Below are positions 1-62,183 of a DNA stretch of 62,183 nucleotides, one piece after another (the first letter of the stretch is position 1; every line of letters begins with the position of its first letter). The stretch spans positions 1 through 62,183 of the forward strand of contig JAUYEG010000139.1 of the NCBI GenBank assembly GCA_030691505.1, given 5' to 3'. The DNA comes from Bacillota bacterium. Lineage in GTDB: Bacteria; Bacillota; Sulfobacillia; JAUYEG01. Both the position numbers and the translations under genes were made by a program. Below the pieces are notes generated by a model, which was not told the origin of the DNA, ran no database searches, and worked only from the letters and a program-made list of their open reading frames with translations.

Positions 1-126
1 GCCCAGTTCGGCGGCGTCCTGGAGGGCCCGCACCACGGAGGCGGAGTTGTCTCCCGGCCCACCGTCAAGGTCGATGGCGTGACCATCCTCAAGGACGGGT
101 TGTATGTGGACCGTAATCTGGCGTAA
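1..126 (+). CDS. C-terminal end of a probable M29/dihydroxypyridine-dioxygenase-like protein (partial)
   Basis: An open frame enters from the left edge and stops at TAA 124-126, giving about 41 residues. The end has a beta-hairpin-like pattern (HHGGGV, then RPTVKVDG, then LKDGLYV). From memory this resembles the C-terminus of M29 aminopeptidase-T-like proteins and the related 2,5-dihydroxypyridine 5,6-dioxygenases, which close with a 'xxVDGxxIxxDG' segment. Only the tail is visible, so the family call is weak. The reading frame itself is credible because codon use is GC3-rich and the frame closes cleanly. It converges on the leftward unknown gene and overlaps its 3' end by about 38 bp. Confidence 0.45.
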   Translation, partial: AQFGGVLEGPHHGGGVVSRPTVKVDGVTILKDGLYVDRNLA

Positions 127-1315
127 GCGATTGAGCTCTCATGCACAACCCGGCGGCAGCTGTTGAGCTCTGACGCACAACTCCACTTGACGACCTAGCC
201 CCTGAGCCACTTAGCCCACCCGGCGGATCCGGGCACCCCTCAAGCAGCCACTGCCAGATTGCCGCCGGGGTCTCCAGCAGGAGCGCCCGCACCGCCGGTC
301 GCCGGCCGCCCCATGGCAACAGCCCCCGGCCTGCCTTGCCCTCCCGCGCGCCGCCCGCGGCGGCCAGCGCCCCGGCGCGGCGCCACGCGGCGTAGACCAT
401 GTCGGCAAGGACGGCGTAAGCCGCATCCAGGTAGTCGGCGTGCCCGGCTGCTGCTGGGCCTTCTGCCCGCGGTGGATACTCGCCGCTGAAAACCTGCTCC
501 AAACCCTCGTCCAACTCGGCCCGCGCCGCACTCACCAGCGCGGCCGCCTCCGAGACAAGAACACGCCACGGGCCGGCGACCACCGCCAAGCGCTCGCGGG
601 TCAGTACCGGCACGGCAAGCCTGGCTGTGGGCTGGAGCCCGACCCCCGACCGGACGAGAATCCCGGCGGCGCGCAACGCGCTGCCAGCCGCCCCGTATGC
701 GATCATGTCGCCCTGAAGACCCTGGTAGCTTCGAAGCGTCTGCGCGAAGTCCCGCCCGTCCGCGGCGCCGATCAGCGCGTCCGTCGCCGGCCACTCGCTG
801 CTGGCCAGCAGGCCGAGCCCGGCCGCGCCGCCTCCCGGCAGGAAGACAAATCTAAGGAACGGCGGGTTTCCTTCACGCTCCGCCCTGCCCCCGCGGCGCG
901 GGCGGGCTCCTCCAAACGCCGCTCCAGGCGTCACTCCAAACGCCACACCAAACACCGCCGGCGCCCGCCACGCCACCTGCCGCAACACTGCCAACCCCAG
1001 ACCCAGGCCGCCCGCCAGCACATCGGCGACCGCCGCCCAGTCGTCCGAACGCGACGGTGCCGCGCCCGGAGCGGTATCGTCCCAGGCGGCAGCCAGGTCC
1101 GCTAACCGGGGGGCCGTCAGCCCCGCTAGCCGGTCTGCCAGACCAGCATACGCGGCCGCGAGTTGCGGCGCGGCGTCCGCCGAAAGGACCGGCACCCCTG
1201 ACTGCACGCACCCGCCGGGGCAGGCGGGGTCCAGGCCAGGGAACCGCTCCCAGATCTCTTTGATGTCATCGCAGTCGATATACAGCCGGGCGTCCTGCAC
1301 GGTTGCCGCACTCAT
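89..1315 (-). CDS. Uncharacterised protein translationally coupled to the GlmL-like gene
   Basis: This frame of 408 residues begins at an ATG that overlaps the stop of the GlmL-like gene in an ATGA junction, so the two are probably co-translated. I do not recognise the family. The N-terminus has an acidic/aromatic segment (DARLYIDCDDIKEIWERFPG) followed by two Cys (PACPGGC). The middle is Ala/Gly-rich with predicted helices, and the C-terminal 40 residues are low complexity (Ser/Gly/Ala) and may extend past the conserved part. No signal peptide or clear membrane segment is visible. Its position directly behind a GlmL/MutL-type reactivase suggests a partner role, but that is inference. The long C-terminus overlapping the opposite-strand gene is odd and may reflect loss of the original stop. 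Confidence 0.55.
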   Translation of the reverse strand: MSAATVQDARLYIDCDDIKEIWERFPGLDPACPGGCVQSGVPVLSADAAPQLAAAYAGLADRLAGLTAPRLADLAAAWDDTAPGAAPSRSDDWAAVADVLAGGLGLGLAVLRQVAWRAPAVFGVAFGVTPGAAFGGARPRRGGRAEREGNPPFLRFVFLPGGGAAGLGLLASSEWPATDALIGAADGRDFAQTLRSYQGLQGDMIAYGAAGSALRAAGILVRSGVGLQPTARLAVPVLTRERLAVVAGPWRVLVSEAAALVSAARAELDEGLEQVFSGEYPPRAEGPAAAGHADYLDAAYAVLADMVYAAWRRAGALAAAGGAREGKAGRGLLPWGGRRPAVRALLLETPAAIWQWLLEGCPDPPGGLSGSGARSSSGVVRQSSTAAAGLCMRAQSLTPDYGPHTTRP

Positions 1316-4300
1316 TGCACGTGTACCTCGGTCTTGAGATTGGCCTGGGGGATGATTGCCTGGGCTGGCTCATCGCCTGCGGCCCCGCCTGCGGCCCCCG
1401 GATCGAGCCCGACCCGGGCGACGAGTACCGACGCCCCTGTGGCTATCGTCTCCGGCCGGTCCGGCAGTTCACGGACGGTCCCCGTCCGCCCCGCCCACGG
1501 TCCCCGCAACACCCGCACTCTTGCTCCAACCGCGAGTTGATACGCACCCGCCGCGGCGGGCTTTCGGGGATCGACCTGATGCCTCGGCTCAAGGCCCTCT
1601 GCCGCCTCTGCCGCCTCTGCCGCCTCTGCCGCCTCTGCCCCAGGATGCAGCCCGGGCGGCAGCGGAAAGGACACGATGACCCGCGGCCTGATCACCCCGG
1701 CCCGGATGTGGGTGGTCCCGCTGAGCGAGGCCAGCCGTCCCTGTAGCCCCGTGAAGACGGCGTGCAGTGCGGGGTCCATGCGCCCCTGGCCAAAGCCTCC
1801 GGTCAATATCAGCACCGGCGTCACATCCTCGTCGCCGGTGGCGATGACCCCGAGCTCGCGGCCCAGGAAACGGGACACCTCGCCCTGATGCGCCTGGCCG
1901 GCGATCACCCCGCTGATGCCCAGGCGCCCCGCCTCCCTAAGCGAAACGCAGTCCACGTTGCCGGTCACCAGGACCCGTCCCGAGAGGGCGGCCACCTCCG
2001 CCCGACCCGGCCGCCATGCCTCCGCATCATTGGCCGCCGCCAGCAGCAAGCCTCTCGCCTCGCCGCCGATGCCGAGCAGCCCCTCAATGGCAACCCCAAA
2101 CCCTATCACGTCCACCTCGCGTCCGCCGCGGATTATCGCCACAATTCCGGGGACATGAGCAAGCAGCACCGAGGAGACCTTGTCGGGCATGATCGCCATG
2201 GACCCCATCAGCGGGACGATGGTTGTGACTGTTCCGAAGACGGGTGAGGTGACATTACGGAATTTGCCGCTCTCCTGGCGCGTCGCGAGCACCTGGCCTT
2301 TCTCGACCTTGTCCCCTTCCTTGACGCGAAGGTACGAGTGGAAGTGGTTCTTGTCCCCGCGGAGCTCCTCGACGATGTTGATCCGGACCGTTTCGGCCAT
2401 CTGGGTTGGGAGGTGTTCACGCATGTACACCACGCCGAGCGAGGGCGACACGCCCGCGATGCTGCCCTCATTCACGCTGCGCGCCACCCTGTGCTGCCAG
2501 AACATGCTGCTCCTGCCGATTACCTGCCCCGCCACCAGCATCGTGCCGAAAGGGTGCAGGAGGCATCTTTCCGTCTCCGCCGCGGCTACCCGTAGCTCAC
2601 GGGCCACGTCCTGATGCAGCACCCGGCCCGGGAAGGTGGACATCGCGAGCAACGCATCCTCGGCCTCAACCCGGTCCCCGGGCCTCACCAGCGGCTCGCC
2701 GTCGATGGACAGCCGCCGGGTGACCCGCAGCGGCGCCGGAACCACCGCACCCTGAACGCTCCCCCGCCCGGGCTGGCCCTTATGCGCCGGCATCGGCTTC
2801 GCCCCCTCCGGCGCCGGTTCCCAACCCGGCGGCCAGGCCCCAATGGCCTCCATCCACCGGCGCACCTGGGCTGCCCTTTCGGGGCCGGGCCACTCGCCCG
2901 CCTCCCACGGCGGCCAGCGCCGGTTGTCGATTATCACTCCCAGTTCGCCGCCCGAGACCTCCGCCTCAATCTTCGCGCCGGGGCCCGCGCCGAAATCTTG
3001 CCCGGCCCCCGGGACGACCGTGAGCAGCCCCTTCATTCCCGGCCCCAGGGGCAAAACGGTGAGCTCACCGGTTTCCACGGTAACCTCGCGCGGCGCCTCG
3101 GGGCCTGCCTTGCTCACGCCCACGCCCCCCGTGACGACAAGCCGGGCGGTAGCCCGCGCTCCGCCTCCCGCGCCAGCCCGCGCTCCGCCGCCGCCCGGCG
3201 ACCTGACCTGGGCCACCGTGCCGAGCGGGATGAGGCAGTCGGCCTCCAGGACATCCATCGCGACCTCCGGCTGGACCTCGCTGAGCACGCCGAGGTGCGG
3301 CAGCATAAAGACCGAGTCAACGTACATCCGGTACACCCCGCCCGGCCGGACCGAGTTGAGCATGACCATGGCCGCCTGGGCCCGCCGCGGCGCGCTGGCC
3401 AGCAGGCCGCCGCTCCCGATCACCAGCCCGGGCTGCAGCTCGCGTAGCTCGATCTGCCGTGAGCGGTCCACCTTGAGCGATAGCTCGCGCTGGCGCCCGA
3501 AGGCCACCTCACGCGGACCGCTCGGGGGCGCGCAAACCGAAAGATGCTGCTCTGTCGCCAGCCGGATCGCCTCGGTGGCCAGGGCCTGTTCCGCAAAGAG
3601 CTCCTTCAGCGTTTCCGGGATAGTCGTCGGGTGCAGCGTCTTGTTGCCGATCTGGTCGCGCAGGGCATCCTCTCCGGTGCAGTACGGCAGCCAGCCGGCG
3701 ATGCGCCGCGCGCCCGCCAAGGCCAGCACGTTGGTCGCGCTGTAGCTGACGCCCAGGTTGGCGCTGACGCTCCGCGTCAGTTTCCCGCCAACCAGCGAGA
3801 ACACATCCGTCGTGGCGCCGCCCAGGTCTAGGCAAACCACGTTGGCGGCTTCTTTCCTGCTGAAAAGGGTGAGAATCCGGCCCACACCCACCGGGGTCGG
3901 CAGCACCGGGGCGTCGACCCACCGGGTCAGCCGCTCGTAGCCCGGTGCCTGGGCCATCACGTGGCTTTCGAAGATCTCCATGATGGCCTGGCGGACGGGT
4001 TCGAGGTTTTCGCTCAGCAGGTCAGGCCGGAGGTTGGGCGCGAGCAGGACGTGATAGCGCCGGCCGAGCATCTCGGCCACCAGCTCCTTGACGTTCTCGG
4101 CGCCGGCGAAGACGATCGGCAGCCGGTATCCCTGCCCAAACCGGGGCCGGATCTCCGACAGGTTGAGAAAATCGCAGGTTTCGAGAATGAACCGGGGCGT
4201 GCCGCCCTCCATGCCTCCGGCGACGAGGACCATGTCCGGACGCGCGGCGGATATCGCCCTGAACCGCTGCAGCGGAGTCCTTTCGTCGTCCACCGCCAGG

Positions 4301-4743
4301 ACGTCGAGGACTATCGCCCCCGCCCCTAGGGCGGCCATTTCGGCGCTCCGAGCCGTGAGGCGGCGCATCACCCCGCAGACCATGACCTGCAGGCCGCCGC
4401 CCGCGCTGCTCGTTGAAAGGTACAGCCCCACCCTGCGACCGCCGTCACCCCGGCCGTCGCCCCGGCCGTCGCCCCGGCTGTCGCCGGCGCCGTCACCGGC
4501 ACTGCCGCCGGCGCCGTCTCCCGCGCCGCCGTCGAGCAGGGGACCAAGTCCGATGCGCCGTCCGACCTCAGCCGCGGCCCGGCGTACTCCGACGATGACG
4601 TCCTCATCCGGGGCCTCCACCGTCGTCGCGGCATCGGCGCGGGCGAGCAGCCGGTATGGTCCGCCCCGCCCGGTGCGGCCGAGCAACACGGCCTTGGTTG
4701 TCGTGCTGCCGACGTCTGTCAGCAGGATCAGGTCTTCATGCAT
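1312..4743 (-). CDS. Giant GlmL/MutL-family (glutamate mutase reactivase-like) ASKHA ATPase with C-terminal extensions
   Basis: A protein of 1143 residues. The N-terminal half belongs to the GlmL/MutL accessory family of B12-dependent carbon-skeleton mutases. It has the ASKHA phosphate-1 motif DVGSTTTKAVLL (about residues 10-21) and a second nucleotide loop DLGGATTDV. Known GlmL proteins are about half this length. The remainder carries two segments that look like biotinyl/lipoyl barrel-sandwich hybrids (RPGDRVEAEDALLA; VKEGDKVEKGQVLA) and a KOW-like segment near the C-terminus (VRVLRGPWAGRTGTV). An Asp/Gly/Arg repeat lies near residues 75-105 and a Glu-Ala-Ala repeat near 1035-1050. The ATG at 4743 is preferred over the one at 4758 because GGGAG lies 8 nt upstream. 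Members are often mis-named as the DNA mismatch repair MutL, to which this is unrelated. No mutase subunit is in the window, but an ornithine cyclodeaminase-family gene diverges from it. By family it would be a cytosolic ATPase that repairs or loads a cobalamin enzyme. Confidence 0.82.
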   Translation of the reverse strand: MHEDLILLTDVGSTTTKAVLLGRTGRGGPYRLLARADAATTVEAPDEDVIVGVRRAAAEVGRRIGLGPLLDGGAGDGAGGSAGDGAGDSRGDGRGDGRGDGGRRVGLYLSTSSAGGGLQVMVCGVMRRLTARSAEMAALGAGAIVLDVLAVDDERTPLQRFRAISAARPDMVLVAGGMEGGTPRFILETCDFLNLSEIRPRFGQGYRLPIVFAGAENVKELVAEMLGRRYHVLLAPNLRPDLLSENLEPVRQAIMEIFESHVMAQAPGYERLTRWVDAPVLPTPVGVGRILTLFSRKEAANVVCLDLGGATTDVFSLVGGKLTRSVSANLGVSYSATNVLALAGARRIAGWLPYCTGEDALRDQIGNKTLHPTTIPETLKELFAEQALATEAIRLATEQHLSVCAPPSGPREVAFGRQRELSLKVDRSRQIELRELQPGLVIGSGGLLASAPRRAQAAMVMLNSVRPGGVYRMYVDSVFMLPHLGVLSEVQPEVAMDVLEADCLIPLGTVAQVRSPGGGGARAGAGGGARATARLVVTGGVGVSKAGPEAPREVTVETGELTVLPLGPGMKGLLTVVPGAGQDFGAGPGAKIEAEVSGGELGVIIDNRRWPPWEAGEWPGPERAAQVRRWMEAIGAWPPGWEPAPEGAKPMPAHKGQPGRGSVQGAVVPAPLRVTRRLSIDGEPLVRPGDRVEAEDALLAMSTFPGRVLHQDVARELRVAAAETERCLLHPFGTMLVAGQVIGRSSMFWQHRVARSVNEGSIAGVSPSLGVVYMREHLPTQMAETVRINIVEELRGDKNHFHSYLRVKEGDKVEKGQVLATRQESGKFRNVTSPVFGTVTTIVPLMGSMAIMPDKVSSVLLAHVPGIVAIIRGGREVDVIGFGVAIEGLLGIGGEARGLLLAAANDAEAWRPGRAEVAALSGRVLVTGNVDCVSLREAGRLGISGVIAGQAHQGEVSRFLGRELGVIATGDEDVTPVLILTGGFGQGRMDPALHAVFTGLQGRLASLSGTTHIRAGVIRPRVIVSFPLPPGLHPGAEAAEAAEAAEAAEGLEPRHQVDPRKPAAAGAYQLAVGARVRVLRGPWAGRTGTVRELPDRPETIATGASVLVARVGLDPGAAGGAAGDEPAQAIIPQANLKTEVHVQ
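1601..1639. repeat. 9-bp tandem repeat inside the GlmL-like gene
   Basis: The unit GCCGCCTCT is repeated four times perfectly plus a partial copy. On the coding (minus) strand it encodes a run of Glu-Ala-Ala triplets. Because the unit is a multiple of three, copy-number change would lengthen or shorten a helical linker without breaking the frame. Confidence 0.9.
4441..4535. repeat. Degenerate 12-bp tandem repeat inside the GlmL-like gene
   Basis: Imperfect copies of a 12-bp motif (CCCCGGCCGTCG and variants) encode an Asp-Gly-Ala/Arg-Gly rich loop near the N-terminal ATPase domain. The period is a multiple of three, so the frame is preserved. It probably forms a disordered surface insertion. 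Confidence 0.75.
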
Positions 4744-4971
4744 CAGGACAGCTCCCATGTCCCGGCTGGCGGGCGGATAGGCTCTAGGTTAGATGGCGCC
4801 GCAGCGCAAAAGTTCACGCACCGGCGGCATTTCGCCAATCGCGACGCGCTGTCCTCCCCAGGCCGGGCGGTACGCAGGGAATGCCCTGCGCGTAGCCAAT
4901 CTAGCTCTTGGCACTCCGCTCGCTGGACCGGACAAATCAGATCGGAGACGGCGGCCAAAGGAGCATCAGCA

Positions 4972-5931
4972 ATGCTCATTCTCACCAGGAGAGACGTCGA
5001 CAGGCTGGCCGAGCCCGCAGAGATACTCGAGGCCGTGGAGGCCGCGTTTCGCGCCCACGGGATGGGTCAGGTGCACATGCCCCCACGGGTATACCTCGAC
5101 GTGCAAGCGACGGACGGCGGCATGTGGGCCATGCCGGCCTTCGTCAACGGGGCCGCCGGCGTCAAATGGGGAAACTCGCATCCCGACAACCCCAAGCGGC
5201 ACAACCTTCCCACCGTCATGGCCGTCATGGTCTACAACGACCCGGCCACCGGCCTGCCGCTCTCGATCATGGACGGGACCACGATAACCAAGCTGCGGAC
5301 CGCGGCGACGACCGTCGTCGCTTCCAAGCACCTGGCATCGCCCGGGGCCGGCACGCTTGGGATTATCGGCTGCGGCGCGCAGGCCATGCCGCATATCACA
5401 TATTTCCGGCGGGTTTTCGACTTTGAGCACATCTATCTCTATGACCAGGACGCGGAGGCGGCCGAGCATCTGGCGGCGGCGGTCGGGCGGATCGCCGTGC
5501 CGGTCCGCAGCGCCCGCGAGGCGGCGGAGGCGGAGATCATCTGCACCCTGACCCCGGGCCACTCGATCGTCCTGCGCGACGAATGGGTCAAGCCGGGGCG
5601 TCACATCAACGCCATCGGCGCCGACGCGCTGGGCAAACAGGAGCTGGAGGTCAACCTGCTTCACCGGGCGCGGGTTTTCGTGGACGATATCGAGCAGGCG
5701 ACGCACAGCGGCGAACTCAGCACGCCCATAGCCCACGGGCTTTACCGCCGCGAATCCATCACCGGCACGCTCGGCCAGGTGGTGGCCGGTCTCATACCCG
5801 GCCGGACGGCCCCTGCGCAGATCACCGTGTTTGACTCCAGCGGCTTGGCGATCGAGGACGTCGCCACGGCCCGCTACCTGTACGACAAGGCCGTCGCCGC
5901 CCACCAGGGGACGCGCATCGACCTGTTATGA
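4972..5931 (+). CDS. Ornithine cyclodeaminase / mu-crystallin family protein
   Basis: A 319-residue cytosolic NAD(P)-binding protein of the OCD/mu-crystallin family. Members deaminate ornithine to proline, or act as alanine dehydrogenases, lysine cyclodeaminases or ketimine reductases. The substrate-binding region has the family lysine in GVKWGNSHPDNP (K65), then KLRTAA (about 107-112), followed by a Rossmann loop LGIIGCGAQA (about 129-138). The start ATG has AAAGGAG 9 nt upstream, and length is typical. The frame stays open upstream to 4738, but no start there has a ribosome site. It diverges from the GlmL-like gene. The family is broad, so the exact substrate cannot be read from sequence. 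Confidence 0.88.
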   Translation: MLILTRRDVDRLAEPAEILEAVEAAFRAHGMGQVHMPPRVYLDVQATDGGMWAMPAFVNGAAGVKWGNSHPDNPKRHNLPTVMAVMVYNDPATGLPLSIMDGTTITKLRTAATTVVASKHLASPGAGTLGIIGCGAQAMPHITYFRRVFDFEHIYLYDQDAEAAEHLAAAVGRIAVPVRSAREAAEAEIICTLTPGHSIVLRDEWVKPGRHINAIGADALGKQELEVNLLHRARVFVDDIEQATHSGELSTPIAHGLYRRESITGTLGQVVAGLIPGRTAPAQITVFDSSGLAIEDVATARYLYDKAVAAHQGTRIDLL

Positions 5932-5957
5932 CAATCCATCAGCTATAACAATCCATC
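5931..5957. repeat. Pair of 10-bp direct repeats upstream of the universal stress gene
   Basis: ACAATCCATC occurs at 5931-5940 and again at 5948-5957, 17 bp apart start to start, between the cyclodeaminase stop and the stress-protein gene. The spacing is under two helical turns. It could be an activator site or a chance duplication. Confidence 0.4.
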
Positions 5958-6003
5958 CGCGACGGCCGTCCGGCAGCCGGCGTTGCGGGCAGGGGGTTTG
6001 AGG

Positions 6004-6456
6004 ATGAAGTTGCTCAAGGCGTTGCTGGCCACCGATGGTTCGGAGAGTGCCCAGCGCGCGGCGGAGTACCTGCGTGACCTGACCTCGGGGACGGTTCAGG
6101 CTGAGGTGGTCGTGCTGTACGTGGTGCGCCCGCCCAACTACTGGTTTATGTCCAATGACGCGGGCATGGTGTCCGGCGCGGAGCTTATCGGGCAGCTGTT
6201 GGACACGGCTCGCGGGGAGGGCAAGCATATCGTCAGGCGCTTCACGGGAATCTTCACCGAAGCCGGAATAGCCACGCGCGGGCTCATCGCGGAGGGCGAC
6301 CCGGCATCGGAGATCGTGCGGATCTCGGCCGAGGAGAAAGTCCAGCTGATCGTCATGGGTAGCAGGGGAATGGGCGCGCTTCAGGTGCTTCTGTTGGGCA
6401 GCGTCACGGACCGGGTTCTCCAAAAGGGCGAGATACCGACGCTTGTTGTACCGTAG
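6004..6456 (+). CDS. Universal stress protein (UspA family)
   Basis: A 150-residue protein of the UspA fold. It starts with the strand and ATP-contacting Asp of the family (ALLATDGSE) and ends with the ATP-binding signature G-x2-G-x9-G-S (G119, G122, G132-S133), so it should be of the nucleotide-binding type. The ATG at 6004 is chosen because AGGGGG lies 7 nt upstream; a TTG at 5983 is an upstream alternative. Such proteins are cytosolic dimers with roles in stress survival and often in regulating transporters or enzymes. Nothing in the neighbourhood fixes a specific partner. Confidence 0.92.
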   Translation: MKLLKALLATDGSESAQRAAEYLRDLTSGTVQAEVVVLYVVRPPNYWFMSNDAGMVSGAELIGQLLDTARGEGKHIVRRFTGIFTEAGIATRGLIAEGDPASEIVRISAEEKVQLIVMGSRGMGALQVLLLGSVTDRVLQKGEIPTLVVP

Positions 6457-6501
6457 CACCTTTCGGCTGGCCGATATCTCACTCGGAAAGGGGCGTCTCG
6501 G

Positions 6502-7329
6502 ATGACTGCGCTCTCAGGCAAAAGGCACCTTGCGGAAATGACGTGGGCCGAGGCCCGCGAGGCATTTGTCCGCACCAAGCTGGCAATTGTGCCGCTCGGC
6601 AGCATCGAGCAGCACGGACCGCACCTGCCGCTGGGCACCGACTGGTACATAGCCGACCATCTGGCGCGCATGGTGGCCGACCGCACCGACGCGGTCGTGA
6701 CGCCGACCATCCCCGTCGGCTTCGCCGAGTACCACACGGATTTCCCAGGCAGCCTGTCGGTGCCGACCCCGGTCCTGCACGACTACATCATGGGCATCGT
6801 CCGCCACCTGCTCCGCTACGGCGCGACCCATTTCCTGTTCATTAACGGGCACGGCGGCAACCTCACCGCGCTCAACGACGCGATGTTCGAGCTGCGCAAC
6901 ATGGGCGTCCCGTCGGCCACCTCGATGTGGTGGGAGGTTTCGGGGCTGCTCAATCAGGACTGGGCCCTGCGCGGACACGGCGACGTCGTCGAAACCTCGC
7001 TGGCCCTCGCCATCCGCCCGCAGGACGTGCATCTCGACGCCGCGCGCCTGCCCGCCAACGCGCCGCTGACGGCGCGCATCGGAATCGCCGACTCCCGCAA
7101 CTGCACGTTCGAGGGCGGCGTGGTCAAGATGTTCCTGCGTGTGGCCGATGTCTCGGCCAGCGGGGATTTCATCGAATACGGTCACTCAACCGGTGCGGAC
7201 TACAGCACGCCGCCGGGGGACGCGACCGCGGAAAACGGAGCGGCGATCTTTGAGGCCGTGGCCAGCTACCTGGCGCGGTTTGTTGAGGAGTTTCTCAAGG
7301 TCAGCCTCAGGCCTATAGCAGACCGCTGA
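6502..7329 (+). CDS. Creatininase / MftE-family metal-dependent amidohydrolase
   Basis: A protein of 275 residues with the full creatininase-family metal site: SIEQHGPHLPLGTD (E36, H38, D47), NGHGGN (residues 115-120) and GHGDVVET (H159, E164). The family contains creatinine amidohydrolase, the riboflavin-pathway FAPy deformylase (ArfB) and the mycofactocin peptidase MftE. No mycofactocin or riboflavin gene is near, so the substrate is unknown. The start ATG has AAGGGG 8 nt upstream. The gene's last 17 bp overlap the end of the convergent DUF554 gene. Confidence 0.88.
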   Translation: MTALSGKRHLAEMTWAEAREAFVRTKLAIVPLGSIEQHGPHLPLGTDWYIADHLARMVADRTDAVVTPTIPVGFAEYHTDFPGSLSVPTPVLHDYIMGIVRHLLRYGATHFLFINGHGGNLTALNDAMFELRNMGVPSATSMWWEVSGLLNQDWALRGHGDVVETSLALAIRPQDVHLDAARLPANAPLTARIGIADSRNCTFEGGVVKMFLRVADVSASGDFIEYGHSTGADYSTPPGDATAENGAAIFEAVASYLARFVEEFLKVSLRPIADR

Positions 7330-8023
7330 AAAGCAGGCCGGCCGCAACCGCGACGGCCAGCCCCGGGAGCATGTTGGCGACGCGGATCTTGGCCACCTGG
7401 AGGATGTTGAGCCCGATAGCCACGATCATCAGGCCCCCGGCTGCGGTCAGGAGGGTGACGACCGGGTCGGTCAGAAACTGCCTGGCCACCCCCGCCGCCA
7501 GCGTAAGCCCGCCCTGGTAGACCAGGATCGTTGCCGCCGAAAAGAGCACCCCCGGGCCGAGGGCGGCGGTCAGGGCGATTGCCGAAATGCCGTCGAGCGT
7601 TGACTTGGTCAGCAGCAGAGTCGGGTCACCGCGCAGCCCGTCCTGAAGCGCTCCGAGCACGGTCATGGGCCCGACGCAAAAGAGCAGGCTGGCCGTCACG
7701 AACCCCCGCGTGAAGTCGCCCCGGCTTCCGGACCCAAACCGCCGCTTGAGCGACTCGCCGAGCGAGTTGAGCCGGTCGTCCAGGCGCAGGGCCTCCCCGA
7801 TCCAGGCGCCGGTCACCAGGCAGATCAGCACGGCGATGAAGCGGGCGCCGGTATTGGCCTCCCATGCCATCTGGAGCCCGACAAGCATGGTGGCGACCCC
7901 CACGCAGTGCATGGTGGTTTCGACCATGCGCTCCGGCAGGCGGTTTCCGACGAGCAGGCCGGCGAAGCCCCCGGCGAGGACCGTGGCCAGGTTGGCGAGC
8001 GTGCCGATGCCGGTCATGGGCAC
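7313..8023 (-). CDS. DUF554 family integral membrane protein
   Basis: A 236-residue, strongly hydrophobic protein with about seven predicted membrane segments. It has the features of DUF554 (YdfK/YqgA-like): Gly-rich membrane turns such as GTLANLATVLAGGFAGLLVGNRLPER near the N-terminus and FCVGPMTVLGALQDGLRGD in the middle. The function of the family is not established; transport or sensing has been suggested. The GTG start at 8023 is favoured because AGGAG lies 10 nt upstream; an in-frame ATG follows six bases later. Its stop lies inside the end of the convergent creatininase gene. Confidence 0.85.
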   Translation of the reverse strand: MPMTGIGTLANLATVLAGGFAGLLVGNRLPERMVETTMHCVGVATMLVGLQMAWEANTGARFIAVLICLVTGAWIGEALRLDDRLNSLGESLKRRFGSGSRGDFTRGFVTASLLFCVGPMTVLGALQDGLRGDPTLLLTKSTLDGISAIALTAALGPGVLFSAATILVYQGGLTLAAGVARQFLTDPVVTLLTAAGGLMIVAIGLNILQVAKIRVANMLPGLAVAVAAGLLFSGLL

Positions 8024-8165
8024 GTGAGAAGATCTCCTTTCGTCCGCGGAGACGCCTCTGTAACGCCTCCCGATCGCGACTGGAAAGTGCTTCGCGCTGG
8101 CCGCGGCTTCGCCTGCTGTGGTCCCGCGGACGTGGAGGTCCGCCGCTTGTGTTAAAGTAGCGGCA

Positions 8166-8201
8166 TAGGAAATCCTAATGCTGCGCCCCCACGGAGGCGC
8201 A
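8166..8201. promoter_or_regulatory. Two short inverted repeats in the DUF554/copper-chaperone divergent region
   Basis: TAGGA-AA-TCCTA at 8166-8177 is followed by TGCGCC-N8-GGCGCA at 8182-8201, just ahead of the copper chaperone. Either could be an operator or a leader hairpin. No convincing -35/-10 pair was found, and the sites do not match the CopY operator core. Confidence 0.3.
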
Positions 8202-8254
8202 ACGCATCAACTCAAAAAACCAATCCTGCACGAGATGTGGAGAGGCGGATGATC

Positions 8255-8479
8255 ATGGCGGCTGCCACCGAAGTGACGCTCAACGTCCCGGGCATGTCCT
8301 GCATGCACTGCGAGAAAGCCATCAAGGCCGCCCTTGGCCAGCTTAACGGTGTCGCGGACGTCAGGGTCGACCTGGGCGCCAAGAAGGTCAAGGTGACCTA
8401 CTCCAGTGAAACGGTCAGCCCGGACGTGCTGGCCAAGGCTCTCGAAGCGGCGGGATATCCCGTCGCGGGACAGCGCTGA
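8255..8479 (+). CDS. copZ: CopZ-like heavy-metal-associated (HMA) chaperone
   Basis: A small cytosolic protein of 74 residues made of a single HMA domain. The metal loop is GMSCMHCE with cysteines at 16 and 19, the Cu(I)-binding MxCxxC motif, and the remaining sequence follows the beta-alpha-beta-beta-alpha-beta pattern (VRVDLGAKKVKVTY near the middle). Its usual job is handing Cu(I) to a CopA-type ATPase or to a repressor; neither is in this window. The ATG at 8255 is preferred because GGAGAGG sits 9 nt upstream. ATG 8249 and GTG 8237 are possible earlier starts. A strong hairpin terminator follows. Confidence 0.88.
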   Translation: MAAATEVTLNVPGMSCMHCEKAIKAALGQLNGVADVRVDLGAKKVKVTYSSETVSPDVLAKALEAAGYPVAGQR

Positions 8480-8541
8480 CGCCGCGCGGGAGCGGCGCGC
8501 AGGGCCAATCAGGAGAAAGCGGACCAGGCAAAAGCAACATG

Positions 8542-8580
8542 ACGGACGGCGGGAAGCCACAGGCCCCCGCCGTCCGTTTC
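8542..8580 (+). terminator. Rho-independent terminator after the copper chaperone (possibly bidirectional)
   Basis: A perfect 12-bp stem, ACGGACGGCGGG paired with CCCGCCGTCCGT, has a 12-nt loop and is followed by TTTCTGTCT. Read on the opposite strand it is followed by GTTGCTTTTG, so it could also end transcription of the convergent CapA-like gene. Confidence 0.8.
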
Positions 8581-8629
8581 TGTCTCGTCCCCAGGTAAAG
8601 CGCACGAGACAGGAGTCGCGCAGGGTCCG

Positions 8630-9949
8630 CTAGAGCTTGACTATCCCTATTCCGTCCTCAAACCGGATCTCCGTCCCGAACGGCCTTGACAGCTCGGCAA
8701 CCTTGGTGATGATCTTCTCGGCCAGCTCGCCGCTTGCCAGCATCGGCCTGCCGCGCACCGTCCGCCGCTTGCCAAATCCGAGCGTGATCGGGTACAGCTT
8801 GCACTCGACGAGGTCGCCGCCCTCGTACCTGCACCAGGGCACGAAGCTCTCCCAGAACTTCGCGTCGGCCGGGAATCCCTTGCGGTCGTTGTCGCTGCGG
8901 CGGTCGTAGTAGTCCGCCGGGGTCGCGGCATCGTCGAGGCCGGTCTTCTCGTAGTTGTCGGCAGGCATCTTGCGCACGGTCTCATTCTGGAAAACGAAGT
9001 TGCCCAGGCTGTAGAAGATCGGACGCCGCTTGTAGATCTCGATGCCCCGGATGAAGTGGGGGCCGTGGCCGATGTAGGCATCCGTCCCGGCGTCAATGCA
9101 GGCCCTGGCGAACGGCTGGTGGAAGGTCGCCGGCTGCCAGCGGTCCATGCCGCCCTCATGGGCGTGCATGCTAAAGACCACGAAATCCGACTGCCGCCGC
9201 GCGTCGCTGATCCATTTGACGTTGCCCTCTAGGTCTGACTTGTCAACCTCGGTGCACATGCCCGGTTTGTCCCCTGCGACGAAGCGCACACCCGCGAAGT
9301 TAAGCTCGCCTTCCTTTTCGGGCTTGAGGTAGCCGGCCGCTATGTATTCCCGCTTAACGGCCTCCATGCCCATCCGCTCGCTGACCTGGCGTAGCTGGTC
9401 GAAACCTGCCTTGTCGACCACGTAGTAGGTGCTGTAGCGGACCGGGTTGAGACCGGGGCGCCCGAGCGAGTCACGGCGCTGCTCGCCGGCCCGCCCGAAC
9501 GAGGCAAACGACGAAGAGGCCGACAGGAACCCGACCCGGCCCTCATCGAGGTCCAGGTAGCGTGCGGACCTGGCTTCCGAGAGGTTTTCGCCCGTACCGG
9601 CGTGGCACAGCCCGGCCTCATCGAGCAACTCGATAGTCCGCACCATGCCGCCCAACGCGTAGTCGAGAGAGTGGTTGTTGGCCAGCGAGAACAGGTTGAA
9701 ACCGGCCCACAGCAGGTCGTCAACGATGTCGGGGTCGACCTGCGCGTAGGTCCCGCCGCTTTCCGCGACGGGATAGCCCTCGTACTCGTGGATGAGCATC
9801 TCGAAGTTGGTGAAGCGTATCGCCGCGCTGCGCACGATGTCCCAAAGCTCCAGGTATGCCTGCTCGGTGTACGGCGAGAGCCTGCGGGTGATAAACAGGT
9901 CCCCTGTGGCAGTCAGGGTGAAGTTGCGTCGCTCGTCGTGGTACTCCAA
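8630..9949 (-). CDS. CapA-family poly-gamma-glutamate synthesis/metallophosphoesterase-like protein
   Basis: A protein of 439 residues with the CapA (PgsA) metallophosphatase-like fold. Ordered motifs are GDLFITRRL near the N-terminus, FTNFEMLI, SLANNHSLDY, MHAHEG, GHGPHFIRGIE and FYSLGNFVFQ. In Bacillus CapA/PgsA is needed for poly-gamma-glutamate assembly or export; stand-alone homologues are of unclear substrate. No N-terminal membrane anchor is visible, unlike classic PgsA. The TTG start has GAGGAGGG 6 nt upstream. It diverges from the flippase-like gene, whose downstream partner is a GCS2-type glutamyl ligase, so a joint gamma-glutamyl role is possible but unproven. Confidence 0.85.
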   Translation of the reverse strand: MEYHDERRNFTLTATGDLFITRRLSPYTEQAYLELWDIVRSAAIRFTNFEMLIHEYEGYPVAESGGTYAQVDPDIVDDLLWAGFNLFSLANNHSLDYALGGMVRTIELLDEAGLCHAGTGENLSEARSARYLDLDEGRVGFLSASSSFASFGRAGEQRRDSLGRPGLNPVRYSTYYVVDKAGFDQLRQVSERMGMEAVKREYIAAGYLKPEKEGELNFAGVRFVAGDKPGMCTEVDKSDLEGNVKWISDARRQSDFVVFSMHAHEGGMDRWQPATFHQPFARACIDAGTDAYIGHGPHFIRGIEIYKRRPIFYSLGNFVFQNETVRKMPADNYEKTGLDDAATPADYYDRRSDNDRKGFPADAKFWESFVPWCRYEGGDLVECKLYPITLGFGKRRTVRGRPMLASGELAEKIITKVAELSRPFGTEIRFEDGIGIVKL

Positions 9950-10180
9950 GGATTACCCTCCTCGTGGTGACTTGGCTTTGTTGTTGACCTCTTTTGTGAT
10001 TTCCATGCCCCGCCGGTCTTTCCTGCGAGGCCCGCTGCACCCAGCGTACGACGTGTTCGCGACACGAAGCCTCGTCCGCTCGTCGCCCGGCGCGCAGGTG
10101 AGCGGCAAAACGGCACGAATCTGAGCGAGACTAAGGCGCAATCCGATCCGGCGTCTCCGACCCAACATCCTTGACGGACA

Positions 10181-11281
10181 TTGTGCCCTTGGGAGGGCTG
10201 GCGGCTGGCGGACGAAGCAGGTGGCAAGCGGGCGGGCATACTCCGTGTGCCGGCGCCCGTCAGCGTGACGCTTGGGGTGCTGCTGGCCTTGGCCTTGAGC
10301 TTTGGTGCCCTGTACCTCATTTCCAGGTCGCGGCCGGGCGCCCAAGGTTGGCTTGGCGCGCTGCGCCAGGCAAGCCCTTTCTACCTGCTGGTCTGCGGCG
10401 CCCTGATCTGCGCTTCGTGGTTTGCGGACGCGCTACGCTTGCGTTTCCTGGCGGCCGGACTCGGCCGCACGGTGGAGATGCGGCTTATCGTGCCGGCGAT
10501 AATGATGGGCAACTTCCTTACTCTCAGCACCCCGTTCATGGTAGGCGGCGCTCCGGCTCTGATCTATACGCTTAGCCGTGGGGGGCTCTCCCTGGGGCAG
10601 GCCTCCGCCGTGGTAGTCCTCGGCGGGGTGTCCTCGCAACTTGCGCTCGCGTGTTTCAACCTCATCGCGGCGCTTGTGCTGGCGTCGCACCTGCCCCCGG
10701 GAGCCTGGCTGGGACGGGCGTATCTGGGGATGGTCGTCATATACTTCGCCGCGATCTTCGCCTTTGTCTGCCTGGCCCAGCGCACGGAGAAATTCCAGCC
10801 CCGGCTGCAGGCGGCCCTCGGAGCTAACCAGGCAGCCGGAAGGCCGAGGTGGTGGGCCCGGCCCGCACTGACGCTATTCCGTCTGCTCGAGGATTTCCGC
10901 GGCAGCGTGGGGCTGCTGACGGCGCGGCGTACGGGCATGCTCGCGCTATCGTTCGGTTGTGCGCTGGTCTATTTCCTGCTCTACTTCTCGGTCGGCCTAT
11001 CCGCCCTGGCGGCGCTGCGGGTCCACGGCAACGTGATCGTCCTGTTTGCGTGGCAGGTCGTGGCCGCAACGGTCCCGCTCTTCGTGCCGACGCCGGGCGG
11101 AAGCGGCGCCGCGGAGCTCAGCGCGGCCTACGCCCTGGGCGGGGCGGTTCCCGCCGCCGTTTTGCCGGCGTTCATAGTCCTGTGGCGGCTGTTTACATTT
11201 CATATGAATCTGGCTCTGGGCGGCATTGCGGCTGCCGTGCTGACCCGGCGGTTCACCAGGCGGGAGGGGGGCCTCGCATGA
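10181..11281 (+). CDS. Flippase-like integral membrane protein (lysylphosphatidylglycerol synthase TM / UPF0104 family)
   Basis: A protein of about 366 residues with some eight membrane segments, matching the UPF0104 domain (the flippase half of MprF and AglD-like proteins). Family features include GNFLTLSTPFMVGGAPALIY in the centre and the C-terminal VPTPGGSGAAELS turn. It lacks the soluble transferase half of MprF, so it would be a lipid or lipid-linked-sugar flippase rather than an aminoacyl transferase. The start is uncertain: TTG 10181 has no good ribosome site and GTG 10247 is an alternative just ahead of the first membrane segment. Its stop overlaps the start of the GCS2-like gene (ATGA), indicating an operon. 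Confidence 0.82.
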   Translation: MCPWEGWRLADEAGGKRAGILRVPAPVSVTLGVLLALALSFGALYLISRSRPGAQGWLGALRQASPFYLLVCGALICASWFADALRLRFLAAGLGRTVEMRLIVPAIMMGNFLTLSTPFMVGGAPALIYTLSRGGLSLGQASAVVVLGGVSSQLALACFNLIAALVLASHLPPGAWLGRAYLGMVVIYFAAIFAFVCLAQRTEKFQPRLQAALGANQAAGRPRWWARPALTLFRLLEDFRGSVGLLTARRTGMLALSFGCALVYFLLYFSVGLSALAALRVHGNVIVLFAWQVVAATVPLFVPTPGGSGAAELSAAYALGGAVPAAVLPAFIVLWRLFTFHMNLALGGIAAAVLTRRFTRREGGLA

Positions 11282-12417
11282 GCGTGCGCGGCGGGGGTGG
11301 CATCGGAGCGCAGAGCGGGCCTACGTTCGGGCTCGAGGAAGAGGTCTTCGTCACGTCGGCCACCGAGCCGACGCTCGAGTCGCTGTATTTCCTGGCCCGC
11401 CTCATGTGGCGAAACCCCAGGCGCTACTACCGTCACAGCGATTCCAACTTCGCGCGCGGGCGGGATGTGCGCCTCGGGCTGATGAGCGGGGTTGAAATCT
11501 CCACGGGGAGGCACGCCACGCCGGAGGCCGCCGTGGCGGATCTGTGCGAGCGGCGGGCCGACCTCGCGCGAGCCTGCAGGGCGCCGGGTGTGTTCCTGGT
11601 TCCGGTCGGCCACCTGCTTGACCGCGACACGCCGACCAACGTCTGCGGCCTGCACATCCACGTAGGGCTTCCTGCCGAGGAGAGGATGCGCGGGTACCGG
11701 CGGCTCGCGGCCTATCTGCCGCTGCTGGCCCTGCTTGCGGCGAGTTCGCCGTGCCGCCGGGGAGCCTATTTCGGGCCGTCGTACCGCATGGTCGCCGGCT
11801 ACGCGACGGGGGCGCTGAGGCCCGACCACATGTACCGCTTCCAGGACCTCATCGTCTCGCGGCGCCTTGGGACGATCGAGGCCAGGCTGTTTGACCCGGT
11901 GTGGGACGTTGGGCACGTGCTCGTACTGCTGCGGTGCATGCGCGCCATCCTGCTGCATGCGCCGGACCGGGCAGTGGACTACGCGCTCTATGCGCAGTTG
12001 AGGCATCTGGCCGCGACGCGTGGCTACGGGGAGGAATTCGAGCCACTGTGGCGCGAGGTCAACGAGTACCTCCGGCAGGCGGGCGAGGCCGAGGTTAGGG
12101 AGGGGCTGTTCGCGGACCCGCCGGCCCGCGAGATCTTCGACCTGTACGAGAGCAGGGGCCTTGAGGTCCTGTACCGGGCCCTCCACCACGGGTATTGCCG
12201 GGGGTTGGGTGAAGCGGAGGCGTCCCTCGCAGAGATCGCCGGCGTGATGCCGTCGCACTCGGGTCCCTCGGTACGCACGCACGGGCGGCGGGTGCGGCGT
12301 TTCGCCTCGTTGCGCGCGGCGGGAGGGTTCATGAGCTACTACGTGATCAGGCTGCCCTACAAGACAATCAAGGTCCTCCGCGAGTCCGGAAAGGAGAGGG
12401 CGAGTCGCGATGGGTAG
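11278..12417 (+). CDS. Glutamate-cysteine ligase family 2 (GCS2/YbdK-like) carboxylate-amine ligase
   Basis: A 379-residue protein of the GCS2 glutamine-synthetase-like ATP-grasp superfamily. Visible motifs are FGLEEEVFV near the N-terminus, SGVEISTGRHATPEAAVADL (about 65-85) and the metal/substrate strand NVCGLHIHVGLP (about 121-132). Such enzymes join the gamma-carboxylate of glutamate to an amine, classically cysteine. The frame stays open far upstream to 10849, but the ATG at 11278 has GGGAGGGGGG just upstream and couples to the flippase stop. Placement between a lipid flippase-like gene and a phosphatidylserine decarboxylase-like gene is unusual and hints at an amine-bearing lipid substrate; this is inference. 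Confidence 0.82.
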   Translation: MSVRGGGGIGAQSGPTFGLEEEVFVTSATEPTLESLYFLARLMWRNPRRYYRHSDSNFARGRDVRLGLMSGVEISTGRHATPEAAVADLCERRADLARACRAPGVFLVPVGHLLDRDTPTNVCGLHIHVGLPAEERMRGYRRLAAYLPLLALLAASSPCRRGAYFGPSYRMVAGYATGALRPDHMYRFQDLIVSRRLGTIEARLFDPVWDVGHVLVLLRCMRAILLHAPDRAVDYALYAQLRHLAATRGYGEEFEPLWREVNEYLRQAGEAEVREGLFADPPAREIFDLYESRGLEVLYRALHHGYCRGLGEAEASLAEIAGVMPSHSGPSVRTHGRRVRRFASLRAAGGFMSYYVIRLPYKTIKVLRESGKERASRDG

Positions 12418-13249
12418 CATTGCCGCCTGGCGGGTGTCGCTGCAGTGGCTGGCCGCCATCTCTCTGGCCGCGCTGTTCTGGGGCGTGGCGATTCTGTTCC
12501 TGCGGCGGGTATGGTTCTTCCGCGATCCGGTTCGAGTGGCGCCCAGGATCCCCGGCGCGGTGCTTTCGGCGTGTGACGGGATCGTCGTTTACGTCAGGGC
12601 GTATCAGGGCCGGGGCCTGCTATCTGAGAAGCTTGGACGGCCGATCGACCTCAGGGAGATCACCGGCAGCGACCTACCCATCGCCGAGCGCGGGTGGCTT
12701 GTCGGGGTCTACATGTCACCACTCGACGTGCACTTCAACTACGCCCCGACGGATGCCGTGGTCGAGGAGATCGTGCGCACCCCGGCCGCCGTCAACCTGC
12801 CCATGGTGGACCTGTGGGAGTACATCAAACTGACCTACCTGCGCAGGGCCGTGGACCTTTTCGCCGCGAAATACCGGCTGGTCAACGAGCGCAACACGAT
12901 CTTCTTCCGGACCGCCGTCCCGGTCGCGGCGGGTGGCGGCGGCGAGCGGGACCGCGAGCGTGAGCTGCGGTACGCGGCCGTGGAGATCGCCGACAAGTTC
13001 GTGAACAAGATTGACTGCTTCGTCAAGCCCGGAGACGAAGTGCGGGCCGGCCAGAAGATCTCCTTTATCTCGCGCGGGTCGCAGGTCGACCTGGTGCTGC
13101 CGAGGGAGGGCGTCACCGTGGAGGTCAAGCCCGGCCAGCGGGTGACCGGCGGGATCACGGTGATAGCGAGGGTGGGGGGGCGGGGTCTCGATGGAAGAGG
13201 CGACCCCGATGGAGAGGGCAAACCCCCTAGTGCTCGCGAGAGCTTCTGA
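12410..13249 (+). CDS. Phosphatidylserine/archaetidylserine decarboxylase family protein
   Basis: A 279-residue member of the pyruvoyl-dependent PSD family. It starts with one membrane helix (about 9-30), followed by the family hallmark VWFFRDPVR, then SACDGIVVYV, MSPLDVHFNYAP (catalytic His region) and the self-cleavage region RGSQVDLVLP with Gly223-Ser224. The cleavage context is RGS rather than the LGST of classical Psd, closer to the short PSD/archaetidylserine decarboxylase type. It should make an ethanolamine head group at the membrane. The start overlaps the GCS2 stop by 8 bp, so the three genes form one unit. The final 25 residues are low complexity (Gly/Asp). Confidence 0.87.
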   Translation: MGSIAAWRVSLQWLAAISLAALFWGVAILFLRRVWFFRDPVRVAPRIPGAVLSACDGIVVYVRAYQGRGLLSEKLGRPIDLREITGSDLPIAERGWLVGVYMSPLDVHFNYAPTDAVVEEIVRTPAAVNLPMVDLWEYIKLTYLRRAVDLFAAKYRLVNERNTIFFRTAVPVAAGGGGERDRERELRYAAVEIADKFVNKIDCFVKPGDEVRAGQKISFISRGSQVDLVLPREGVTVEVKPGQRVTGGITVIARVGGRGLDGRGDPDGEGKPPSARESF

Positions 13250-13309
13250 CCGCGCTTCGGAAGGCGCTGGATGCCCAGGCTAAGTCGGGTGGGGGAAGGG
13301 GGCTAACGG

Positions 13310-14089
13310 ATGTTCTCTCGCAACCGTCTCTACGACGAACTGGCGCATCTCTGGCCTCTGGTGAGCCCTCCTGAGGACTACGCGGACGAGGCCCAGGTCT
13401 GGCGCGATCTGCTGCGCCGGAGGCTCGGACCCGGCCAGCATCAGGTCCTTGAACTCGGCGTGGGGGGCGGCCACAACCTCTCTCACCTCACCGCGGATTT
13501 CCATGCGACCGCCGTGGATCTATCGCCACGCATGCTGGAGCACTCTCGGCGTCTCAACCCGGGCGTCGAGCACCACGTCGGTGACATGCGAGCTGTACGG
13601 TTGGGGCGGCTCTTCCGGGCGGTGCTAATTCACGACGCCGCGAGCTACCTCGTCACCGAGGACGATATCCGGCAGACGCTGGCAACGGCTGCGGCGCATC
13701 TGGATAGCGGCGGGGTGCTGGTCATGGCCCCGGATTTCTACCGGGAAACCTTCAAGGACAACAGCGCGGGGTACGACGTGCACGTGGGTAACGACGGGAC
13801 CGTGCTGACCTACTTCGAATACTTCTACGACCCGGACCCCTCGGACACCCATGTCGAGATGCTGATCGTTTTTGTCATCCGTCGAGGCGCCGAGCTGCGG
13901 GTGGAGGAGGACCGACATACTCTGGGGCTTTTCCCGATGACCACCTGGCTCAGCCTCATGGAGGACGCCGGGTTCGCTGCCGAGGCTGAGGCCGGCGCCG
14001 CTGGCGGCGATGACGGGCGGCAGCAGTACCTGCTGGTGGGGACCCTGCGCAGCACAGCCAACGACCTGCCCCAATTGAGACCCCTCTGA
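13310..14089 (+). CDS. Class I SAM-dependent methyltransferase
   Basis: A 259-residue protein with Rossmann motif I VLELGVGGGH (residues 46-55), an acidic motif II end (TAVDLSPRMLEHSRR) and motif III-like GDMRAVRLGRLF. The N-terminus (MFSRNRLYDELAHLWPLVSPPEDY) is shared with small-molecule and lipid methyltransferases. Substrate cannot be told. A strong ribosome site (GGGGGAAGGGGG) precedes the ATG. It lies 60 bp behind the PSD-like gene and may act on the same lipid product, for example N-methylation of an ethanolamine head group, but this is only a context argument. Confidence 0.85.
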   Translation: MFSRNRLYDELAHLWPLVSPPEDYADEAQVWRDLLRRRLGPGQHQVLELGVGGGHNLSHLTADFHATAVDLSPRMLEHSRRLNPGVEHHVGDMRAVRLGRLFRAVLIHDAASYLVTEDDIRQTLATAAAHLDSGGVLVMAPDFYRETFKDNSAGYDVHVGNDGTVLTYFEYFYDPDPSDTHVEMLIVFVIRRGAELRVEEDRHTLGLFPMTTWLSLMEDAGFAAEAEAGAAGGDDGRQQYLLVGTLRSTANDLPQLRPL

Positions 14090-14224
14090 GTATCGAGTTC
14101 CGCCGGCTGGGTCTTGCCCCGCCCCCCATGTAAGAGGGGTTTCCTGCTCCTTGGCCTCTTCACCCGTGAGAGCAAGAGCGCATCCTTCGAGGTTGAAATT
14201 CTGAGGCGACGGACTCCTCCCGTC

Positions 14225-15619
14225 CTACTTCCCCGCCACGTCAACCCCGTCCAGCAGGATGTGCGGGACCTTCAGTGCCGCGCCGTACATGCTCCCCACT
14301 GTATGAGTGCGGTCCTCCAGCCCCACCAAGCCGTGGCGCCCCAGGTCATAGACGTTGCCCGCGATGGCAACGTCCTTGACTCGGCCCGCCAGCCTGCCGT
14401 CCTTGACCAGGTAGCCGACCCCCACAGGGTGCGAGAATGCCCCCGCCAGGCCCCCCGGCCCGCCCCCGATGACCGACGCGACGTAAAGCCCCCCGTCCGC
14501 CTCCGCAAGCAGGTCCGCCATCGGCAAGTCGCCTGGCTCGATCACCAGGCTGTAGGGTCCAATCTGCGGGGCCTGGCCGCGCACGCGCCGCCCGTTACCG
14601 GTTGACTCGGTGCGCCCCATGGCGGCCGACCGCAGGTCGTGCAGGAAGCCCTTGAAAACCCCGCCCCGGAACACGTGCTTGCGCCTGGTCGGCGTCCCCT
14701 CCTCGTCCCACAGCGCGCTGCCGATTGCCCAATCCAGCCAGGGATCGTCGGTGAGAGTGAACCTGCTGTCCAGAACCTGCGAGCCAACCTTCCCGATCAG
14801 CGGGCTCGTGCCTCGCACGGCATTGAGGCCGTTGACTCCCTGGAACATCGGCGCAAGCAGCACGTAGGCGGCCTCCGGGGCAAGCACGACCCGCCGTTTG
14901 CCGGGTGCCAGGCCTGCCTGCGTGGCCGCCGCGCCGTACAGGTCGCCCAGACGGGCCGGAAACCCCTCCACCGCCGGGTCGTGAAGGCGGGCCGCGCCAG
15001 CCTCCTGGAACAGCAGCAGCACGTCCTCAGCTGCGAACCGTGAAAGCTCCACGAAGAGGGTCAGGGCGGTATGCCGGTCACGCACCACGCCGCCTGCCGT
15101 GTTGACCAGGACGGTATCCTCGGTTTCCCTCCGCCCCGCCGACCGTACCTGCGAACCGGGCGTTGCCGCCTCCACCTCAGCCGTAAGAGCCCCCACCTGC
15201 CGGACCAGGGCGTCCGCCGCCATGTCGGCAACTTCAGGATCGAACGCTGCTGGGGGCATATCCCCGCCGGGTATGCCCCTGGACGGGAAGGCGATCTCCA
15301 GTTCCTCGCCGCACTCGGCCGTCTCCAGCGCGCGCTCAACCGCCTCGCCGGGGTTAGACGCGTCCGTCGTCGAATAGAAACCTATCCGCCCCGACCTGGA
15401 TGCTCTCACCGACAGGTGCACACGACCGTCGGCGCTGCAGTTGCGCAGCTTGCCGGCCGAGAACTCCGCCGTAAGGCCGGACACCGATGCGACGTGTACC
15501 TCTCCCGACGCCCCGCGCCGCGCGAGCTCGGCCAAGGCCCGCTCCGCAACGCGCATCCGGTCATCCGTATGCTCCGATTTGCAGGCCGTCCCGGCTGTCC
15601 AAGCCGCTCTATCGCCCAC
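14225..15619 (-). CDS. PmbA/TldE-type subunit, first TldD/PmbA pair
   Basis: A 464-residue protein of the TldD/PmbA family lacking the HExxxH zinc motif, so it is the PmbA (TldE) structural partner. N-terminal features are AEFSAGKLRNCSADGRVHLSVRASRSGRIGF-like strands and the C-terminal half has the family ending IAGNVYDLG followed by VPHILLDGVDV. TldD/TldE heterodimers are processive proteases that degrade unfolded peptides and mature RiPPs such as microcin B17. The GTG start lies within the last 11 bp of tldD, so the pair is co-translated. A second diverged pair is at 51.7-54.5 kb. Confidence 0.88.
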   Translation of the reverse strand: MGDRAAWTAGTACKSEHTDDRMRVAERALAELARRGASGEVHVASVSGLTAEFSAGKLRNCSADGRVHLSVRASRSGRIGFYSTTDASNPGEAVERALETAECGEELEIAFPSRGIPGGDMPPAAFDPEVADMAADALVRQVGALTAEVEAATPGSQVRSAGRRETEDTVLVNTAGGVVRDRHTALTLFVELSRFAAEDVLLLFQEAGAARLHDPAVEGFPARLGDLYGAAATQAGLAPGKRRVVLAPEAAYVLLAPMFQGVNGLNAVRGTSPLIGKVGSQVLDSRFTLTDDPWLDWAIGSALWDEEGTPTRRKHVFRGGVFKGFLHDLRSAAMGRTESTGNGRRVRGQAPQIGPYSLVIEPGDLPMADLLAEADGGLYVASVIGGGPGGLAGAFSHPVGVGYLVKDGRLAGRVKDVAIAGNVYDLGRHGLVGLEDRTHTVGSMYGAALKVPHILLDGVDVAGK

Positions 15620-16985
15620 CGATCAACACCCCCTGCACGCGCACGTGCGGCGCGCCCATACCCACCGGGAGCATCATTTCCTGGCCTTTGCCGCATCCGC
15701 CGCCGCTTGCGGCCCAGCGGAAGTCGTTCCCGACGGCATCGATGTTGGCCAGCGTCTCGAAGAGGTTTCCGCCGAAATTGACGTCCCTGACCAACTCCGC
15801 CACCTTACCGTCGCGGATCATGTAAGCCCCGGGGCAGGCAAAGGCGAAGTTCTCGAACATCGTCTGCCCCCCGCCCGCGTTGACCGCGTAGACGCCCAGC
15901 TTGATGCCTGCCAGCATCTCCTCGAAAGGCGTTTCGCCGCCCAGGATCGCCGTGTTGGTCATGCGCACGATCGGCGGGTAGCGGTAGAACGTGGCCCGTG
16001 CGTTGCCCGTCACCCGCTCACCCATGATGCCGGCGCTTTCGCGGTGGTGCAACCTGCCGAACAGCACCCCCTCGCGGATGAGGTACGTGGGCCCGGTGCG
16101 CACGCCCTCATCGTCGTACTTGAGCGAGCCGCGCAGCCCGGAGAGCGAGGCGTCGTCGACGACGTTGAGGATCGGCCGTCCGAACTTGCGGCCCAGTGTC
16201 ATCATCGCCTGGGCCTGCGGGTTGTCGGCCTGGAAGTCGGCCTCCGAGAGGTGCCCGAAGGCCTCGTGCACAAAGAGGCCGCCCATCTCCGGGCTCAGGA
16301 TAACGGGGTACACGCCGCCCTTGACCGGCGGCGCCGCTAGCAGCGCCCTGGCCCGTCTAGCAGCCTCCAGGGCGAGATCCTCGCGTCCGGCGAGCGACCC
16401 ATAGTCATAGCGGGTGGCCAGGCTGCGCGAGGCTTCCTGGACCTGGTCGGAATCCCGTGCGGTGGCGCTGAAGCTAATCACGGCGTAAGGTCGCTCGTCA
16501 TAGATCAGGGCGCCTTCGCTGTTTGCGTAGTAGCACTGGCTGAAGCGCTCGGACAGGCTCGCCCTGGCGTCCTTGATCAGCGGCTGGCCCATGAGCAGGT
16601 CGCTGTACCCGCACGCAAGCGCCAGCTTATCCGCCAGAGCCACCGTGCGCCAGTCGCTGACCATCGGCGCGGGGGCGTCGTCCTGGACCGGCTCGGTTTC
16701 CGCCAGACGCACGTCGCCGCCCTCCGCTGTGGCCGCCCCGCAATCGCGCGCCTCACGCAGCCGGGCAGCCAGGTCGCCCAAATCGTTGAAAGTGGCTATT
16801 CCCCAGCGGCCCCCCACGAGCACCCGGACGATGCCGCCGACATCCCGACTCTGGGCGGCCGCCTCCAGCCGGCCGCCACGGTAGGCGACCCGAGTGCTCT
16901 CCGCAATTTCCACGCGGATATCCGCGAAGTCTCCTCCACAGCCGGCCAGCGCGGAGCTGATCCGGTCCTTGAGGTTGGGGTCCAA
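15609..16985 (-). CDS. tldD: TldD-type metallopeptidase, first TldD/PmbA pair
   Basis: About 458 residues, with the catalytic zinc motif HEAFGH (H240-E241-x3-H245, then the downstream Glu) and conserved C-terminal features (GNARATFYRYPPIVRMTNT, FGGNLFETL, GKGQ). It should be the active subunit of the heterodimeric TldD/E protease, cytosolic. The TTG at 16985 is preferred over a GTG at 16994 because GGAGG sits 7-8 nt before the TTG but abuts the GTG. It overlaps the downstream PmbA gene. No RiPP precursor was recognised nearby, so a general peptide-degrading role is the default. Confidence 0.9.
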   Translation of the reverse strand: MDPNLKDRISSALAGCGGDFADIRVEIAESTRVAYRGGRLEAAAQSRDVGGIVRVLVGGRWGIATFNDLGDLAARLREARDCGAATAEGGDVRLAETEPVQDDAPAPMVSDWRTVALADKLALACGYSDLLMGQPLIKDARASLSERFSQCYYANSEGALIYDERPYAVISFSATARDSDQVQEASRSLATRYDYGSLAGREDLALEAARRARALLAAPPVKGGVYPVILSPEMGGLFVHEAFGHLSEADFQADNPQAQAMMTLGRKFGRPILNVVDDASLSGLRGSLKYDDEGVRTGPTYLIREGVLFGRLHHRESAGIMGERVTGNARATFYRYPPIVRMTNTAILGGETPFEEMLAGIKLGVYAVNAGGGQTMFENFAFACPGAYMIRDGKVAELVRDVNFGGNLFETLANIDAVGNDFRWAASGGGCGKGQEMMLPVGMGAPHVRVQGVLIGGR

Positions 16986-17093
16986 AGCCGTCACCTCCGC
17001 TCACAGCCTGTTGTCCTAGCCGCCCGGTATTCCTAGGGCGTCCGCCTAGCTCATTTCTGGGCCTGCCATCCCCTTCCTCCTGGGCGACTACGG

Positions 17094-17120
17094 AAAAGGG
17101 AGCGGCCTGCAGCCGCTCCC
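17094..17120 (-). terminator. Rho-independent terminator for the threonine dehydrogenase transcript
   Basis: Read on the minus strand, a 9-bp perfect stem (GGGAGCGGC with GCCGCTCCC, 5-nt loop) is followed by TTTTCC. It lies downstream of the tdh stop and beyond the hairpin array. Confidence 0.7.
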
Positions 17121-17190
17121 TCCCGATTTGTGAACACGCCTCCGCAGGATGCCTACATGGCTCGTTCTTGCGCAGAGAAGGGGTGGATGA

Positions 17191-17336
17191 TCTGTCCATA
17201 GTTGAGCTGTTGCGGCGCGCGACCTGTCCAATATTGCTCAACAGGCCCGGCTGATGCACAAAAACGCGCAGGTGGCTTGAGCCCTCTGCGCATCTCTGCT
17301 CAGGTGACGCGGCCGACCTGAGCAAAAACGCGCAGG
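17191..17336. repeat. Hairpin array 1: about five degenerate 32-bp units with a CCTG-N12-CAGG core
   Basis: In the gap between tldD and tdh, 20-bp cores start near 17191, 17223, 17253, 17285 and 17317, a spacing of 30-32 bp. The cleanest copy is 17317-17336 (CCTG, AGCAAAAACGCG, CAGG); 17285-17304 reads TCTG-N12-CAGG; the copy ending at 17272 shares CAAAAACGCGCAGG with the last one; 17223-17245 is a longer CCTGT/ACAGG variant and 17191 is degenerate. The ends can pair but loops and 11-12-nt spacers are not conserved. A second array of the same design is at 42.9 kb. No coding potential is evident in this 390-bp gap. Confidence 0.65.
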
Positions 17337-17373
17337 TCGGGTCGGCCGGCGTACCAATGCAAACTACTGCAAA

Positions 17374-18402
17374 CTACGGTACCAAGATCACCTTGCCGCA
17401 CTGCCCGCTGTGCATGAGCTCGAAGCCCTTCGCAAACTCCTCCAGCGGAAACCTGTGCGTGATCACCGGCGCCAGGTCAACACGTCCGCCGCGCAGCAGG
17501 GCCGTCGCCTTGTACCAGGTGTCGTACATCCTGCGGCCGGCGATGCCGTACACGGTGGCGCCCTTGAAGACGATGCCGTTGGTCACGTCGAGCTCTACCG
17601 GCTTGGCCGGCAGCCCGAGCAGCCCGGCCCATCCCCCAAACCGCAGCGCCGCGAAGCCCTGCCGCAGCGCGGACGGGGCGCCCGAGAACTCCAGGAAAAC
17701 GTCCACGCCGTCACCGCCGGTCGCATCCCGCAGGGCAGCGACCGGGTCCTGCTCCATGGCGTTGATCGTCATCGTCGCGCCCATCTTGCGGGCGAGGTCC
17801 AGCCGGTAGGGGTTGATGTCGACAGCCAGGACCCTCTCCGCCCCGCACGACAGGGCTACGGCGACGGCGATTACCCCGATGGGGCCGCAGCCAAAGAGGG
17901 CAACTGTCTTGCCGACGATGTCGCCGGCCAGCGTGGTGTGGACCGCGTTGCCCATCGGCTCCTGGAGGGAGGCCCAGTCGGCCGGGATGGACGTGTCCGT
18001 CGGCCACAGGTTGGCCGCGGGCACCGACACGTACTCGGCGAAAACCCCGTCAATGTCCACCCCGAGAATGGCCAGGTTCTGGCAGATGTGCGCGTTGCCG
18101 GTCCTGCAGAGGTAGCACTTGTCGCAGACAACATGGGTTTCGGCCGAAACGAAATCGCCGACCTTGACCTGCGTCACGCCGGCACCCACCTCGACGACGG
18201 CGCCGGCCATCTCATGCCCGAAGATCATCGGCGGCTTGATGCGGCCCTGGGCCCACTCGTTCCACTCGTAGATGTGCAGGTCCGTGCCGCAGATGCTCGC
18301 GGCCTGCACCTTTACCAGCGCGTCACGCGGACCGGGGACTGGCACCGGTGCCTGGATCAGCTCCGCCCCCGTTCTTGCAGCGGTCTTTGCCAACGCTCTC
18401 AT
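17374..18402 (-). CDS. tdh: L-threonine 3-dehydrogenase (zinc-dependent)
   Basis: A 342-residue protein, the same length as E. coli Tdh. It oxidises threonine to 2-amino-3-ketobutyrate with NAD. It has the catalytic zinc ligands C38 and H63-E64 (ASICGTDLHIYEW; FGHEMAG), the four structural-zinc cysteines C93, C96, C99 and C107, the NAD loop FGCGPIGVIA and the Tdh-typical WAQGRIKPP and DITNG-like (DVTNGIVFKG) segments. The frame is open upstream to 18510, but the Tdh N-terminus MRALAK fixes the start at 18402. The partner glycine C-acetyltransferase gene is not in the window. The gene lies downstream of two M20 hydrolases on the same strand. Confidence 0.93.
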   Translation of the reverse strand: MRALAKTAARTGAELIQAPVPVPGPRDALVKVQAASICGTDLHIYEWNEWAQGRIKPPMIFGHEMAGAVVEVGAGVTQVKVGDFVSAETHVVCDKCYLCRTGNAHICQNLAILGVDIDGVFAEYVSVPAANLWPTDTSIPADWASLQEPMGNAVHTTLAGDIVGKTVALFGCGPIGVIAVAVALSCGAERVLAVDINPYRLDLARKMGATMTINAMEQDPVAALRDATGGDGVDVFLEFSGAPSALRQGFAALRFGGWAGLLGLPAKPVELDVTNGIVFKGATVYGIAGRRMYDTWYKATALLRGGRVDLAPVITHRFPLEEFAKGFELMHSGQCGKVILVP

Positions 18403-18528
18403 GCTCTTGCCGGTTGTAATCAACGCGTTGATGCGCCTCCTCAAGAAAGCGGCCGGATGCCGAACCCGATGCTGCGCGTCCCGGCCCGCTGTGCACGGTG
18501 GTACCGCCACCGCTATCCCTCTGTCCCT

Positions 18529-19839
18529 TTACCCCAGCAGGTCCTGCCACAACTTAAGATACGTTTCCTTGGTGAGCAAGGGTTTGAACGTCCGCTTGAT
18601 CTCCCTGGCCTCGGCGGCGCCGTCCCAGAGCAGGTCAATAACTGTCATCGCCATCACCTGGGCGGTGGCGACGTAGGTCAGTTGTTTGTCCTCGATCTGG
18701 TAGTCCTCCGAGTGGCCGCGGCCGACCACCCCGCCGACGCGCGGGTGGATGCTCGGCATGATGTGGGCGATGTCGCCCATGTCGGTCGACCCGGTGGTGT
18801 GGTCGCCGATGCTGACCGTTCCGGCGCCGAGCAGCCCCTCGGCATTGGCCTGGTACAGCGCGTCCATCCGCGGCTCCGAGAAGCGGGGCAGGTACCCCGG
18901 AAGCGTTTCGATTTCAACCTCGGCGCCTACCGCCATGGCGCCGGCCTGCAGCGCGCGGTCCACCTTGCGCGCCGCGTCAACCACGGCCTCCATCCGCTTG
19001 CCGCGCACGTAGGTCTCCATGCGCACGTCGGCCGGGATGATGTTGACCAGGTCGCCGCCCTTGGTGATGATCGGGTGGATACGGATGGTGTCGTCGTCCT
19101 TGAGCGTTTCCCGGTTGGCGTGGATGCCCATCAGCCCGAGCATGGCGGCATTGAGGGCGTTGATCCCGTCGTGCGGGGCGCCGCCGGCGTGCGCCTCCTT
19201 GCCCTTGTAGCGGATGAACTTGCCGACAAACCCGTTGTTGCTGCCGCCGACGCTCATCTTGTACCCCGGCATGGGGCCGGCGTGGACCATCATCGCCAGG
19301 TCCACGTCGTCCAGCGCGCCCTCGACGATAAACTGCTGCTTGCCTCCGAGGAACTGGATCTTGCCCTGCTGGCGCAGCTTGCTGCGGTACTCGATCTCCA
19401 CGTACTCCTCGGCCGGAACGCCGATGAGGACCACGTCGCCGCCAAGGTACTGCATCGCCCCGGCGTCAACCAGCCCCATGCCCACGCCGACCATGGAGGC
19501 CGCCTGGGCGTTGTGCCCGCACGAGTGCGCCGCCCCCGTTTGGGGATCGGCCTGGGGGTGTCCAGGGCACAGCACCGAGTCGAGCTCACCCATGACGCAC
19601 GTGGTGATGTCGCTGGCCCTGCCCTGCAGGCGGGCCTTGAGCCCGGTGATGGCGATGTCCTTCTGGTACGAAAGACCCAGCTCGCGGAACTTCTCCTCAA
19701 CCTTGCCCGAGGTGCGGAACTCCTTGTAGCCCAGCTCGGGATGCGCAAAGATGTCCTCGCCGAGGGCGATGATCTCCGCGCCGCGCGCGGCGATGGCCGC
19801 GCTGACCTTTTGCTTCAGTTCGTCCTTGGTCAAGCGCAT
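18529..19839 (-). CDS. M20 family amidohydrolase (AbgB/p-aminobenzoyl-glutamate hydrolase-like), copy 1
   Basis: A 436-residue M20 peptidase/amidohydrolase. Metal-site features are IFAHPELGYKEF, then HSCGHNAQA, and VPAEEYVEIEYR; the central dimerisation domain contains the substrate-contacting EAHAGGAPHDGINALNAA region, and a GDHTTGSTDMGD segment supplies later ligands. The long N-terminal and VPAEEYVE features resemble AbgB-type enzymes that cleave amide bonds of acyl-amino acids. It is the downstream member of a tandem pair with the next gene. The start ATG has GGGAGGG upstream. Central regions of the two copies are almost identical while both ends differ. Confidence 0.88.
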   Translation of the reverse strand: MRLTKDELKQKVSAAIAARGAEIIALGEDIFAHPELGYKEFRTSGKVEEKFRELGLSYQKDIAITGLKARLQGRASDITTCVMGELDSVLCPGHPQADPQTGAAHSCGHNAQAASMVGVGMGLVDAGAMQYLGGDVVLIGVPAEEYVEIEYRSKLRQQGKIQFLGGKQQFIVEGALDDVDLAMMVHAGPMPGYKMSVGGSNNGFVGKFIRYKGKEAHAGGAPHDGINALNAAMLGLMGIHANRETLKDDDTIRIHPIITKGGDLVNIIPADVRMETYVRGKRMEAVVDAARKVDRALQAGAMAVGAEVEIETLPGYLPRFSEPRMDALYQANAEGLLGAGTVSIGDHTTGSTDMGDIAHIMPSIHPRVGGVVGRGHSEDYQIEDKQLTYVATAQVMAMTVIDLLWDGAAEAREIKRTFKPLLTKETYLKLWQDLLG

Positions 19840-19850
19840 TTCCCTCCCAA

Positions 19851-19892
19851 GATACGGTTTCGAGATACGCTTCGGGATACGTCTCGGATACG
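19851..19892. repeat. Four spaced copies of GATACG between the two M20 genes
   Basis: GATACG (CGTATC on the coding strand) starts at 19851, 19864, 19876 and 19887, with steps of 13, 12 and 11 bp, directly upstream of the second hydrolase. It is about one helical turn per copy, as seen in some regulator sites, or it may be an eroded slippage repeat. Confidence 0.55.
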
Positions 19893-19899
19893 GACTCGA

Positions 19900-21228
19900 C
19901 TACTCGCTGAAGAAACTCTCCCACATGGAAAGGTAGGCGTCCTTTGTGAAGTTGGGCCTATAGGTCTTGACGAGTGCCTGGGCCTCGGCCGCGTCGCCGG
20001 CGAGCAGGTCGATCGCGGTCGCGGCGAGCAGCTTGGCCTGCACGACGTAGGCAAGGTGCTGGTCAACCATCGTAAAGCTCTTGGAGTGAAAGATCCCGCC
20101 CGCCCCGGCGACCGACGGCTGGATGCCGGGCATGATCTGGGTCAAGTCGCCCATGTCCGTCGAGCCGGTGCCGTGGCCGCCCTCTTTCACGGCATCCTCG
20201 CCGACTTCGACGACGGCGTTGGCCCGGAACAGCTCGGTCATCCGCTGCTCGCTGAGCTGCGGCATGTAGCCGGGAATCTCCTCGATTTCGACTTCGGCGC
20301 CCACGGCCATCGCCCCCGCCCTCAAGGCGCGGTTGACCTTGCGGGAGGCGTCCAGCACGGCCTCCATGCGCTTGCCGCGCACGTAGGTCTCCATGCGCAC
20401 ATCCGCGGGGATGATGTTGACCAGGTCGCCGCCCCTGGTGACGATCGGGTGGATCCTGATCGTGTCGTCGTCCTTGAGGGTCTCACGGTTGGCGTGGATG
20501 CCCATCAGGCCGAGCATGGCGGCATTGAGGGCGTTGATCCCGTCGTGCGGCGCACCTCCGGCATGGGCCTCCTTGCCCTTGTAGCGGATGAACTTGCCGA
20601 CGAAACCGTTGCTGCTTCCCCCGGTGACGACCTTCTTGCCGTCCTGCTCCGCGCCCATGTGGACCATCATCGCCAGATCCACGTCGTCCATCTCGCCGAG
20701 CGCGATGAACTCCTGCTTGCCGCCCAGGAAGCTGATCTTGCCCTCGCGGCGCAGCTTGGCGCGGTACTCGATTTCCACGTATTCCTCCGCGGGCACGGCG
20801 ATGAGCACGATATCGCCGCCGAGCGACGGCATGACGCCCGCGTCCACGAGGCCCATCGCCACGCCGACCAGGGCTGCGATCTGGCCGTGGTGTCCGCAGG
20901 AGTGCGCCGCCCCGGTCTGGGGGTCGGCGTGCGGGTGCTCGGGGCAGAGGACGGAGTCGAGCTCGCCCATGACGGCCAGCCTGACGTTGCTCTTGCCGCC
21001 GCCCAGGACGCTCTTGACGCCCGTGATGCCGATGCCGCCGCGGTACGGGATGCCAAGCTGGGCGAAATGCCGCTGGACAATCTCGGCGGTACGGAACTCC
21101 TTGTAGCCGAGCTCCGGGTGGGCGAAGATGTCGTCGCCGATCGCGATGATCTCCTCGCTCCGACGTTCGATGGCTTCGAGCACTTTCTGCTTGAGCACGC
21201 TGCGTTCAGCGTCCGTTATGCTTGCCAC
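19900..21228 (-). CDS. M20 family amidohydrolase (AbgB-like), copy 2
   Basis: A 442-residue paralogue of the neighbouring hydrolase with the same metal-site motifs (IFAHPELGYKEF, HSCGHHGQ, VPAEEYVEIEYR, GHGTGSTDMGD). A block of over 50 residues around KGKEAHAGGAPHDGINALN is identical in the two proteins and the underlying DNA is nearly identical, whereas the N- and C-termini have drifted. That points to a tandem duplication with later gene conversion. The GTG start has GAGGAG 9 nt upstream. Substrate is unknown; specialisation of the two copies for different acyl-amino acids is plausible. Confidence 0.88.
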   Translation of the reverse strand: MASITDAERSVLKQKVLEAIERRSEEIIAIGDDIFAHPELGYKEFRTAEIVQRHFAQLGIPYRGGIGITGVKSVLGGGKSNVRLAVMGELDSVLCPEHPHADPQTGAAHSCGHHGQIAALVGVAMGLVDAGVMPSLGGDIVLIAVPAEEYVEIEYRAKLRREGKISFLGGKQEFIALGEMDDVDLAMMVHMGAEQDGKKVVTGGSSNGFVGKFIRYKGKEAHAGGAPHDGINALNAAMLGLMGIHANRETLKDDDTIRIHPIVTRGGDLVNIIPADVRMETYVRGKRMEAVLDASRKVNRALRAGAMAVGAEVEIEEIPGYMPQLSEQRMTELFRANAVVEVGEDAVKEGGHGTGSTDMGDLTQIMPGIQPSVAGAGGIFHSKSFTMVDQHLAYVVQAKLLAATAIDLLAGDAAEAQALVKTYRPNFTKDAYLSMWESFFSE

Positions 21229-21434
21229 GTGCGCTCACTCCTCTGGGTAGATTGCGCAAATGCGGCCGGCGCTGTTTTGCGTCTCGCCACATGCGCCGGG
21301 CCTGGAAGTCCAATTTGTTGTACACCCAACGTAGCTGCTTCTCCTGCAATTCCGCGTGCCCTCTTTTGTCCCGCCGAACGTCCTTAACACGAAAGTGTCA
21401 AGGATTTTGCCTGGTAGGCGGCGAATCAGCGATC

Positions 21435-22988
21435 ATGGCCGCCAACGACCGGACCGACGTTGCCCGGCCGAGCCCCGGCGGGCTCGGCCGCACCCCGAGA
21501 GGGAAGGCGGGGATGGTCGGAGATCCCTACCTTCACCTGGGATTGCTCGCGCTGGTTGGCTGCGTGCTCTTAATGGTTACGGAGTTCGCCGCAACCTCTA
21601 TCTGGCTGCCCCGCCATGCTGGACTGCAGGCCGACCAGCCACTTCCCCAGGCCGTCAGCGGCATAGCCCTCCTTGGCCAGACCGATCCCGGTCTCCCGAT
21701 GACGCTGTCGGAAGCCATTCGGGCCGCCGCACTTCAGCGCAAGATGCTCGCCGCGGCGGTGACGGAGGCCGCCGGCGAACGCGGCGACGCGACCCTGGCG
21801 GCCGGGTCGCCCGGGGCGGCCGAAGGAACGGAGCGCGGGACCGAGCCGGCCTCCCTCGCATCCTCCGAGAAAGCCGACCTCCCGGCGGAGGGACAGCCCC
21901 CTCAACCGCCGATGGCCGTATGGCGCCAGGCTGCGCTGTGGACGGCCGGCATGATCGTCGTCCAACCGAGCACCCTGAAGGAAGACGACGGGCCGCGCTA
22001 CCCGCTGCGTGAGGAATATGAATGGCTTGAGCGCTGCCGTCTTCCGTCCGGAGCGCTGTCAATGGCCCCTGGTGACCGCCGGATAAACCCGTACTTTGCC
22101 AACGCCGCCGCCATGGCCCTGCTTCATTGGAACTCGGACGCGGTCCGCGACTGGATCGTCTGGTATCTGACCCACATGAACGAGGTCGACCGGTTTGGGC
22201 TGCGGGGAACCGTGTACGATCACCAATGGGGGGCCAGCGGCGTCGAGAACTCCATGGACGACTACGACTCCGCCGACAGCTACGCCGCGACCTTCCTCAC
22301 GCTGGTAGCCCGGTATTTCTTCACCACGGGTGACGCGGGCCTGGTCCTGCAGCATCTAGAGAAGCTGGAGACCGTCGCGGGCGTGTGCCTCGCCTTGCAG
22401 GATGAGGACGGCCTGACCTGGGCCAACGCGGACAGGCGCTTCAAATTCCTTATGGATAACTCTGAAGTCTACCGCGGCCTTGCAGACTGGGCTGAGGTCC
22501 TTCGAACGCTCGGGCTCTGGCAGCAGGGCGACGTTTGGGCCGCCGTGGCCGAGAGCGTCCGCCTGGCCGTCGACCGGGAACTCTGGGTTGAAAGCCGCGG
22601 GGCCTACACCTGGGCCAAGACGCCTTTCGGCCAGCGCGCCATCAGGCGGCGGTGGTACCCCGACACGGCGGCCCAGCTCTATCCCATCCTGCACGGACTG
22701 ATCGACCCCGACGGGCCGCGCGCCAAATCGCTCATCGCCATGGTCAACAGCTCCTACCCGGGCTGGCCCTGGCTCGCCACGGGGGACCAGTTCCCCTGGG
22801 CCGTCATCGCCTACGTCAACGCAGTCGCCGGGGACCGGGACATGTCACTGCGGTTCGTGGACTCCGTGTGGGAGAGCCACCTATCATCGGGCCGGCCGTG
22901 GCCATGGTACAACATGGAGGCGGCCTATCTGGTGTTCACTGTGCTCGAATTGACGGACGCGGGGTCCGCCGTCCCGCCCAGACGCTAG
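21435..22988 (+). CDS. Membrane-anchored six-hairpin (alpha/alpha-barrel) glycosidase-like protein
   Basis: About 517 residues. One membrane helix near residues 33-53 (LLALVGCVLLMVTEFAATSIW) places the rest outside the cell. After a variable Ala/Gly/Glu linker comes an alpha/alpha-toroid-like catalytic region with aromatic, acidic helices: INPYFANAAAMALLHW, ENSMDDYDSADSYAATF, GLTWANADRRFKFLMDN and TGDQFPWAVIAYVNA. This is the look of six-hairpin glycosidases, in which Asp/Glu residues act as acid and base. No exact GH family could be assigned. The start is uncertain: the ATG at 21435 has only a weak ribosome site and a later Met is possible. Confidence 0.65.
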   Translation: MAANDRTDVARPSPGGLGRTPRGKAGMVGDPYLHLGLLALVGCVLLMVTEFAATSIWLPRHAGLQADQPLPQAVSGIALLGQTDPGLPMTLSEAIRAAALQRKMLAAAVTEAAGERGDATLAAGSPGAAEGTERGTEPASLASSEKADLPAEGQPPQPPMAVWRQAALWTAGMIVVQPSTLKEDDGPRYPLREEYEWLERCRLPSGALSMAPGDRRINPYFANAAAMALLHWNSDAVRDWIVWYLTHMNEVDRFGLRGTVYDHQWGASGVENSMDDYDSADSYAATFLTLVARYFFTTGDAGLVLQHLEKLETVAGVCLALQDEDGLTWANADRRFKFLMDNSEVYRGLADWAEVLRTLGLWQQGDVWAAVAESVRLAVDRELWVESRGAYTWAKTPFGQRAIRRRWYPDTAAQLYPILHGLIDPDGPRAKSLIAMVNSSYPGWPWLATGDQFPWAVIAYVNAVAGDRDMSLRFVDSVWESHLSSGRPWPWYNMEAAYLVFTVLELTDAGSAVPPRR

Positions 22989-23002
22989 ACGCAGACCCAC
23001 CT

Positions 23003-25117
23003 CTACTTTCTCCTGAGCTTGCGTAACCATCCGGGTATCGTCGTGGGCGTGTTGGGCGCCGGCTGTGCGGGCTTGGTCGGCTGCGCGGGCTTGGTCTGGG
23101 TCGGCGGACGCAGCCCGAAGACGTTCTCCCAGTGAAACAGGCCGCAGTACTCGGCGGGAACCTTTTTAGCCAAGAACAGATCCGAGCCGCCTTGACAGGA
23201 CCAGTTGGCCAGGCGGCCGGTGGCCCGGCAGACGTGGGCGGTCACGACCTCCGCCGGGCGAGCGAAGTCGCGTTTCGCCGTCGCCGGAAGCCCTTTTTCG
23301 AGCGTGTCGCGCCATACGGGTCCCGCCAGGGCGGCGCCCCCGCCGCTGAGCTCCGCATTGTCGTCAAACCCGACCCAGACGACCATCGCGAGGTCCGGCG
23401 TGTAGCCGGCAAACCAGGCGTCCCGCGACCCCTCGGTCGAACCCGTCTTGGCCGCGGCCGGCCTCGTCAGGCGGGACCCAATGCGCGCGCCGGTGCCGCC
23501 CGTCTGGAGCACACCTTTGAGCATGTCCGTCACGATGTAGGCCGCGCCCGCGCTCATGGCCCGCTGGGCGTCGGGCTGGTGCTGCTCGATCGTCCGGCCG
23601 TCGGGGCCGACAACCCGGAGCACGGCGACAGGCTGCTGATACGTCCCGCCGGCAGCCAGGGTCGCATACACTGAGCTCAACTCCAACGGGCTTACTTCGT
23701 AGCATCCCAGCGCGAGGGACGGCGTAGGGGCCAGGGGGCTGACGATGCCGGAGCGCCGGGCCAGGTCGACGACCCGGGCCGCGCCCACCGTCTGCAGCCA
23801 GGCGACGGCCGATACGTTGCATGACTCGGCCAGAGCCTGACGCATCGTCAGGTCGCCCCCATGATATGGGTTGGAGCCGTGGTCCCGGGGGGTGTAGGGC
23901 TCGGCCGCGCCGAGGGCGGCGAAGTCGCGCCGCGTGCAGGTCTGGGTGCTGAGCGGGTAGTAACCATCCTCAATCGCGAGGGCGTATATCAGCGGTTTGA
24001 TCGTCGACCCCGGCTGCCGCCGCGCGTCGGTCGCCCTGTTAAACTGCGACTCGGCGTAGTTGCGCCCGCCGACCATGGCCTTGATGTATCCGGTTCCCGG
24101 GTCCACGGCCACCAGGGCGACCTGAGGCTGGGCGCCGTTGCCCGCGCCGGTCGAAGACGCCGCGAGATTCGCGGCCACCGCGGCCTCCGCGGCCAGCTGC
24201 AATGGGGGGTCGAGTGTCGTGTAGATCTGGTAGTTGCGCCGGTACAGATCCTCGGCCAGCTCGGGGTGGCTGGCGATCAGCTGCGCCACGCAGTACTGGA
24301 CGAAATACGACGCCTCGCGCCGGGGCCGCAGCCCGGCCACCACAAGCGGGGCGCCGACCGCCTCGTCCGCCTCCGCCGCGGTAAGGCGGCCCGCCTGCAC
24401 CATCTTGCGCAATGCCAGTTCGCGCCGCTTGAGCGCCAGCTCGGGCTGCCTATACGGGGAGTACGTCTCCGGCGACTGCAGCAGGCCGGCAAGCATGGCG
24501 GCGTCGGCCAGGCTGAGGTCTTTCGCGTCGCAACCAAAGTAAGTGCGCGCAGCTTCCTGCACGCCATAGACCCCGTGTCCCCAGTACACCTCGTTCAAAT
24601 AGGACTCAAGAATCCACTCCTTGCTCCGGTGTACCTCAATGCGCAGGGCCCACAGTACCTCAGCCAACTTCCGGCGCATCGTCCGGTCCGCGCTGAGGTA
24701 GTGGTTTCGGGCCAGCTGCTGGGTTATCGTGCTGAAGCCGGAGACAATCCGGCCCTGCTGGACCGCTTGCAGGACGGCACGGACGACGGCGCCGGGGTTC
24801 ACGCCACGGTGCGAGAAAAAATACCGGTCCTCAAACGCGAGCACCGCGTTGACCAGATGAGGTGAGATTTCCGAGAGCGGCGCAAGCGTCCTGTCCTCGG
24901 TGAAGAGCCGGCCTATCCGCTCACCGTCGACCGCAAATACGTCCGAGCCCTCGGGCATGGCCGCCGGAGGCAGCGGCCAGGCCAGAAAGACCACGAGGCT
25001 GAGCGCAACGGCTGCCGCGCAGGACCATACGCACCAGATGGCGAGCTTCCGCCGCGCCGGAAGCCTGACGGCCAGGTGGCGCGCTCTATTCACAACTGCT
25101 GCCATCGCCCTGGACAA
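23003..25117 (-). CDS. Class A bifunctional penicillin-binding protein (PBP1A-type)
   Basis: A 704-residue membrane-anchored peptidoglycan polymerase. A single TM helix lies at about 24-47. The GT51 glycosyltransferase domain has its catalytic Glu in AFEDRYFFSHRGV (E96) and the QQLARNHYL and YLNEVYWG motifs. The transpeptidase domain has S371-T-I-K374, S431-C-N433 and K556-T-G-S. Two Cys pairs and a Pro-rich KPAQP repeat tail follow. The TTG start is supported by AGGAGG 10 nt upstream. The gene stands alone between the glycosidase-like gene (convergent) and the export operon (divergent). Confidence 0.94.
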   Translation of the reverse strand: MSRAMAAVVNRARHLAVRLPARRKLAIWCVWSCAAAVALSLVVFLAWPLPPAAMPEGSDVFAVDGERIGRLFTEDRTLAPLSEISPHLVNAVLAFEDRYFFSHRGVNPGAVVRAVLQAVQQGRIVSGFSTITQQLARNHYLSADRTMRRKLAEVLWALRIEVHRSKEWILESYLNEVYWGHGVYGVQEAARTYFGCDAKDLSLADAAMLAGLLQSPETYSPYRQPELALKRRELALRKMVQAGRLTAAEADEAVGAPLVVAGLRPRREASYFVQYCVAQLIASHPELAEDLYRRNYQIYTTLDPPLQLAAEAAVAANLAASSTGAGNGAQPQVALVAVDPGTGYIKAMVGGRNYAESQFNRATDARRQPGSTIKPLIYALAIEDGYYPLSTQTCTRRDFAALGAAEPYTPRDHGSNPYHGGDLTMRQALAESCNVSAVAWLQTVGAARVVDLARRSGIVSPLAPTPSLALGCYEVSPLELSSVYATLAAGGTYQQPVAVLRVVGPDGRTIEQHQPDAQRAMSAGAAYIVTDMLKGVLQTGGTGARIGSRLTRPAAAKTGSTEGSRDAWFAGYTPDLAMVVWVGFDDNAELSGGGAALAGPVWRDTLEKGLPATAKRDFARPAEVVTAHVCRATGRLANWSCQGGSDLFLAKKVPAEYCGLFHWENVFGLRPPTQTKPAQPTKPAQPAPNTPTTIPGWLRKLRRK

Positions 25118-25282
25118 ATCCTGGATCCCTCCTGCGCGGCATCTTCCCTATGTGCCGGCTCCCGTGCCGAAGCGGGCCCCTCTAAGGTTCTTTACCAGGC
25201 AATTCGCGAACGGAACGGTTTTTCCGTCTTGGTTTTTCTGGTAGATCGACCTGCGGCCCGGGCCGGCCGGGCTCGGGGGTCA

Positions 25283-25310
25283 TTGCTTTTGTTCATAAAC
25301 AGTTTACAGT
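25283..25310 (+). promoter_or_regulatory. Predicted sigma-A promoter for the export operon
   Basis: TTGCTT and TACAGT are separated by 16 bp in an AT-rich patch that stands out from the GC-rich surroundings, about 100 bp upstream of the adaptor gene. The -35 box matches the consensus at 4 of 6 positions and so does the -10 box. Confidence 0.4.
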
Positions 25311-25410
25311 AGGCAGCACACGGAGCAAATCGCGCTGCAGGTATCTGGTCTTTCGGGGTCAAATCCATTCGGTCGCCGTGTGCAGCGGCAAGCGGGGGGG
25401 GAACCTTTCC

Positions 25411-27489
25411 TTGACATCCGTTACCCGGCAGAGGCGCACCAGGTTCTGGGCGATAGCCGCCGTCCTTGTCGTTGTTTTTCTTTTCGCAGGGTTATACTTC
25501 CGCACCGTGGTGCGCCGCACCTCGTCAGACGGAACCGCTTGGGCCACCGGGCAAGCCAACGTCGGCGACATTGAGGTTACCATCAGCGGATCCGGCGCGC
25601 TGGCCCCTGGCCGTGTCGAAGAGCTCCGCGCCATCACGGCTGGAACGGTGCGCCGGTTGCACGTCAAAGACGGGGACCTGGTCGTCAAGGACCAGATCCT
25701 CGCCGAGCTTGACAACGAAGCAGTGATCCTGGCTCTGGAGCAGGCCCAACTGACCTACGAGACCGAGAGCGAGCGGCTGGCGGACATGCGCGCCGGGCGA
25801 TCAAGCAGCGTTTCGGACGCAGCCCTGCGGGCCGCCGAGCTCAAGGTTGAAACCGCGCGCCTCAACCTCGCGGCCCGCGAAAAGGCTGCCCTGGACCTGA
25901 CGGTTCGGTCGGAAACCACCGCGATGGTAAGCCGCATTGAGGTCACCGCCAGCGATGACGTCGCCGCCGGAGGGCATCTGCTGACCCTGCTCGAGGGACC
26001 GCACGGCCGTGTGCGCGTGCAGGTTCCCGAGGACCGCATCGGGGAAGTCCGGACCGGGACCGGCGGCAGCGTCTTCCTGGCGCCGCTGCCGCAGACGCAC
26101 ATGGTCAAGATCAGCCTCGACGAAGGCTCGGTCTACGGGCTCCGGGTCGGGGATCGGGTCCACGGCACCGTCACCGGGCAGTGGCTGCCGGGGCTCAGCG
26201 CCACGTCTGATGGAAACGTCACGCGCATCGAGAAGGTCGGCAACCTCTTCCAGGTTACGTGCCGGCTGCCCGGCCTCCCGGCCCAGGTGCTGTCGGGCGC
26301 GCGCGTGACGGTCGAGATTTACCCCACGGGCAGGCTGGATGGGGTCACCGTTATCTACAACGGCGGCTATGTGTATTTGGCAACCGACGAGTACGTGCTG
26401 CAGCAGCAGCACGCCGCGGGCGGCGGCCACACGGCCAGCGTCATCAGTATTGCGAGCCAGGGGACCAAGGATGCGGCGGGCAGCGTCGTCTTCGAGGTGA
26501 CTCTGCAGCTGAGGGACTTCCCTCAGGCAGCCCGGGCCGGTATGTCGGCTCACGCCGCTCTCACCCCGCCGGGCAGGGAGCCGGTGTACGCCCTCACGTC
26601 GCTTGAGACGGTTAGCCGCAAGATCGTCACCGCCGTCGGGGGAAAGGTATCCGGCGTGGCCGTCCGCGAGGGGGACCTCGTCGGGCCGGGCCAGGTGCTC
26701 CTGACCCTGACCAACGACACCGTACTGCACCAGCTCGAGATGGCCCGGAATGACCTCGCCGTGCAGGAAAACAGCCTGCGCGACCTTGCCAGTCCGCAAT
26801 ACACCGAACGCGAGGTGCAATCCCAGGACATCCGTTTCCGCCAGGCCGAGATCACCCTCAGGGCGCGTTCCGACGATGCCGCGGCGCTGACGCTCAAGGC
26901 GCCCCAAGCGGGCAAGGTCACGGCGTGGAACGCCAACGCCCAGATCGGCCGCAGCGTCGCCGTGGGGTTTCTGTTCTGCCGCGTCGCCAACTACGAGGGC
27001 ATGGAGCTGACCATCCAGGTCGACGAGCTTGAGGTAGACCAACTGCGGTCGGGCATGCCGGCCACGGTCAAGGTTGACGCCCTTCCCGGGCAGACCTTCC
27101 AGGCCCAAATCAAGAGCGTGTCCCAGGAGGGCGTATACCAGACGGGCGTGTCCCGGTTCGCAGTCGTCCTCAGCGTCGAGCCTTCGCCCCGCCTTCGCTC
27201 CCAAATGACCTCCACCGCCAGCATCGCCGTGGCCGCGAAGCAGGGAGCGCTGTTGGTGCCGGCGGAAGCGGTCACTTTCTACGGAGACGGCAAGGGCGAG
27301 GTCAATGTCGTTCAGGCCGACGGCTCCGCGGCCGTCCGCGAGGTTGAAATAGGTTTGTTCAACTCGGCTCAGGTTGAGATTCTCTCCGGCCTCGAGGCGG
27401 GCGCCCGGGTCGTCACAGGGGTTATCAGGTCGACGGGCGGGATGTTCCCCGGGCTCAGCGTGCCGCGCTCTGGCGTGCTGCCGCGCTAG
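25411..27489 (+). CDS. MacA/HlyD-like periplasmic adaptor with duplicated lipoyl-hairpin units
   Basis: About 692 residues, nearly twice a normal membrane-fusion adaptor. An N-terminal TM helix (about 12-31) is followed by a first biotinyl/lipoyl half-motif (GTVRRLHVKDGDLVVKDQIL) with a helical hairpin. After a beta region comes a second lipoyl unit (GKVSGVAVREGDLVGPGQVL), a second coiled hairpin, a beta-barrel (VDELEVDQLRSGMPATVKVD) and a C-terminal MP-like domain. It sits directly upstream of an ABC ATPase and a MacB-like permease and would couple export across the envelope. TTG 25411 is chosen because GGGGGGGG lies about 9 nt upstream; GTG 25378 is the alternative. Confidence 0.83.
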   Translation: MTSVTRQRRTRFWAIAAVLVVVFLFAGLYFRTVVRRTSSDGTAWATGQANVGDIEVTISGSGALAPGRVEELRAITAGTVRRLHVKDGDLVVKDQILAELDNEAVILALEQAQLTYETESERLADMRAGRSSSVSDAALRAAELKVETARLNLAAREKAALDLTVRSETTAMVSRIEVTASDDVAAGGHLLTLLEGPHGRVRVQVPEDRIGEVRTGTGGSVFLAPLPQTHMVKISLDEGSVYGLRVGDRVHGTVTGQWLPGLSATSDGNVTRIEKVGNLFQVTCRLPGLPAQVLSGARVTVEIYPTGRLDGVTVIYNGGYVYLATDEYVLQQQHAAGGGHTASVISIASQGTKDAAGSVVFEVTLQLRDFPQAARAGMSAHAALTPPGREPVYALTSLETVSRKIVTAVGGKVSGVAVREGDLVGPGQVLLTLTNDTVLHQLEMARNDLAVQENSLRDLASPQYTEREVQSQDIRFRQAEITLRARSDDAAALTLKAPQAGKVTAWNANAQIGRSVAVGFLFCRVANYEGMELTIQVDELEVDQLRSGMPATVKVDALPGQTFQAQIKSVSQEGVYQTGVSRFAVVLSVEPSPRLRSQMTSTASIAVAAKQGALLVPAEAVTFYGDGKGEVNVVQADGSAAVREVEIGLFNSAQVEILSGLEAGARVVTGVIRSTGGMFPGLSVPRSGVLPR

Positions 27490-27499
27490 GTGCGCACCC

Positions 27500-28305
<806 letters not shown>

Positions 28306-28309
<4 letters not shown>

Positions 28310-29472
28310 GCCTCATTGAGGCAATGCGGGTTGCCGCCGCCGCGGTCATTTCCAACAAGATGCGCACCTTTCTTACCACACTGGGTGTCGTCATCGGTGT
28401 CGCATCGGTCATCGCTCTGGTGTCGGTCAGCAACGGGGCGTCGGCGATGATCACGGGGCAGATCGAGGCGCTTGGCACCAACATGCTGGTGATCACGCCG
28501 GTCAACGCCCGGGTGACCCTCACCCTGGAGGACGCCCAGAGCCTGGACTCCAGGGTGCCTGCTCTTAGCGCTGTAGCGCCGGCGATGTCATTCCGGGGCA
28601 CGGCCAAATGGGGCATCAACTCATACGAAACCTCCATCGAGGGTGTCGCACCGTCCCATGTCGAGGTCCGCAACTACGAGGTCGTTGAAGGCCGGTTTAT
28701 CAGCGCCGCCGACGTGGACCAGATGCGGCGCATCGCGGTTATCGGTCACACTGTGCTCGGCGAGCTGTTCAAGGGCCGCCAGGCGCTCGGCCAGCAGTTG
28801 ACAATCAACGGCCAGCAGTTCACGGTCGTGGGCGTACTCGCCGAAAAGGGCCAGGCCATGGGCACCAACCCGGACGACGTCGTCTTCATCCCGGTCACAG
28901 CGGCGCAGCGCCTGGCCGGCACCACCCGGCTCACGGTGATCTACGCCCGGCTCAGCAGCGGCGACCTCGCCACCGAGACTGTTGCCCAGATCAGACGGAT
29001 CTTTGACCGCAAGTTTGGACGGGCGGACCAGGTCCGGGTGCAGAGCCAGGATGAACTGCTCGGCGCGGTGGATACCGCGACCCGCACCCTGAGCCTGATG
29101 CTCGGCGGCATCGCTGGCATCTCCCTGCTGGTGGGCGGCATCGGCATCATGAACATCATGCTCGTCTCGGTAACCGAACGCACTCGCGAGATCGGCCTGC
29201 GCAAGGCGGTCGGCGCCAGGCGCCGCGACATCTTGACCCAATTCCTGATCGAGGCCCTGTTTATCAGCATCGGCGGCGGGATCATCGGCATCTTCCTCGG
29301 CAGCTTGCTGGCCACCGTCATCGCGCGCTTCGGCGGGTGGTCCAGCGCCGTGTCCGCCGACTCGATAATGCTGTCCTTCTTCTTTGCCGGGGCTGTCGGG
29401 GTTGGTTTCGGCATGTACCCGGCAATGAAGGCCTCAAGGCTCGACCCGATCGCATCGCTGCGGTACGAGTAG
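28306..29472 (+). CDS. MacB-like ABC transporter permease (FtsX-type)
   Basis: A 388-residue permease with one N-terminal TM helix (about 21-43), a large extracytoplasmic MacB periplasmic-core domain, and three C-terminal TM helices containing the FtsX-like pattern (ERTREIGLRKAVGARRRDIL, then MYPAMKASRLDPIASLRYE). It starts with TTG overlapping the ATPase stop. With the adaptor and ATPase it forms a tripartite-like exporter; the cargo may be a lipopeptide, antibiotic or signal peptide, which the sequence does not reveal. Confidence 0.92.
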
Positions 29473-29473
29473 G

Positions 29474-30358
29474 CTACCGATCTCCGCCGGAGGCCAGCGG
29501 CACGAGCTCCAGCTGCCCCCACAGCCCGAGTCGCTGGCCCACCACCGCTGCTCCCCCAAGCGCGCCACCGGTCTCCGCCAACCATGCCAGGGCAGGTTCG
29601 ATGTCTTCGGCCCGGGCGATCCGGTTGCCCAGCTCGGTTGCGAGCGCGTCGGCCAGGGCGCCTCCGGCGGCCACGACCGTCGCGGCATCGGCCTTTCCCC
29701 GCGAAAACGAGGGACCCACCGTCCCGGACGATGTACACACGCTGATCCCGTCCGGAGCCGCAGGCAGGCGCAGGGCGGCCTTGCCGCTGAGCGGCGAGCC
29801 GCCGGCCAGCAGCAACATCGTCAGCGGGGCAGGGGAGAAGGCGAAGACATCGCCTCCGTTCTCGACTATGACGGTCTCGCTGCCGTACCTATCCCGCAGA
29901 AACCGTGCTGCGTCCTCCGCTATCGCCCCTGCCACGGCGGCCATGGGGCCTACCCCCGCGCGCAGCCCCGCCTCGAGCATGGCCCGCACCACAGGTGCGC
30001 CGGCGGCCGCAACAGCGTCCGGGGCGTTCGGGACGTCAGGGTCCACCGGCAGCGGATCATGCGAGGTCAGAAACGATGGGTGCTTGCGAGCGAATGCCAG
30101 GATCGCGGCCCGCACCTCGCGCACCCGCCTCTGGCACGCGCTGGCGGCCCCGGGGGCGTCCACCGGCGGGCGGCACGCCACCCACAGGTCCGTTTCGCCC
30201 TCGCGGACCACAAACGCCGTCTGCGCCGCCGTCCCTTCGGCCGCCGCGCCGTGCGCCCCCGCCGGCCAGTCCCCCAGCCAGCGGTACCGCCGCGGCTCGC
30301 CCCTGCCCTGCCCGGCATCGCTCCGGCCGGGCCGGGGCGGGGGCACAGACCGATGCAT
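29474..30358 (-). CDS. UPF0280 / COG2122 (ApbE-like) protein of the homocysteine operon
   Basis: A 294-residue protein of the UPF0280 family, distantly related to ApbE. It has the family segment GETDLWVACRPP, SFLTSHDPLPVD, GVGPMAAVAGAIAE and VENGGDVFA. Genetic work in methanogens implicates COG2122 proteins, with COG1900 and a NIL-ferredoxin, in making homocysteine from aspartate semialdehyde and sulfide; this operon has exactly those three. The ATG shares one base with the stop of the ferredoxin gene. Its stop lies one base from the convergent permease stop. The flavin-trafficking chemistry of ApbE has not been shown for this family. Confidence 0.85.
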   Translation of the reverse strand: MHRSVPPPRPGRSDAGQGRGEPRRYRWLGDWPAGAHGAAAEGTAAQTAFVVREGETDLWVACRPPVDAPGAASACQRRVREVRAAILAFARKHPSFLTSHDPLPVDPDVPNAPDAVAAAGAPVVRAMLEAGLRAGVGPMAAVAGAIAEDAARFLRDRYGSETVIVENGGDVFAFSPAPLTMLLLAGGSPLSGKAALRLPAAPDGISVCTSSGTVGPSFSRGKADAATVVAAGGALADALATELGNRIARAEDIEPALAWLAETGGALGGAAVVGQRLGLWGQLELVPLASGGDR

Positions 30359-30771
30359 TAGAACGCGACCTTGATGGCGCCCGCCGGGCAGGCCTCGACG
30401 CAGACCTTGCACAGTACGCAACGGGTGTCGTCAAACAGTAGCTTATAGCTTGTTGGATCAAGAGCCAGCGCGCCTGCGAAGCACGGCCCGATGCACGCCC
30501 CGCAGTCAAGGCAGGCATCCTGGTCGATGGTAATCCGCCCCGAGATCGTCTGGATGCGGACGCCTTCGCGGGCGACGAACTCGAGGCCGCCCTGAAGGTC
30601 GCCCTGCCCGTCGCGGTCGTCCAGTTCGAAGAGCAGCGTTCCGGCCTCGCCGGGACGGATTTCGGCCCGGAGGATGTTGACGACCAGGCCAAAATCGCGA
30701 ACCAGATGATACGTCACCGGTTTCTCCACCAGGGCCGCGGGGAAGTTGAGCACCACGCGCGTGCGTGCCAT
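30358..30771 (-). CDS. NIL-domain 2[4Fe-4S] ferredoxin of the homocysteine operon
   Basis: A 137-residue protein. Residues 1-75 form a NIL (ACT-like) domain (VTYHLVRDFGLVVNILRAEI). The C-terminal part has two cluster motifs, CLDCGACIGPC and CVLCKVCVEAC, each followed by a Pro/Ala-Gly-Ala end typical of clostridial ferredoxins. In the anaerobic homocysteine pathway the NIL-ferredoxin partners the COG1900 protein, probably supplying electrons or sulfur to the thiol-forming step. It is adjacent to both other genes of the set with overlapping or abutting ends. Confidence 0.93.
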   Translation of the reverse strand: MARTRVVLNFPAALVEKPVTYHLVRDFGLVVNILRAEIRPGEAGTLLFELDDRDGQGDLQGGLEFVAREGVRIQTISGRITIDQDACLDCGACIGPCFAGALALDPTSYKLLFDDTRCVLCKVCVEACPAGAIKVAF

Positions 30772-31962
30772 CTAGATCGCACCCCCTGGAGCCGCCGCCG
30801 CGGCCAAGCCGGGCACATCTCCGGTGCCGGTGGCCGCTCCGCGCAGCGGGCGGACCGGCCGCGTGAGACTAAAGCCGCCGGCCGCAATCATGTCCTTTAG
30901 CTCGGCAGCAATCCTGCGCGCCATCCTGTAGCTCGAAACCGGCGAGGTGCGGACCTCGGTCCCGTCGATGTCCACGCTGCCCGAGCGCAGCTCGGCGTAG
31001 CTGACCCGGCGCAGGGCCGGCCGGTTGCGGCTGGGCACCCCGTAGTCAAGGATGGCGGTGTAGAGCTCCGTCTCCGGCCGCGCCGCGGCCGCCGCGACAT
31101 CCTCGTCGAGCACCGGGATCGCCACGCCGATGGCGACGTACAGGGTCACCCCGTAGCGGTGAAATGTCGCGGCCCGCAGGTAGCCGGGTTTCATCGTCTT
31201 GAGGTCGCCGATCAGGGCCAGGGTGCCCGCACCGCCGACCGGAACGCCGCCCGCCGACCGTTCCTGCTCCGGGTTATGCTGCGTGCCCTCCCACGCCACG
31301 TAGCCCTCGCCGCCGCCAAGGTAGACCCGCGTGCCGATGCCGATCGTGCGGTAGGTGGGGTCTTTGAGCATCGGGCTGAGCTGGCCCGATGTGGAGTAGC
31401 TGACGTTGCCGAGGCGCGGGAGCAGTGTGCCCATGTAGGTGTACAGCACGCTGTCCGTGGTGTTGGCGGCGGCGCCGTAGTTTTGATAGCAATTGCGCGG
31501 ATTAAAGAGGGTGGCATCGCGAAGCCCCGCCAGCGTGACCTCGGTCTCGTGCGAGCGGCGCGGGTAGCAGTCGGTTCCCGGCGATGTGGCCCGAAGCCTG
31601 ATCGTCCTGCCCTCAACCAGGTCCTGCAGGACGTGCGCGCCGCCGTAGCGCTGCCCCTGCGTTTCCGATTCCTCCGTCGCCCCGATGTAGCAGTCCACCG
31701 CGGCGATACCTGCGTATGCCGGCACGTCGTTGAGCCAGACCCGCGTCATCCTGATCGGAGGTTCCGTGTGCCCGAAATTGAGAAACGCACCGGATGAGCA
31801 CATCGGTCCAAATGTGGCCGTCGTAACGACGTCCACCTTCTTGGCGGCGGCGGCCGCCCCGTCGCGCATGCCCATGGCGACCATTTCCTCCGCGGTCACC
31901 ACGACAACTTTACCGCTCTTGATCTTGTCGTTGATCTCTTCGTACGTGCGATGCACGGCCAA
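30772..31962 (-). CDS. COG1900/DUF39 homocysteine biosynthesis protein
   Basis: A 396-residue protein of the DUF39 (HcyS) family. Recognisable segments are TYEEINDKIKSGKVVVVTAEEM at the N-terminus, FGPMCSSGAFLNFGHTEPPI (with the conserved Cys), and a C-terminal region ending in RMARRIAAELK. Some relatives carry fused CBS or ferredoxin domains; here the ferredoxin is a separate downstream gene. It likely catalyses sulfide incorporation into an aspartate-semialdehyde-derived intermediate to give homocysteine in anaerobes. TTG 31962 is chosen because GGAGG lies 9 nt upstream, rather than any start further out. Confidence 0.9.
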   Translation of the reverse strand: MAVHRTYEEINDKIKSGKVVVVTAEEMVAMGMRDGAAAAAKKVDVVTTATFGPMCSSGAFLNFGHTEPPIRMTRVWLNDVPAYAGIAAVDCYIGATEESETQGQRYGGAHVLQDLVEGRTIRLRATSPGTDCYPRRSHETEVTLAGLRDATLFNPRNCYQNYGAAANTTDSVLYTYMGTLLPRLGNVSYSTSGQLSPMLKDPTYRTIGIGTRVYLGGGEGYVAWEGTQHNPEQERSAGGVPVGGAGTLALIGDLKTMKPGYLRAATFHRYGVTLYVAIGVAIPVLDEDVAAAAARPETELYTAILDYGVPSRNRPALRRVSYAELRSGSVDIDGTEVRTSPVSSYRMARRIAAELKDMIAAGGFSLTRPVRPLRGAATGTGDVPGLAAAAAPGGAI

Positions 31963-32059
31963 CCGCTCTCCCCTCCTCAAGCTGGTGTTGCCCATAAATC
32001 TACAAGGGCGGGGAGGGGCGGTCAAGGGAAACGCCGGAAAGAACGCCGGGCGGCGGCGG

Positions 32060-33145
32060 CTAGAGCCTGTCGGCCATCATTTCGAGGCAACGTTCCTTGG
32101 CCGGCAGCTGGCGCCCGGCGCGGCAGACCTCCAGAGCCAGCGGGGACGGACAACCCCGCTCACGGGATACGGTCCAGTCCACGCGGGCTTTGGATGCCTC
32201 GACGACCAGCCGCCAGTGTTTCTCCGGAAACCAGAGCAGCCCCAGGAGCACATCGCGCTCCTCGGGGCCCACCGGCCGTACTGAGTTGTAGGCGCCGAGG
32301 AGCGCCAGAACCGCATCGGGTTCCCAGTCGAGGTGAAAAGCGACGCGGCGCAACAGCTTCCAAAGATCCACACACGGCAGGTCAATCCGCAGCGAGTTGA
32401 GGTCGATCATTTCGACCCTGCCATTGGCGCCGACCAGGAAGTTGTGGGCAGCGGGGTCGCCGTGGCACACGGGGGCGTGGCCACCCTCCGCCTGGCACAG
32501 CCGCCGGTAGGCCGGCGAGCTTAGCGCCAGCAAGGAGCGCCGCGTATGCGCCGCCAGGGTGGGAGCCAGCTGCGATAGGTGGCTGGCGAAAGTGCGGTCG
32601 CCGCCCGGGTCCGTCCTGGCGGCGGCAAGCAGCTCGGCGCACCTGCTCGCCACTTTGGCGGGCCACTTGCCAAGGTTGGATTGCCACCTTGAGCCGGCAG
32701 GGGATATAAACGCCGCTACCGCAAGGTGAAAACGCGCCAGCACCGCCGCGGCCGCCGTCACTTCATCGAGACGGTCGTAGCTGAGCTCACGGCCCTCGAC
32801 CCAGGGTGTGAGGGTCCACGCCACCCCCCTGCGCCAAACCGCTATCGACCCTGAGGTCGTCCGCAGGAGCGGCTGGACCCGGTCAAAGCCCCTTTTCCGT
32901 ACGTGCTCCTGAACGTCGTGCATGAATTCCAGCCTGCTCTGGGATTTCCGGACCGGCTTGAGGCAGTAGGTCTCTTCGTCCGTCTCCACTCGCATGACCG
33001 AACCGCGAGGCACGCACGCGCGCGCGGTCACCTGCCACGATGCCAGGATCTGATTGACTGCCGATTGACCACAAGTGCCGGGGTTGCGAGCCAACGGAAC
33101 CACCCTTGCCCTTTTCTTTCGCCAGGCGCCGGGGCAGGCCCTCAA
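32060..33145 (-). CDS. CotS-family spore-coat-associated kinase-like protein
   Basis: About 361 residues of the aminoglycoside-phosphotransferase/protein-kinase-like fold in the CotS/YutH branch. It has the catalytic-loop motif VCHGDPAAHNFLV, followed by the metal-binding MIDLNSLRIDLPCVDL, and an N-terminal lobe with ETYCLKPVRKS supplying the ATP lysine. CotS-type proteins are associated with spore coats, so this is a hint of sporulation. The start is uncertain: TTG 33145 has no good ribosome site, and GTG or TTG codons near 33103-33094 preceded by AAGGG-type sequence are alternatives. Confidence 0.78.
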   Translation of the reverse strand: MRACPGAWRKKRARVVPLARNPGTCGQSAVNQILASWQVTARACVPRGSVMRVETDEETYCLKPVRKSQSRLEFMHDVQEHVRKRGFDRVQPLLRTTSGSIAVWRRGVAWTLTPWVEGRELSYDRLDEVTAAAAVLARFHLAVAAFISPAGSRWQSNLGKWPAKVASRCAELLAAARTDPGGDRTFASHLSQLAPTLAAHTRRSLLALSSPAYRRLCQAEGGHAPVCHGDPAAHNFLVGANGRVEMIDLNSLRIDLPCVDLWKLLRRVAFHLDWEPDAVLALLGAYNSVRPVGPEERDVLLGLLWFPEKHWRLVVEASKARVDWTVSRERGCPSPLALEVCRAGRQLPAKERCLEMMADRL

Positions 33146-33365
33146 GCAGCCTGTTATCTCGGACCGCAGCTATATGCGCTGCAGTATCCTATGGGTGGCG
33201 GACCGGAAGCGGAAGCTCCAAGCGCGGAAAGTGGGGTCGACCGGAGCAGGGGCAATAGGAACGAGCAAGGCGGCTCCCTAGTGTGTCGCAGCCCCCAGGC
33301 TCTTGAGGGCGCCCGTCAGCAGGCTCATCCTGGGCGGCCCGGCGATCCCGGTCCCAGTCCGAGGG

Positions 33366-33761
33366 CTATGGCCCAAACAGCTCCCCATCAGGGCCGCCCT
33401 GTCCGTGTGCCGCGAGAATGCCGCGGATGATGAGGATGAGCGCCTGCTTGCTGCTGCGGTCGAGACGAGGCAGGGCACGGCTGATCATCGCGTCCTCCGG
33501 GTCTGCGACGAACTCCTGCAGTGTTCCAGGCATCGTCCCCTCGAGCAGGGCGCGGTCGCGCTCGCCAAGCAGTGAAGGCAACGGTACGTCAAGCGCCTTG
33601 GCCGTCATGGCCAGGGCCCTTACGCTGGGGGTGGCGCGTCCCATCTCGATCTGCGAGAGGTAGCCTTGCGATAGCCCCGCGCGGCGGGCTAGCTCGGATA
33701 CTGTTAGCCCCGTGCTGACACGAAGTCGTTTGATCTTATCTCCGGCGTGAGTCATGCTCAC
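33366..33761 (-). CDS. XRE-family transcriptional regulator
   Basis: A 131-residue regulator with a Cro/C1-type HTH in the first 65 residues (IKRLRVSTGLTVSELARRAGLSQGYLSQIEMGRATPSVRAL) and a short C-terminal helical region of unknown role. The GTG start has GGGGGG 7 nt upstream. It diverges from the aminotransferase operon, and the 160-bp gap holds a promoter and two palindromes, so it is the likely local repressor or activator of that operon and perhaps of itself. Confidence 0.9.
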   Translation of the reverse strand: MSMTHAGDKIKRLRVSTGLTVSELARRAGLSQGYLSQIEMGRATPSVRALAMTAKALDVPLPSLLGERDRALLEGTMPGTLQEFVADPEDAMISRALPRLDRSSKQALILIIRGILAAHGQGGPDGELFGP

Positions 33762-33805
33762 GATCGGTCCCCCCTGACTGGCAAACGAATGATGCTCACC
33801 ACAAT

Positions 33806-33824
33806 TCTAGCACTATCTCTAGAG
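33806..33824. promoter_or_regulatory. Palindrome in the regulator/aminotransferase gap (candidate operator 1)
   Basis: TCTAG-N8-CTAGA lies at 33806-33823 and includes the 8-bp perfect palindrome CTCTAGAG at 33817-33824. It lies upstream of the -35 box of the aminotransferase promoter and about 45-60 bp upstream of the regulator start. Confidence 0.4.
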
Positions 33825-33849
33825 TCACGCGAATATCTGCTGCGACTCC

Positions 33850-33879
33850 TTGCAGGATTTTGGGCGACCAGAGTAAATA
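33850..33879 (+). promoter_or_regulatory. Predicted promoter of the aminotransferase operon
   Basis: TTGCAG and TAAATA are separated by 18 bp in an AT-rich stretch, 45 bp upstream of the proposed TTG start. Both boxes match the sigma-A consensus at four positions. Confidence 0.5.
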
Positions 33880-33880
33880 T

Positions 33881-33900
33881 GATGCAGGGAAAACTGCATC
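33881..33900. promoter_or_regulatory. Perfect 7-bp inverted repeat over the predicted transcription start (candidate operator 2)
   Basis: GATGCAG-GGAAAA-CTGCATC begins one base after the -10 box, so it covers the predicted start site. That is a typical repressor position and size for a dimeric XRE protein. Confidence 0.55.
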
Positions 33901-33923
33901 AACTCTCTTTGGGGGTGGCTCGG

Positions 33924-35297
33924 TTGCCCAGTGAGTCCGGCCGCAAGTCCGGTGATCATGTCTTCCACCGCGACGTCAGGAAACACATGCCCTTGATTGT
34001 CAGGGCCGAGGGGATCTACCTATACGACGATACCGGCAAGCGTTACATCGACGGTTGCTCAGGCTCCCAGGTTGTAAACATCGGGCACGGTGTGGAAGAG
34101 ATTGTCCGGGCGATCGAGGCGCAGGCGCGGACGGTTGCCTTCACCCATGGCTCCCGCTTCACCACCCGGCCCCTCATACGCCTGGCGGAAATGGTCTCCG
34201 AGCTGTCGCCCCCGGGATTGGAGCGCGTCTACTTCGTGTCAGGCGGCTCCGAGGCCGTCGAGGCCACAATCAAGTTCACACGGACCTACTTCATTGAGCG
34301 GGACGGTCCGGGAACCAACAAGCACAACCTCATCGCGCGCTGGCACGGCTTTCACGGCAACACCCTCGGCGCCCTGTCGGCCACCGGGCACATGCCGCGG
34401 CGGCGCAAGTACGCTCCGATGCTCGTGGCTTTCCCGCATGTACCTGCCTGCTACTGCTACCGGTGCCACTATGGCAAGACACATCCTTCCTGCGGCGTGG
34501 CGTGCGCCGAGGCCCTCGAGGAGATGATTCTCGCGCAGGGGGCGGACACGGTCGCCGCTTTCATCGCTGAGCCCCTGGTCGGCGCCGCTTCCGGCGCGGT
34601 CCCGCCGGTCGACGAGTACTGGCCCCGTGTGCGCGAGATCTGCTCCAAGTACGACGTCTTGCTCATCGCCGACGAAGTCATGACCGGTTTCGGCCGCACA
34701 GGGGCGGATTTCGCAGTCAACCACTGGGGGGTCGTGCCTGACATCATCGCGTGCGCCAAGGGCATGAGCGCCGGCTACTCGCCCCTGGGGGCAATGGTGG
34801 TGCGCGAGGAGCTCTACGACGTGCTGAGGCGGGGCTCGGGGCGGTTTACGCACGGTCACACCTACGGCGGCAACCCGCTGTCGGCGGCGACCGGGGTGGC
34901 CGTGCTCGAGTACTATCGCCGCCACCGGCTATGCGACAACTCCCGGTTGATGGGTGAACTAATGTTCAAGCTTGCGGCGCCCCTGGCGGACAGCCCGATC
35001 GTGGGCGATATCCGCGGCCGCGGCCTGTTCATGGGCGTGGAGCTTGTTGAGGAAAAGGCGACGCGCCGGCCGTTCCCGGCCGAGCTGGCGATCGGCGAGA
35101 AGCTCACCCAGAAGTGCATGGCCCACGGCCTTGTGGTCTACCCGGGCAGCGGGCACGCCGACGGCAAGGCGGGGGATCACGTGCTCATCGGCCCGCCGCT
35201 TACCGTAACGGCGGACGAGGTCGCGGAGCTGGTCCGGTGCCTGGCCGCGGGCCTGGCTGACCTTGAGGTGGAGCTGGGCGTCCGCGCCGCCAACTGA
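33924..35297 (+). CDS. Class III (omega/beta-amino acid type) PLP aminotransferase
   Basis: A 457-residue class III aminotransferase. It has YIDGCSGSQVVNIGHG near the N-terminus, VSGGSEAVEATIKFTR, WHGFHGN, the PLP-contacting LLIADEVMTGFGRTG and the Schiff-base lysine in ACAKGMSAGYSPLGAM. A Cys-rich insert (CYCYRCHYGKTHPSCGVAC) carries five cysteines and may bind metal; similar inserts occur in some clostridial relatives. Likely substrates are omega-amino acids, beta-alanine-type compounds or diamines. TTG 33924 is chosen because GGGGGTGG lies 6 nt upstream and the N-terminus then matches the family length. First gene of a four-gene catabolic operon. Confidence 0.88.
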   Translation: MPSESGRKSGDHVFHRDVRKHMPLIVRAEGIYLYDDTGKRYIDGCSGSQVVNIGHGVEEIVRAIEAQARTVAFTHGSRFTTRPLIRLAEMVSELSPPGLERVYFVSGGSEAVEATIKFTRTYFIERDGPGTNKHNLIARWHGFHGNTLGALSATGHMPRRRKYAPMLVAFPHVPACYCYRCHYGKTHPSCGVACAEALEEMILAQGADTVAAFIAEPLVGAASGAVPPVDEYWPRVREICSKYDVLLIADEVMTGFGRTGADFAVNHWGVVPDIIACAKGMSAGYSPLGAMVVREELYDVLRRGSGRFTHGHTYGGNPLSAATGVAVLEYYRRHRLCDNSRLMGELMFKLAAPLADSPIVGDIRGRGLFMGVELVEEKATRRPFPAELAIGEKLTQKCMAHGLVVYPGSGHADGKAGDHVLIGPPLTVTADEVAELVRCLAAGLADLEVELGVRAAN

Positions 35298-35355
35298 CCC
35301 GGCGCCTCTTGCTTTCGCGAGCCGGTGTTTTTGACATGGCCAAGGGGGGATTCCG

Positions 35356-36789
35356 GTGTCCGGTTTCGACCTTCTGATCCGCAACGGGTGGCTCGTCGAT
35401 CCCAAGTGCACCCTTGACGGGCAGTACGATATCGGGCTGGCCGGAGGCAAGGTGGCGGCGGTGGCGCCGACCCTCGAGGGCTCTGCCCGGCATACCCTCG
35501 ATGCAGGCGGCAGGCTCGTCATGCCCGGCATCATCGACTCCCATGTGCACATACCTGGGCGGGGCATCGCGCACCGGGAGATGGCCCGGGCCGGGGTCAC
35601 CACGGCAGTGGACTTCGGGGGCTTCCGGCGCACGCTTGAGGAGCTCCCCGAAGCCGGGGCCGGGCTCAACATCGCCGGCCTTCAGACGATCGGTCCGTGG
35701 CCCGACGAGACGCCGGCGGCCTCCGAGGTCGAGGCGGCCACCGATGAGGTGCTTGCCGACGGGGGTCTCGGGATCAAGATCATGGGCGGCCACAGCCCCT
35801 CGTCGCCCGACGCAACCGCCCTGATGATCGAAACCGCTAACCGCCTCCACGCCTACGTGGCCTATCACGTCGGCAGCACCGCGACCGGCAGCCAGCTCCT
35901 GGGGCTCCGGGAGGCCTTTGACCTGGCAGGGCGCAACCGGCTGCACATCGCCCACGTGAACGCCTACCTGCGGGGCATGATCCGGCCACCCCTGGAGGAA
36001 AACCAGGAGGCGCTGGAGCGTCTGGCCGCGGCCTACTGGATGGTTTCCGAGTCTCACCTCGGCCCGCGAAACGGGACCGGCGGCCGCATCGGCCCGGACG
36101 GCATGCCGTCGGACTGGGTCACGCGCAACTGCCTCAAGATGCGGGGTTACGAGTTGACCCGCGAGGGGTTGCGGCAGGCCCTGGCTGACGGATACGCCGC
36201 GGTCAACACAATCCTCGACGGGGCCGTTGTCCAGGTTGCCGGGCCGGAGGGCGTGCGGCTGTGGGAGCAATCAGATACACGCGCCGGGCTGAGCTTTCCC
36301 GTCAACGTGCGCGCCACAGCGCTTGTGTGCGCCACGGCAAAGGTGCGGCGGGCCGACGGGAGCAGGGATTTCGTAGTTGACGCGATCAGCACCGACGGCG
36401 GTTCGTGGCGCAATTTCATTGCCCAGAACGGGCTTGCCCTGGTGAGGTTCGGGGCGCTGACCGCAGCCGAGTTTGTGCGCAAGGTCTCCTACGTCCCGGC
36501 GCTCATGTTTGGGATGGTCACCAAGGGCCATCTCTCGCCCGGCGCGGACGCCGACGTAACAATCCTGGACCAGGAGCGCTGCACCGCATACGCGTCCGTG
36601 GTGGGTGGCCGGGTCATCATGCTGTGCGGCACCGTGATCGGCAGCGGGGCAACCGTCATTTGCACCGGTCGCGGCGAGCGCAGGCTGCACCAGCGCGGTT
36701 TCGCCACGTCAACCGTGCGCATTGAGGACAGCCTGTTTTGGACCAAAGGGGACAGCGATCCCGGCCCCGGCGCGATCGAGATCCAGTAG
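35356..36789 (+). CDS. Cyclic amidohydrolase (dihydroorotase/hydantoinase superfamily)
   Basis: A 477-residue amidohydrolase. It has the metal-binding motif VMPGIIDSHVHIPG near residues 55-68, the NGWLVDP N-terminal strand and the C-terminal GHLSPGADADVTILD typical of the superfamily. A carboxylated-lysine position is plausible in GIKIMGGHSP. The GTG start has AAGGGGGG upstream. It sits between an aminotransferase and CoA/thiolase genes, so it may open a cyclic amide or lactam whose product feeds transamination and CoA-dependent cleavage. Ring substrate is unknown. Confidence 0.83.
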   Translation: MSGFDLLIRNGWLVDPKCTLDGQYDIGLAGGKVAAVAPTLEGSARHTLDAGGRLVMPGIIDSHVHIPGRGIAHREMARAGVTTAVDFGGFRRTLEELPEAGAGLNIAGLQTIGPWPDETPAASEVEAATDEVLADGGLGIKIMGGHSPSSPDATALMIETANRLHAYVAYHVGSTATGSQLLGLREAFDLAGRNRLHIAHVNAYLRGMIRPPLEENQEALERLAAAYWMVSESHLGPRNGTGGRIGPDGMPSDWVTRNCLKMRGYELTREGLRQALADGYAAVNTILDGAVVQVAGPEGVRLWEQSDTRAGLSFPVNVRATALVCATAKVRRADGSRDFVVDAISTDGGSWRNFIAQNGLALVRFGALTAAEFVRKVSYVPALMFGMVTKGHLSPGADADVTILDQERCTAYASVVGGRVIMLCGTVIGSGATVICTGRGERRLHQRGFATSTVRIEDSLFWTKGDSDPGPGAIEIQ

Positions 36790-36859
36790 CCCTGAACCGT
36801 CCGGCGAAAGGGCTGGTATCTGTGGCAGCTTCAGAGTGAGCGAGGAGGTTGAGGTATTC

Positions 36860-38077
36860 GTGGTCAAGACGAGACCGCTGGAGGGCCTGGTGGTCCTCGG
36901 AGTCGAGCAGTTCATTGCCGGTCCGTACTGCACCATGCTGCTGGCCGACGCGGGAGCCGAAGTCATCAAGATCGAACGCCCCGGCGTGGGGGACCCCCGG
37001 CGCACGATCGGCCCGTACGTGACGGCACAGGACGGCAGGACCCGTGTCAGCGGCGGCTTCCTGGAGTACAACCGCAACAAGAAAAGCGTCAGCCTCAACA
37101 TGCAATCGCCCAAAGGCAAGGAGATTCTTCGCGCCCTGGCGTCGCGGGCCGACGTGCTTGTGGAGAATTTCCGCCCCGGTACGATGGACCGCCTTGGGCT
37201 GGGCTACGAAGCGATCAGCGCGATCAATCCGGGGCTGGTCTACGCCGCGGTGAGCGGATTCGGCCAGCTGGCGGAATACGAAGGGCCCTACAGCAAGTGG
37301 CCGGCGTTCGACATCGTCGCCGAAGCCATGAGCGGCGTGATGCACCTGGTCGGATTCGAAGACCGGCCGCCGACGACCACGATCTACGGTCTGGCCGACA
37401 CGCATTCGGGGATGGTCACCGCCCTTGGCATCATGTTTGCCCTGCACGAGCGGGCGCACAGCGGCCTGGGGCAGTTTGTGGACACCTCGATGTACGACGC
37501 CATGCTCGGTCTCAACGAGCGGTGCCTGGCCTCCTATTCGTTGACGGGCGAGGTGCCCATGCGCGGCCAGGAGAAGATCCAGGGCCCGCGCGGCGCGTTC
37601 ATGGCCGCCGATGGATACGTGGCCCTCAACATACCGACCGACGATCTGTGGCAGCGGCTGACCGGCGTGCTCGGGCGCCCCGACCTGGTCACCGATCCGC
37701 GCAGCAAGGATGGGCCAAGCCGGGCCGTCAACGGCGAGTCCTTTTTGCGGCCGGTGATCGAGCAATGGATGGCCGGCAAGACCAAGGCCCAGATTGTCGA
37801 GCTGCTCCTTGCGGCGGGCGTTCCGGCGGGGCCGGTTCAGACCGCCGACGAGATCTTTGCCTGCCCGCACGTCGCGGCAAGGGGGATGCTCGTTGAAGTG
37901 CAGGACCCCGACTTGGGGGTCCGCAAATTCGCCCGCACCCCGGTACGGCTGTCGCGGGCCGCGGAGGTTGAGGGACGGCCCGTGCCGCGCCTCGGCGAAC
38001 ACACCGCGGAGGTTCTCGGCCGCCTGGGCTACACGGCCTCAGCCCTTGAGGCCCTCAAGGCCGAGGGGGTCATCTAG
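36860..38077 (+). CDS. Class III CoA-transferase (CaiB/BaiF family)
   Basis: A 405-residue CaiB/BaiF-type CoA-transferase, the usual length. N-terminal landmarks are LEGLVVLGVEQFIAGPYCTMLLADAGAEVIKIE and RNKKSVSLNMQSPKGKEIL; the catalytic Asp lies in the FVDTSMYDAM region. It moves CoA between carboxylic acids, activating an acid without ATP. GTG 36860 is chosen because the family N-terminus begins there; GGAGG is 11 nt upstream. In this operon it probably activates the acid that the following thiolase cleaves. Confidence 0.92.
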   Translation: MVKTRPLEGLVVLGVEQFIAGPYCTMLLADAGAEVIKIERPGVGDPRRTIGPYVTAQDGRTRVSGGFLEYNRNKKSVSLNMQSPKGKEILRALASRADVLVENFRPGTMDRLGLGYEAISAINPGLVYAAVSGFGQLAEYEGPYSKWPAFDIVAEAMSGVMHLVGFEDRPPTTTIYGLADTHSGMVTALGIMFALHERAHSGLGQFVDTSMYDAMLGLNERCLASYSLTGEVPMRGQEKIQGPRGAFMAADGYVALNIPTDDLWQRLTGVLGRPDLVTDPRSKDGPSRAVNGESFLRPVIEQWMAGKTKAQIVELLLAAGVPAGPVQTADEIFACPHVAARGMLVEVQDPDLGVRKFARTPVRLSRAAEVEGRPVPRLGEHTAEVLGRLGYTASALEALKAEGVI

Positions 38078-38121
38078 TTTCCTATAGCTCATCCAGCTCC
38101 GCAAAGATGGGAGGGCTCCAT

Positions 38122-39330
38122 TTGAACCGTAAGACAGACTACCCCCCGGGGCGGGCCCCGGTGATCGTCTCCGCGGTGCGGACTGCAATTGGCAAGTTTG
38201 GTGGCACCTTGGCCGGGTTCACGGCTGTCGAGCTTGGCGCCATGGTGGGGACCGAGGCGATCAAGCGGGCAGGAGTGGACGGGGCGCTGATTGACGAGGT
38301 CATCATGTCCAACGCCCGGCAGGCGGGCGTGGGGCCAAATCCCGGCCGGGCGGTCGTGCCCCGTTGCGGACTGGCCGAAACAGTCACCGGCTCTACGATC
38401 AACATGGCCTGCGGCTCCGGTCTCAAGGCGGTCGAAATGGCCTCGATGGCCATCGCCGCTGGCGCCGCGGATGTGGTTCTGGTCATCGGCGTCGAGGCGA
38501 TGAGCCAGATCCCCTACCTGCTTCCCGGCGCACGCTGGGGCTACCGGCTCGGCAACGGGGAAGCGCTTGACGCGCTGCACAAGGACGGTTTCATCTGCGC
38601 GCTGACCAACCAGCACATGGGCCTGACAGCCGAAAACGTTGCAAGCAGGTACGGCATCACCCGGCGCGAGAGCGACGAGTACGCCGCGCTCTCGCAGCAG
38701 CGCGCGGAGGCGGCCATCACAGGCGGGCATTTCGCATCGCAGATTCTGCCGGTTCCGATTGCCCAGCGCAAGGGGCCGGCGGTGCCGTTTGTGCAGGACG
38801 AGCACCCGAGGTTCGGGTCTACCGTCGAGGGCATCGCGGGTCTCAAGCCGGTTTTCAAGCCAGACGGCATCGTTACCGCGGCTAGCGCCTCGGGGATCAC
38901 CGATGGCGCCGCAGCCGTGGTCATCGCGGCAGAGGACACGGCGCAGGCTCACGGCCTGCCGGCGATGCTGCGCATCCGGGGCATGGCAAGCGCCGGCGTC
39001 GATCCCAGCTATATGGGGATCGGTCCTGTGCCCGCAACGCGCGCGGCCCTCGAGCGCACGGGACTGACCATCGCGGATCTGGACCTGATCGAAGTCAACG
39101 AGGCTTTTGCCCCGCAGGTGCTTGCGTGTGAACGTGACCTGGGCTACGATCGCGACCGGGCCAATGTGGACGGCGGGGCCATCGCGCTTGGCCATCCCAT
39201 CGGTATGACGGGCGTGCGGCTGCTGGTTGCCCTGGCCCACGCGATGCCGAGGCGTGGTGCCGGCCTTGGACTGGCGACGGTGTGCATCAACGGCGGCATG
39301 GGCATGGCGGCGGTGGTAGAGCAACTCTAG
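38122..39330 (+). CDS. Thiolase (acetyl-CoA acetyltransferase family)
   Basis: A 402-residue degradative or biosynthetic thiolase with the nucleophilic Cys97 in NMACGSGLKAVEMA, the GGAIALGHPIGMTG histidine motif and the C-terminal CINGGMGMA cysteine. It exchanges acetyl groups between CoA thioesters, here presumably the last step of the operon's catabolic route. The TTG at 38122 has GGAGG 7 nt upstream. It ends two bases from the convergent DUF4097 stop, so no terminator separates them. Confidence 0.94.
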   Translation: MNRKTDYPPGRAPVIVSAVRTAIGKFGGTLAGFTAVELGAMVGTEAIKRAGVDGALIDEVIMSNARQAGVGPNPGRAVVPRCGLAETVTGSTINMACGSGLKAVEMASMAIAAGAADVVLVIGVEAMSQIPYLLPGARWGYRLGNGEALDALHKDGFICALTNQHMGLTAENVASRYGITRRESDEYAALSQQRAEAAITGGHFASQILPVPIAQRKGPAVPFVQDEHPRFGSTVEGIAGLKPVFKPDGIVTAASASGITDGAAAVVIAAEDTAQAHGLPAMLRIRGMASAGVDPSYMGIGPVPATRAALERTGLTIADLDLIEVNEAFAPQVLACERDLGYDRDRANVDGGAIALGHPIGMTGVRLLVALAHAMPRRGAGLGLATVCINGGMGMAAVVEQL

Positions 39331-39332
39331 CC

Positions 39333-40523
39333 CTAGCGGCCGCGTATCTCTATTCGGGCGTAGGTTGTCCGCAGGGTGACGAGAGGGCCTCCGCCGTTCG
39401 CGTCTCCCTCCGCCCGGCTGCGGCGCCCATCGGATTGGGCCCGGAGCCCTGATAAGCTCGTCGTCGAAACCCCGGCCCTCTCGGAAGCGGCATCTACGGT
39501 CACCGGGCTCGACGAGGGCATCTCGACCGTGATGAGCCCGTGAACCGTCGTGACGTCGCATGCCGCCCCGGGCGCGGCATCGTAGTACACCGATGCCTTG
39601 CCGTACGTGGTTTCCACCTCAAGTGGGCCGCGGGCGCGCCGTACCGACACGTTGCCGTGACGGGAGACAATGCTCAGGACCCCTCCAACGTCGTCGCAGG
39701 TGACGTTGCCGTAAGTGCTGCGCACATCCAGCGGCCCCCCGATGAGGCTGGCGTCAAGAGCGCCATGCTCCGTCTCGACCGTGACGGCGCCGCCGATTGA
39801 CGAGAGGACGACGGCTCCGAAGCGCGACTTCACCTCCACCGGCCCGGCGAACCCGGCCGCCGTAACCGTGCCGTACTCCGCGCCGACCCGCACCTCAAGG
39901 CCTGGCGGAAGGTTGAGCAGCACGTCGGCCTGCGACCGCGAGGTCGTCCCGCCCGGGTTTTCGCCGGCGGCGCGTACCACCAGCCGCGACCCGATCCGCT
40001 GCACCGTCACGGAGACGGCATCGGCCGCCCTGCGGGCCTCGTCGGCGGTGCGGGCGCTCGCGGTTACCACCGCCTCCCCGCGCGGCTCAGCGCCGGGGGC
40101 GACCGCGACAAGCTCAACCCGGCCGACCCTGACGTCTATCTCCACAGCGGAAACGCCCTCAAGCGTAAGAGGCAGCCAGACGGTCTCAGTGACCCGGTGC
40201 GGGAACTGCCCACCGAACTGCCAGGCAAAACCAAACTCGGGGGCACAGCCCGGAAGCCAGGGCCCGGCAACTCCCCTGCCCAAGGCCAGGACCAGCGCCA
40301 AGAACAGCAAGGCCCACCCTGAGAGCCCAAACCTGACGGTCTGCCCGCCGCCCCGCGCCCTGCTCTGGGCCAAGAGCATCTCCGCGCCTAGGAGGATAAG
40401 GGCAACGGGCCACAACCGGACCAGGTCCACTGACCGGGCGTAGGTGCTGCTCCACAGGAGGACCAAACCGCTGGCGAGCAGGACCATGCCAAGGCTGAAA
40501 AGGCCTACTCCACGATGACGCAC
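39333..40523 (-). CDS. DUF4097 beta-solenoid-like membrane protein
   Basis: A 396-residue protein with two or three N-terminal membrane helices (about 6-26, 36-52, 67-85) followed by an extracellular repeat region of short beta strands. Runs of the form 'VxVxTxYGxVxxxxxGG' (AEYGTVTAAG, SRFGAVVLSS, TEHGALDASL, STYGNVTCDD) mark DUF4097, a putative adhesin-like beta-helix. It is the third gene of a sigma/anti-sigma operon, a common arrangement in Bacillota, and is thought to take part in envelope stress sensing. The GTG start has GGAGAGG 9 nt upstream. Confidence 0.85.
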   Translation of the reverse strand: MRHRGVGLFSLGMVLLASGLVLLWSSTYARSVDLVRLWPVALILLGAEMLLAQSRARGGGQTVRFGLSGWALLFLALVLALGRGVAGPWLPGCAPEFGFAWQFGGQFPHRVTETVWLPLTLEGVSAVEIDVRVGRVELVAVAPGAEPRGEAVVTASARTADEARRAADAVSVTVQRIGSRLVVRAAGENPGGTTSRSQADVLLNLPPGLEVRVGAEYGTVTAAGFAGPVEVKSRFGAVVLSSIGGAVTVETEHGALDASLIGGPLDVRSTYGNVTCDDVGGVLSIVSRHGNVSVRRARGPLEVETTYGKASVYYDAAPGAACDVTTVHGLITVEMPSSSPVTVDAASERAGVSTTSLSGLRAQSDGRRSRAEGDANGGGPLVTLRTTYARIEIRGR

Positions 40524-40554
40524 CCAGCCACACCTCTCCGAAGATCGAATCCTG

Positions 40555-41046
40555 CTACAGGCCGGTCAGGTTCCAGAGCGCCCCGGCGGCCCGGACAAGC
40601 CCCGGCCAAACCTGAGACCGCTCGCCCGCGTACCGCGAGAGCTGTGACCCCAGCCGCGCGGCCCCGCTCACGAGCATGTCGCCCGCCGGAGGCCACAGGA
40701 AGGCCAGGCCCGCGACTGCCAGCGCCACAGAGGCCGCGGCCAGCACGCCTGCATGGAGCAGCCGGCGAGGGTTGACGCGGCCCGGAGCGCCCGCCCCAAC
40801 TCCTACCCCCGCCCCCTGAAACACGTGCGCGCGTCGCATGCGCAGCAGTACGCCCTCCTGAAGGCCTGAAGGCGCCTTTGCCCGCAGTGCGACCTGGAAC
40901 TGCCCCATTTCCTCACGCAACAGGGCCTCCTCCGCGGCGCAGGCCGGGCATCCGGCCAGATGCGCGGCGATCTCCTGCGCGGCGATGGCGGACAACTCGC
41001 CGTGCAGGTAGGGAAGCAGCATCAGACGCGTGCGGTGGCAGGGCAT
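40555..41046 (-). CDS. Zinc-finger anti-sigma factor (zf-HC2 type)
   Basis: A 163-residue protein with the cytosolic zinc-binding anti-sigma motif H-x3-C-x2-C (EIAAHLAGCPACAAEEALL) near residues 25-42, and one TM helix (about 99-117), so the sensor end lies outside. It overlaps the sigma gene by 25 bp, giving translational coupling and matched stoichiometry. It should hold the ECF sigma factor inactive until an envelope signal arrives. Confidence 0.9.
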   Translation of the reverse strand: MPCHRTRLMLLPYLHGELSAIAAQEIAAHLAGCPACAAEEALLREEMGQFQVALRAKAPSGLQEGVLLRMRRAHVFQGAGVGVGAGAPGRVNPRRLLHAGVLAAASVALAVAGLAFLWPPAGDMLVSGAARLGSQLSRYAGERSQVWPGLVRAAGALWNLTGL

Positions 41047-41597
41047 GGCAGGCCCTCCTCCTTTTCAATCCTGCGGCGCAGCGCGAGGTGCGCCCTTCTA
41101 AGCCAGGTCGCGACGGTGTTCTCCGGCACTTCAAGCACCGCGGCGATTTCCCGGTAAGAGAGATCGAGCCCATATCGAAGAACGACAGTCGAGCGTTGGT
41201 TGGGCGACAAATCCTCAACGGCCTGCCTGACGTGCCGGGCCTCGTCGGAGCGCACGGCCACGTCGTCCGGGCCGGGGTCGGCGGCGGCAGGCCACTCGTC
41301 CGCGCCCGCGCCCGCGTCAATGCCAAACCCGAAGGGCGGCCGCGGCGGGACCGTCAGAACCCTGCCTCTCGACCTGAGACGGTCATAGCAAAGATTGAGC
41401 GTGATCCGGCAGAGGTAGGCGCGAAGCGATGTGTGAATCTCCGCCCGCCTCCTCTCGAGGGCGACAAATGCACGGAGAAACGCGTCCTGCACGACGTCCT
41501 CCGCATCTTGCTTGTTGCCCAGCGTGTGCAGGGCAAGTCCGTAGAGCTGGGCCCCGTGTTGCTCGACGAGGCGGGCCCAAGCCGCGCTTGTGTTCAC
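41022..41597 (-). CDS. ECF RNA polymerase sigma factor (sigma-70 family, group 4)
   Basis: A 191-residue ECF sigma factor. Region 2 lies at about 1-75 (LYGLALHTLGNKQDAEDVVQDAFLRAF, then RAYLCRITLNLCYDRLR) and region 4 at about 125-180 (LSPNQRSTVVLRYGLDLSYREIAAVLEVPENTVATWLRRA). A charged, Pro/Gly-rich linker of about 35 residues joins them. GTG 41597 has GGGGG 7 nt upstream. It is followed by its anti-sigma and a DUF4097 protein. Confidence 0.95.
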   Translation of the reverse strand: MNTSAAWARLVEQHGAQLYGLALHTLGNKQDAEDVVQDAFLRAFVALERRRAEIHTSLRAYLCRITLNLCYDRLRSRGRVLTVPPRPPFGFGIDAGAGADEWPAAADPGPDDVAVRSDEARHVRQAVEDLSPNQRSTVVLRYGLDLSYREIAAVLEVPENTVATWLRRAHLALRRRIEKEEGLPCPATARV

Positions 41598-41728
41598 CAG
41601 CAGGCCCCCGTGGCGCTGACTTCGCAGTTCCGCCGCATTGCGGAGTCGCAGTCAGTATTCAAGACTTCCGATTGATGCCCGCTCTTTCACCCAACCGACT
41701 CGGCAATCGCAGGCAGGACACGTTCTAC

Positions 41729-41754
41729 GCTGCGGGGAAAGTTGACCCCGCAGC
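41729..41754. promoter_or_regulatory. Perfect 9-bp inverted repeat upstream of the Ldh-family gene
   Basis: GCTGCGGGG-N8-CCCCGCAGC lies 47 bp before the dehydrogenase start. There is no U tract, so it is more likely an operator or leader hairpin than a terminator. The sigma gene diverges on the other side. Confidence 0.5.
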
Positions 41755-41800
41755 AACCGATGCGGTCGCATTTCCCCCCGCATATCCATGGAGGTGGCTC

Positions 41801-42841
41801 ATGGCCAACTACCGCTGGGATTCCCTACGTTCTTTCGTCGCCGCGGTGTTCAAATCCGCTGGCTCAGACCCGGAAGAAGCGCTGCTCGTCGCAGACAATC
41901 TCGTCCGGGCCAACATGCGCGGGGTCGATTCGCACGGCGTCATGCGCGTGCCGTCATATCTGCGGCGGCTCAAGACCGGCCTCATCGCCACCCCGGCGTC
42001 GATGAGAGTCGTCCGCGAGACCCCGGTCACGGCGGTTCTTGACGGCGCAAACGGCTGGGGCGCCGTCGTCGGCAAGGCGGCGATGGACCTGGCCATGGCC
42101 AAGGCGGGCGCAGTCGGAATGGGCGCCGTGGGGGTCGTCAACTCAAATCACTTCGGCTACGCCGCCTACTACGGCGAAATGGCCCTGGCCCAAGGATTGA
42201 TCGGCATTGCCCTGACAAACGCCAATCCGGTGGTGCCCGCGTTTGGCGGCCGGGTTGCCGTCGAGGGCACAAACCCGATCTGCATCTGCGTGCCTGCCGG
42301 CAAGGAGCCGCCGTTTGTGTTTGACGCCGCGACCACGGTCGTGGCGCGGGGCAAGGTCGACCTGGCGATCAAGAAGGGCATCTCCATCCCCGACAACTGG
42401 GGGCTCACTGCGGACGGCTTACCCACGACCGACCCGTCGGCCGTAGTGCTGATGCAGTCGCTGGGGGGCTACAAGGGATTTGATCTGGCTGTCGCGGTCG
42501 ACATCCTGTGCGGCGTCCTCAACGGCGGTCCGTTTGCGGCAGACGTCGGCCGCCTCAGGGAAGGGGATACTCCGCAGTACGTCGGCCATTTCCTGCTCGC
42601 CATCAAGATCGAGGCCTTCAGGGAGCCGGCGCAATTCCGCGCCGACATGGACAGCCTGCTGTGCCAGCTGCGCCAGCCGCGCGCCGACGGCCAGGGGCAC
42701 ACCCTGGTGGCCGGCGACCCCGAGCGGGCCGCGTTCGCCGAGCGTCAGCAGCACGGCGTCCCCCTGCCGGACGAAATCGAGCGCGACCTGCGGCAGTTGG
42801 CCGCCGAGGCGGGCCTCTGCTTCCCGGACCCGGTGGGGTAG
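41801..42841 (+). CDS. Ldh_2 family malate/lactate/ureidoglycolate-type dehydrogenase
   Basis: A 346-residue NAD(P)-dependent oxidoreductase of the Ldh/YlbC/ComC family, whose members use malate, sulfolactate, ureidoglycolate or 2,3-diketogulonate. Family landmarks are ANMRGVDSHGVMRVP, VVNSNHFGYAAYYGEMA with the catalytic His, and AFGGRVAVEGTNPICICVPAG. ATG 41801 follows GGAGGTGG. Codon frame is open much further upstream but that region carries the divergent sigma start and an inverted repeat. Specific substrate is unknown. Confidence 0.88.
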   Translation: MANYRWDSLRSFVAAVFKSAGSDPEEALLVADNLVRANMRGVDSHGVMRVPSYLRRLKTGLIATPASMRVVRETPVTAVLDGANGWGAVVGKAAMDLAMAKAGAVGMGAVGVVNSNHFGYAAYYGEMALAQGLIGIALTNANPVVPAFGGRVAVEGTNPICICVPAGKEPPFVFDAATTVVARGKVDLAIKKGISIPDNWGLTADGLPTTDPSAVVLMQSLGGYKGFDLAVAVDILCGVLNGGPFAADVGRLREGDTPQYVGHFLLAIKIEAFREPAQFRADMDSLLCQLRQPRADGQGHTLVAGDPERAAFAERQQHGVPLPDEIERDLRQLAAEAGLCFPDPVG

Positions 42842-42927
42842 GGCGGGGCAGGGCGGCGTAGCTGGGCGGGGCAAGCGGGGCAGGCGCTGCAGGCGGGGCG
42901 CCGGTCTTCTCGCCCCGACGCTCCGCT

Positions 42928-43102
42928 CCTGCTTTCTAGGGAGCAGGTCGGTCCGCAGCCTGTTTTCTACAAAGCAGGTGCGGCACCCGACCTGATCTCT
43001 GAAGAGCAGGAAGCGGCTTGCTGCTCTGTGGCGAGCAGGTTGTCAGGATCACCTGCTATGTGGGAGACACATCCTTCGCCTTCCTGCTCGCTTCGAAGCA
43101 GG
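42928..43102. repeat. Hairpin array 2: six degenerate ~31-bp units with a CCTGCT-N8-AGCAGG core
   Basis: Twenty-base cores start at 42928, 42959, 42991, 43020, 43052 and 43083, spaced 29-32 bp. Four of the six are CCTG-N12-CAGG, the fourth begins GCTG, and the fifth keeps only its left arm (CCTGCT). The inner arms favour CT/AG so that each can form a six-base-pair stem with an 8-nt loop. Loops and the 9-12-nt spacers differ in every unit. The array fills most of the 300-bp gap between the Ldh-family gene and the convergent HTH/nuclease-like gene; no gene is seen in that gap. Confidence 0.75.
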
Positions 43103-43140
43103 AGGTCGTGGGAGGCAGGGGTCCCACCTTTGTTGAAGGG

Positions 43141-43875
43141 CTACTGACGCCCCGCCGCGCGCGCCTTCGCCCCGTATCCCGTGCACAGACTGGCAAGCGT
43201 CCGGTAGTAGCAGCCGCCGACATCAACCGTCCGGCGTGGGAGCTGCGCAGGAAGCAGGGTCTCAAGGATGTCCGGGTGGAGCTGGTCCACCGTGACGGTA
43301 ACCATCGCCACCTTGGCGTTCAGGCTGATACCGCCCTTGATGAGGTCTCTTGTCTGTGTTTCCCGTAGTGTCCTTTCGTCGGGGTAACGCCCCGTGAGTT
43401 CGTAGTGCTGAGGGCCGTTGAACTCGAAGGCAACTCCATGCAATAGGTAGTAGCGGTCGTACTCGAGCAACTCCCCGGTCTTTGGGTTGATAAGGAATCC
43501 GGGGCGGGCGTTGTCAATATACTCGTCGCTGTCCACCCGCAGGTCGAGGAAGCGCTTCATCAGGTATTCGCCCTTGTTTGCGACCAGGCTGTACCCGGTT
43601 TCCAGGGCGTTCGCCATCAGTTCCTGACAACGCTGCGGGACCAGCACTGTTGGGCGCAGACCCTTCCCGCAGCGGGTGAGGGACAGCCAGCCACGTTGTG
43701 CCAGCCTGCTGCAGGCCATGGCGGCTGCGCTCCTGGTGGTCCTGGCCTCTGCGGCGAGAGCAGATAGACTGATCGGAGAGGCCACATACGTCACGAAGTA
43801 CACGACCAGCTCAAGTGTGCCTAGCTCGTGATCCGCCAGGAGTTCGCGCGCAACCTCATCTGGAACAGCCAACAC
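43141..43875 (-). CDS. Winged-helix plus PD-(D/E)xK nuclease-like protein
   Basis: About 244 residues and not a family I can name. The first part looks like a winged HTH (VARELLADHELGTLELVVYFVTYVAS, then LAAEARTTRSAAAMACSRLAQRGWLSLTR). The C-terminal part resembles PD-(D/E)xK nucleases of the DUF559/Vsr type: GELLEYDRYYLLHGVAFEFNGPQHYE, with a downstream QTRDLIKGG helix and strand AKVAMVTVTVDQL. GTG 43875 is favoured over ATG 43893 because GGGGAGG lies 6 nt before it. Its 3' end runs into the hairpin array. Confidence 0.68.
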   Translation of the reverse strand: MLAVPDEVARELLADHELGTLELVVYFVTYVASPISLSALAAEARTTRSAAAMACSRLAQRGWLSLTRCGKGLRPTVLVPQRCQELMANALETGYSLVANKGEYLMKRFLDLRVDSDEYIDNARPGFLINPKTGELLEYDRYYLLHGVAFEFNGPQHYELTGRYPDERTLRETQTRDLIKGGISLNAKVAMVTVTVDQLHPDILETLLPAQLPRRTVDVGGCYYRTLASLCTGYGAKARAAGRQ

Positions 43876-44010
43876 ACGGGACCTCCCCGGCATGCCGATA
43901 CACCAACTCTAGCACAGAGAGGACCGATATGGAACAATCTGCCATGCGCAAGACCCGTGCCGGGCCTGCGCTCCGATTCTGGGAGCCAGCCCTACTTCCT
44001 GCTCCCTGAC

Positions 44011-44199
44011 CTACTTCCGCTCCGACATGGGCACCCCGGCCTTGCCCCAGTTGTCACGCGGGGTCTCGAAAATCGCCACCGAAACGGCATCCGCCCCGAC
44101 CTTGCATGAATCGCATACTGCCTTCGTAATCCCCTCGATCAGGAGCTTTTTCTGTTCCTTGCTCCGGCCTTCAAGCATCTGTACAACTACATGCGGCAT
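44011..44199 (-). CDS. 4-oxalocrotonate tautomerase family protein
   Basis: A 62-residue tautomerase with the catalytic N-terminal proline (MPHVVVQMLEGRSKEQKKLL) and the GITKAVCDSC helix. The family forms hexamers and uses Pro2 as a general base; Arg residues of the active site may correspond to GRSKEQ and TPRDNWGKAG. GGAGGGG precedes the ATG. It is a single-gene unit, and its metabolic substrate is not evident from its neighbours. Confidence 0.9.
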   Translation of the reverse strand: MPHVVVQMLEGRSKEQKKLLIEGITKAVCDSCKVGADAVSVAIFETPRDNWGKAGVPMSERK

Positions 44200-44374
44200 G
44201 CTGACCCCTCCGTCGATTGTATTGTGTCAATCCGTCCGTTGCGGGTTGATTCGCCCTGGGCCAGGCCTGGGCCTGCCCCCTGGTGCCCCTAAGCCCGCTG
44301 CCAAAGCTACCGCCTAAGTCCGCTGCCAAACACTATCGCTGAAACTTGCAGCGCAATTCTGCTGGCGAACCCTC

Positions 44375-44459
44375 GCGGGCGTCTCTCGCGGGCGTCTCTC
44401 GCGGGCGTCTCTTGCAGGCGTCTCTTGCAGGCGTCTCTTGCAGGCGTCTCTTGCAGGCG
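44375..44459. repeat. 13-bp tandem repeat (six full copies plus a partial) ahead of the MFS gene
   Basis: Units are GCGGGCGTCTCTC twice, GCGGGCGTCTCTT once, then GCAGGCGTCTCTT three times and a 7-nt remainder. The change of one base midway shows recent stepwise expansion. The unit is not a multiple of three, and an open frame runs from the repeat into the transporter, so length changes could act on an upstream leader or spacing of the promoter. The transporter's own ATG is 29 bp after the repeat. The 287-bp gap holds no other feature. Confidence 0.9.
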
Positions 44460-44487
44460 AAATGGTTCGGGCCGAGAAGTAGTCCCG

Positions 44488-45738
44488 ATGCCTCGACACG
44501 ATTTGCTCGTTCCCAGCCTCATAGGCGGGTTTCACTTCGTCAGCCTCAACTGGAGCCGGCCTATTTTCGCGCTGCTCGCCGGACAGCTCGGTGCGAACGA
44601 GATGATGCTTGGCGCCCTTACCTCGGTCTTTTACCTGCTGCCGCTGATCATCGCGCTGCCGGCCGGGATGCTTACCGACCGGTGGGGCGCCCGCCGGCTG
44701 GCGGCGGCCGGCTCCGCATCTCTTGTTCTGGGAAACGTGCTGTATGCGGTCGCGACCAATTTCCTAGCCCTGGCTGCTGCCAGGGTGCTGTGCGGTCTGG
44801 CGCAGATCGTCGTGCTGGTCGCCGTTCAGGCCCGCGTGGCCAACCTGGGAAAGGCGGGTGAGCAGGACCGCAACTTCGGGACGCTGTTCTTTTTCGCCGG
44901 GGTGGGCCAGCTGGCGGGGCCGCTGCTGGCCGGGTTCACAAGCACGGCCTACGGCATCCGGTTGTCGTTTGCGGTGGGCGCCGTGCTGGCGCTCATCCCT
45001 CTTGCCATGTCCGCGTGGTTGCCGGACGCTCCGGGACTCGCCCGCAAGGTGGTGGCCATGAGCGCTGATAGCGCGAGGGGCGCCGGAGCCGCAGCCCGCA
45101 GTACCACTCCGCGAATGAGCGTGGCAACGGTGGGCCGGCTCTTGTGGATCCCCGGTGTGAGGCTTGGGGTGGGCGCCAGTCTGATTTTGCTGTTGGCGGA
45201 CGGCGCGCGCGAGTCGCTGTTTCCCTGGTTTGCCGCAAGGTCGATCGGCTTTGATGAAGCGACCATCGGGGTGCTGCTCTCCATTTCGGCGCTGTTCTCG
45301 ATCGCCGTCCAGCCTTTTGCCGGGGCGCTCGCCAAAGCCCTGGGGCGCACGCGGGTTCTTTCGCTGGCAATGTTCTGCGGAGCCGCCGGCATGATCGCCG
45401 TCCCGTTTGCCCGCACGTTTTGGCCGATGGCAGGCGCCATGGCGCTGGCCGGTCTCTGCATGGGGGCCAACCAGCCACCGTCGATGGCCTGCGTGGCCGA
45501 TTCCGCACCTCCCGAACTGCGCGGCATGGCGATGTCCCTTCGCCTTGCCGGAAACCGGGTCGGGCTGCTTCTCAGTCCGATATGGGGCGGGTGGCTGGTG
45601 GCGGCGCGGGGACTGTCATCGTACTTCTTTGCCGCCGCGGTCATACTTGGCGCGGGCAGCGCATTTGTTGGCACGCTTGCCGGGGGAGGCCTCAGAGCCG
45701 GGCCAAGAGCGAGAACCAGGCCCCAGGCGCAGACCTAG
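44488..45738 (+). CDS. Major facilitator superfamily transporter
   Basis: A 416-residue permease with about 12 TM segments. The MFS motif A signature is visible in the first loop (GMLTDRWGARRL) and a partial one in the second half (GALAKALGRTRVL). Motif content looks like drug/metabolite efflux or unknown MFS groups; no substrate can be assigned. The ATG at 44488 has only a weak GAGAAG-type site. The C-terminal tail is Arg/Pro-rich. The gene is bracketed by a 13-bp tandem repeat upstream and a 25-bp direct repeat downstream. Confidence 0.85.
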   Translation: MPRHDLLVPSLIGGFHFVSLNWSRPIFALLAGQLGANEMMLGALTSVFYLLPLIIALPAGMLTDRWGARRLAAAGSASLVLGNVLYAVATNFLALAAARVLCGLAQIVVLVAVQARVANLGKAGEQDRNFGTLFFFAGVGQLAGPLLAGFTSTAYGIRLSFAVGAVLALIPLAMSAWLPDAPGLARKVVAMSADSARGAGAAARSTTPRMSVATVGRLLWIPGVRLGVGASLILLLADGARESLFPWFAARSIGFDEATIGVLLSISALFSIAVQPFAGALAKALGRTRVLSLAMFCGAAGMIAVPFARTFWPMAGAMALAGLCMGANQPPSMACVADSAPPELRGMAMSLRLAGNRVGLLLSPIWGGWLVAARGLSSYFFAAAVILGAGSAFVGTLAGGGLRAGPRARTRPQAQT

Positions 45739-45761
45739 ATCTGGATCCAGAACCTGCACCC

Positions 45762-45820
45762 CGCGCCGCGCGCGCTGCACCATGCGCCGGCATTTCGCGC
45801 CGCGCGCGCTGCACCATGCG
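45762..45820. repeat. Two 25-bp perfect direct repeats downstream of the MFS gene
   Basis: The 25-bp sequence starting CGCGCCGCGCGCGCTG is at 45762-45786 and again at 45796-45820, a 34-bp step. The copies lie in the 288-bp gap before the two-CW gene. A weaker GCGCCGCGCCC follows. They look like a short duplication; no target-site pattern or transposase is near. Confidence 0.85.
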
Positions 45821-46026
45821 TCCCTCCTGCATCCTGCGCCGCGCCCCCGCCATCCCCCGGGCCTGCCTCAGCCCCGGCTCCGCCCCGGCCCGAGCCTCGC
45901 CCCCTTGCACTCCTGACCTGTCACTCAGACATAAAAGCCTGGCAGCCGGGAACTATGCAGCAGAACAGGATAGTACCCCCTCGCGGCGAAGAGGGTTGGG
46001 TGGTCACAGGCAAGGGGGGTTAGGTC

Positions 46027-46293
46027 ATGACGGACAAGGTGTCCGAACGCAAGTGCTGGGAGTTCAACGACGCCTGCCCGATGCGCGGCCAGCCCCGCGC
46101 GGGTGCGTCCTGCCCGGCCTACCGCAAGGGGCTTTCTTGCTGGGAGTTTGACTGGAAGGCGTTCGTTGGGGCACTGCCCAAGGAGAAGTGGGACTACTGG
46201 AAGGCGATCCTTGAGCAGTGCGATTCCTGTACCTGCTACAAGGCAAAAGCGGTTGAGTTGCGCGAACGCATCGAAGCCGTCCGCAAGCTTTAG
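46027..46293 (+). CDS. Small two-CW-domain cysteine-rich protein
   Basis: An 88-residue protein with two CWEF motifs (about residues 10-13 and 38-41) and seven cysteines in all, including CPMRGQ, CPAYRKG and CDSCTC. The doubled CW pattern fits the small two-CW domain proteins found in anaerobes. The cysteines probably bind zinc or an iron-sulfur cluster; function is unknown. GGGGGG precedes the ATG, and a hairpin terminator follows, so it is a single-gene transcript. Confidence 0.82.
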   Translation: MTDKVSERKCWEFNDACPMRGQPRAGASCPAYRKGLSCWEFDWKAFVGALPKEKWDYWKAILEQCDSCTCYKAKAVELRERIEAVRKL

Positions 46294-46336
46294 CCAGAGG
46301 GATGTAAGGCGCAGTAGTCAAAACGCAGTCAAACGA

Positions 46337-46367
46337 AGAAGGCGGCACGTCCCGCCTTCTCCGTTTG
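46337..46367 (+). terminator. Rho-independent terminator after the two-CW gene
   Basis: A 9-bp perfect stem AGAAGGCGG / CCGCCTTCT has a 6-nt loop and is followed by CCGTTTG on the plus strand. On the minus strand the hairpin is followed by a T-rich stretch (TCGTTTGACTGCGTTTT), so it may serve the convergent reductase gene as well. Confidence 0.55.
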
Positions 46368-46449
46368 CTGTCCCGACTCCGACCATGCCGATCAGTGACT
46401 GATCGATAACGACACTCGCACTGCTCCACCGGCATCGCCGACCCTGCGT

Positions 46450-47025
46450 CTAGCTTCGATCCCCTGCGCCCTGGGCCAGCCTTGCCGCGATGGACCGCCC
46501 GAGATCCCTGGCGCGCTCAACAAGCTCCGGGTTGCCCATCGCCTCGGTGCGTTCATAGGCGTAGCCTCTCAGCACCAGCACTTGATCCCATGGCATGGCG
46601 GCATGGCCGCCCGTCTGCAGGAAATTGAGCATTTGCCTCTCGGTTTCCTCGATCCCGTCATCGGCGGCGATGATGATCACCCCGATCGCGCGCGCCGCGT
46701 ACTTGCGACGGCCGTAGTAGTGCACATGGCGGTCGATGTACGCTTTGAGCTGGGCGGGGACGCCCCAGTAGTAGACGGGTATCGCGAAGACGACGGCGTC
46801 GGCCCCTTGGGCTTGGTCCGCGAGGGCGGGCAGGTCATCCTGAATGACGCACGCAGCGCCCTTGCGGCAGCCTGGATGGGCCTCGCAGGGAGCGACCCTG
46901 TACTCGCAGAGGCGCACCTTGCGCACCCCATGGCCGGCCGCGCTCAGCTCCGCCAGGGCAACGTCCAGCAGCGACTCGGTGTTGCCACCGCGCCGCGGGC
47001 TGGTGGCCAGCCCAAGCACCTTCAC
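46450..47025 (-). CDS. Flavodoxin-like NAD(P)H-dependent FMN reductase/iron-sulfur flavoprotein-type
   Basis: A 191-residue flavodoxin-fold protein. The FMN phosphate loop is SPRRGGNTESLL near residues 9-20 and the flavin edge is contacted by FAIPVYYWGVPAQLKAYIDR (about 80-100). Between them EAHPGCRKGAACVIQDD has two Cys as in the iron-sulfur flavoprotein (Isf) and related groups, but not a full compact cluster motif. It likely reduces quinones, nitro groups or disulfides. It is downstream of the DinB-like gene with a 2-bp gap. Confidence 0.87.
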   Translation of the reverse strand: MKVLGLATSPRRGGNTESLLDVALAELSAAGHGVRKVRLCEYRVAPCEAHPGCRKGAACVIQDDLPALADQAQGADAVVFAIPVYYWGVPAQLKAYIDRHVHYYGRRKYAARAIGVIIIAADDGIEETERQMLNFLQTGGHAAMPWDQVLVLRGYAYERTEAMGNPELVERARDLGRSIAARLAQGAGDRS

Positions 47026-47027
47026 TA

Positions 47028-47435
47028 CTAGTCGGCTCCCTCGAACTGCGTCTTTATCCGCTCGATCAGCACCGGGTCGTAGCGCACGATGTGCTCGAGG
47101 ACCTCGCGCACCGACCAGGTGTCAGGGGAGGGCTTGGCCTCGAGTTGCTCGTCGGACAAGCTGAGGATCGCCGCAGCCAGCGCGGCCCTGGCCTGCATCG
47201 TCTGCGCCAGGATCATCTGCACCTCGGTGGGCTGATGGCCGATCGCCTGAAGCGTTTTCTGGACCTGCACGAGGTGGCTCATCTCGTGGTCGTGCATGAT
47301 GCGCATCACCGCGCGCATGGGACGCCCGTCGGCGTTTTTCACTCCGAGCTTGGTGCTCGGGGTGTTCTTGATCTGCTCGATGGTTTCCACGCGCTGTGTC
47401 AGCAGTTTGGCCGCAAGCTCCGCCGCCTTGCTCAT
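47028..47435 (-). CDS. DinB-like four-helix-bundle protein
   Basis: A 135-residue all-helical protein with the DinB/YfiT pattern: a helix containing HDHEMSHLVQVQKTL and a C-terminal WSVREVLEHIVRYD helix, which provide the His ligands for a divalent metal. The family includes thiol-S-transferases that use bacillithiol or mycothiol. GAAAGGAGAG lies before the ATG. It forms an operon with the reductase, hinting at redox or detoxification work. Confidence 0.85.
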   Translation of the reverse strand: MSKAAELAAKLLTQRVETIEQIKNTPSTKLGVKNADGRPMRAVMRIMHDHEMSHLVQVQKTLQAIGHQPTEVQMILAQTMQARAALAAAILSLSDEQLEAKPSPDTWSVREVLEHIVRYDPVLIERIKTQFEGAD

Positions 47436-47677
47436 GTGGGTCGCTCTCCTTTCGTAGCCGGCCGCATCTGACTATCCGGCCCAGCCAACTCGTTCATAAT
47501 TTGCTTCACAATGGCACATTCCCTGCCCTTCCACCGGAGTAGGTATGGAGGGGCCGCCCCCGAAGATAGAGAAAACGTTGGCTCTGGCCCCCGCGCCCAG
47601 GATCAGGATGAGTCAGGGTGAGCCAGCCGGGGCCGCAATGCCGCATCACCATCTCGTCCGGATGAGGGGGTACGGTC

Positions 47678-49231
47678 TTGCCCGAAACCGACCGCAGCGA
47701 CCTTGCTCAGCTGGCCGCGTACTACCATGACCGCCTTACGCCGGTAGCCCGGTCGTTCCTACGGCGTCTTGGGATAGACGACGAAACCGTGCACCTTTTC
47801 CAAATCGGCGCTGACGAGCCCGGCGCCCGGATCGGCTTCGGCTCGCAGCAGTCCGGTCCAGGCGATTTCTGCGGTCGGATCATCTTTCCGGTGAGGGACA
47901 TCGAAGACCGCGTCATTGACCTGATCGGCTATGCCCCGCAGGCCAAACCGCGCTACAAGAGCCTCAGCGGAAACCTGGGAGTCCTCTTCAACCAGGGCAT
48001 CATCGAGCCGTCAGACCCTATTTTCGTGTCCGAGAACCTTCTTGACGCCGTAGTCCTCACCCAGCAGGGGTTTGCGGCCGCCGCCGTTCCCGGCGCGGCC
48101 AATTTCCGGCCCGAGATGGCGGCCCAGTTCCGGGGCAAAGAGGTGTACCTGGTTTTCAGCGGCAACTACGCGGGACGCCGCAATACCGTCGCCGTCGCGC
48201 GGTTGCTCTGCCCCGTTGCGCGCGCGGTGTACGTCGTGACCCTGCCCGAGGGCACCCCTTGTGTCGCGGAGCTCTTTGCCGCGGAAGAGGATGCGCAGCT
48301 GATCCTTACCGCGCTGGTGGCTCAGGCGCAGCGGGAGCATCGCTTTGAGGACCTGGCGTCCGACGCGCGGGCCGGGGCGGCATTTGTCCAGGAGGTGCTT
48401 GAGCGGCGGGAAGGGCAGCTGCAGGGCATCTCCACGGGTTTTGAGCCGCTAGACCAACAGCTGCTCGGCGGGGTTCGCGAGGGGCTCTACCTACTGGCCG
48501 GGTACCCCGGGTTGGGCAAGACAACACTGCTGCGCCAGCTCGCCGACCAGGTGGCGGTCGGCGCCGGGCATCCGGTGCTCTTCCTGTCGCTGGAGATGTC
48601 GGCCTTTGAGCTGTGGGCCAAGAGCATTGCCCGCGAGATGGAGGTTCCGGTCGTGGACGTGTTGACCGGCCGGGTGGAGCCGGAGCTATTGCGGGCCGTC
48701 AGTTCGCGCTACCGCGAGGCCGCGGAGCGCATGTGGACGCTTGAGGGCAACGAGACGACCACCGTTCGGGTTCTGAGCGAGAGGGCGATGGAGGTCGGTA
48801 ACCGCGCGGGAAGTGTGCCGGTTGTGTTCATCGACGGGCTTCAGCGGCTCGCGCCCGGCGGGGGGGACAGCGGCCGCCCTGCCGTGCTGCGCACACCTGA
48901 AACCGCCCTGGCCCTCAAGCGGATGTCACGCCAACTGTCGTGCCCGGTTGTCGCGACCGTGTCTCTCAACCGGGAGGCCGGTTCTGCGTTCGAAGCGCTT
49001 CTCTGGCCTGAGCTCGCCGACCTGGAGCATATCGCCGACGTGCTGGTCGTCCTGCGTGCCGTTGGCAGTCTGACCAGCCCCGATGCCGCCCGGGCGGAAA
49101 TGGCCCAGGATCCGTCCCGGATGGTTCTGGAGGTGGCCAAGAACCGCAACGGGACCTCGGGGGGAATACCGGTGCTGTTTTTTAAGCGGCACGGCAGGTT
49201 TGCCGAAGGCACGCACGCCACCAGTATCTGA
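47678..49231 (+). CDS. Primase-helicase-like protein (degenerate TOPRIM plus DnaB/RecA helicase domain)
   Basis: A 517-residue protein of Twinkle/T7 gp4-like layout without the zinc finger. Residues 10-50 look like the DnaG N-terminal subdomain (YHDRLTPVARSFLRRLGI); a TOPRIM-like region follows at about 65-190 with SENLLDAVVL in place of the EGxxDA motif, and SGNYAG where a DxDxAG-type metal site is expected, so primase activity is probably lost. The DnaB-like ATPase occupies about 250-510 with Walker A GYPGLGKTT (275-283) and Walker B VPVVFIDGLQR. TTG 47678 has GAGGGGG 7 nt upstream. It is likely of phage or mobile-element origin. Confidence 0.85.
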   Translation: MPETDRSDLAQLAAYYHDRLTPVARSFLRRLGIDDETVHLFQIGADEPGARIGFGSQQSGPGDFCGRIIFPVRDIEDRVIDLIGYAPQAKPRYKSLSGNLGVLFNQGIIEPSDPIFVSENLLDAVVLTQQGFAAAAVPGAANFRPEMAAQFRGKEVYLVFSGNYAGRRNTVAVARLLCPVARAVYVVTLPEGTPCVAELFAAEEDAQLILTALVAQAQREHRFEDLASDARAGAAFVQEVLERREGQLQGISTGFEPLDQQLLGGVREGLYLLAGYPGLGKTTLLRQLADQVAVGAGHPVLFLSLEMSAFELWAKSIAREMEVPVVDVLTGRVEPELLRAVSSRYREAAERMWTLEGNETTTVRVLSERAMEVGNRAGSVPVVFIDGLQRLAPGGGDSGRPAVLRTPETALALKRMSRQLSCPVVATVSLNREAGSAFEALLWPELADLEHIADVLVVLRAVGSLTSPDAARAEMAQDPSRMVLEVAKNRNGTSGGIPVLFFKRHGRFAEGTHATSI

Positions 49232-49327
49232 GCCGGGTTGGCCAGTTGGGTGCCAACTCGGGACGTGTGAATCACGGTGGTGGCGACGAAAAGCTTGCGA
49301 AGCGGAAGGACTGGGCAGCGCTCTTAT

Positions 49328-49341
49328 CGAACATACGTTCT
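49328..49341. promoter_or_regulatory. LexA-type SOS box upstream of the DNA methyltransferase
   Basis: CGAACATACGTTCT matches the Bacillus LexA consensus CGAACRNRYGTTYC at all but the last base. It lies about 60-70 bp upstream of the methyltransferase start. A 6-bp hairpin CTCCCC-TATG-GGGGAG follows at 49357-49372. No other good SOS box was noticed in the intergenic regions. Confidence 0.6.
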
Positions 49342-49399
49342 TGTAATGCGACGGCTCTCCCCTATGGGGGAGTCTGATGGGTAGAAACCAGGAGGTCAA

Positions 49400-50269
49400 T
49401 TGGCTGTGGAGCCCGCCGTTGTTGTTCGCCAGAGGCTTGATGAGCTGTCCGAGTCAATCGTGTTCCAGGGTGACGCCCGCGTCGCTCTGCCGCTGCTTCC
49501 TGACAACTCTGTGCAGATTTGTTGCACTTCACCGCCCTATTGGTCGCTTCGCGACTATCAGACTCCTGGACAGATTGGTCTCGAGCCGACAATTGATCAG
49601 TTTCTCAACCGTCTGGTGGAGGTATTTGCTCAGGTCAAGCGGATCTTAAGGCCGGATGGAGTACTCTGGCTCAGTATCGGCGACGCCTACACAAGCGGAG
49701 ATCGTGGGTACCGTGCACCCGATAAAAAGAACCCTGTTCGTGCCATGTCTTATAGACCGGACACGCCAGACGGTCTCAAGCCCAAGGATCTAATCGGATT
49801 GCCTTGGCGTTTGGCGTTTGCCCTTCAGCGGGATGGGTGGTATCTGCGGTCTGACATTATTTGGCATAAGACGAACTGCATGCCAGAGAGCGTAAAGGAC
49901 CGGCCGACAAAGGCTCACGAATATGTGTTTCTCTTGTCGAAGTCAGAGCGGTACTACTATGACCATCGCTCGATGCGTGAGGCCAACGGCCGCAACAAGA
50001 GGACCGTGTGGAGCATCCCGACACAGCCCTTCAAGGGGGCGCACTTTGCGACCTTTCCGCCGGCGCTGATCGAGCCTCTGATACGTGCCACGTCAAGGCC
50101 GGGAGATTTCGTGCTCGACCCCTTTTTGGGATCCGGGACCACCGCCCTCGTGGCCGCTCAGATGGACCGGAAGTATGTAGGCGTTGAAGTCAACCGGGAC
50201 TACGTCAACCTGTCGATCCAACGACTCCGTAATGTCTTTGAGGATACTCGTCTCGCATTGGCTGAGTGA
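49400..50269 (+). CDS. N4-cytosine (or N6-adenine) DNA methyltransferase, beta class
   Basis: A 289-residue restriction-modification-type methyltransferase. The catalytic motif IV is TSPPYW (S44-P-P-Y47) and the SAM-binding motif I is FVLDPFLGSGTTALV near the C-terminus, the beta-class order. An SPPY motif indicates N4-cytosine modification. TTG 49400 follows AGGAGG at a short spacing and GTG 49406 at 10 nt is equally plausible. Codon use here is visibly less GC-rich than in neighbouring genes, suggesting transfer. It is followed by a truncated gene resembling a CCCGGG-cutting nuclease. Confidence 0.9.
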   Translation: MAVEPAVVVRQRLDELSESIVFQGDARVALPLLPDNSVQICCTSPPYWSLRDYQTPGQIGLEPTIDQFLNRLVEVFAQVKRILRPDGVLWLSIGDAYTSGDRGYRAPDKKNPVRAMSYRPDTPDGLKPKDLIGLPWRLAFALQRDGWYLRSDIIWHKTNCMPESVKDRPTKAHEYVFLLSKSERYYYDHRSMREANGRNKRTVWSIPTQPFKGAHFATFPPALIEPLIRATSRPGDFVLDPFLGSGTTALVAAQMDRKYVGVEVNRDYVNLSIQRLRNVFEDTRLALAE

Positions 50270-50284
50270 GGGTGGTGACCAAAA

Positions 50285-50809
50285 GTGCCGATTGAATACG
50301 CCATTCCCCCACCCGATGACCAACTGGCGTTTTTTGAGTTTCTGCTTGCGGCGAAAGGGCAACTACTCCAAGAGGCTCTTCTCAAGACGGTGAGCGGCTG
50401 CGATCTGGCCGCAATCGATGCCGATGCGCAGCGGTATGTGCCAGCTGATGCGCTGTGTGTACTTGCTGGGAGGGGTCTTCGGGCAGAATTGGTCTTCGCT
50501 CTGCCCACGATTCTACGTGCAAATCCGCGCCTGCTTGGATACTATCGGTTGCTCCTCGGTTTCTCACAGAAGAGCTTCTATACGAAGGCCTTTGGCCTGT
50601 CCGGCAGGATACACACTGCCATGGAGCAGGAAGGCACTCTCGTACCTGGCATGGTGGATCGCTTACCCTCTTTGTGCCTCGCTTTGAACGAGAGCGCCGC
50701 ACATCTAGTGAGAGGGATCGGTCTTGACAGGCTAACGCGCGACAACCTGAGGGACTTGTCGTTGCTCACGTTTGGCCCGCAGCTTCGTTCTGGCACAGCG
50801 ACTCTCTGA
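50285..50809 (+). pseudogene. Truncated restriction endonuclease-like gene (XcyI/Cfr9I type?)
   Basis: A 174-residue frame starting at GTG with AGGGTGG 9 nt upstream. It reads AFFEFLLAAKGQLLQEALLKTVSG, VPADALCVLAGRGLRAELVF and LLGYYRLLLGFSQKSFY. From memory these match the N-terminal half of XcyI-family type II enzymes (CCCGGG), which are about 330 residues and pair with N4-cytosine methyltransferases. The frame stops after LTFGPQLRSG, where relatives continue into their catalytic half. The two other frames downstream do not restore a recognisable remainder. It is therefore probably a truncated, inactive nuclease, although a short functional protein is not excluded. Confidence 0.6.
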
Positions 50810-50949
50810 AGTTCGCATATCCGTCGCCTGTACGGCGCAAGAGGTCCTCGAGATCGGAGTTGCGGCTGCCGCCGGCCAAGGTCAATGTCTTGACTGCAGA
50901 GCGTGACATCCAGGTCAGCACTCCGCAGCGGTAACGATCATTGCTGCCC

Positions 50950-51540
50950 TCACGGCAGCACCGTCATCCGCAGCCACGAGGCGTCCGCGCGCACACGCTG
51001 CCGGGCCGGACGCAGGTCGGACTCCCACATGGGGTCGCCCCCGGGGTTGAGATTTCGGCCGTGTTTGCGGGAAATCAACCCGCCAAAGGCCGTCCTGGAT
51101 GATTCGCCACTGCCCGTCGGGAGCCACATCCATGATCCGCACGGCGAAATCCGTAGACGGGGCGCTGCTGGCCACGGTCAGCTCCACCGACAGCGGCGGC
51201 GTGGCAAAGGCCAGCCCGTCGCGGCGTTCGAGCAGCGGACTCTGGTCCGCCGGCCCGTACTCGTACTCCAGCCATGTCCCGGCGCCCGCCGGGGTTGGCA
51301 GCAGGGACCCCATGCGCAGGTCGCCGCAAGTGCCAGGCCCGCCAGTGTTCTCGTTGGCGCCGCCGGCCGAAAGGTATAGCCGCAGCTCAGGGCCGGTCGG
51401 AGGCCAGGCGTCAACCTCCCGCCAGCCGCCCCCCTCGCCGGTGATAAAGGCGCGAACGCCGTAGGGGGTCATGGCGAGAAGCACCGGCAACTGACCGCGC
51501 TTGCCGGTCGGAGGGCGCAGGTCGACGGATGCTATCCTTC
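50950..51540 (-). pseudogene. Decayed CocE/NonD-type hydrolase (catalytic domain deleted)
   Basis: Three separated pieces of a CocE/X-Pro-dipeptidyl-peptidase-like serine hydrolase remain in order. The 5' piece reads VDLRPPTGKRGQLPVLLAMTPYG, which is the N-terminal strand of these enzymes. Directly fused to it is GWREVDAWPP and LSVELTVASSAPSTDF, DVAPDGQWRIIQDGLWR, the start of the C-terminal jelly-roll. The last piece, in a shifted frame, reads LNPGGDPMWESDLRPARQRV and ends at 50950. The whole catalytic alpha/beta-hydrolase domain and part of the jelly-roll are missing. An in-frame stop precedes the first piece. It lies next to the broken restriction gene. Confidence 0.75.
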
Positions 51541-51667
51541 ATCAGTGTTAAGCGACGCTTTAGCCGCTAGCCTGACGCCGCCCTGCGCGGCCGTTTCTTG
51601 GGGAGGAGATTCGGCTCAGCCCGGCGTATGCGGTCACGGGTCCAGAACTTCGTGGGGGGATAGTCCG

Positions 51668-53107
51668 ATGGTACTCAACATGCCTGACCTTGAGGCTGTC
51701 CTGGCGGAGGCCCGGGCCAAGGGGGCCGGGTACGCCGACGTGCGCTACAGTGAGCGGCTGATGGAAGGCCTGTCGGTGCGCAACGGCGTTGTGGAGGAAA
51801 TGGCGAGCACGGGCGATCGCGGGGTAGGGGTGCGGGCGTTGTTCGACGGCGCATGGGGATTCGCCAGCACGGACGATCTCAGCCGGGAGTCGCTCCTGGC
51901 GGCCGCGGAGCGGGCGGTCGGCATTGCCCGGGCCAGCGCCCGCTGGAAGCACGGCGAGGGAGTCACGCTGGCGCCGGAGCCGGTGCACGTGGACACATGG
52001 CGAAACCCCGTGGCCCGGGACCCCTTCGCGGTGACCCCCGAGAAGCGCATCGAACTCCTTGCCGATGCCTGCGCCCGAATGCGCTCTGCGCCGCGGGTCA
52101 CGTTGGCCCAGGCGCAGGTGGCCATGTGGCGGGAGCGCAAGCTGTTCGCCAGTACAGAGGGCTCGCGCATCCAGCAGGAGATCACGGAGTGCGGGGCGGG
52201 GCTGACCGCGCTGGCCAGGGGGCCGTCGGACACCCAACGGCGGTCGTTCTCGGACTTCGGCACCGGCGGGTACGAGTTTGTCGAGAACCTGGACCTGCCC
52301 GCGCGGGCGGCGCAGCTGGGCCGTGAGGCCGACGCCCTGCTTGACGCCGAAACCTGCCCGCGCGGGCCGGCCGATCTGGTCCTGGGGGCGGACATGATCG
52401 CGCTGCAGATCCACGAATCCTGCGGCCACCCGATCGAGCTCGACCGGGTCCTGGGCAGCGAGGCAACCTTCGCCGGCACGAGTTTCCTGACCCTGGACCG
52501 GCGGGGCTCCTTCCGCTACGGGTCGCCGGCCGTCAACATCACCGCGGACGCCACCGTGCCGGGCGGCCTGGGGACTTTCGGCTATGACGACGACGGCGTG
52601 GCCGCCCAGCCGACGGTGATCATGGATCAGGGCATCTTCAAGAACTACCTGACCTCGCGGGAAACGGCGGCCCGTTTCGGCGAGCGTTCGGGCGGCACAG
52701 CGCGGGCCGTGGGCTGGATGAACATCCCCCTGATCCGGATGACCAACGTCAACCTGATGCCCGGCGACTGGGGACTTGAGGAGATCATCAGGGACACGAA
52801 GCGCGGCATCTTCCTTGACACCCCCAAGAGCTGGTCCCTCGACGACAAGCGGGTCAACTTCCATTTCGGCTGCGAAATCGGGTACGAGATCGTGGATGGC
52901 GCACTCGGCGCGATGCTCAAGAACGGTGCGTACACCGCGCTGACCCCGGACTTCTGGGGCGCCTGCGACGCCGTCGGCAACCGGACCCACTGGCGCGTGC
53001 ACGGCACGCCGGGCTGCGCCAAAGGAGAGCCGGTGCAGGTCGTGCACTGCGGGCACGGGGCGGCGCCGGCGCGGTTTCGCGGCATAAGGGCAGGTGTTGG
53101 GGCATGA
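51668..53107 (+). CDS. tldD: TldD-type metallopeptidase, second TldD/PmbA pair
   Basis: A 479-residue TldD protein with the zinc motif HESCGH (H249-E250-x3-H254) and the conserved TAFAGTSFL-like and YGSPAVNITADATVPGGLGTF segments. ATG 51668 follows GGGGGG; the frame is open upstream but without a good start. It is considerably diverged from the first TldD in the window, so the two pairs are not a recent duplication. Its stop overlaps the PmbA start (ATGA), so the pair is co-translated. This would be the active subunit. Confidence 0.9.
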   Translation: MVLNMPDLEAVLAEARAKGAGYADVRYSERLMEGLSVRNGVVEEMASTGDRGVGVRALFDGAWGFASTDDLSRESLLAAAERAVGIARASARWKHGEGVTLAPEPVHVDTWRNPVARDPFAVTPEKRIELLADACARMRSAPRVTLAQAQVAMWRERKLFASTEGSRIQQEITECGAGLTALARGPSDTQRRSFSDFGTGGYEFVENLDLPARAAQLGREADALLDAETCPRGPADLVLGADMIALQIHESCGHPIELDRVLGSEATFAGTSFLTLDRRGSFRYGSPAVNITADATVPGGLGTFGYDDDGVAAQPTVIMDQGIFKNYLTSRETAARFGERSGGTARAVGWMNIPLIRMTNVNLMPGDWGLEEIIRDTKRGIFLDTPKSWSLDDKRVNFHFGCEIGYEIVDGALGAMLKNGAYTALTPDFWGACDAVGNRTHWRVHGTPGCAKGEPVQVVHCGHGAAPARFRGIRAGVGA

Positions 53108-54504
53108 TCGGCCGGGATGAGGCTTTCCGGTTGCTGTCCGCCGCGCTGGAGGCGTCGCGGGCGGAGCAGACCGAAGCGGTGCTCGACGCTGAGGACGTGT
53201 CATACACGCGCTGGAACGAAAACTTCATACACCAAAACCTCAATCGCCGGACCCGGACCCTTACCGTGCGCGTGATCGACGGGTGCCGCACCGGCCTGGC
53301 CGCCACCAACGTGCTGGACGAGGCGGGGGTCAGGGAGTGCGTGGACAGGGCCCTGGCCTACGCGCGGCTCCAGCCGCCACGGCCGCAACTGGCCGATCTT
53401 CCGCAGCCGGGCGCGGGTGGCTCTGGCGGCGACGAGGGCTCTGGCGGCGCTGGCAGCGGACGGCCCGTGGAGGCGTCGGCAGCCTACGTGCCCGCCACGG
53501 CGGATTTCTCGCCCACCGACCGGGCCGACGGCTGCGGGGAGATCATCGCGGCTGCTCAGCGGCGCGGGCTGCCGTCGTCGGGGACGTTTTCCACAGCCCA
53601 ACTGGAAAAGGCGGTCGCCAACTCGCACGGCGTTAAGGCCCATCACCCCTCGACGAAGTCGTTTCTGCGCACCATCGTCACAGCACCGGGAGACATCACC
53701 GGGTACTCCGATCGCCTGACGCGCGACGTGCGCGAGCTGGATTACCAGGCGGTGGCGGAGGAGGCAATCAGCAAGGCGACGCTTTTCAGTGAGTCGCGCG
53801 ACCTGCCCGCCGGCCGCTACGACACCGTCTTTGAGCCGGTCGCCTTCTCCGACCTGATCCGTTTCCTCGGCATGCTGGCTTTCGGGGCCAAGGCGGTTCA
53901 GGAAGGGCGCAGCTTCATGGGCCCCGAGCGCGGGAAAAAGGCCATGGACGAGAAGGTCACCATCTGGGACGACGGTCTCGACCACCGGGGTCTGGTCACG
54001 CCGTTTGACGCCGAGGGTGTGCCCAAGCGCAAGGTTGTGTTTATCGACCGCGGCGTCGTGGGCGACGTCGTGTACGACAACGAGACGGCGGCACGGGACG
54101 GAGTTGCCTCAACCGGCCACGCGAGCCCGCATGGGCGATGGGCCCGCGGGCCGATGCCGCAGAACATGTTCATGGCCCCGGGGAATACGCCCGCTGACGA
54201 GATTCTGCGTACGACGCGCCGCGGTGTACTGGTGACGCGTTTCCACTACACGCACGCGCCCGAGCCGATGCGCGTGGTGGCCACCGGCACGACCCGGGAC
54301 GGGACATTCCTGATCGAGGATGGGCGGATCGTGGCCAGGCTGCGCAATCTGCGTTTCACCGAGAGCATGATCACCGCACTGGCCAACTGCGATGCCGTAA
54401 GCCGCGAGGTGCGGTTGACGCGCGACTGGTGGAGCACGTTTGAGTCTGTGCTCCCGACCGTGCGGTTGAGGGACTTCACATTCACGGGGGCGACGACGTT
54501 CTAG
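53104..54504 (+). CDS. PmbA/TldE-type subunit, second TldD/PmbA pair
   Basis: A 466-residue PmbA/TldE protein without HExxxH. It has SYTRWNENFIHQNLNRRTRTLTVRVIDG at the N-terminus, a Gly-rich insert near residues 103-120 and the family C-terminal pattern (NMFMAPGNTPADEILRTTRRGVLV, FLIEDGRIV). In RiPP systems the TldD/E heterodimer trims leaders; in others it clears unfolded peptides. Nothing that looks like a RiPP precursor or cyclase was seen next to it. Confidence 0.88.
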   Translation: MIGRDEAFRLLSAALEASRAEQTEAVLDAEDVSYTRWNENFIHQNLNRRTRTLTVRVIDGCRTGLAATNVLDEAGVRECVDRALAYARLQPPRPQLADLPQPGAGGSGGDEGSGGAGSGRPVEASAAYVPATADFSPTDRADGCGEIIAAAQRRGLPSSGTFSTAQLEKAVANSHGVKAHHPSTKSFLRTIVTAPGDITGYSDRLTRDVRELDYQAVAEEAISKATLFSESRDLPAGRYDTVFEPVAFSDLIRFLGMLAFGAKAVQEGRSFMGPERGKKAMDEKVTIWDDGLDHRGLVTPFDAEGVPKRKVVFIDRGVVGDVVYDNETAARDGVASTGHASPHGRWARGPMPQNMFMAPGNTPADEILRTTRRGVLVTRFHYTHAPEPMRVVATGTTRDGTFLIEDGRIVARLRNLRFTESMITALANCDAVSREVRLTRDWWSTFESVLPTVRLRDFTFTGATTF

Positions 54505-54558
54505 CGGGGTGGTCGACGTTCTCGACGGGCGGGATAGCGTCGACGTTGGCGATTCCCC

Positions 54559-54587
54559 TTGACGCACCCCGGTTTCCGCGATAACGT
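54559..54587 (+). promoter_or_regulatory. Predicted sigma-A promoter of the T-box/Liv operon
   Basis: TTGACG and TAACGT are separated by exactly 17 bp, the best promoter match seen in the window. The expected start site is about 54594-54600, about 45 bp before the T-box stem I. Confidence 0.7.
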
Positions 54588-54640
54588 GATGCCCAACAAC
54601 ATCGGCCTTGTTGCCGGCCAGGCAGCGGGGCCGCAAAACC

Positions 54641-54912
54641 CGATGAGCGGGAAGAGTAGGCGAGACCGGACGGTTCAGTGAGCCGGGGACAGTGTGAACC
54701 CGGTGCGGCAACGGAACGCCGAATGGACCCACGAGGGGCAGATCGAAACGGCTAGGCCGGAGTAGTGGCTGACGGGAGCCCGCCGTTACAGGGGCAAGGT
54801 ATCGCGGGTGCCGGATTCCGGTGCCGCCGTACCTGCAGAGCGAGAGGTTTCATCTCAAAAAGGGATGGCACCACGGGCATTGACCCGTTCCCCCCTGGGA
54901 ACGGGTTTTTCT
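54641..54912 (+). promoter_or_regulatory. T-box riboswitch leader with apparent tryptophan specifier
   Basis: The leader has the T-box parts in order. Stem I begins with GGGAAGAGTAGGCG, then the AG-bulge/terminal-loop segment CAGTGAGCCGGGGACAGTGTGAACCCGG split around its loop, and a specifier loop GAATGGACCCACGAGG in which TGG (54724-54726) is followed by the usual purine. After stem III comes the T-box sequence AGGGATGGCACCACGGG. Its bulge TGGC (54866-54869) would pair with an acceptor end GCCA, meaning discriminator base G, as in bacterial tRNA-Trp. A strong terminator overlaps the T-box. Uncharged tRNA-Trp should therefore switch the operon on. One extra base in the T-box (GGGATGG rather than GGGTGG) is unusual. 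Confidence 0.85.
54883..54910 (+). terminator. Conditional terminator of the T-box
   Basis: ACCCGTTCCC pairs perfectly with GGGAACGGGT through a 4-nt loop and is followed by TTTT. The left arm can instead pair with the CACGGG of the T-box to make the antiterminator. Confidence 0.88.
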
Positions 54913-54984
54913 GTTTCCGGGGACCTCGCTCGGGGCCACGGCCGCCGCCCCGGCGCCACTAGAACAGAAGGAGGTCCTCTGAAG

Positions 54985-56181
54985 ATGGGCAGTCGCAGCG
55001 GCAAGAGGTTGGAAAGGTCCGTTTTGAGGAGGCTGGGGCTGGCGGCCCTGGTCGTGACCATCGGGGCGGGGCTGGCACTCACGAGCGGCTGCAAGCCGGG
55101 AGTGTTGAAGATCGGAGCCGCCGGACCTTACAGCGGTGAGCTGAGCAAGATCGGGCTCGATTCCTACAATGCCATCAAGCTGGCCATTGACGAGATCAAC
55201 GAGGCCGGCGGGATCGGCGGGCGCAAGGTTGAACTGGTCATGGGAGACGACGAGGCCCAGTCGAGCAAGGCACAGACGGTTGCCGAGAAGTTCGTCGCCG
55301 ACAAGGCGATGATGGGCGTGGTCGGGCCGATGAATTCCAACTGCGTTATCTCGGCACTTCCGGTCTACGAACGCGGTGGGCTGGTGATGATCACCCAGTC
55401 CGGCACAAACCCCGAGATCACCGAGTCCGGCTATAAGGTCGCTTTTCGGCTCTGCCCACGGGATGAAGGGCAAGGCGGGGCAGCCGGCGATTTCATCGTC
55501 AATGAACTTGGCAAGACCCGGGTGTACCTGATCGACGACAAGGGCACCTACGGGCAGGGACTTGCCGACCAGGTCGAGGCCAAGATCAGGTCTTTGGGCG
55601 TCGAACCTGTCGGGCGCGGGCAGGTGGCCGCGGATGACCGCGACTTCGCCTCGCTGCTGACCCTAATTGAACAGAAAAACCCCGACCTGATCTACCTCGC
55701 GCTCCCCAACCCGTCGCAGGCCGCGGCACTGATCAAGCAAGCCCGGGCGATGAACATGGCCGCTGTCTTCATGGGCGGCGACGGGCTGAAAGAGAAAGAC
55801 CAGCTTATCGCCGCGACCGCCGGGGCTGCTGAGGGTATGTACGTCACCGCGATCGGCAAGGAAATCACCGAGGTGCCCGAGGCCGCGAGCTTTATCGAGA
55901 AGTTCGAGGCCCGCCACGGCTCAATGAGCATCTTCTCCGGCCAGTCCTACGAGGCGGCAAAGATCCTGTTGGAGGCGATGAAGCGCGCTTCCGCCGCCGG
56001 GAAGATGACCCGGGCGGAAGTCCTCAACCAGATGCGGACCATCAAGTACCGGGGGATCCTCGGGTTCGAGGTCGGCTTCGACGGCCAGGGCGACGTGGCC
56101 GGCGCGATGATCTACGTGCTTAAGGTCGAGGGGCCGGACTTCGTGCCGGTCAAGGACTACCCGGCGGAGAAGCCTGAGTAG
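54985..56181 (+). CDS. livK: Liv-type (LivK/HAAT) amino-acid-binding lipoprotein
   Basis: A 398-residue substrate-binding lipoprotein. The signal peptide ends in the lipobox LTSGC, so the mature protein is lipid-anchored outside the membrane. The family fold is shown by IGAAGPYSGELSKIG, the AINEAGGIGGRKVELV-like segment (DEINEAGGIGG), and VVGPMNSNCVISALPVYERGG. By family it binds branched-chain amino acids, amides or aromatic acids. The T-box upstream points to tryptophan as the regulated nutrient. AAGGAGGT lies 9 nt before the ATG. First gene of a three-gene transporter operon. Confidence 0.93.
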   Translation: MGSRSGKRLERSVLRRLGLAALVVTIGAGLALTSGCKPGVLKIGAAGPYSGELSKIGLDSYNAIKLAIDEINEAGGIGGRKVELVMGDDEAQSSKAQTVAEKFVADKAMMGVVGPMNSNCVISALPVYERGGLVMITQSGTNPEITESGYKVAFRLCPRDEGQGGAAGDFIVNELGKTRVYLIDDKGTYGQGLADQVEAKIRSLGVEPVGRGQVAADDRDFASLLTLIEQKNPDLIYLALPNPSQAAALIKQARAMNMAAVFMGGDGLKEKDQLIAATAGAAEGMYVTAIGKEITEVPEAASFIEKFEARHGSMSIFSGQSYEAAKILLEAMKRASAAGKMTRAEVLNQMRTIKYRGILGFEVGFDGQGDVAGAMIYVLKVEGPDFVPVKDYPAEKPE

Positions 56182-56216
56182 GGCGAAACACCGGCGGTAA
56201 CCGGAAAGGGACAGGG

Positions 56217-57122
56217 GTGGATAGAGTGCTGGCGCAGCAGATAGTCAACGGGCTGACCCTTGGCTGTCTATACGCCCTGATGGCGCTGGGCTACTCGATG
56301 GTCTACGGCATGCTCCAGCTGCTCAACTTCGCCCACGGTGACGTGATGATGATCGGGGCCTTCGCGGGGTGGACGGCGATTGCCGCCCTCCCCGCGGGGC
56401 TGCCGGCCTGGACGCGGCTGCTATCCGCACTGGTGGCCGCAAGCGCTGCCTCCGTTGCGGTGGGGTTGGCCGTCGAACGTTACGCCTACCGTCCCCTGCG
56501 CGGCTCCGGCCGACTGGCGCCCCTGATCAGCGTATTGGGCGCCTCGATCGTGATCCGCAGCGGGATGGCCCTCATCACCGGGGGCCGTTCCAAGGCCGTC
56601 CCGACGCCGGCGCTACTGGGGAGCGGCCAACTGGCGGTTGCGGGCATACGCGTCGATGCCGTCCGGATGCTGGTCGTCGGGGTGACGGTCGCGTTGCTGC
56701 TGGCCCTCGACTTCATGTCCCGCCGCACGAGCCTGGGTCGCCGGATCCGTGCGGTGGCTGAGGACCAGGAGGCCGCCGCCGCAACAGGGGTCCCCGTGGA
56801 CCGGGTGATCACCGTGACCTTCGCGCTTGGGTCGTGCCTTGCCGGGGTGGCAGGAATCCTTGCGGGCCTGTACTTCACGCAGATCGATTTCTACATGGGA
56901 TTCGGGATGGGGCTCAAGGCCTTTGTGGCGGCGGTCCTGGGGGGCATCGGCCACATGCGGGGCGCGGCCCTGGGAGGCCTTGCTTTGGGGCTCGCCGAGT
57001 GCCTCGGCGTGGCGCTGGTCGGGCCGGTGTATAAGGACCTCATCGCCTTCGTGGTCCTGATAGTGGTACTGCTGCTTCGGCCGCGGGGCCTTGTCGCCGG
57101 GCCCTCGGGGAGGTCCGCCTGA
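56217..57122 (+). CDS. livH: LivH-type ABC transporter permease
   Basis: A 301-residue permease with about eight TM helices and the LivH signatures NGLTLGCLYALMALGYSMVYGMLQLLNFAHGDVMMIGAF at the N-terminus (positions 9-47) and GGIGHMRGAALGG near the C-terminus. GTG 56217 follows GGAAAGGGAC; GTG 56226 with AGGGGTGG is an alternative. It pairs with the LivM part of the next gene to form the membrane channel. Confidence 0.94.
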   Translation: MDRVLAQQIVNGLTLGCLYALMALGYSMVYGMLQLLNFAHGDVMMIGAFAGWTAIAALPAGLPAWTRLLSALVAASAASVAVGLAVERYAYRPLRGSGRLAPLISVLGASIVIRSGMALITGGRSKAVPTPALLGSGQLAVAGIRVDAVRMLVVGVTVALLLALDFMSRRTSLGRRIRAVAEDQEAAAATGVPVDRVITVTFALGSCLAGVAGILAGLYFTQIDFYMGFGMGLKAFVAAVLGGIGHMRGAALGGLALGLAECLGVALVGPVYKDLIAFVVLIVVLLLRPRGLVAGPSGRSA

Positions 57123-57123
57123 G

Positions 57124-59823
57124 TTGAAACGCCGCTACTGGGCAATCGCCCTGGTCCTCGGGCTCGCCCCCCTGCTTGCAGGCAACGCCTATCTGCTTCG
57201 GGTGGCGGGCATGGCCCTGTGGCTCTTCGCCCTGGCCCTCGCCCTGGACGTGGTCGCGGGGCTCGCGGGGCTGCTGGACCTGGGGTTCACAGCGTTTATC
57301 GCGGTCGGGGCCTACGTCTACGCGTTCCTGGCCTCGGGGCACTTCGGGCTGCACCTGGCGTTCCCCGCCGCGCTCGCGGCCGGGGCGGCGGCCGGGGCGG
57401 TCACGGGGCTGGCAGTCGGCCTACCCAGCCTGAGGCTCCGCGACGATTACCTTGCGATCGTGACCCTGGCTCTGGGGCAGATCACCCGCATCCTGCTGGT
57501 CAACCTCGACCGCCCGGTGAACATCACCAACGGCCCTAACGGGATCATCCGCCTCGACCCGGCGAGGATCGGGGGGCTTGCGGCGGTTTCCCCGGCGGCC
57601 CTATACTGCCTGATGCTCGGCGGGGCGATCGCCGCCCTGGCCGTTGTGCGGGCCGTGGACGGCTCGCGCCTGGGTCGGGCCCTGCGGGCGGTCCGCGATC
57701 GGCAGGTGGTCGCCGAAGCCTTGGGCTTCCCGGCGCAGAAACTAAAGCTGATCGCCTTCATCATCGGGTCGTCCCTGATGGCCGGAGCAGGGGTGCTCTT
57801 CGCTGCCTGGCAGGGCTCGGTGTTCCCGGAGAACTTCGACATGTCCCTCCTGATTGCGGTCTACTGCGTCTTTGTGCTCGGAGGGAGCAGGCAGCCGGCC
57901 GCGATGCTGCTCGCCGCCGTGGGGCTCGTGCTGGTTCCTGAGGTCCTCAGGGGATCGGCCCTGTACCGGATGGTCCTGTACGGGCTAGCGCTTGCGGCGG
58001 CCGTGCTGTGGCGCGAGGGGGCCGGTGGGAGAAGGCGGGCTAAGCGCTGGGCAGCGATAATGCGGACCGCGGAGCGGACTACAGCCGCTGTGGCCGAAAC
58101 CGGCTCCGCAACTCCAGGGTTTCCGCACGGACGGCTGCCCTGGCTGCGGCCTACGCCACCCGCAGGGGCGACGGGTGCAGGGGCGACGGGTAGGGCGCTG
58201 CGCGTCGAGGATCTGACCGTGCGGCATGGCGGGATGGCAGCCGTCGACCAGGTTGCCCTTTCAGTCCGTCCCGGCGAAGTCGTCGGCCTGATCGGCCCCA
58301 ACGGCGCCGGCAAGACGACGCTGTTCAACGCGGTGTCCGGGGTCGTGCGGCCCGCTTCGGGAAAGGTCTTTCTGGTTGGGGCCGGTGGGGAGTCCGTTGA
58401 GTTGTCCCGCCTGCCGGCACACCGGCGGAGCGGGGCCGGAATCGCGCGTACCTTTCAGGGCGGAGGCCTGTTTGAGACGATGACCCTGGCAGAAAACGTT
58501 TCCTGCGCCGTGCAGGGGGCGGGCTTGACGTGGGCCGGTCGCGCGGCCGACGACACCCGGGCCGGGGAGCGGTTTCTCGCCGCGGGGGCGCCGGATCTCG
58601 CGGCCGATGCCCGGTCACTGCCCGGGGCTCTGACCTACGGGGCCAGACGGGTAGCCGAACTGGTTCGCGCCATGGCGAGCGAGCCCGGAGTGGTCCTCCT
58701 GGACGAGCCGATGGCCGGTCTTAGCCTTGAGCAGGTCAGGGCTGTCGAGGACCTCGTCCGCCAGATGCGTGCGCAGGGCAAGGCGGTGCTCCTGGTTGAG
58801 CACCGGATGGAAACGGTTTTCGGTCTCTGCGACCGCGTGCTTGTCCTGGACCGCGGGCGCCTGGTCGCGGCCGGGACGCCGTCCGAGGTGGCTGCCGACC
58901 CCCTGGTCCGGGAGGTGTACTTAGGGAAGGGCAACGACGGGAGAGACGCCGGCGGCGGGACGGGGGCGGCGGCTCCTTGTGCCGCCGGTGATCAAGCGCC
59001 CGGCGGCAGCACGGCCCGGTCCGCCGGAGTCGCAGCCGCGGACGGGACGGCGGACCGCCTGCCCGAGACTCCGCCCGAACGCCTGCTGGAAATAGAGCGG
59101 TTGACCGCGGGCTATGGCGACAGCAGGGTCCTGCACGACGTTGACGTGCACCTCCTGGCGGGAGAGGTCGTTTGCGTGCTGGGGCCCAACGCGGCAGGAA
59201 AGAGTACGCTGCTCCGGACGATCACAGGGACCGCCCGGGTGGTCTCCGGGCGGATAGTGCTGGACGGAGCCGACCTTGCTGGAGTGCCCGTCGAGGGCCG
59301 GATCGCCCTGGGCTTGGCCATTGTGCCGGAGGGCAGGAGGCTGTTCCCCGGACTCACCGTCCGGGAGCACCTCCTGCTGGGGGCCGAGGCGTCTTTGGGC
59401 CGCCGGTCGGCGGCCGGCCAACGCGAGGAGATTGCGCGCCGGGTCAGAGCGGTGATTGATCTCTTTCCACACCTCGGGCCGAGGCTCGAGCAGCCGGCGA
59501 GCACACTCAGCGGCGGGGAGCAGCAGATGGTCGCCCTGGGGCGCGCCTTGGCGTCGCGCCCCAAGCTCCTGCTGCTCGACGAGCCCTGCATGGGGCTGGC
59601 CCCCGCGCTGGCAGAACGCCTCCTTGAAGCGGTTAGGGACCTTGCCCGGGCTGACGGGCCCCTCGGCGGGTGCGGGGTTCTTCTTGTCGATCAAAACGCC
59701 GCACTGGCTCTGAGCATCTCGGACCGGGCGTACGCCATGCGCGACGGGCGGATTATCCTCGAAGGCCGGGCCGCGGAGCTGCGCGGCGCGGACGATCTTC
59801 GCAGAGCCTATCTCTCGGCCTGA
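57124..59823 (+). CDS. LivM-LivG-LivF three-domain fusion: permease plus two ABC ATPases
   Basis: One continuous 899-residue frame joins three normally separate subunits. Residues 1-305 are a LivM permease (NITNGPNGI, RLGRALRAVRDRQVVAEALG, DMSLLIAVYCVFVLGG). About 359-600 is a LivG-like ATPase with Walker A GPNGAGKTT, FQGGGLFETMT and Walker B VVLLDEP, but a weakened signature LTYGARR. After an Ala/Gly linker, about 652-899 is a LivF-like ATPase with Walker A GPNAAGKST, canonical LSGGEQQM and LLLLDEP. No stop or frameshift lies between domains and no internal start with a strong ribosome site was noticed. TTG 57124 is one base past the livH stop with GGGAGG just upstream. The fusion fixes LivM:LivG:LivF at 1:1:1 on one chain. 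Confidence 0.9.
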   Translation: MKRRYWAIALVLGLAPLLAGNAYLLRVAGMALWLFALALALDVVAGLAGLLDLGFTAFIAVGAYVYAFLASGHFGLHLAFPAALAAGAAAGAVTGLAVGLPSLRLRDDYLAIVTLALGQITRILLVNLDRPVNITNGPNGIIRLDPARIGGLAAVSPAALYCLMLGGAIAALAVVRAVDGSRLGRALRAVRDRQVVAEALGFPAQKLKLIAFIIGSSLMAGAGVLFAAWQGSVFPENFDMSLLIAVYCVFVLGGSRQPAAMLLAAVGLVLVPEVLRGSALYRMVLYGLALAAAVLWREGAGGRRRAKRWAAIMRTAERTTAAVAETGSATPGFPHGRLPWLRPTPPAGATGAGATGRALRVEDLTVRHGGMAAVDQVALSVRPGEVVGLIGPNGAGKTTLFNAVSGVVRPASGKVFLVGAGGESVELSRLPAHRRSGAGIARTFQGGGLFETMTLAENVSCAVQGAGLTWAGRAADDTRAGERFLAAGAPDLAADARSLPGALTYGARRVAELVRAMASEPGVVLLDEPMAGLSLEQVRAVEDLVRQMRAQGKAVLLVEHRMETVFGLCDRVLVLDRGRLVAAGTPSEVAADPLVREVYLGKGNDGRDAGGGTGAAAPCAAGDQAPGGSTARSAGVAAADGTADRLPETPPERLLEIERLTAGYGDSRVLHDVDVHLLAGEVVCVLGPNAAGKSTLLRTITGTARVVSGRIVLDGADLAGVPVEGRIALGLAIVPEGRRLFPGLTVREHLLLGAEASLGRRSAAGQREEIARRVRAVIDLFPHLGPRLEQPASTLSGGEQQMVALGRALASRPKLLLLDEPCMGLAPALAERLLEAVRDLARADGPLGGCGVLLVDQNAALALSISDRAYAMRDGRIILEGRAAELRGADDLRRAYLSA

Positions 59824-60018
59824 TCAGTGCTGGCCATAGCTCCCCACGGGCATGATAATCCAGGCGACGATGTACGCCACAATCCCGCTCCCCGCGGCCA
59901 GCCCGAACAGGACCCACGCGAGCCGCACCAGGGTGGGATCGACGTTGAAGTACTCGGCGATGCCGCCGCATACGCCGGCGATCATCTTTTGGCTTTGGGA
60001 ACGGTAGACCCGCTTCAT
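59824..60018 (-). CDS. PspC-domain membrane protein
   Basis: A 64-residue PspC-domain protein with the family N-terminus MKRVYRSQSQKMIAGVCGGIAEYFNVDPTLVR (positions 1-32) and one TM region (about 34-57). ATG 60018 has AGGGGTGG 5 nt upstream. PspC-like proteins take part in envelope stress responses. The stop codon directly abuts the convergent LivMGF stop, with no base between. Confidence 0.93.
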   Translation of the reverse strand: MKRVYRSQSQKMIAGVCGGIAEYFNVDPTLVRLAWVLFGLAAGSGIVAYIVAWIIMPVGSYGQH

Positions 60019-60075
60019 GTTATCCACCCCTGAAAACTCATCCGCCTCTGACCACTAGTATGCCGGAGGTCCGGG

Positions 60076-61527
60076 CTAAGATGAGGTTGGCGCGGCTGCG
60101 CGCGCAGCCGCGATCTGTGCCAGGATGGCCCGCCTGACGAACCCGGGCAGCTTCGGGCTCCGTTGCAGCACCCGTTCCAGCGTCTCGACCGCCTGGTCCT
60201 TGTGCCCTTGCGCCAGCAGACACCCTGCCAGGTCCAGCATGACGGTGTCTGACGCGGGGAAGCACTCGGCGGCCGTCCGGAGCACCGTTTCGGCATCACC
60301 GGGCCTGTCGGCGCGCATGCACTGCCTCGCCAGCCGCAGCAGCTCCAGCTCGCCCGTGTCGTACCGGCCGGTTTCCGACTCACGCCAGCCCCGGTACGTC
60401 AGCATGGCCCGATCGGCGCCATCCGTCTTGACCGTCCGGTACAGGAGCGGCGCCGCCGGCTGCTTGGGCAGATCGTAGGGCTGTTCGTAGAGGACCTTGA
60501 GCACGTTTGCCGCCATCTGCGTGAGAATGGTGCCGCCGGTGTTGTTTAGGAGGATCACGACGCGCTGTTCGCTCACCGCCCGGAAGATTGCCGCGCCAAA
60601 GCCGTTGATGCCCCCGCCGTGCGTCACGATCAGCATCCCATCCGGATCCGGCTCGACGCCAAGTGGGTCGACGCACCGCGCCAGGTTCTCCGGCCGCAGC
60701 CTGAACGCCAGCCATCCGTATGCGTAGTTGCTGTGCACAGGCGTCAGCATCCTCTGCCGGTTGCTCCGGGGAATCAGGATCTCTGTCCGCAGGGCCCTGT
60801 CCCATTTGTGCAGGTCCTCGACCGTCGAGTACATCGAGCCCGCCGCATACGGAATGGTCATGTCAATGAAACCGCAGTTCCGATAGCCCTCGAGGTCCTG
60901 CTCGTAGCCCTTTGCTCTCTTGGGCAGGATCGGCTCCGACCGGTCGTAGCCGGTATCCTTCATGCCGAGGGGGTCGAGTATCCTGGATCGCAGCACCGCC
61001 TCATAGTCCTTGCCGGTCACGGCCTCGATGACCGCCCCCAGGACGAAGTAGCCCGAGTTGGAGTACGAGAACTCGCTCCCGGGCTCGAATTCGAGGTCGC
61101 CGCTGCAGTGGTCTTTTACGAACTCCTCAACCTTGACCGGGTTCCGGGCCACCTTGCCCGCGAAGCCCGGCTGCGCTGTGTAGTTCGGCAGGCCGGATGT
61201 GTGCGTGAGCAGATTATGTAGGGTGAGACGCGAACCGGTATCCTCACGGTAGTAGGGGAGATACGTTGAAACCTTCCCGTCCAACGCCAGCCGGCCCTCC
61301 TCGGCCAGCTGTATGATGAGCATCGACGTGAACTGCTTGGTTATCGAGCCAAGGCAAAACTTGGTGTCGGTCGTGTTCGGGATCCGCCACTCCAAGTCGG
61401 CCCAGCCGAAGCCGTTGCTGTAGACGACCTCGCCCTTTTCGCCAACCAGCACGGCCCCGTTGAACCATCCGTACATGTGGTAGTGATGCATCAGCTCGTG
61501 TATGGCAGATGCTGTGTCGGCGGGCAT
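60076..61527 (-). CDS. Serine beta-lactamase-like (class C/DD-peptidase family) protein with C-terminal helical repeats
   Basis: A 483-residue protein of the beta-lactamase/AmpC/Lact-B superfamily: nucleophile S61-I-T-K64, Y155-S-N157 and the HGGG motif (THGGGINGFG). Penicillin-binding, esterase and D-peptidase activities all occur in this group, so true lactam hydrolysis is unproven. The last 90 residues are TPR-like (DAETVLRTAAECFP, DQAVETLERVLQRSP). No signal peptide is visible, which suggests a cytosolic esterase or peptidase. ATG 61527 is just behind GGAGG; a TTG one codon earlier is equally placed. Confidence 0.85.
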   Translation of the reverse strand: MPADTASAIHELMHHYHMYGWFNGAVLVGEKGEVVYSNGFGWADLEWRIPNTTDTKFCLGSITKQFTSMLIIQLAEEGRLALDGKVSTYLPYYREDTGSRLTLHNLLTHTSGLPNYTAQPGFAGKVARNPVKVEEFVKDHCSGDLEFEPGSEFSYSNSGYFVLGAVIEAVTGKDYEAVLRSRILDPLGMKDTGYDRSEPILPKRAKGYEQDLEGYRNCGFIDMTIPYAAGSMYSTVEDLHKWDRALRTEILIPRSNRQRMLTPVHSNYAYGWLAFRLRPENLARCVDPLGVEPDPDGMLIVTHGGGINGFGAAIFRAVSEQRVVILLNNTGGTILTQMAANVLKVLYEQPYDLPKQPAAPLLYRTVKTDGADRAMLTYRGWRESETGRYDTGELELLRLARQCMRADRPGDAETVLRTAAECFPASDTVMLDLAGCLLAQGHKDQAVETLERVLQRSPKLPGFVRRAILAQIAAARAAAPTSS

Positions 61528-61650
61528 CAAGGGGCAGCCTCCTCGGGTGACGGGCTCGTCCAGCCGTTTGGCCTGTTGTTTCTGTGGGACGGGATTGACA
61601 TCCTTCGGCGCGGGATGCCGTGGCCGTGTTGAGCCGTGGGACGGATGTTG

Positions 61651-61700
61651 GTTATACTTTTCGGCAGAGAAGTATAACTGAGGGGCTGGCGAACAGGCAA
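61651..61700 (-). promoter_or_regulatory. Promoter with overlapping operator palindrome for the beta-lactamase-like gene
   Basis: On the minus strand TTGCCT (61700-61695) and TATACT (61676-61671) are 18 bp apart. The -10 box lies inside a perfect 9-bp inverted repeat, GTTATACTT-N10-AAGTATAAC (61651-61678). A repressor bound there would block RNA polymerase. The remaining intergenic sequence up to 61831 holds only a short 14-bp palindrome (AGCCCGGCCGGGCT). Confidence 0.6.
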
Positions 61701-61831
61701 CAATCATCGACGCATCCAGCGGTGGTCAAGCGGTTGCCACGTGGACGCCCGGTCGGGCAAAGCAGCCCGGCCGGGCTCCCATCACATCATGCCATCGGGG
61801 TCTTGTGGGCGTGCTACGTGCGCCCGTCCCG

Positions 61832-62183
61832 CTACTCCCCGTACCCCGTGGCTAGCAGGATGCAGAGCAGCACGTTCTTCATACCGGGGACGAACGAGCC
61901 GATCTCCACCCTGTCGGTCGGCAGGTGGGCGTCCCGGCCCTGTTTGACTCCGATGGTTACCGCCGGCACACCCATGCTAAGCGGCACGTTTGCGTCGGTG
62001 CTGCTTGCCTCGGGGCGGGATTTGATGCCGAGGGCGCGGTGTGCCGCCATGACCATCTGCGGCAGCTCAGCGGTCAGCGGGATGCCTCCCGCCGGGCGGT
62101 CGCCAACGACCTCGATGTCATACGTGCACTCGCCGCGCCGGGCCCCCTCGTCAATCAGCCCGCGGACCTGGGCCTCAAGCTTG
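61832..62183 (-). CDS. M20 family peptidase, C-terminal part (runs off the window)
   Basis: A frame of about 117 residues enters from the right edge and ends at a TAG. It has SSTDANVPLSMGVPAVTIGV, the metal-ligand region of M20 dipeptidase/tripeptidase-like enzymes, then GRDAHLPTDRVEIGSFVPGMKNVLLCILL. The upstream part carries DIEVVGDRPAGGIP. The rest of the catalytic and dimerisation domains lies beyond the window. It differs clearly from the two AbgB-like M20 proteins at 18.5-21.2 kb. Confidence 0.87.
   Translation of the reverse strand, partial: KLEAQVRGLIDEGARRGECTYDIEVVGDRPAGGIPLTAELPQMVMAAHRALGIKSRPEASSTDANVPLSMGVPAVTIGVKQGRDAHLPTDRVEIGSFVPGMKNVLLCILLATGYGE

Follow-up and report, generated by a model that had tools for sequence, protein, structure and literature searches.

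The locus at 54559-59823 raises the question of what a transporter of the branched-chain amino acid (Liv/HAAT) type carries when the RNA leader of its operon appears to read tRNA-Trp. The window, meaning the whole stretch of DNA that was analysed, is a 62,183-nucleotide contig of an uncultured Bacillota bacterium, referred to below as the window genome. Annotated from sequence, genomes with such an operon would be credited with branched-chain amino acid uptake and left as tryptophan auxotrophs with no visible importer, and the T-box resolves both. We consider it likely, reading the locus and its relatives together, that the operon encodes a tryptophan importer of the Liv/HAAT class that is induced by tryptophan starvation through a transcriptional T-box responding to tRNA-Trp.

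The gene composition is that of a complete Liv/HAAT system, with a Peripla_BP_6 binding protein, two BPD_transp_2 permeases, and the ATPases LivG and LivF. A livK-like gene for the substrate-binding protein occupies 54985-56181 on the forward strand (Peripla_BP_6, PF13458, E = 5e-58); as the sequence reads, its start is most likely the ATG at 54985, behind GGAGG. It is followed on the same strand by a livH-like permease gene (56217-57122; PF02653, LivH model E = 6e-66) and by a single open reading frame of 910 amino acids (57091-59823, forward strand), in which domain matches place LivM at about 57091-58059, LivG at about 58195-58929 and LivF at about 59080-59817. Long single LivMGF frames were also found in the orthologs L105, L107, L130 and L160. 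The NCBIfam matches of the operon proteins lie below the strict LivJ/K/H/M cut-offs.

Upstream of these genes, on the forward strand, the Rfam T-box covariance model RF00230 aligned end to end at 54634-54895 (219 of 219 model positions, 71.1 bits, E = 1.8e-15), identifying a T-box leader of the Trp type. The Rfam gathering score is 93, and the window contains no match at that threshold, so the E-value mode was used; all 17 T-boxes of the GC-rich window genome score below 93, and the livK leader is the highest of the 17. Within the alignment, the stem I 5' landmarks GATGA and AGTA fall at 54642-54658, and the specifier codon UGG at 54724-54726 lies in a specifier loop, GAA-UGG-A (54721-54727), that places the purine A directly after UGG. 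The core, AGGGATGGCACCACG, begins at 54861. The predicted antiterminator (54862-54892, -10.5 kcal/mol) consists of the helices GGGA/UCCC and ACGGG/CCCGU, which flank the acceptor-pairing bulge UGGC (54866-54869), a sequence complementary to the GCCA end of a tRNA-Trp with G73. An intrinsic terminator of 11 base pairs with a run of five T at its end follows at 54882-54907 (-19.3 kcal/mol). In the folds the two structures are mutually exclusive, sharing an arm at 54884-54892 that serves as the 5' arm of the terminator and the 3' arm of the antiterminator. The first-pass annotation had described a T-box leader ahead of livK with stem I landmarks, a TGG specifier followed by a purine and a TGGC acceptor bulge, and the Rfam check bore out each of these elements. 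Its further claim of a near-ideal promoter did not hold: a possible -35 element, TTGACG (54559-54564, forward strand), matches five of six consensus positions, but the best -10 element, GATAAC, is a poor match separated from it by a spacer of 15 nucleotides, and a consensus scan of the leader region for promoters found none.

Several lines of evidence indicate that the tRNA read by this leader is tRNA-Trp. The loop sequence GAAUGG also contains AUG in the adjacent (-1) frame, which would make the leader a Met T-box governing a methionine importer. The acceptor bulge speaks against that reading. The tRNA-Trp of the window genome has the anticodon CCA and ends in G-CCA (G73), pairing fully with UGGC, whereas the same genome's four tRNA genes with anticodon CAT finish in A-CCA, the A73 of tRNA-Met. 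The argument made at the outset, that the discriminator base G fits tRNA-Trp and not tRNA-Met, is thus confirmed by the genome's own tRNA genes. Two other T-boxes of the window genome serve as internal controls. The one preceding metG combines an AUG specifier with a UGGU bulge, unlike the UGGC bulge of the livK leader, and the one preceding trpB2 combines GAA-UGG-A with UGGC, the same arrangement as in the livK leader. Covariance alignment of the specifier, which the first-pass annotation had named as a test that could overturn its reading, puts UGG in register and places no non-Trp codon there.

The leaders of orthologous operons gave a second test of the register. LivK orthologs were gathered by whole-genome search and in named assemblies; the carriers are uncultured Bacillota/Clostridia metagenome-assembled genomes (MAGs), two Spirochaete loci and one locus, at 42% identity, labelled Actinomycetota. 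T-box cores were found at 32 of the 34 ortholog loci with readable upstream DNA (about 50-62% identity). The leader comparison comprised 34 leaders, including duplicate copies of the same genome, from 32 distinct genomes. The UGG specifier is present in every leader with a complete stem I (33 of 33, the window's own included). Of the 34 bulges, 33 read UGGC and the remaining one UGGU; wobble of the UGGU type is common for Trp T-boxes according to TBDB (PMC7778990). A strong hairpin with a U run lies downstream of nearly all of these leaders. The bases before UGG are GAA in one subclade and GAG in another, and representatives of both kinds are matched by RF00230. The -1 codon accordingly alternates between AUG and GUG, with GUG in about half of these leaders, while UGG and UGGC are kept. 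Specifier readings of Met, Val and Gly were dropped on the basis of bulge identity and this variation between subclades, and we regard a Met T-box as extremely improbable. The Rfam register, the contrast of G73 with A73, the metG and trpB2 controls and the invariance of UGG are the reasons for preferring Trp, and the Trp register of the livK T-box and the regulation that it implies are, at the level of sequence, well supported.

No plausible T-box was found upstream of 21 outgroup livK genes (identity no higher than 42%, mostly below 37%), and the two ortholog loci without one are the Spirochaete loci (L130 and L131, livK at about 8001-9146), which share about 50% identity and nearly the same binding pocket. 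Lateral transfer of livK into the Spirochaetes with loss of the leader is possible. In L130 the livK gene is preceded by a class V aminotransferase gene. For L110, a second livK copy of one MAG, the DNA examined showed no T-box core.

Under the mechanism that we propose, uncharged tRNA-Trp would build up and its CCA anticodon would pair with the UGG of stem I, while its GCCA end would pair with the UGGC bulge and stabilise the antiterminator. RNA polymerase would then read past the terminator, and LivK, LivH and the fused LivM-LivG-LivF would be made. We infer that the livK T-box controls termination in this way in the cell. The product would be a Liv/HAAT ABC importer whose binding protein has shifted from branched-chain amino acids to tryptophan, and the tryptophan brought in would supply a cell that has no pathway for its synthesis.

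The specificity of a T-box is not necessarily that of the transporter that it governs. T-boxed carriers of the LIVCS and NSS families can be broad, so that a T-box for a single amino acid may control a multi-specific carrier (PMC2494555). Liv systems can be broad as well, and at E ≤ 1e-20 the LivK family is represented in the window genome by the operon's livK only. These points favour an importer of hydrophobic amino acids under a true Trp T-box that takes mainly branched-chain and aromatic substrates, with tryptophan as one cargo only. The binding pocket bears directly on this alternative. Ligand contacts in LivJ include Y18, L77, C78, S79, T102, Y150, Y202 and F276, the hydrophobic ones including Y18, L77, C78, Y150, Y202 and F276, and the substitution Y202D abolishes isoleucine binding (PMC6983066); hydrogen bonds to the ligand are made by Y202, E226, S79 and T102 (PMC13103812).

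The pocket was compared by alignment to LivJ, LivK and Atu2422, at about 28-32% identity. The clade to which the window LivK belongs retains the positions that hold the alpha-amino acid (S79, T102, Y150 and, at 226, an acid). The residues at the positions for the alpha-amino and carboxylate groups, given as S121, T144, Y192 and D269, are invariant. The side-chain pocket for branched-chain amino acids has been replaced: W/Y18 is Ile, Y202 is lost and W278 is Gly, the last throughout the clade save in the 42% relative. Position 78 is Asn, or Thr in the two Spirochaetes, and position 99 is Gln, giving a clade signature of I18, PMNS, Q99, no Y202 and G278. A test for the branched-chain pocket (Y/W18, Y202, F/Y276, S79, T102, acid at 226) was negative for the window LivK, in which S79, T102, the acid at 226 and F276 are retained, position 18 is Ile and Y202 is absent. 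The loss of bulky aromatic residues may provide the room that a larger side chain needs. The fold itself is as expected: the AlphaFold model of LivK (pLDDT 87.8) agrees with the LivK class, and among the matches listed its nearest structures are LivK-class amino-acid-binding proteins, the first being 3ip5 (Atu2422 with alanine).

A pocket that differs from branched-chain binders at most side-chain positions and is almost invariant in the clade argues against the broad importer. So does a paralog in the relative G009, whose second Liv operon (L166:2900-7731, contig C4) is preceded by a T-box with a GUC (Val) specifier and a UGGU bulge and encodes a LivK that retains Y18, Y202 and F276. On balance a broad hydrophobic importer seems unlikely. 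The first-pass annotation had suggested that this Liv system imports tryptophan or a precursor rather than Leu, Ile or Val, and had named an aliphatic-specific LivK pocket as evidence that would count against it. As far as sequence comparison reaches, the suggestion is supported by missing trp genes and by a pocket that appears to have lost its branched-chain character while keeping the alpha-amino-acid contacts. Tryptophan uptake is the reading that we favour for these same reasons, and tryptophan would be the substrate of the importer.

The genes for tryptophan synthesis, judged from draft assemblies, show a pattern that agrees with uptake. All of trpE, trpC, trpF and trpA are absent from the window genome, which is 96% complete, and from the relative G009. 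Counting against the reading, the four genes are all present together with the T-box transporter in the relatives G024, G026 and G027. Among the 31 ortholog genomes, trpA scored above the family cut-off in five, including both T-box-less Spirochaetes, and was not found above it in the other 26, one of which has a weak partial match. Within the class, trpA was lacking in 4 of 8 ortholog carriers and in 38 of 146 other genomes, a difference that is not significant (p = 0.21), and the excess of genomes lacking trpA outside the class may reflect shared ancestry. The missing genes thus support tryptophan uptake without amounting to proof. The window genome also carries a stand-alone TrpB-like gene under a Trp T-box (L072:3128-4985, contig C41); it was identified as trpB2 (TIGR01415, 628 bits), and its product may serve in indole salvage.

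The presence of TrpB2 under a Trp T-box is also compatible with import of a tryptophan precursor, such as indole-3-acetate or indole, that would be converted by TrpB2 or by indolepyruvate ferredoxin oxidoreductase, an enzyme that the window genome encodes. Some proteins of the LivK fold bind aromatic acids, and at four related loci with the same T-box an aldehyde ferredoxin oxidoreductase gene lies ahead of livK. However, the contact positions for the alpha-amino and carboxylate groups are invariant, and no indolepyruvate oxidoreductase scored above the cut-off in G161, G164, G168 and G175, four genomes in which livK follows a Trp T-box and trpA was not detected. Because of these four carriers and the invariant contacts, precursor import is a minority reading, and we judge it very unlikely beside uptake of tryptophan itself.

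The four loci with the additional oxidoreductase deserve separate description. In L105 (4655-7879), and likewise in L106, L107 and L108, the Trp T-box heads an aldehyde ferredoxin oxidoreductase operon in which a gene for a small protein with a 4Fe-4S domain is followed by the oxidoreductase gene and livKHMGF. Here the importer could conceivably take an indolyl acid (e.g. indole-3-acetate) from which ferredoxin-dependent enzymes rebuild tryptophan, the aldehyde ferredoxin oxidoreductase being part of a starvation-induced salvage route, but the odds are strongly against it.

Trp-class T-boxes are common, and the livK leader has the features of the Trp class of RF00230, sharing its stem I landmarks, UGG specifier, UGGN bulge, alternative antiterminator and terminator, and transcriptional type of control. 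It differs from that class in being GC-rich and scoring below the Rfam gathering cut-off, and is otherwise ordinary. In Streptococcus suis, a tryptophan auxotroph, a Trp T-box lies on the ABC importer TrpXYZ, which is induced by tryptophan limitation (PMC9382623). The livK operon resembles that system in that a tryptophan auxotroph has an ABC importer controlled by a Trp T-box, but differs from it in having a LivK-class binding protein, two permeases and two ATPases, with three of the domains fused. The TrpX template 3lft was not among the sequence and fold relatives listed for the window LivK, in which LivK-class structures rank first. With LivKHMGF/LivJ (HAAT) and the GABA/alanine receptor Atu2422 the operon shares its subunits, fold and alpha-amino-acid contact positions; in contrast to LivKHMGF/LivJ, its side-chain pocket is replaced, its T-box is of the Trp rather than the Val, Leu or Ile type, and LivM, LivG and LivF are fused. 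Tryptophan carriers of the NSS family are also found with Trp T-boxes (PMC2494555), which predict tryptophan uptake as here, but these are secondary transporters and unrelated proteins. No report of a Trp T-box on a livK/HAAT importer was found in the literature searched, which took in neither the survey that Vitreschak and co-workers published in RNA in 2008 nor the TBDB and RegPrecise entries.

The LivK clade is, on the sequence features described above, a probable tryptophan importer in about 30 uncultured genomes, most of them Bacillota. The operon also offers a test case for the re-tuning of a Liv pocket from aliphatic to indole side chains, for which the LivK of the Val T-box operon in G009 is a natural matched control.

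Three further observations concern the window and its genome. A T-box on contig C167 (L084:1294-4039), whose specifier is probably UCC (Ser) and whose bulge is UGGC, precedes a methylthioribose-1-phosphate isomerase-like gene and then serS. Directly downstream of the livK operon, on the opposite strand, 60076-61707 of the window encodes a protein of the beta-lactamase (serine hydrolase) family that carries a TPR region at its C-terminus. At 49400-50809 an N4/N6 DNA methylase adjoins a match to XcyI-type restriction endonucleases, which does not extend beyond the first half of the model for that family and may be truncated or frameshifted.
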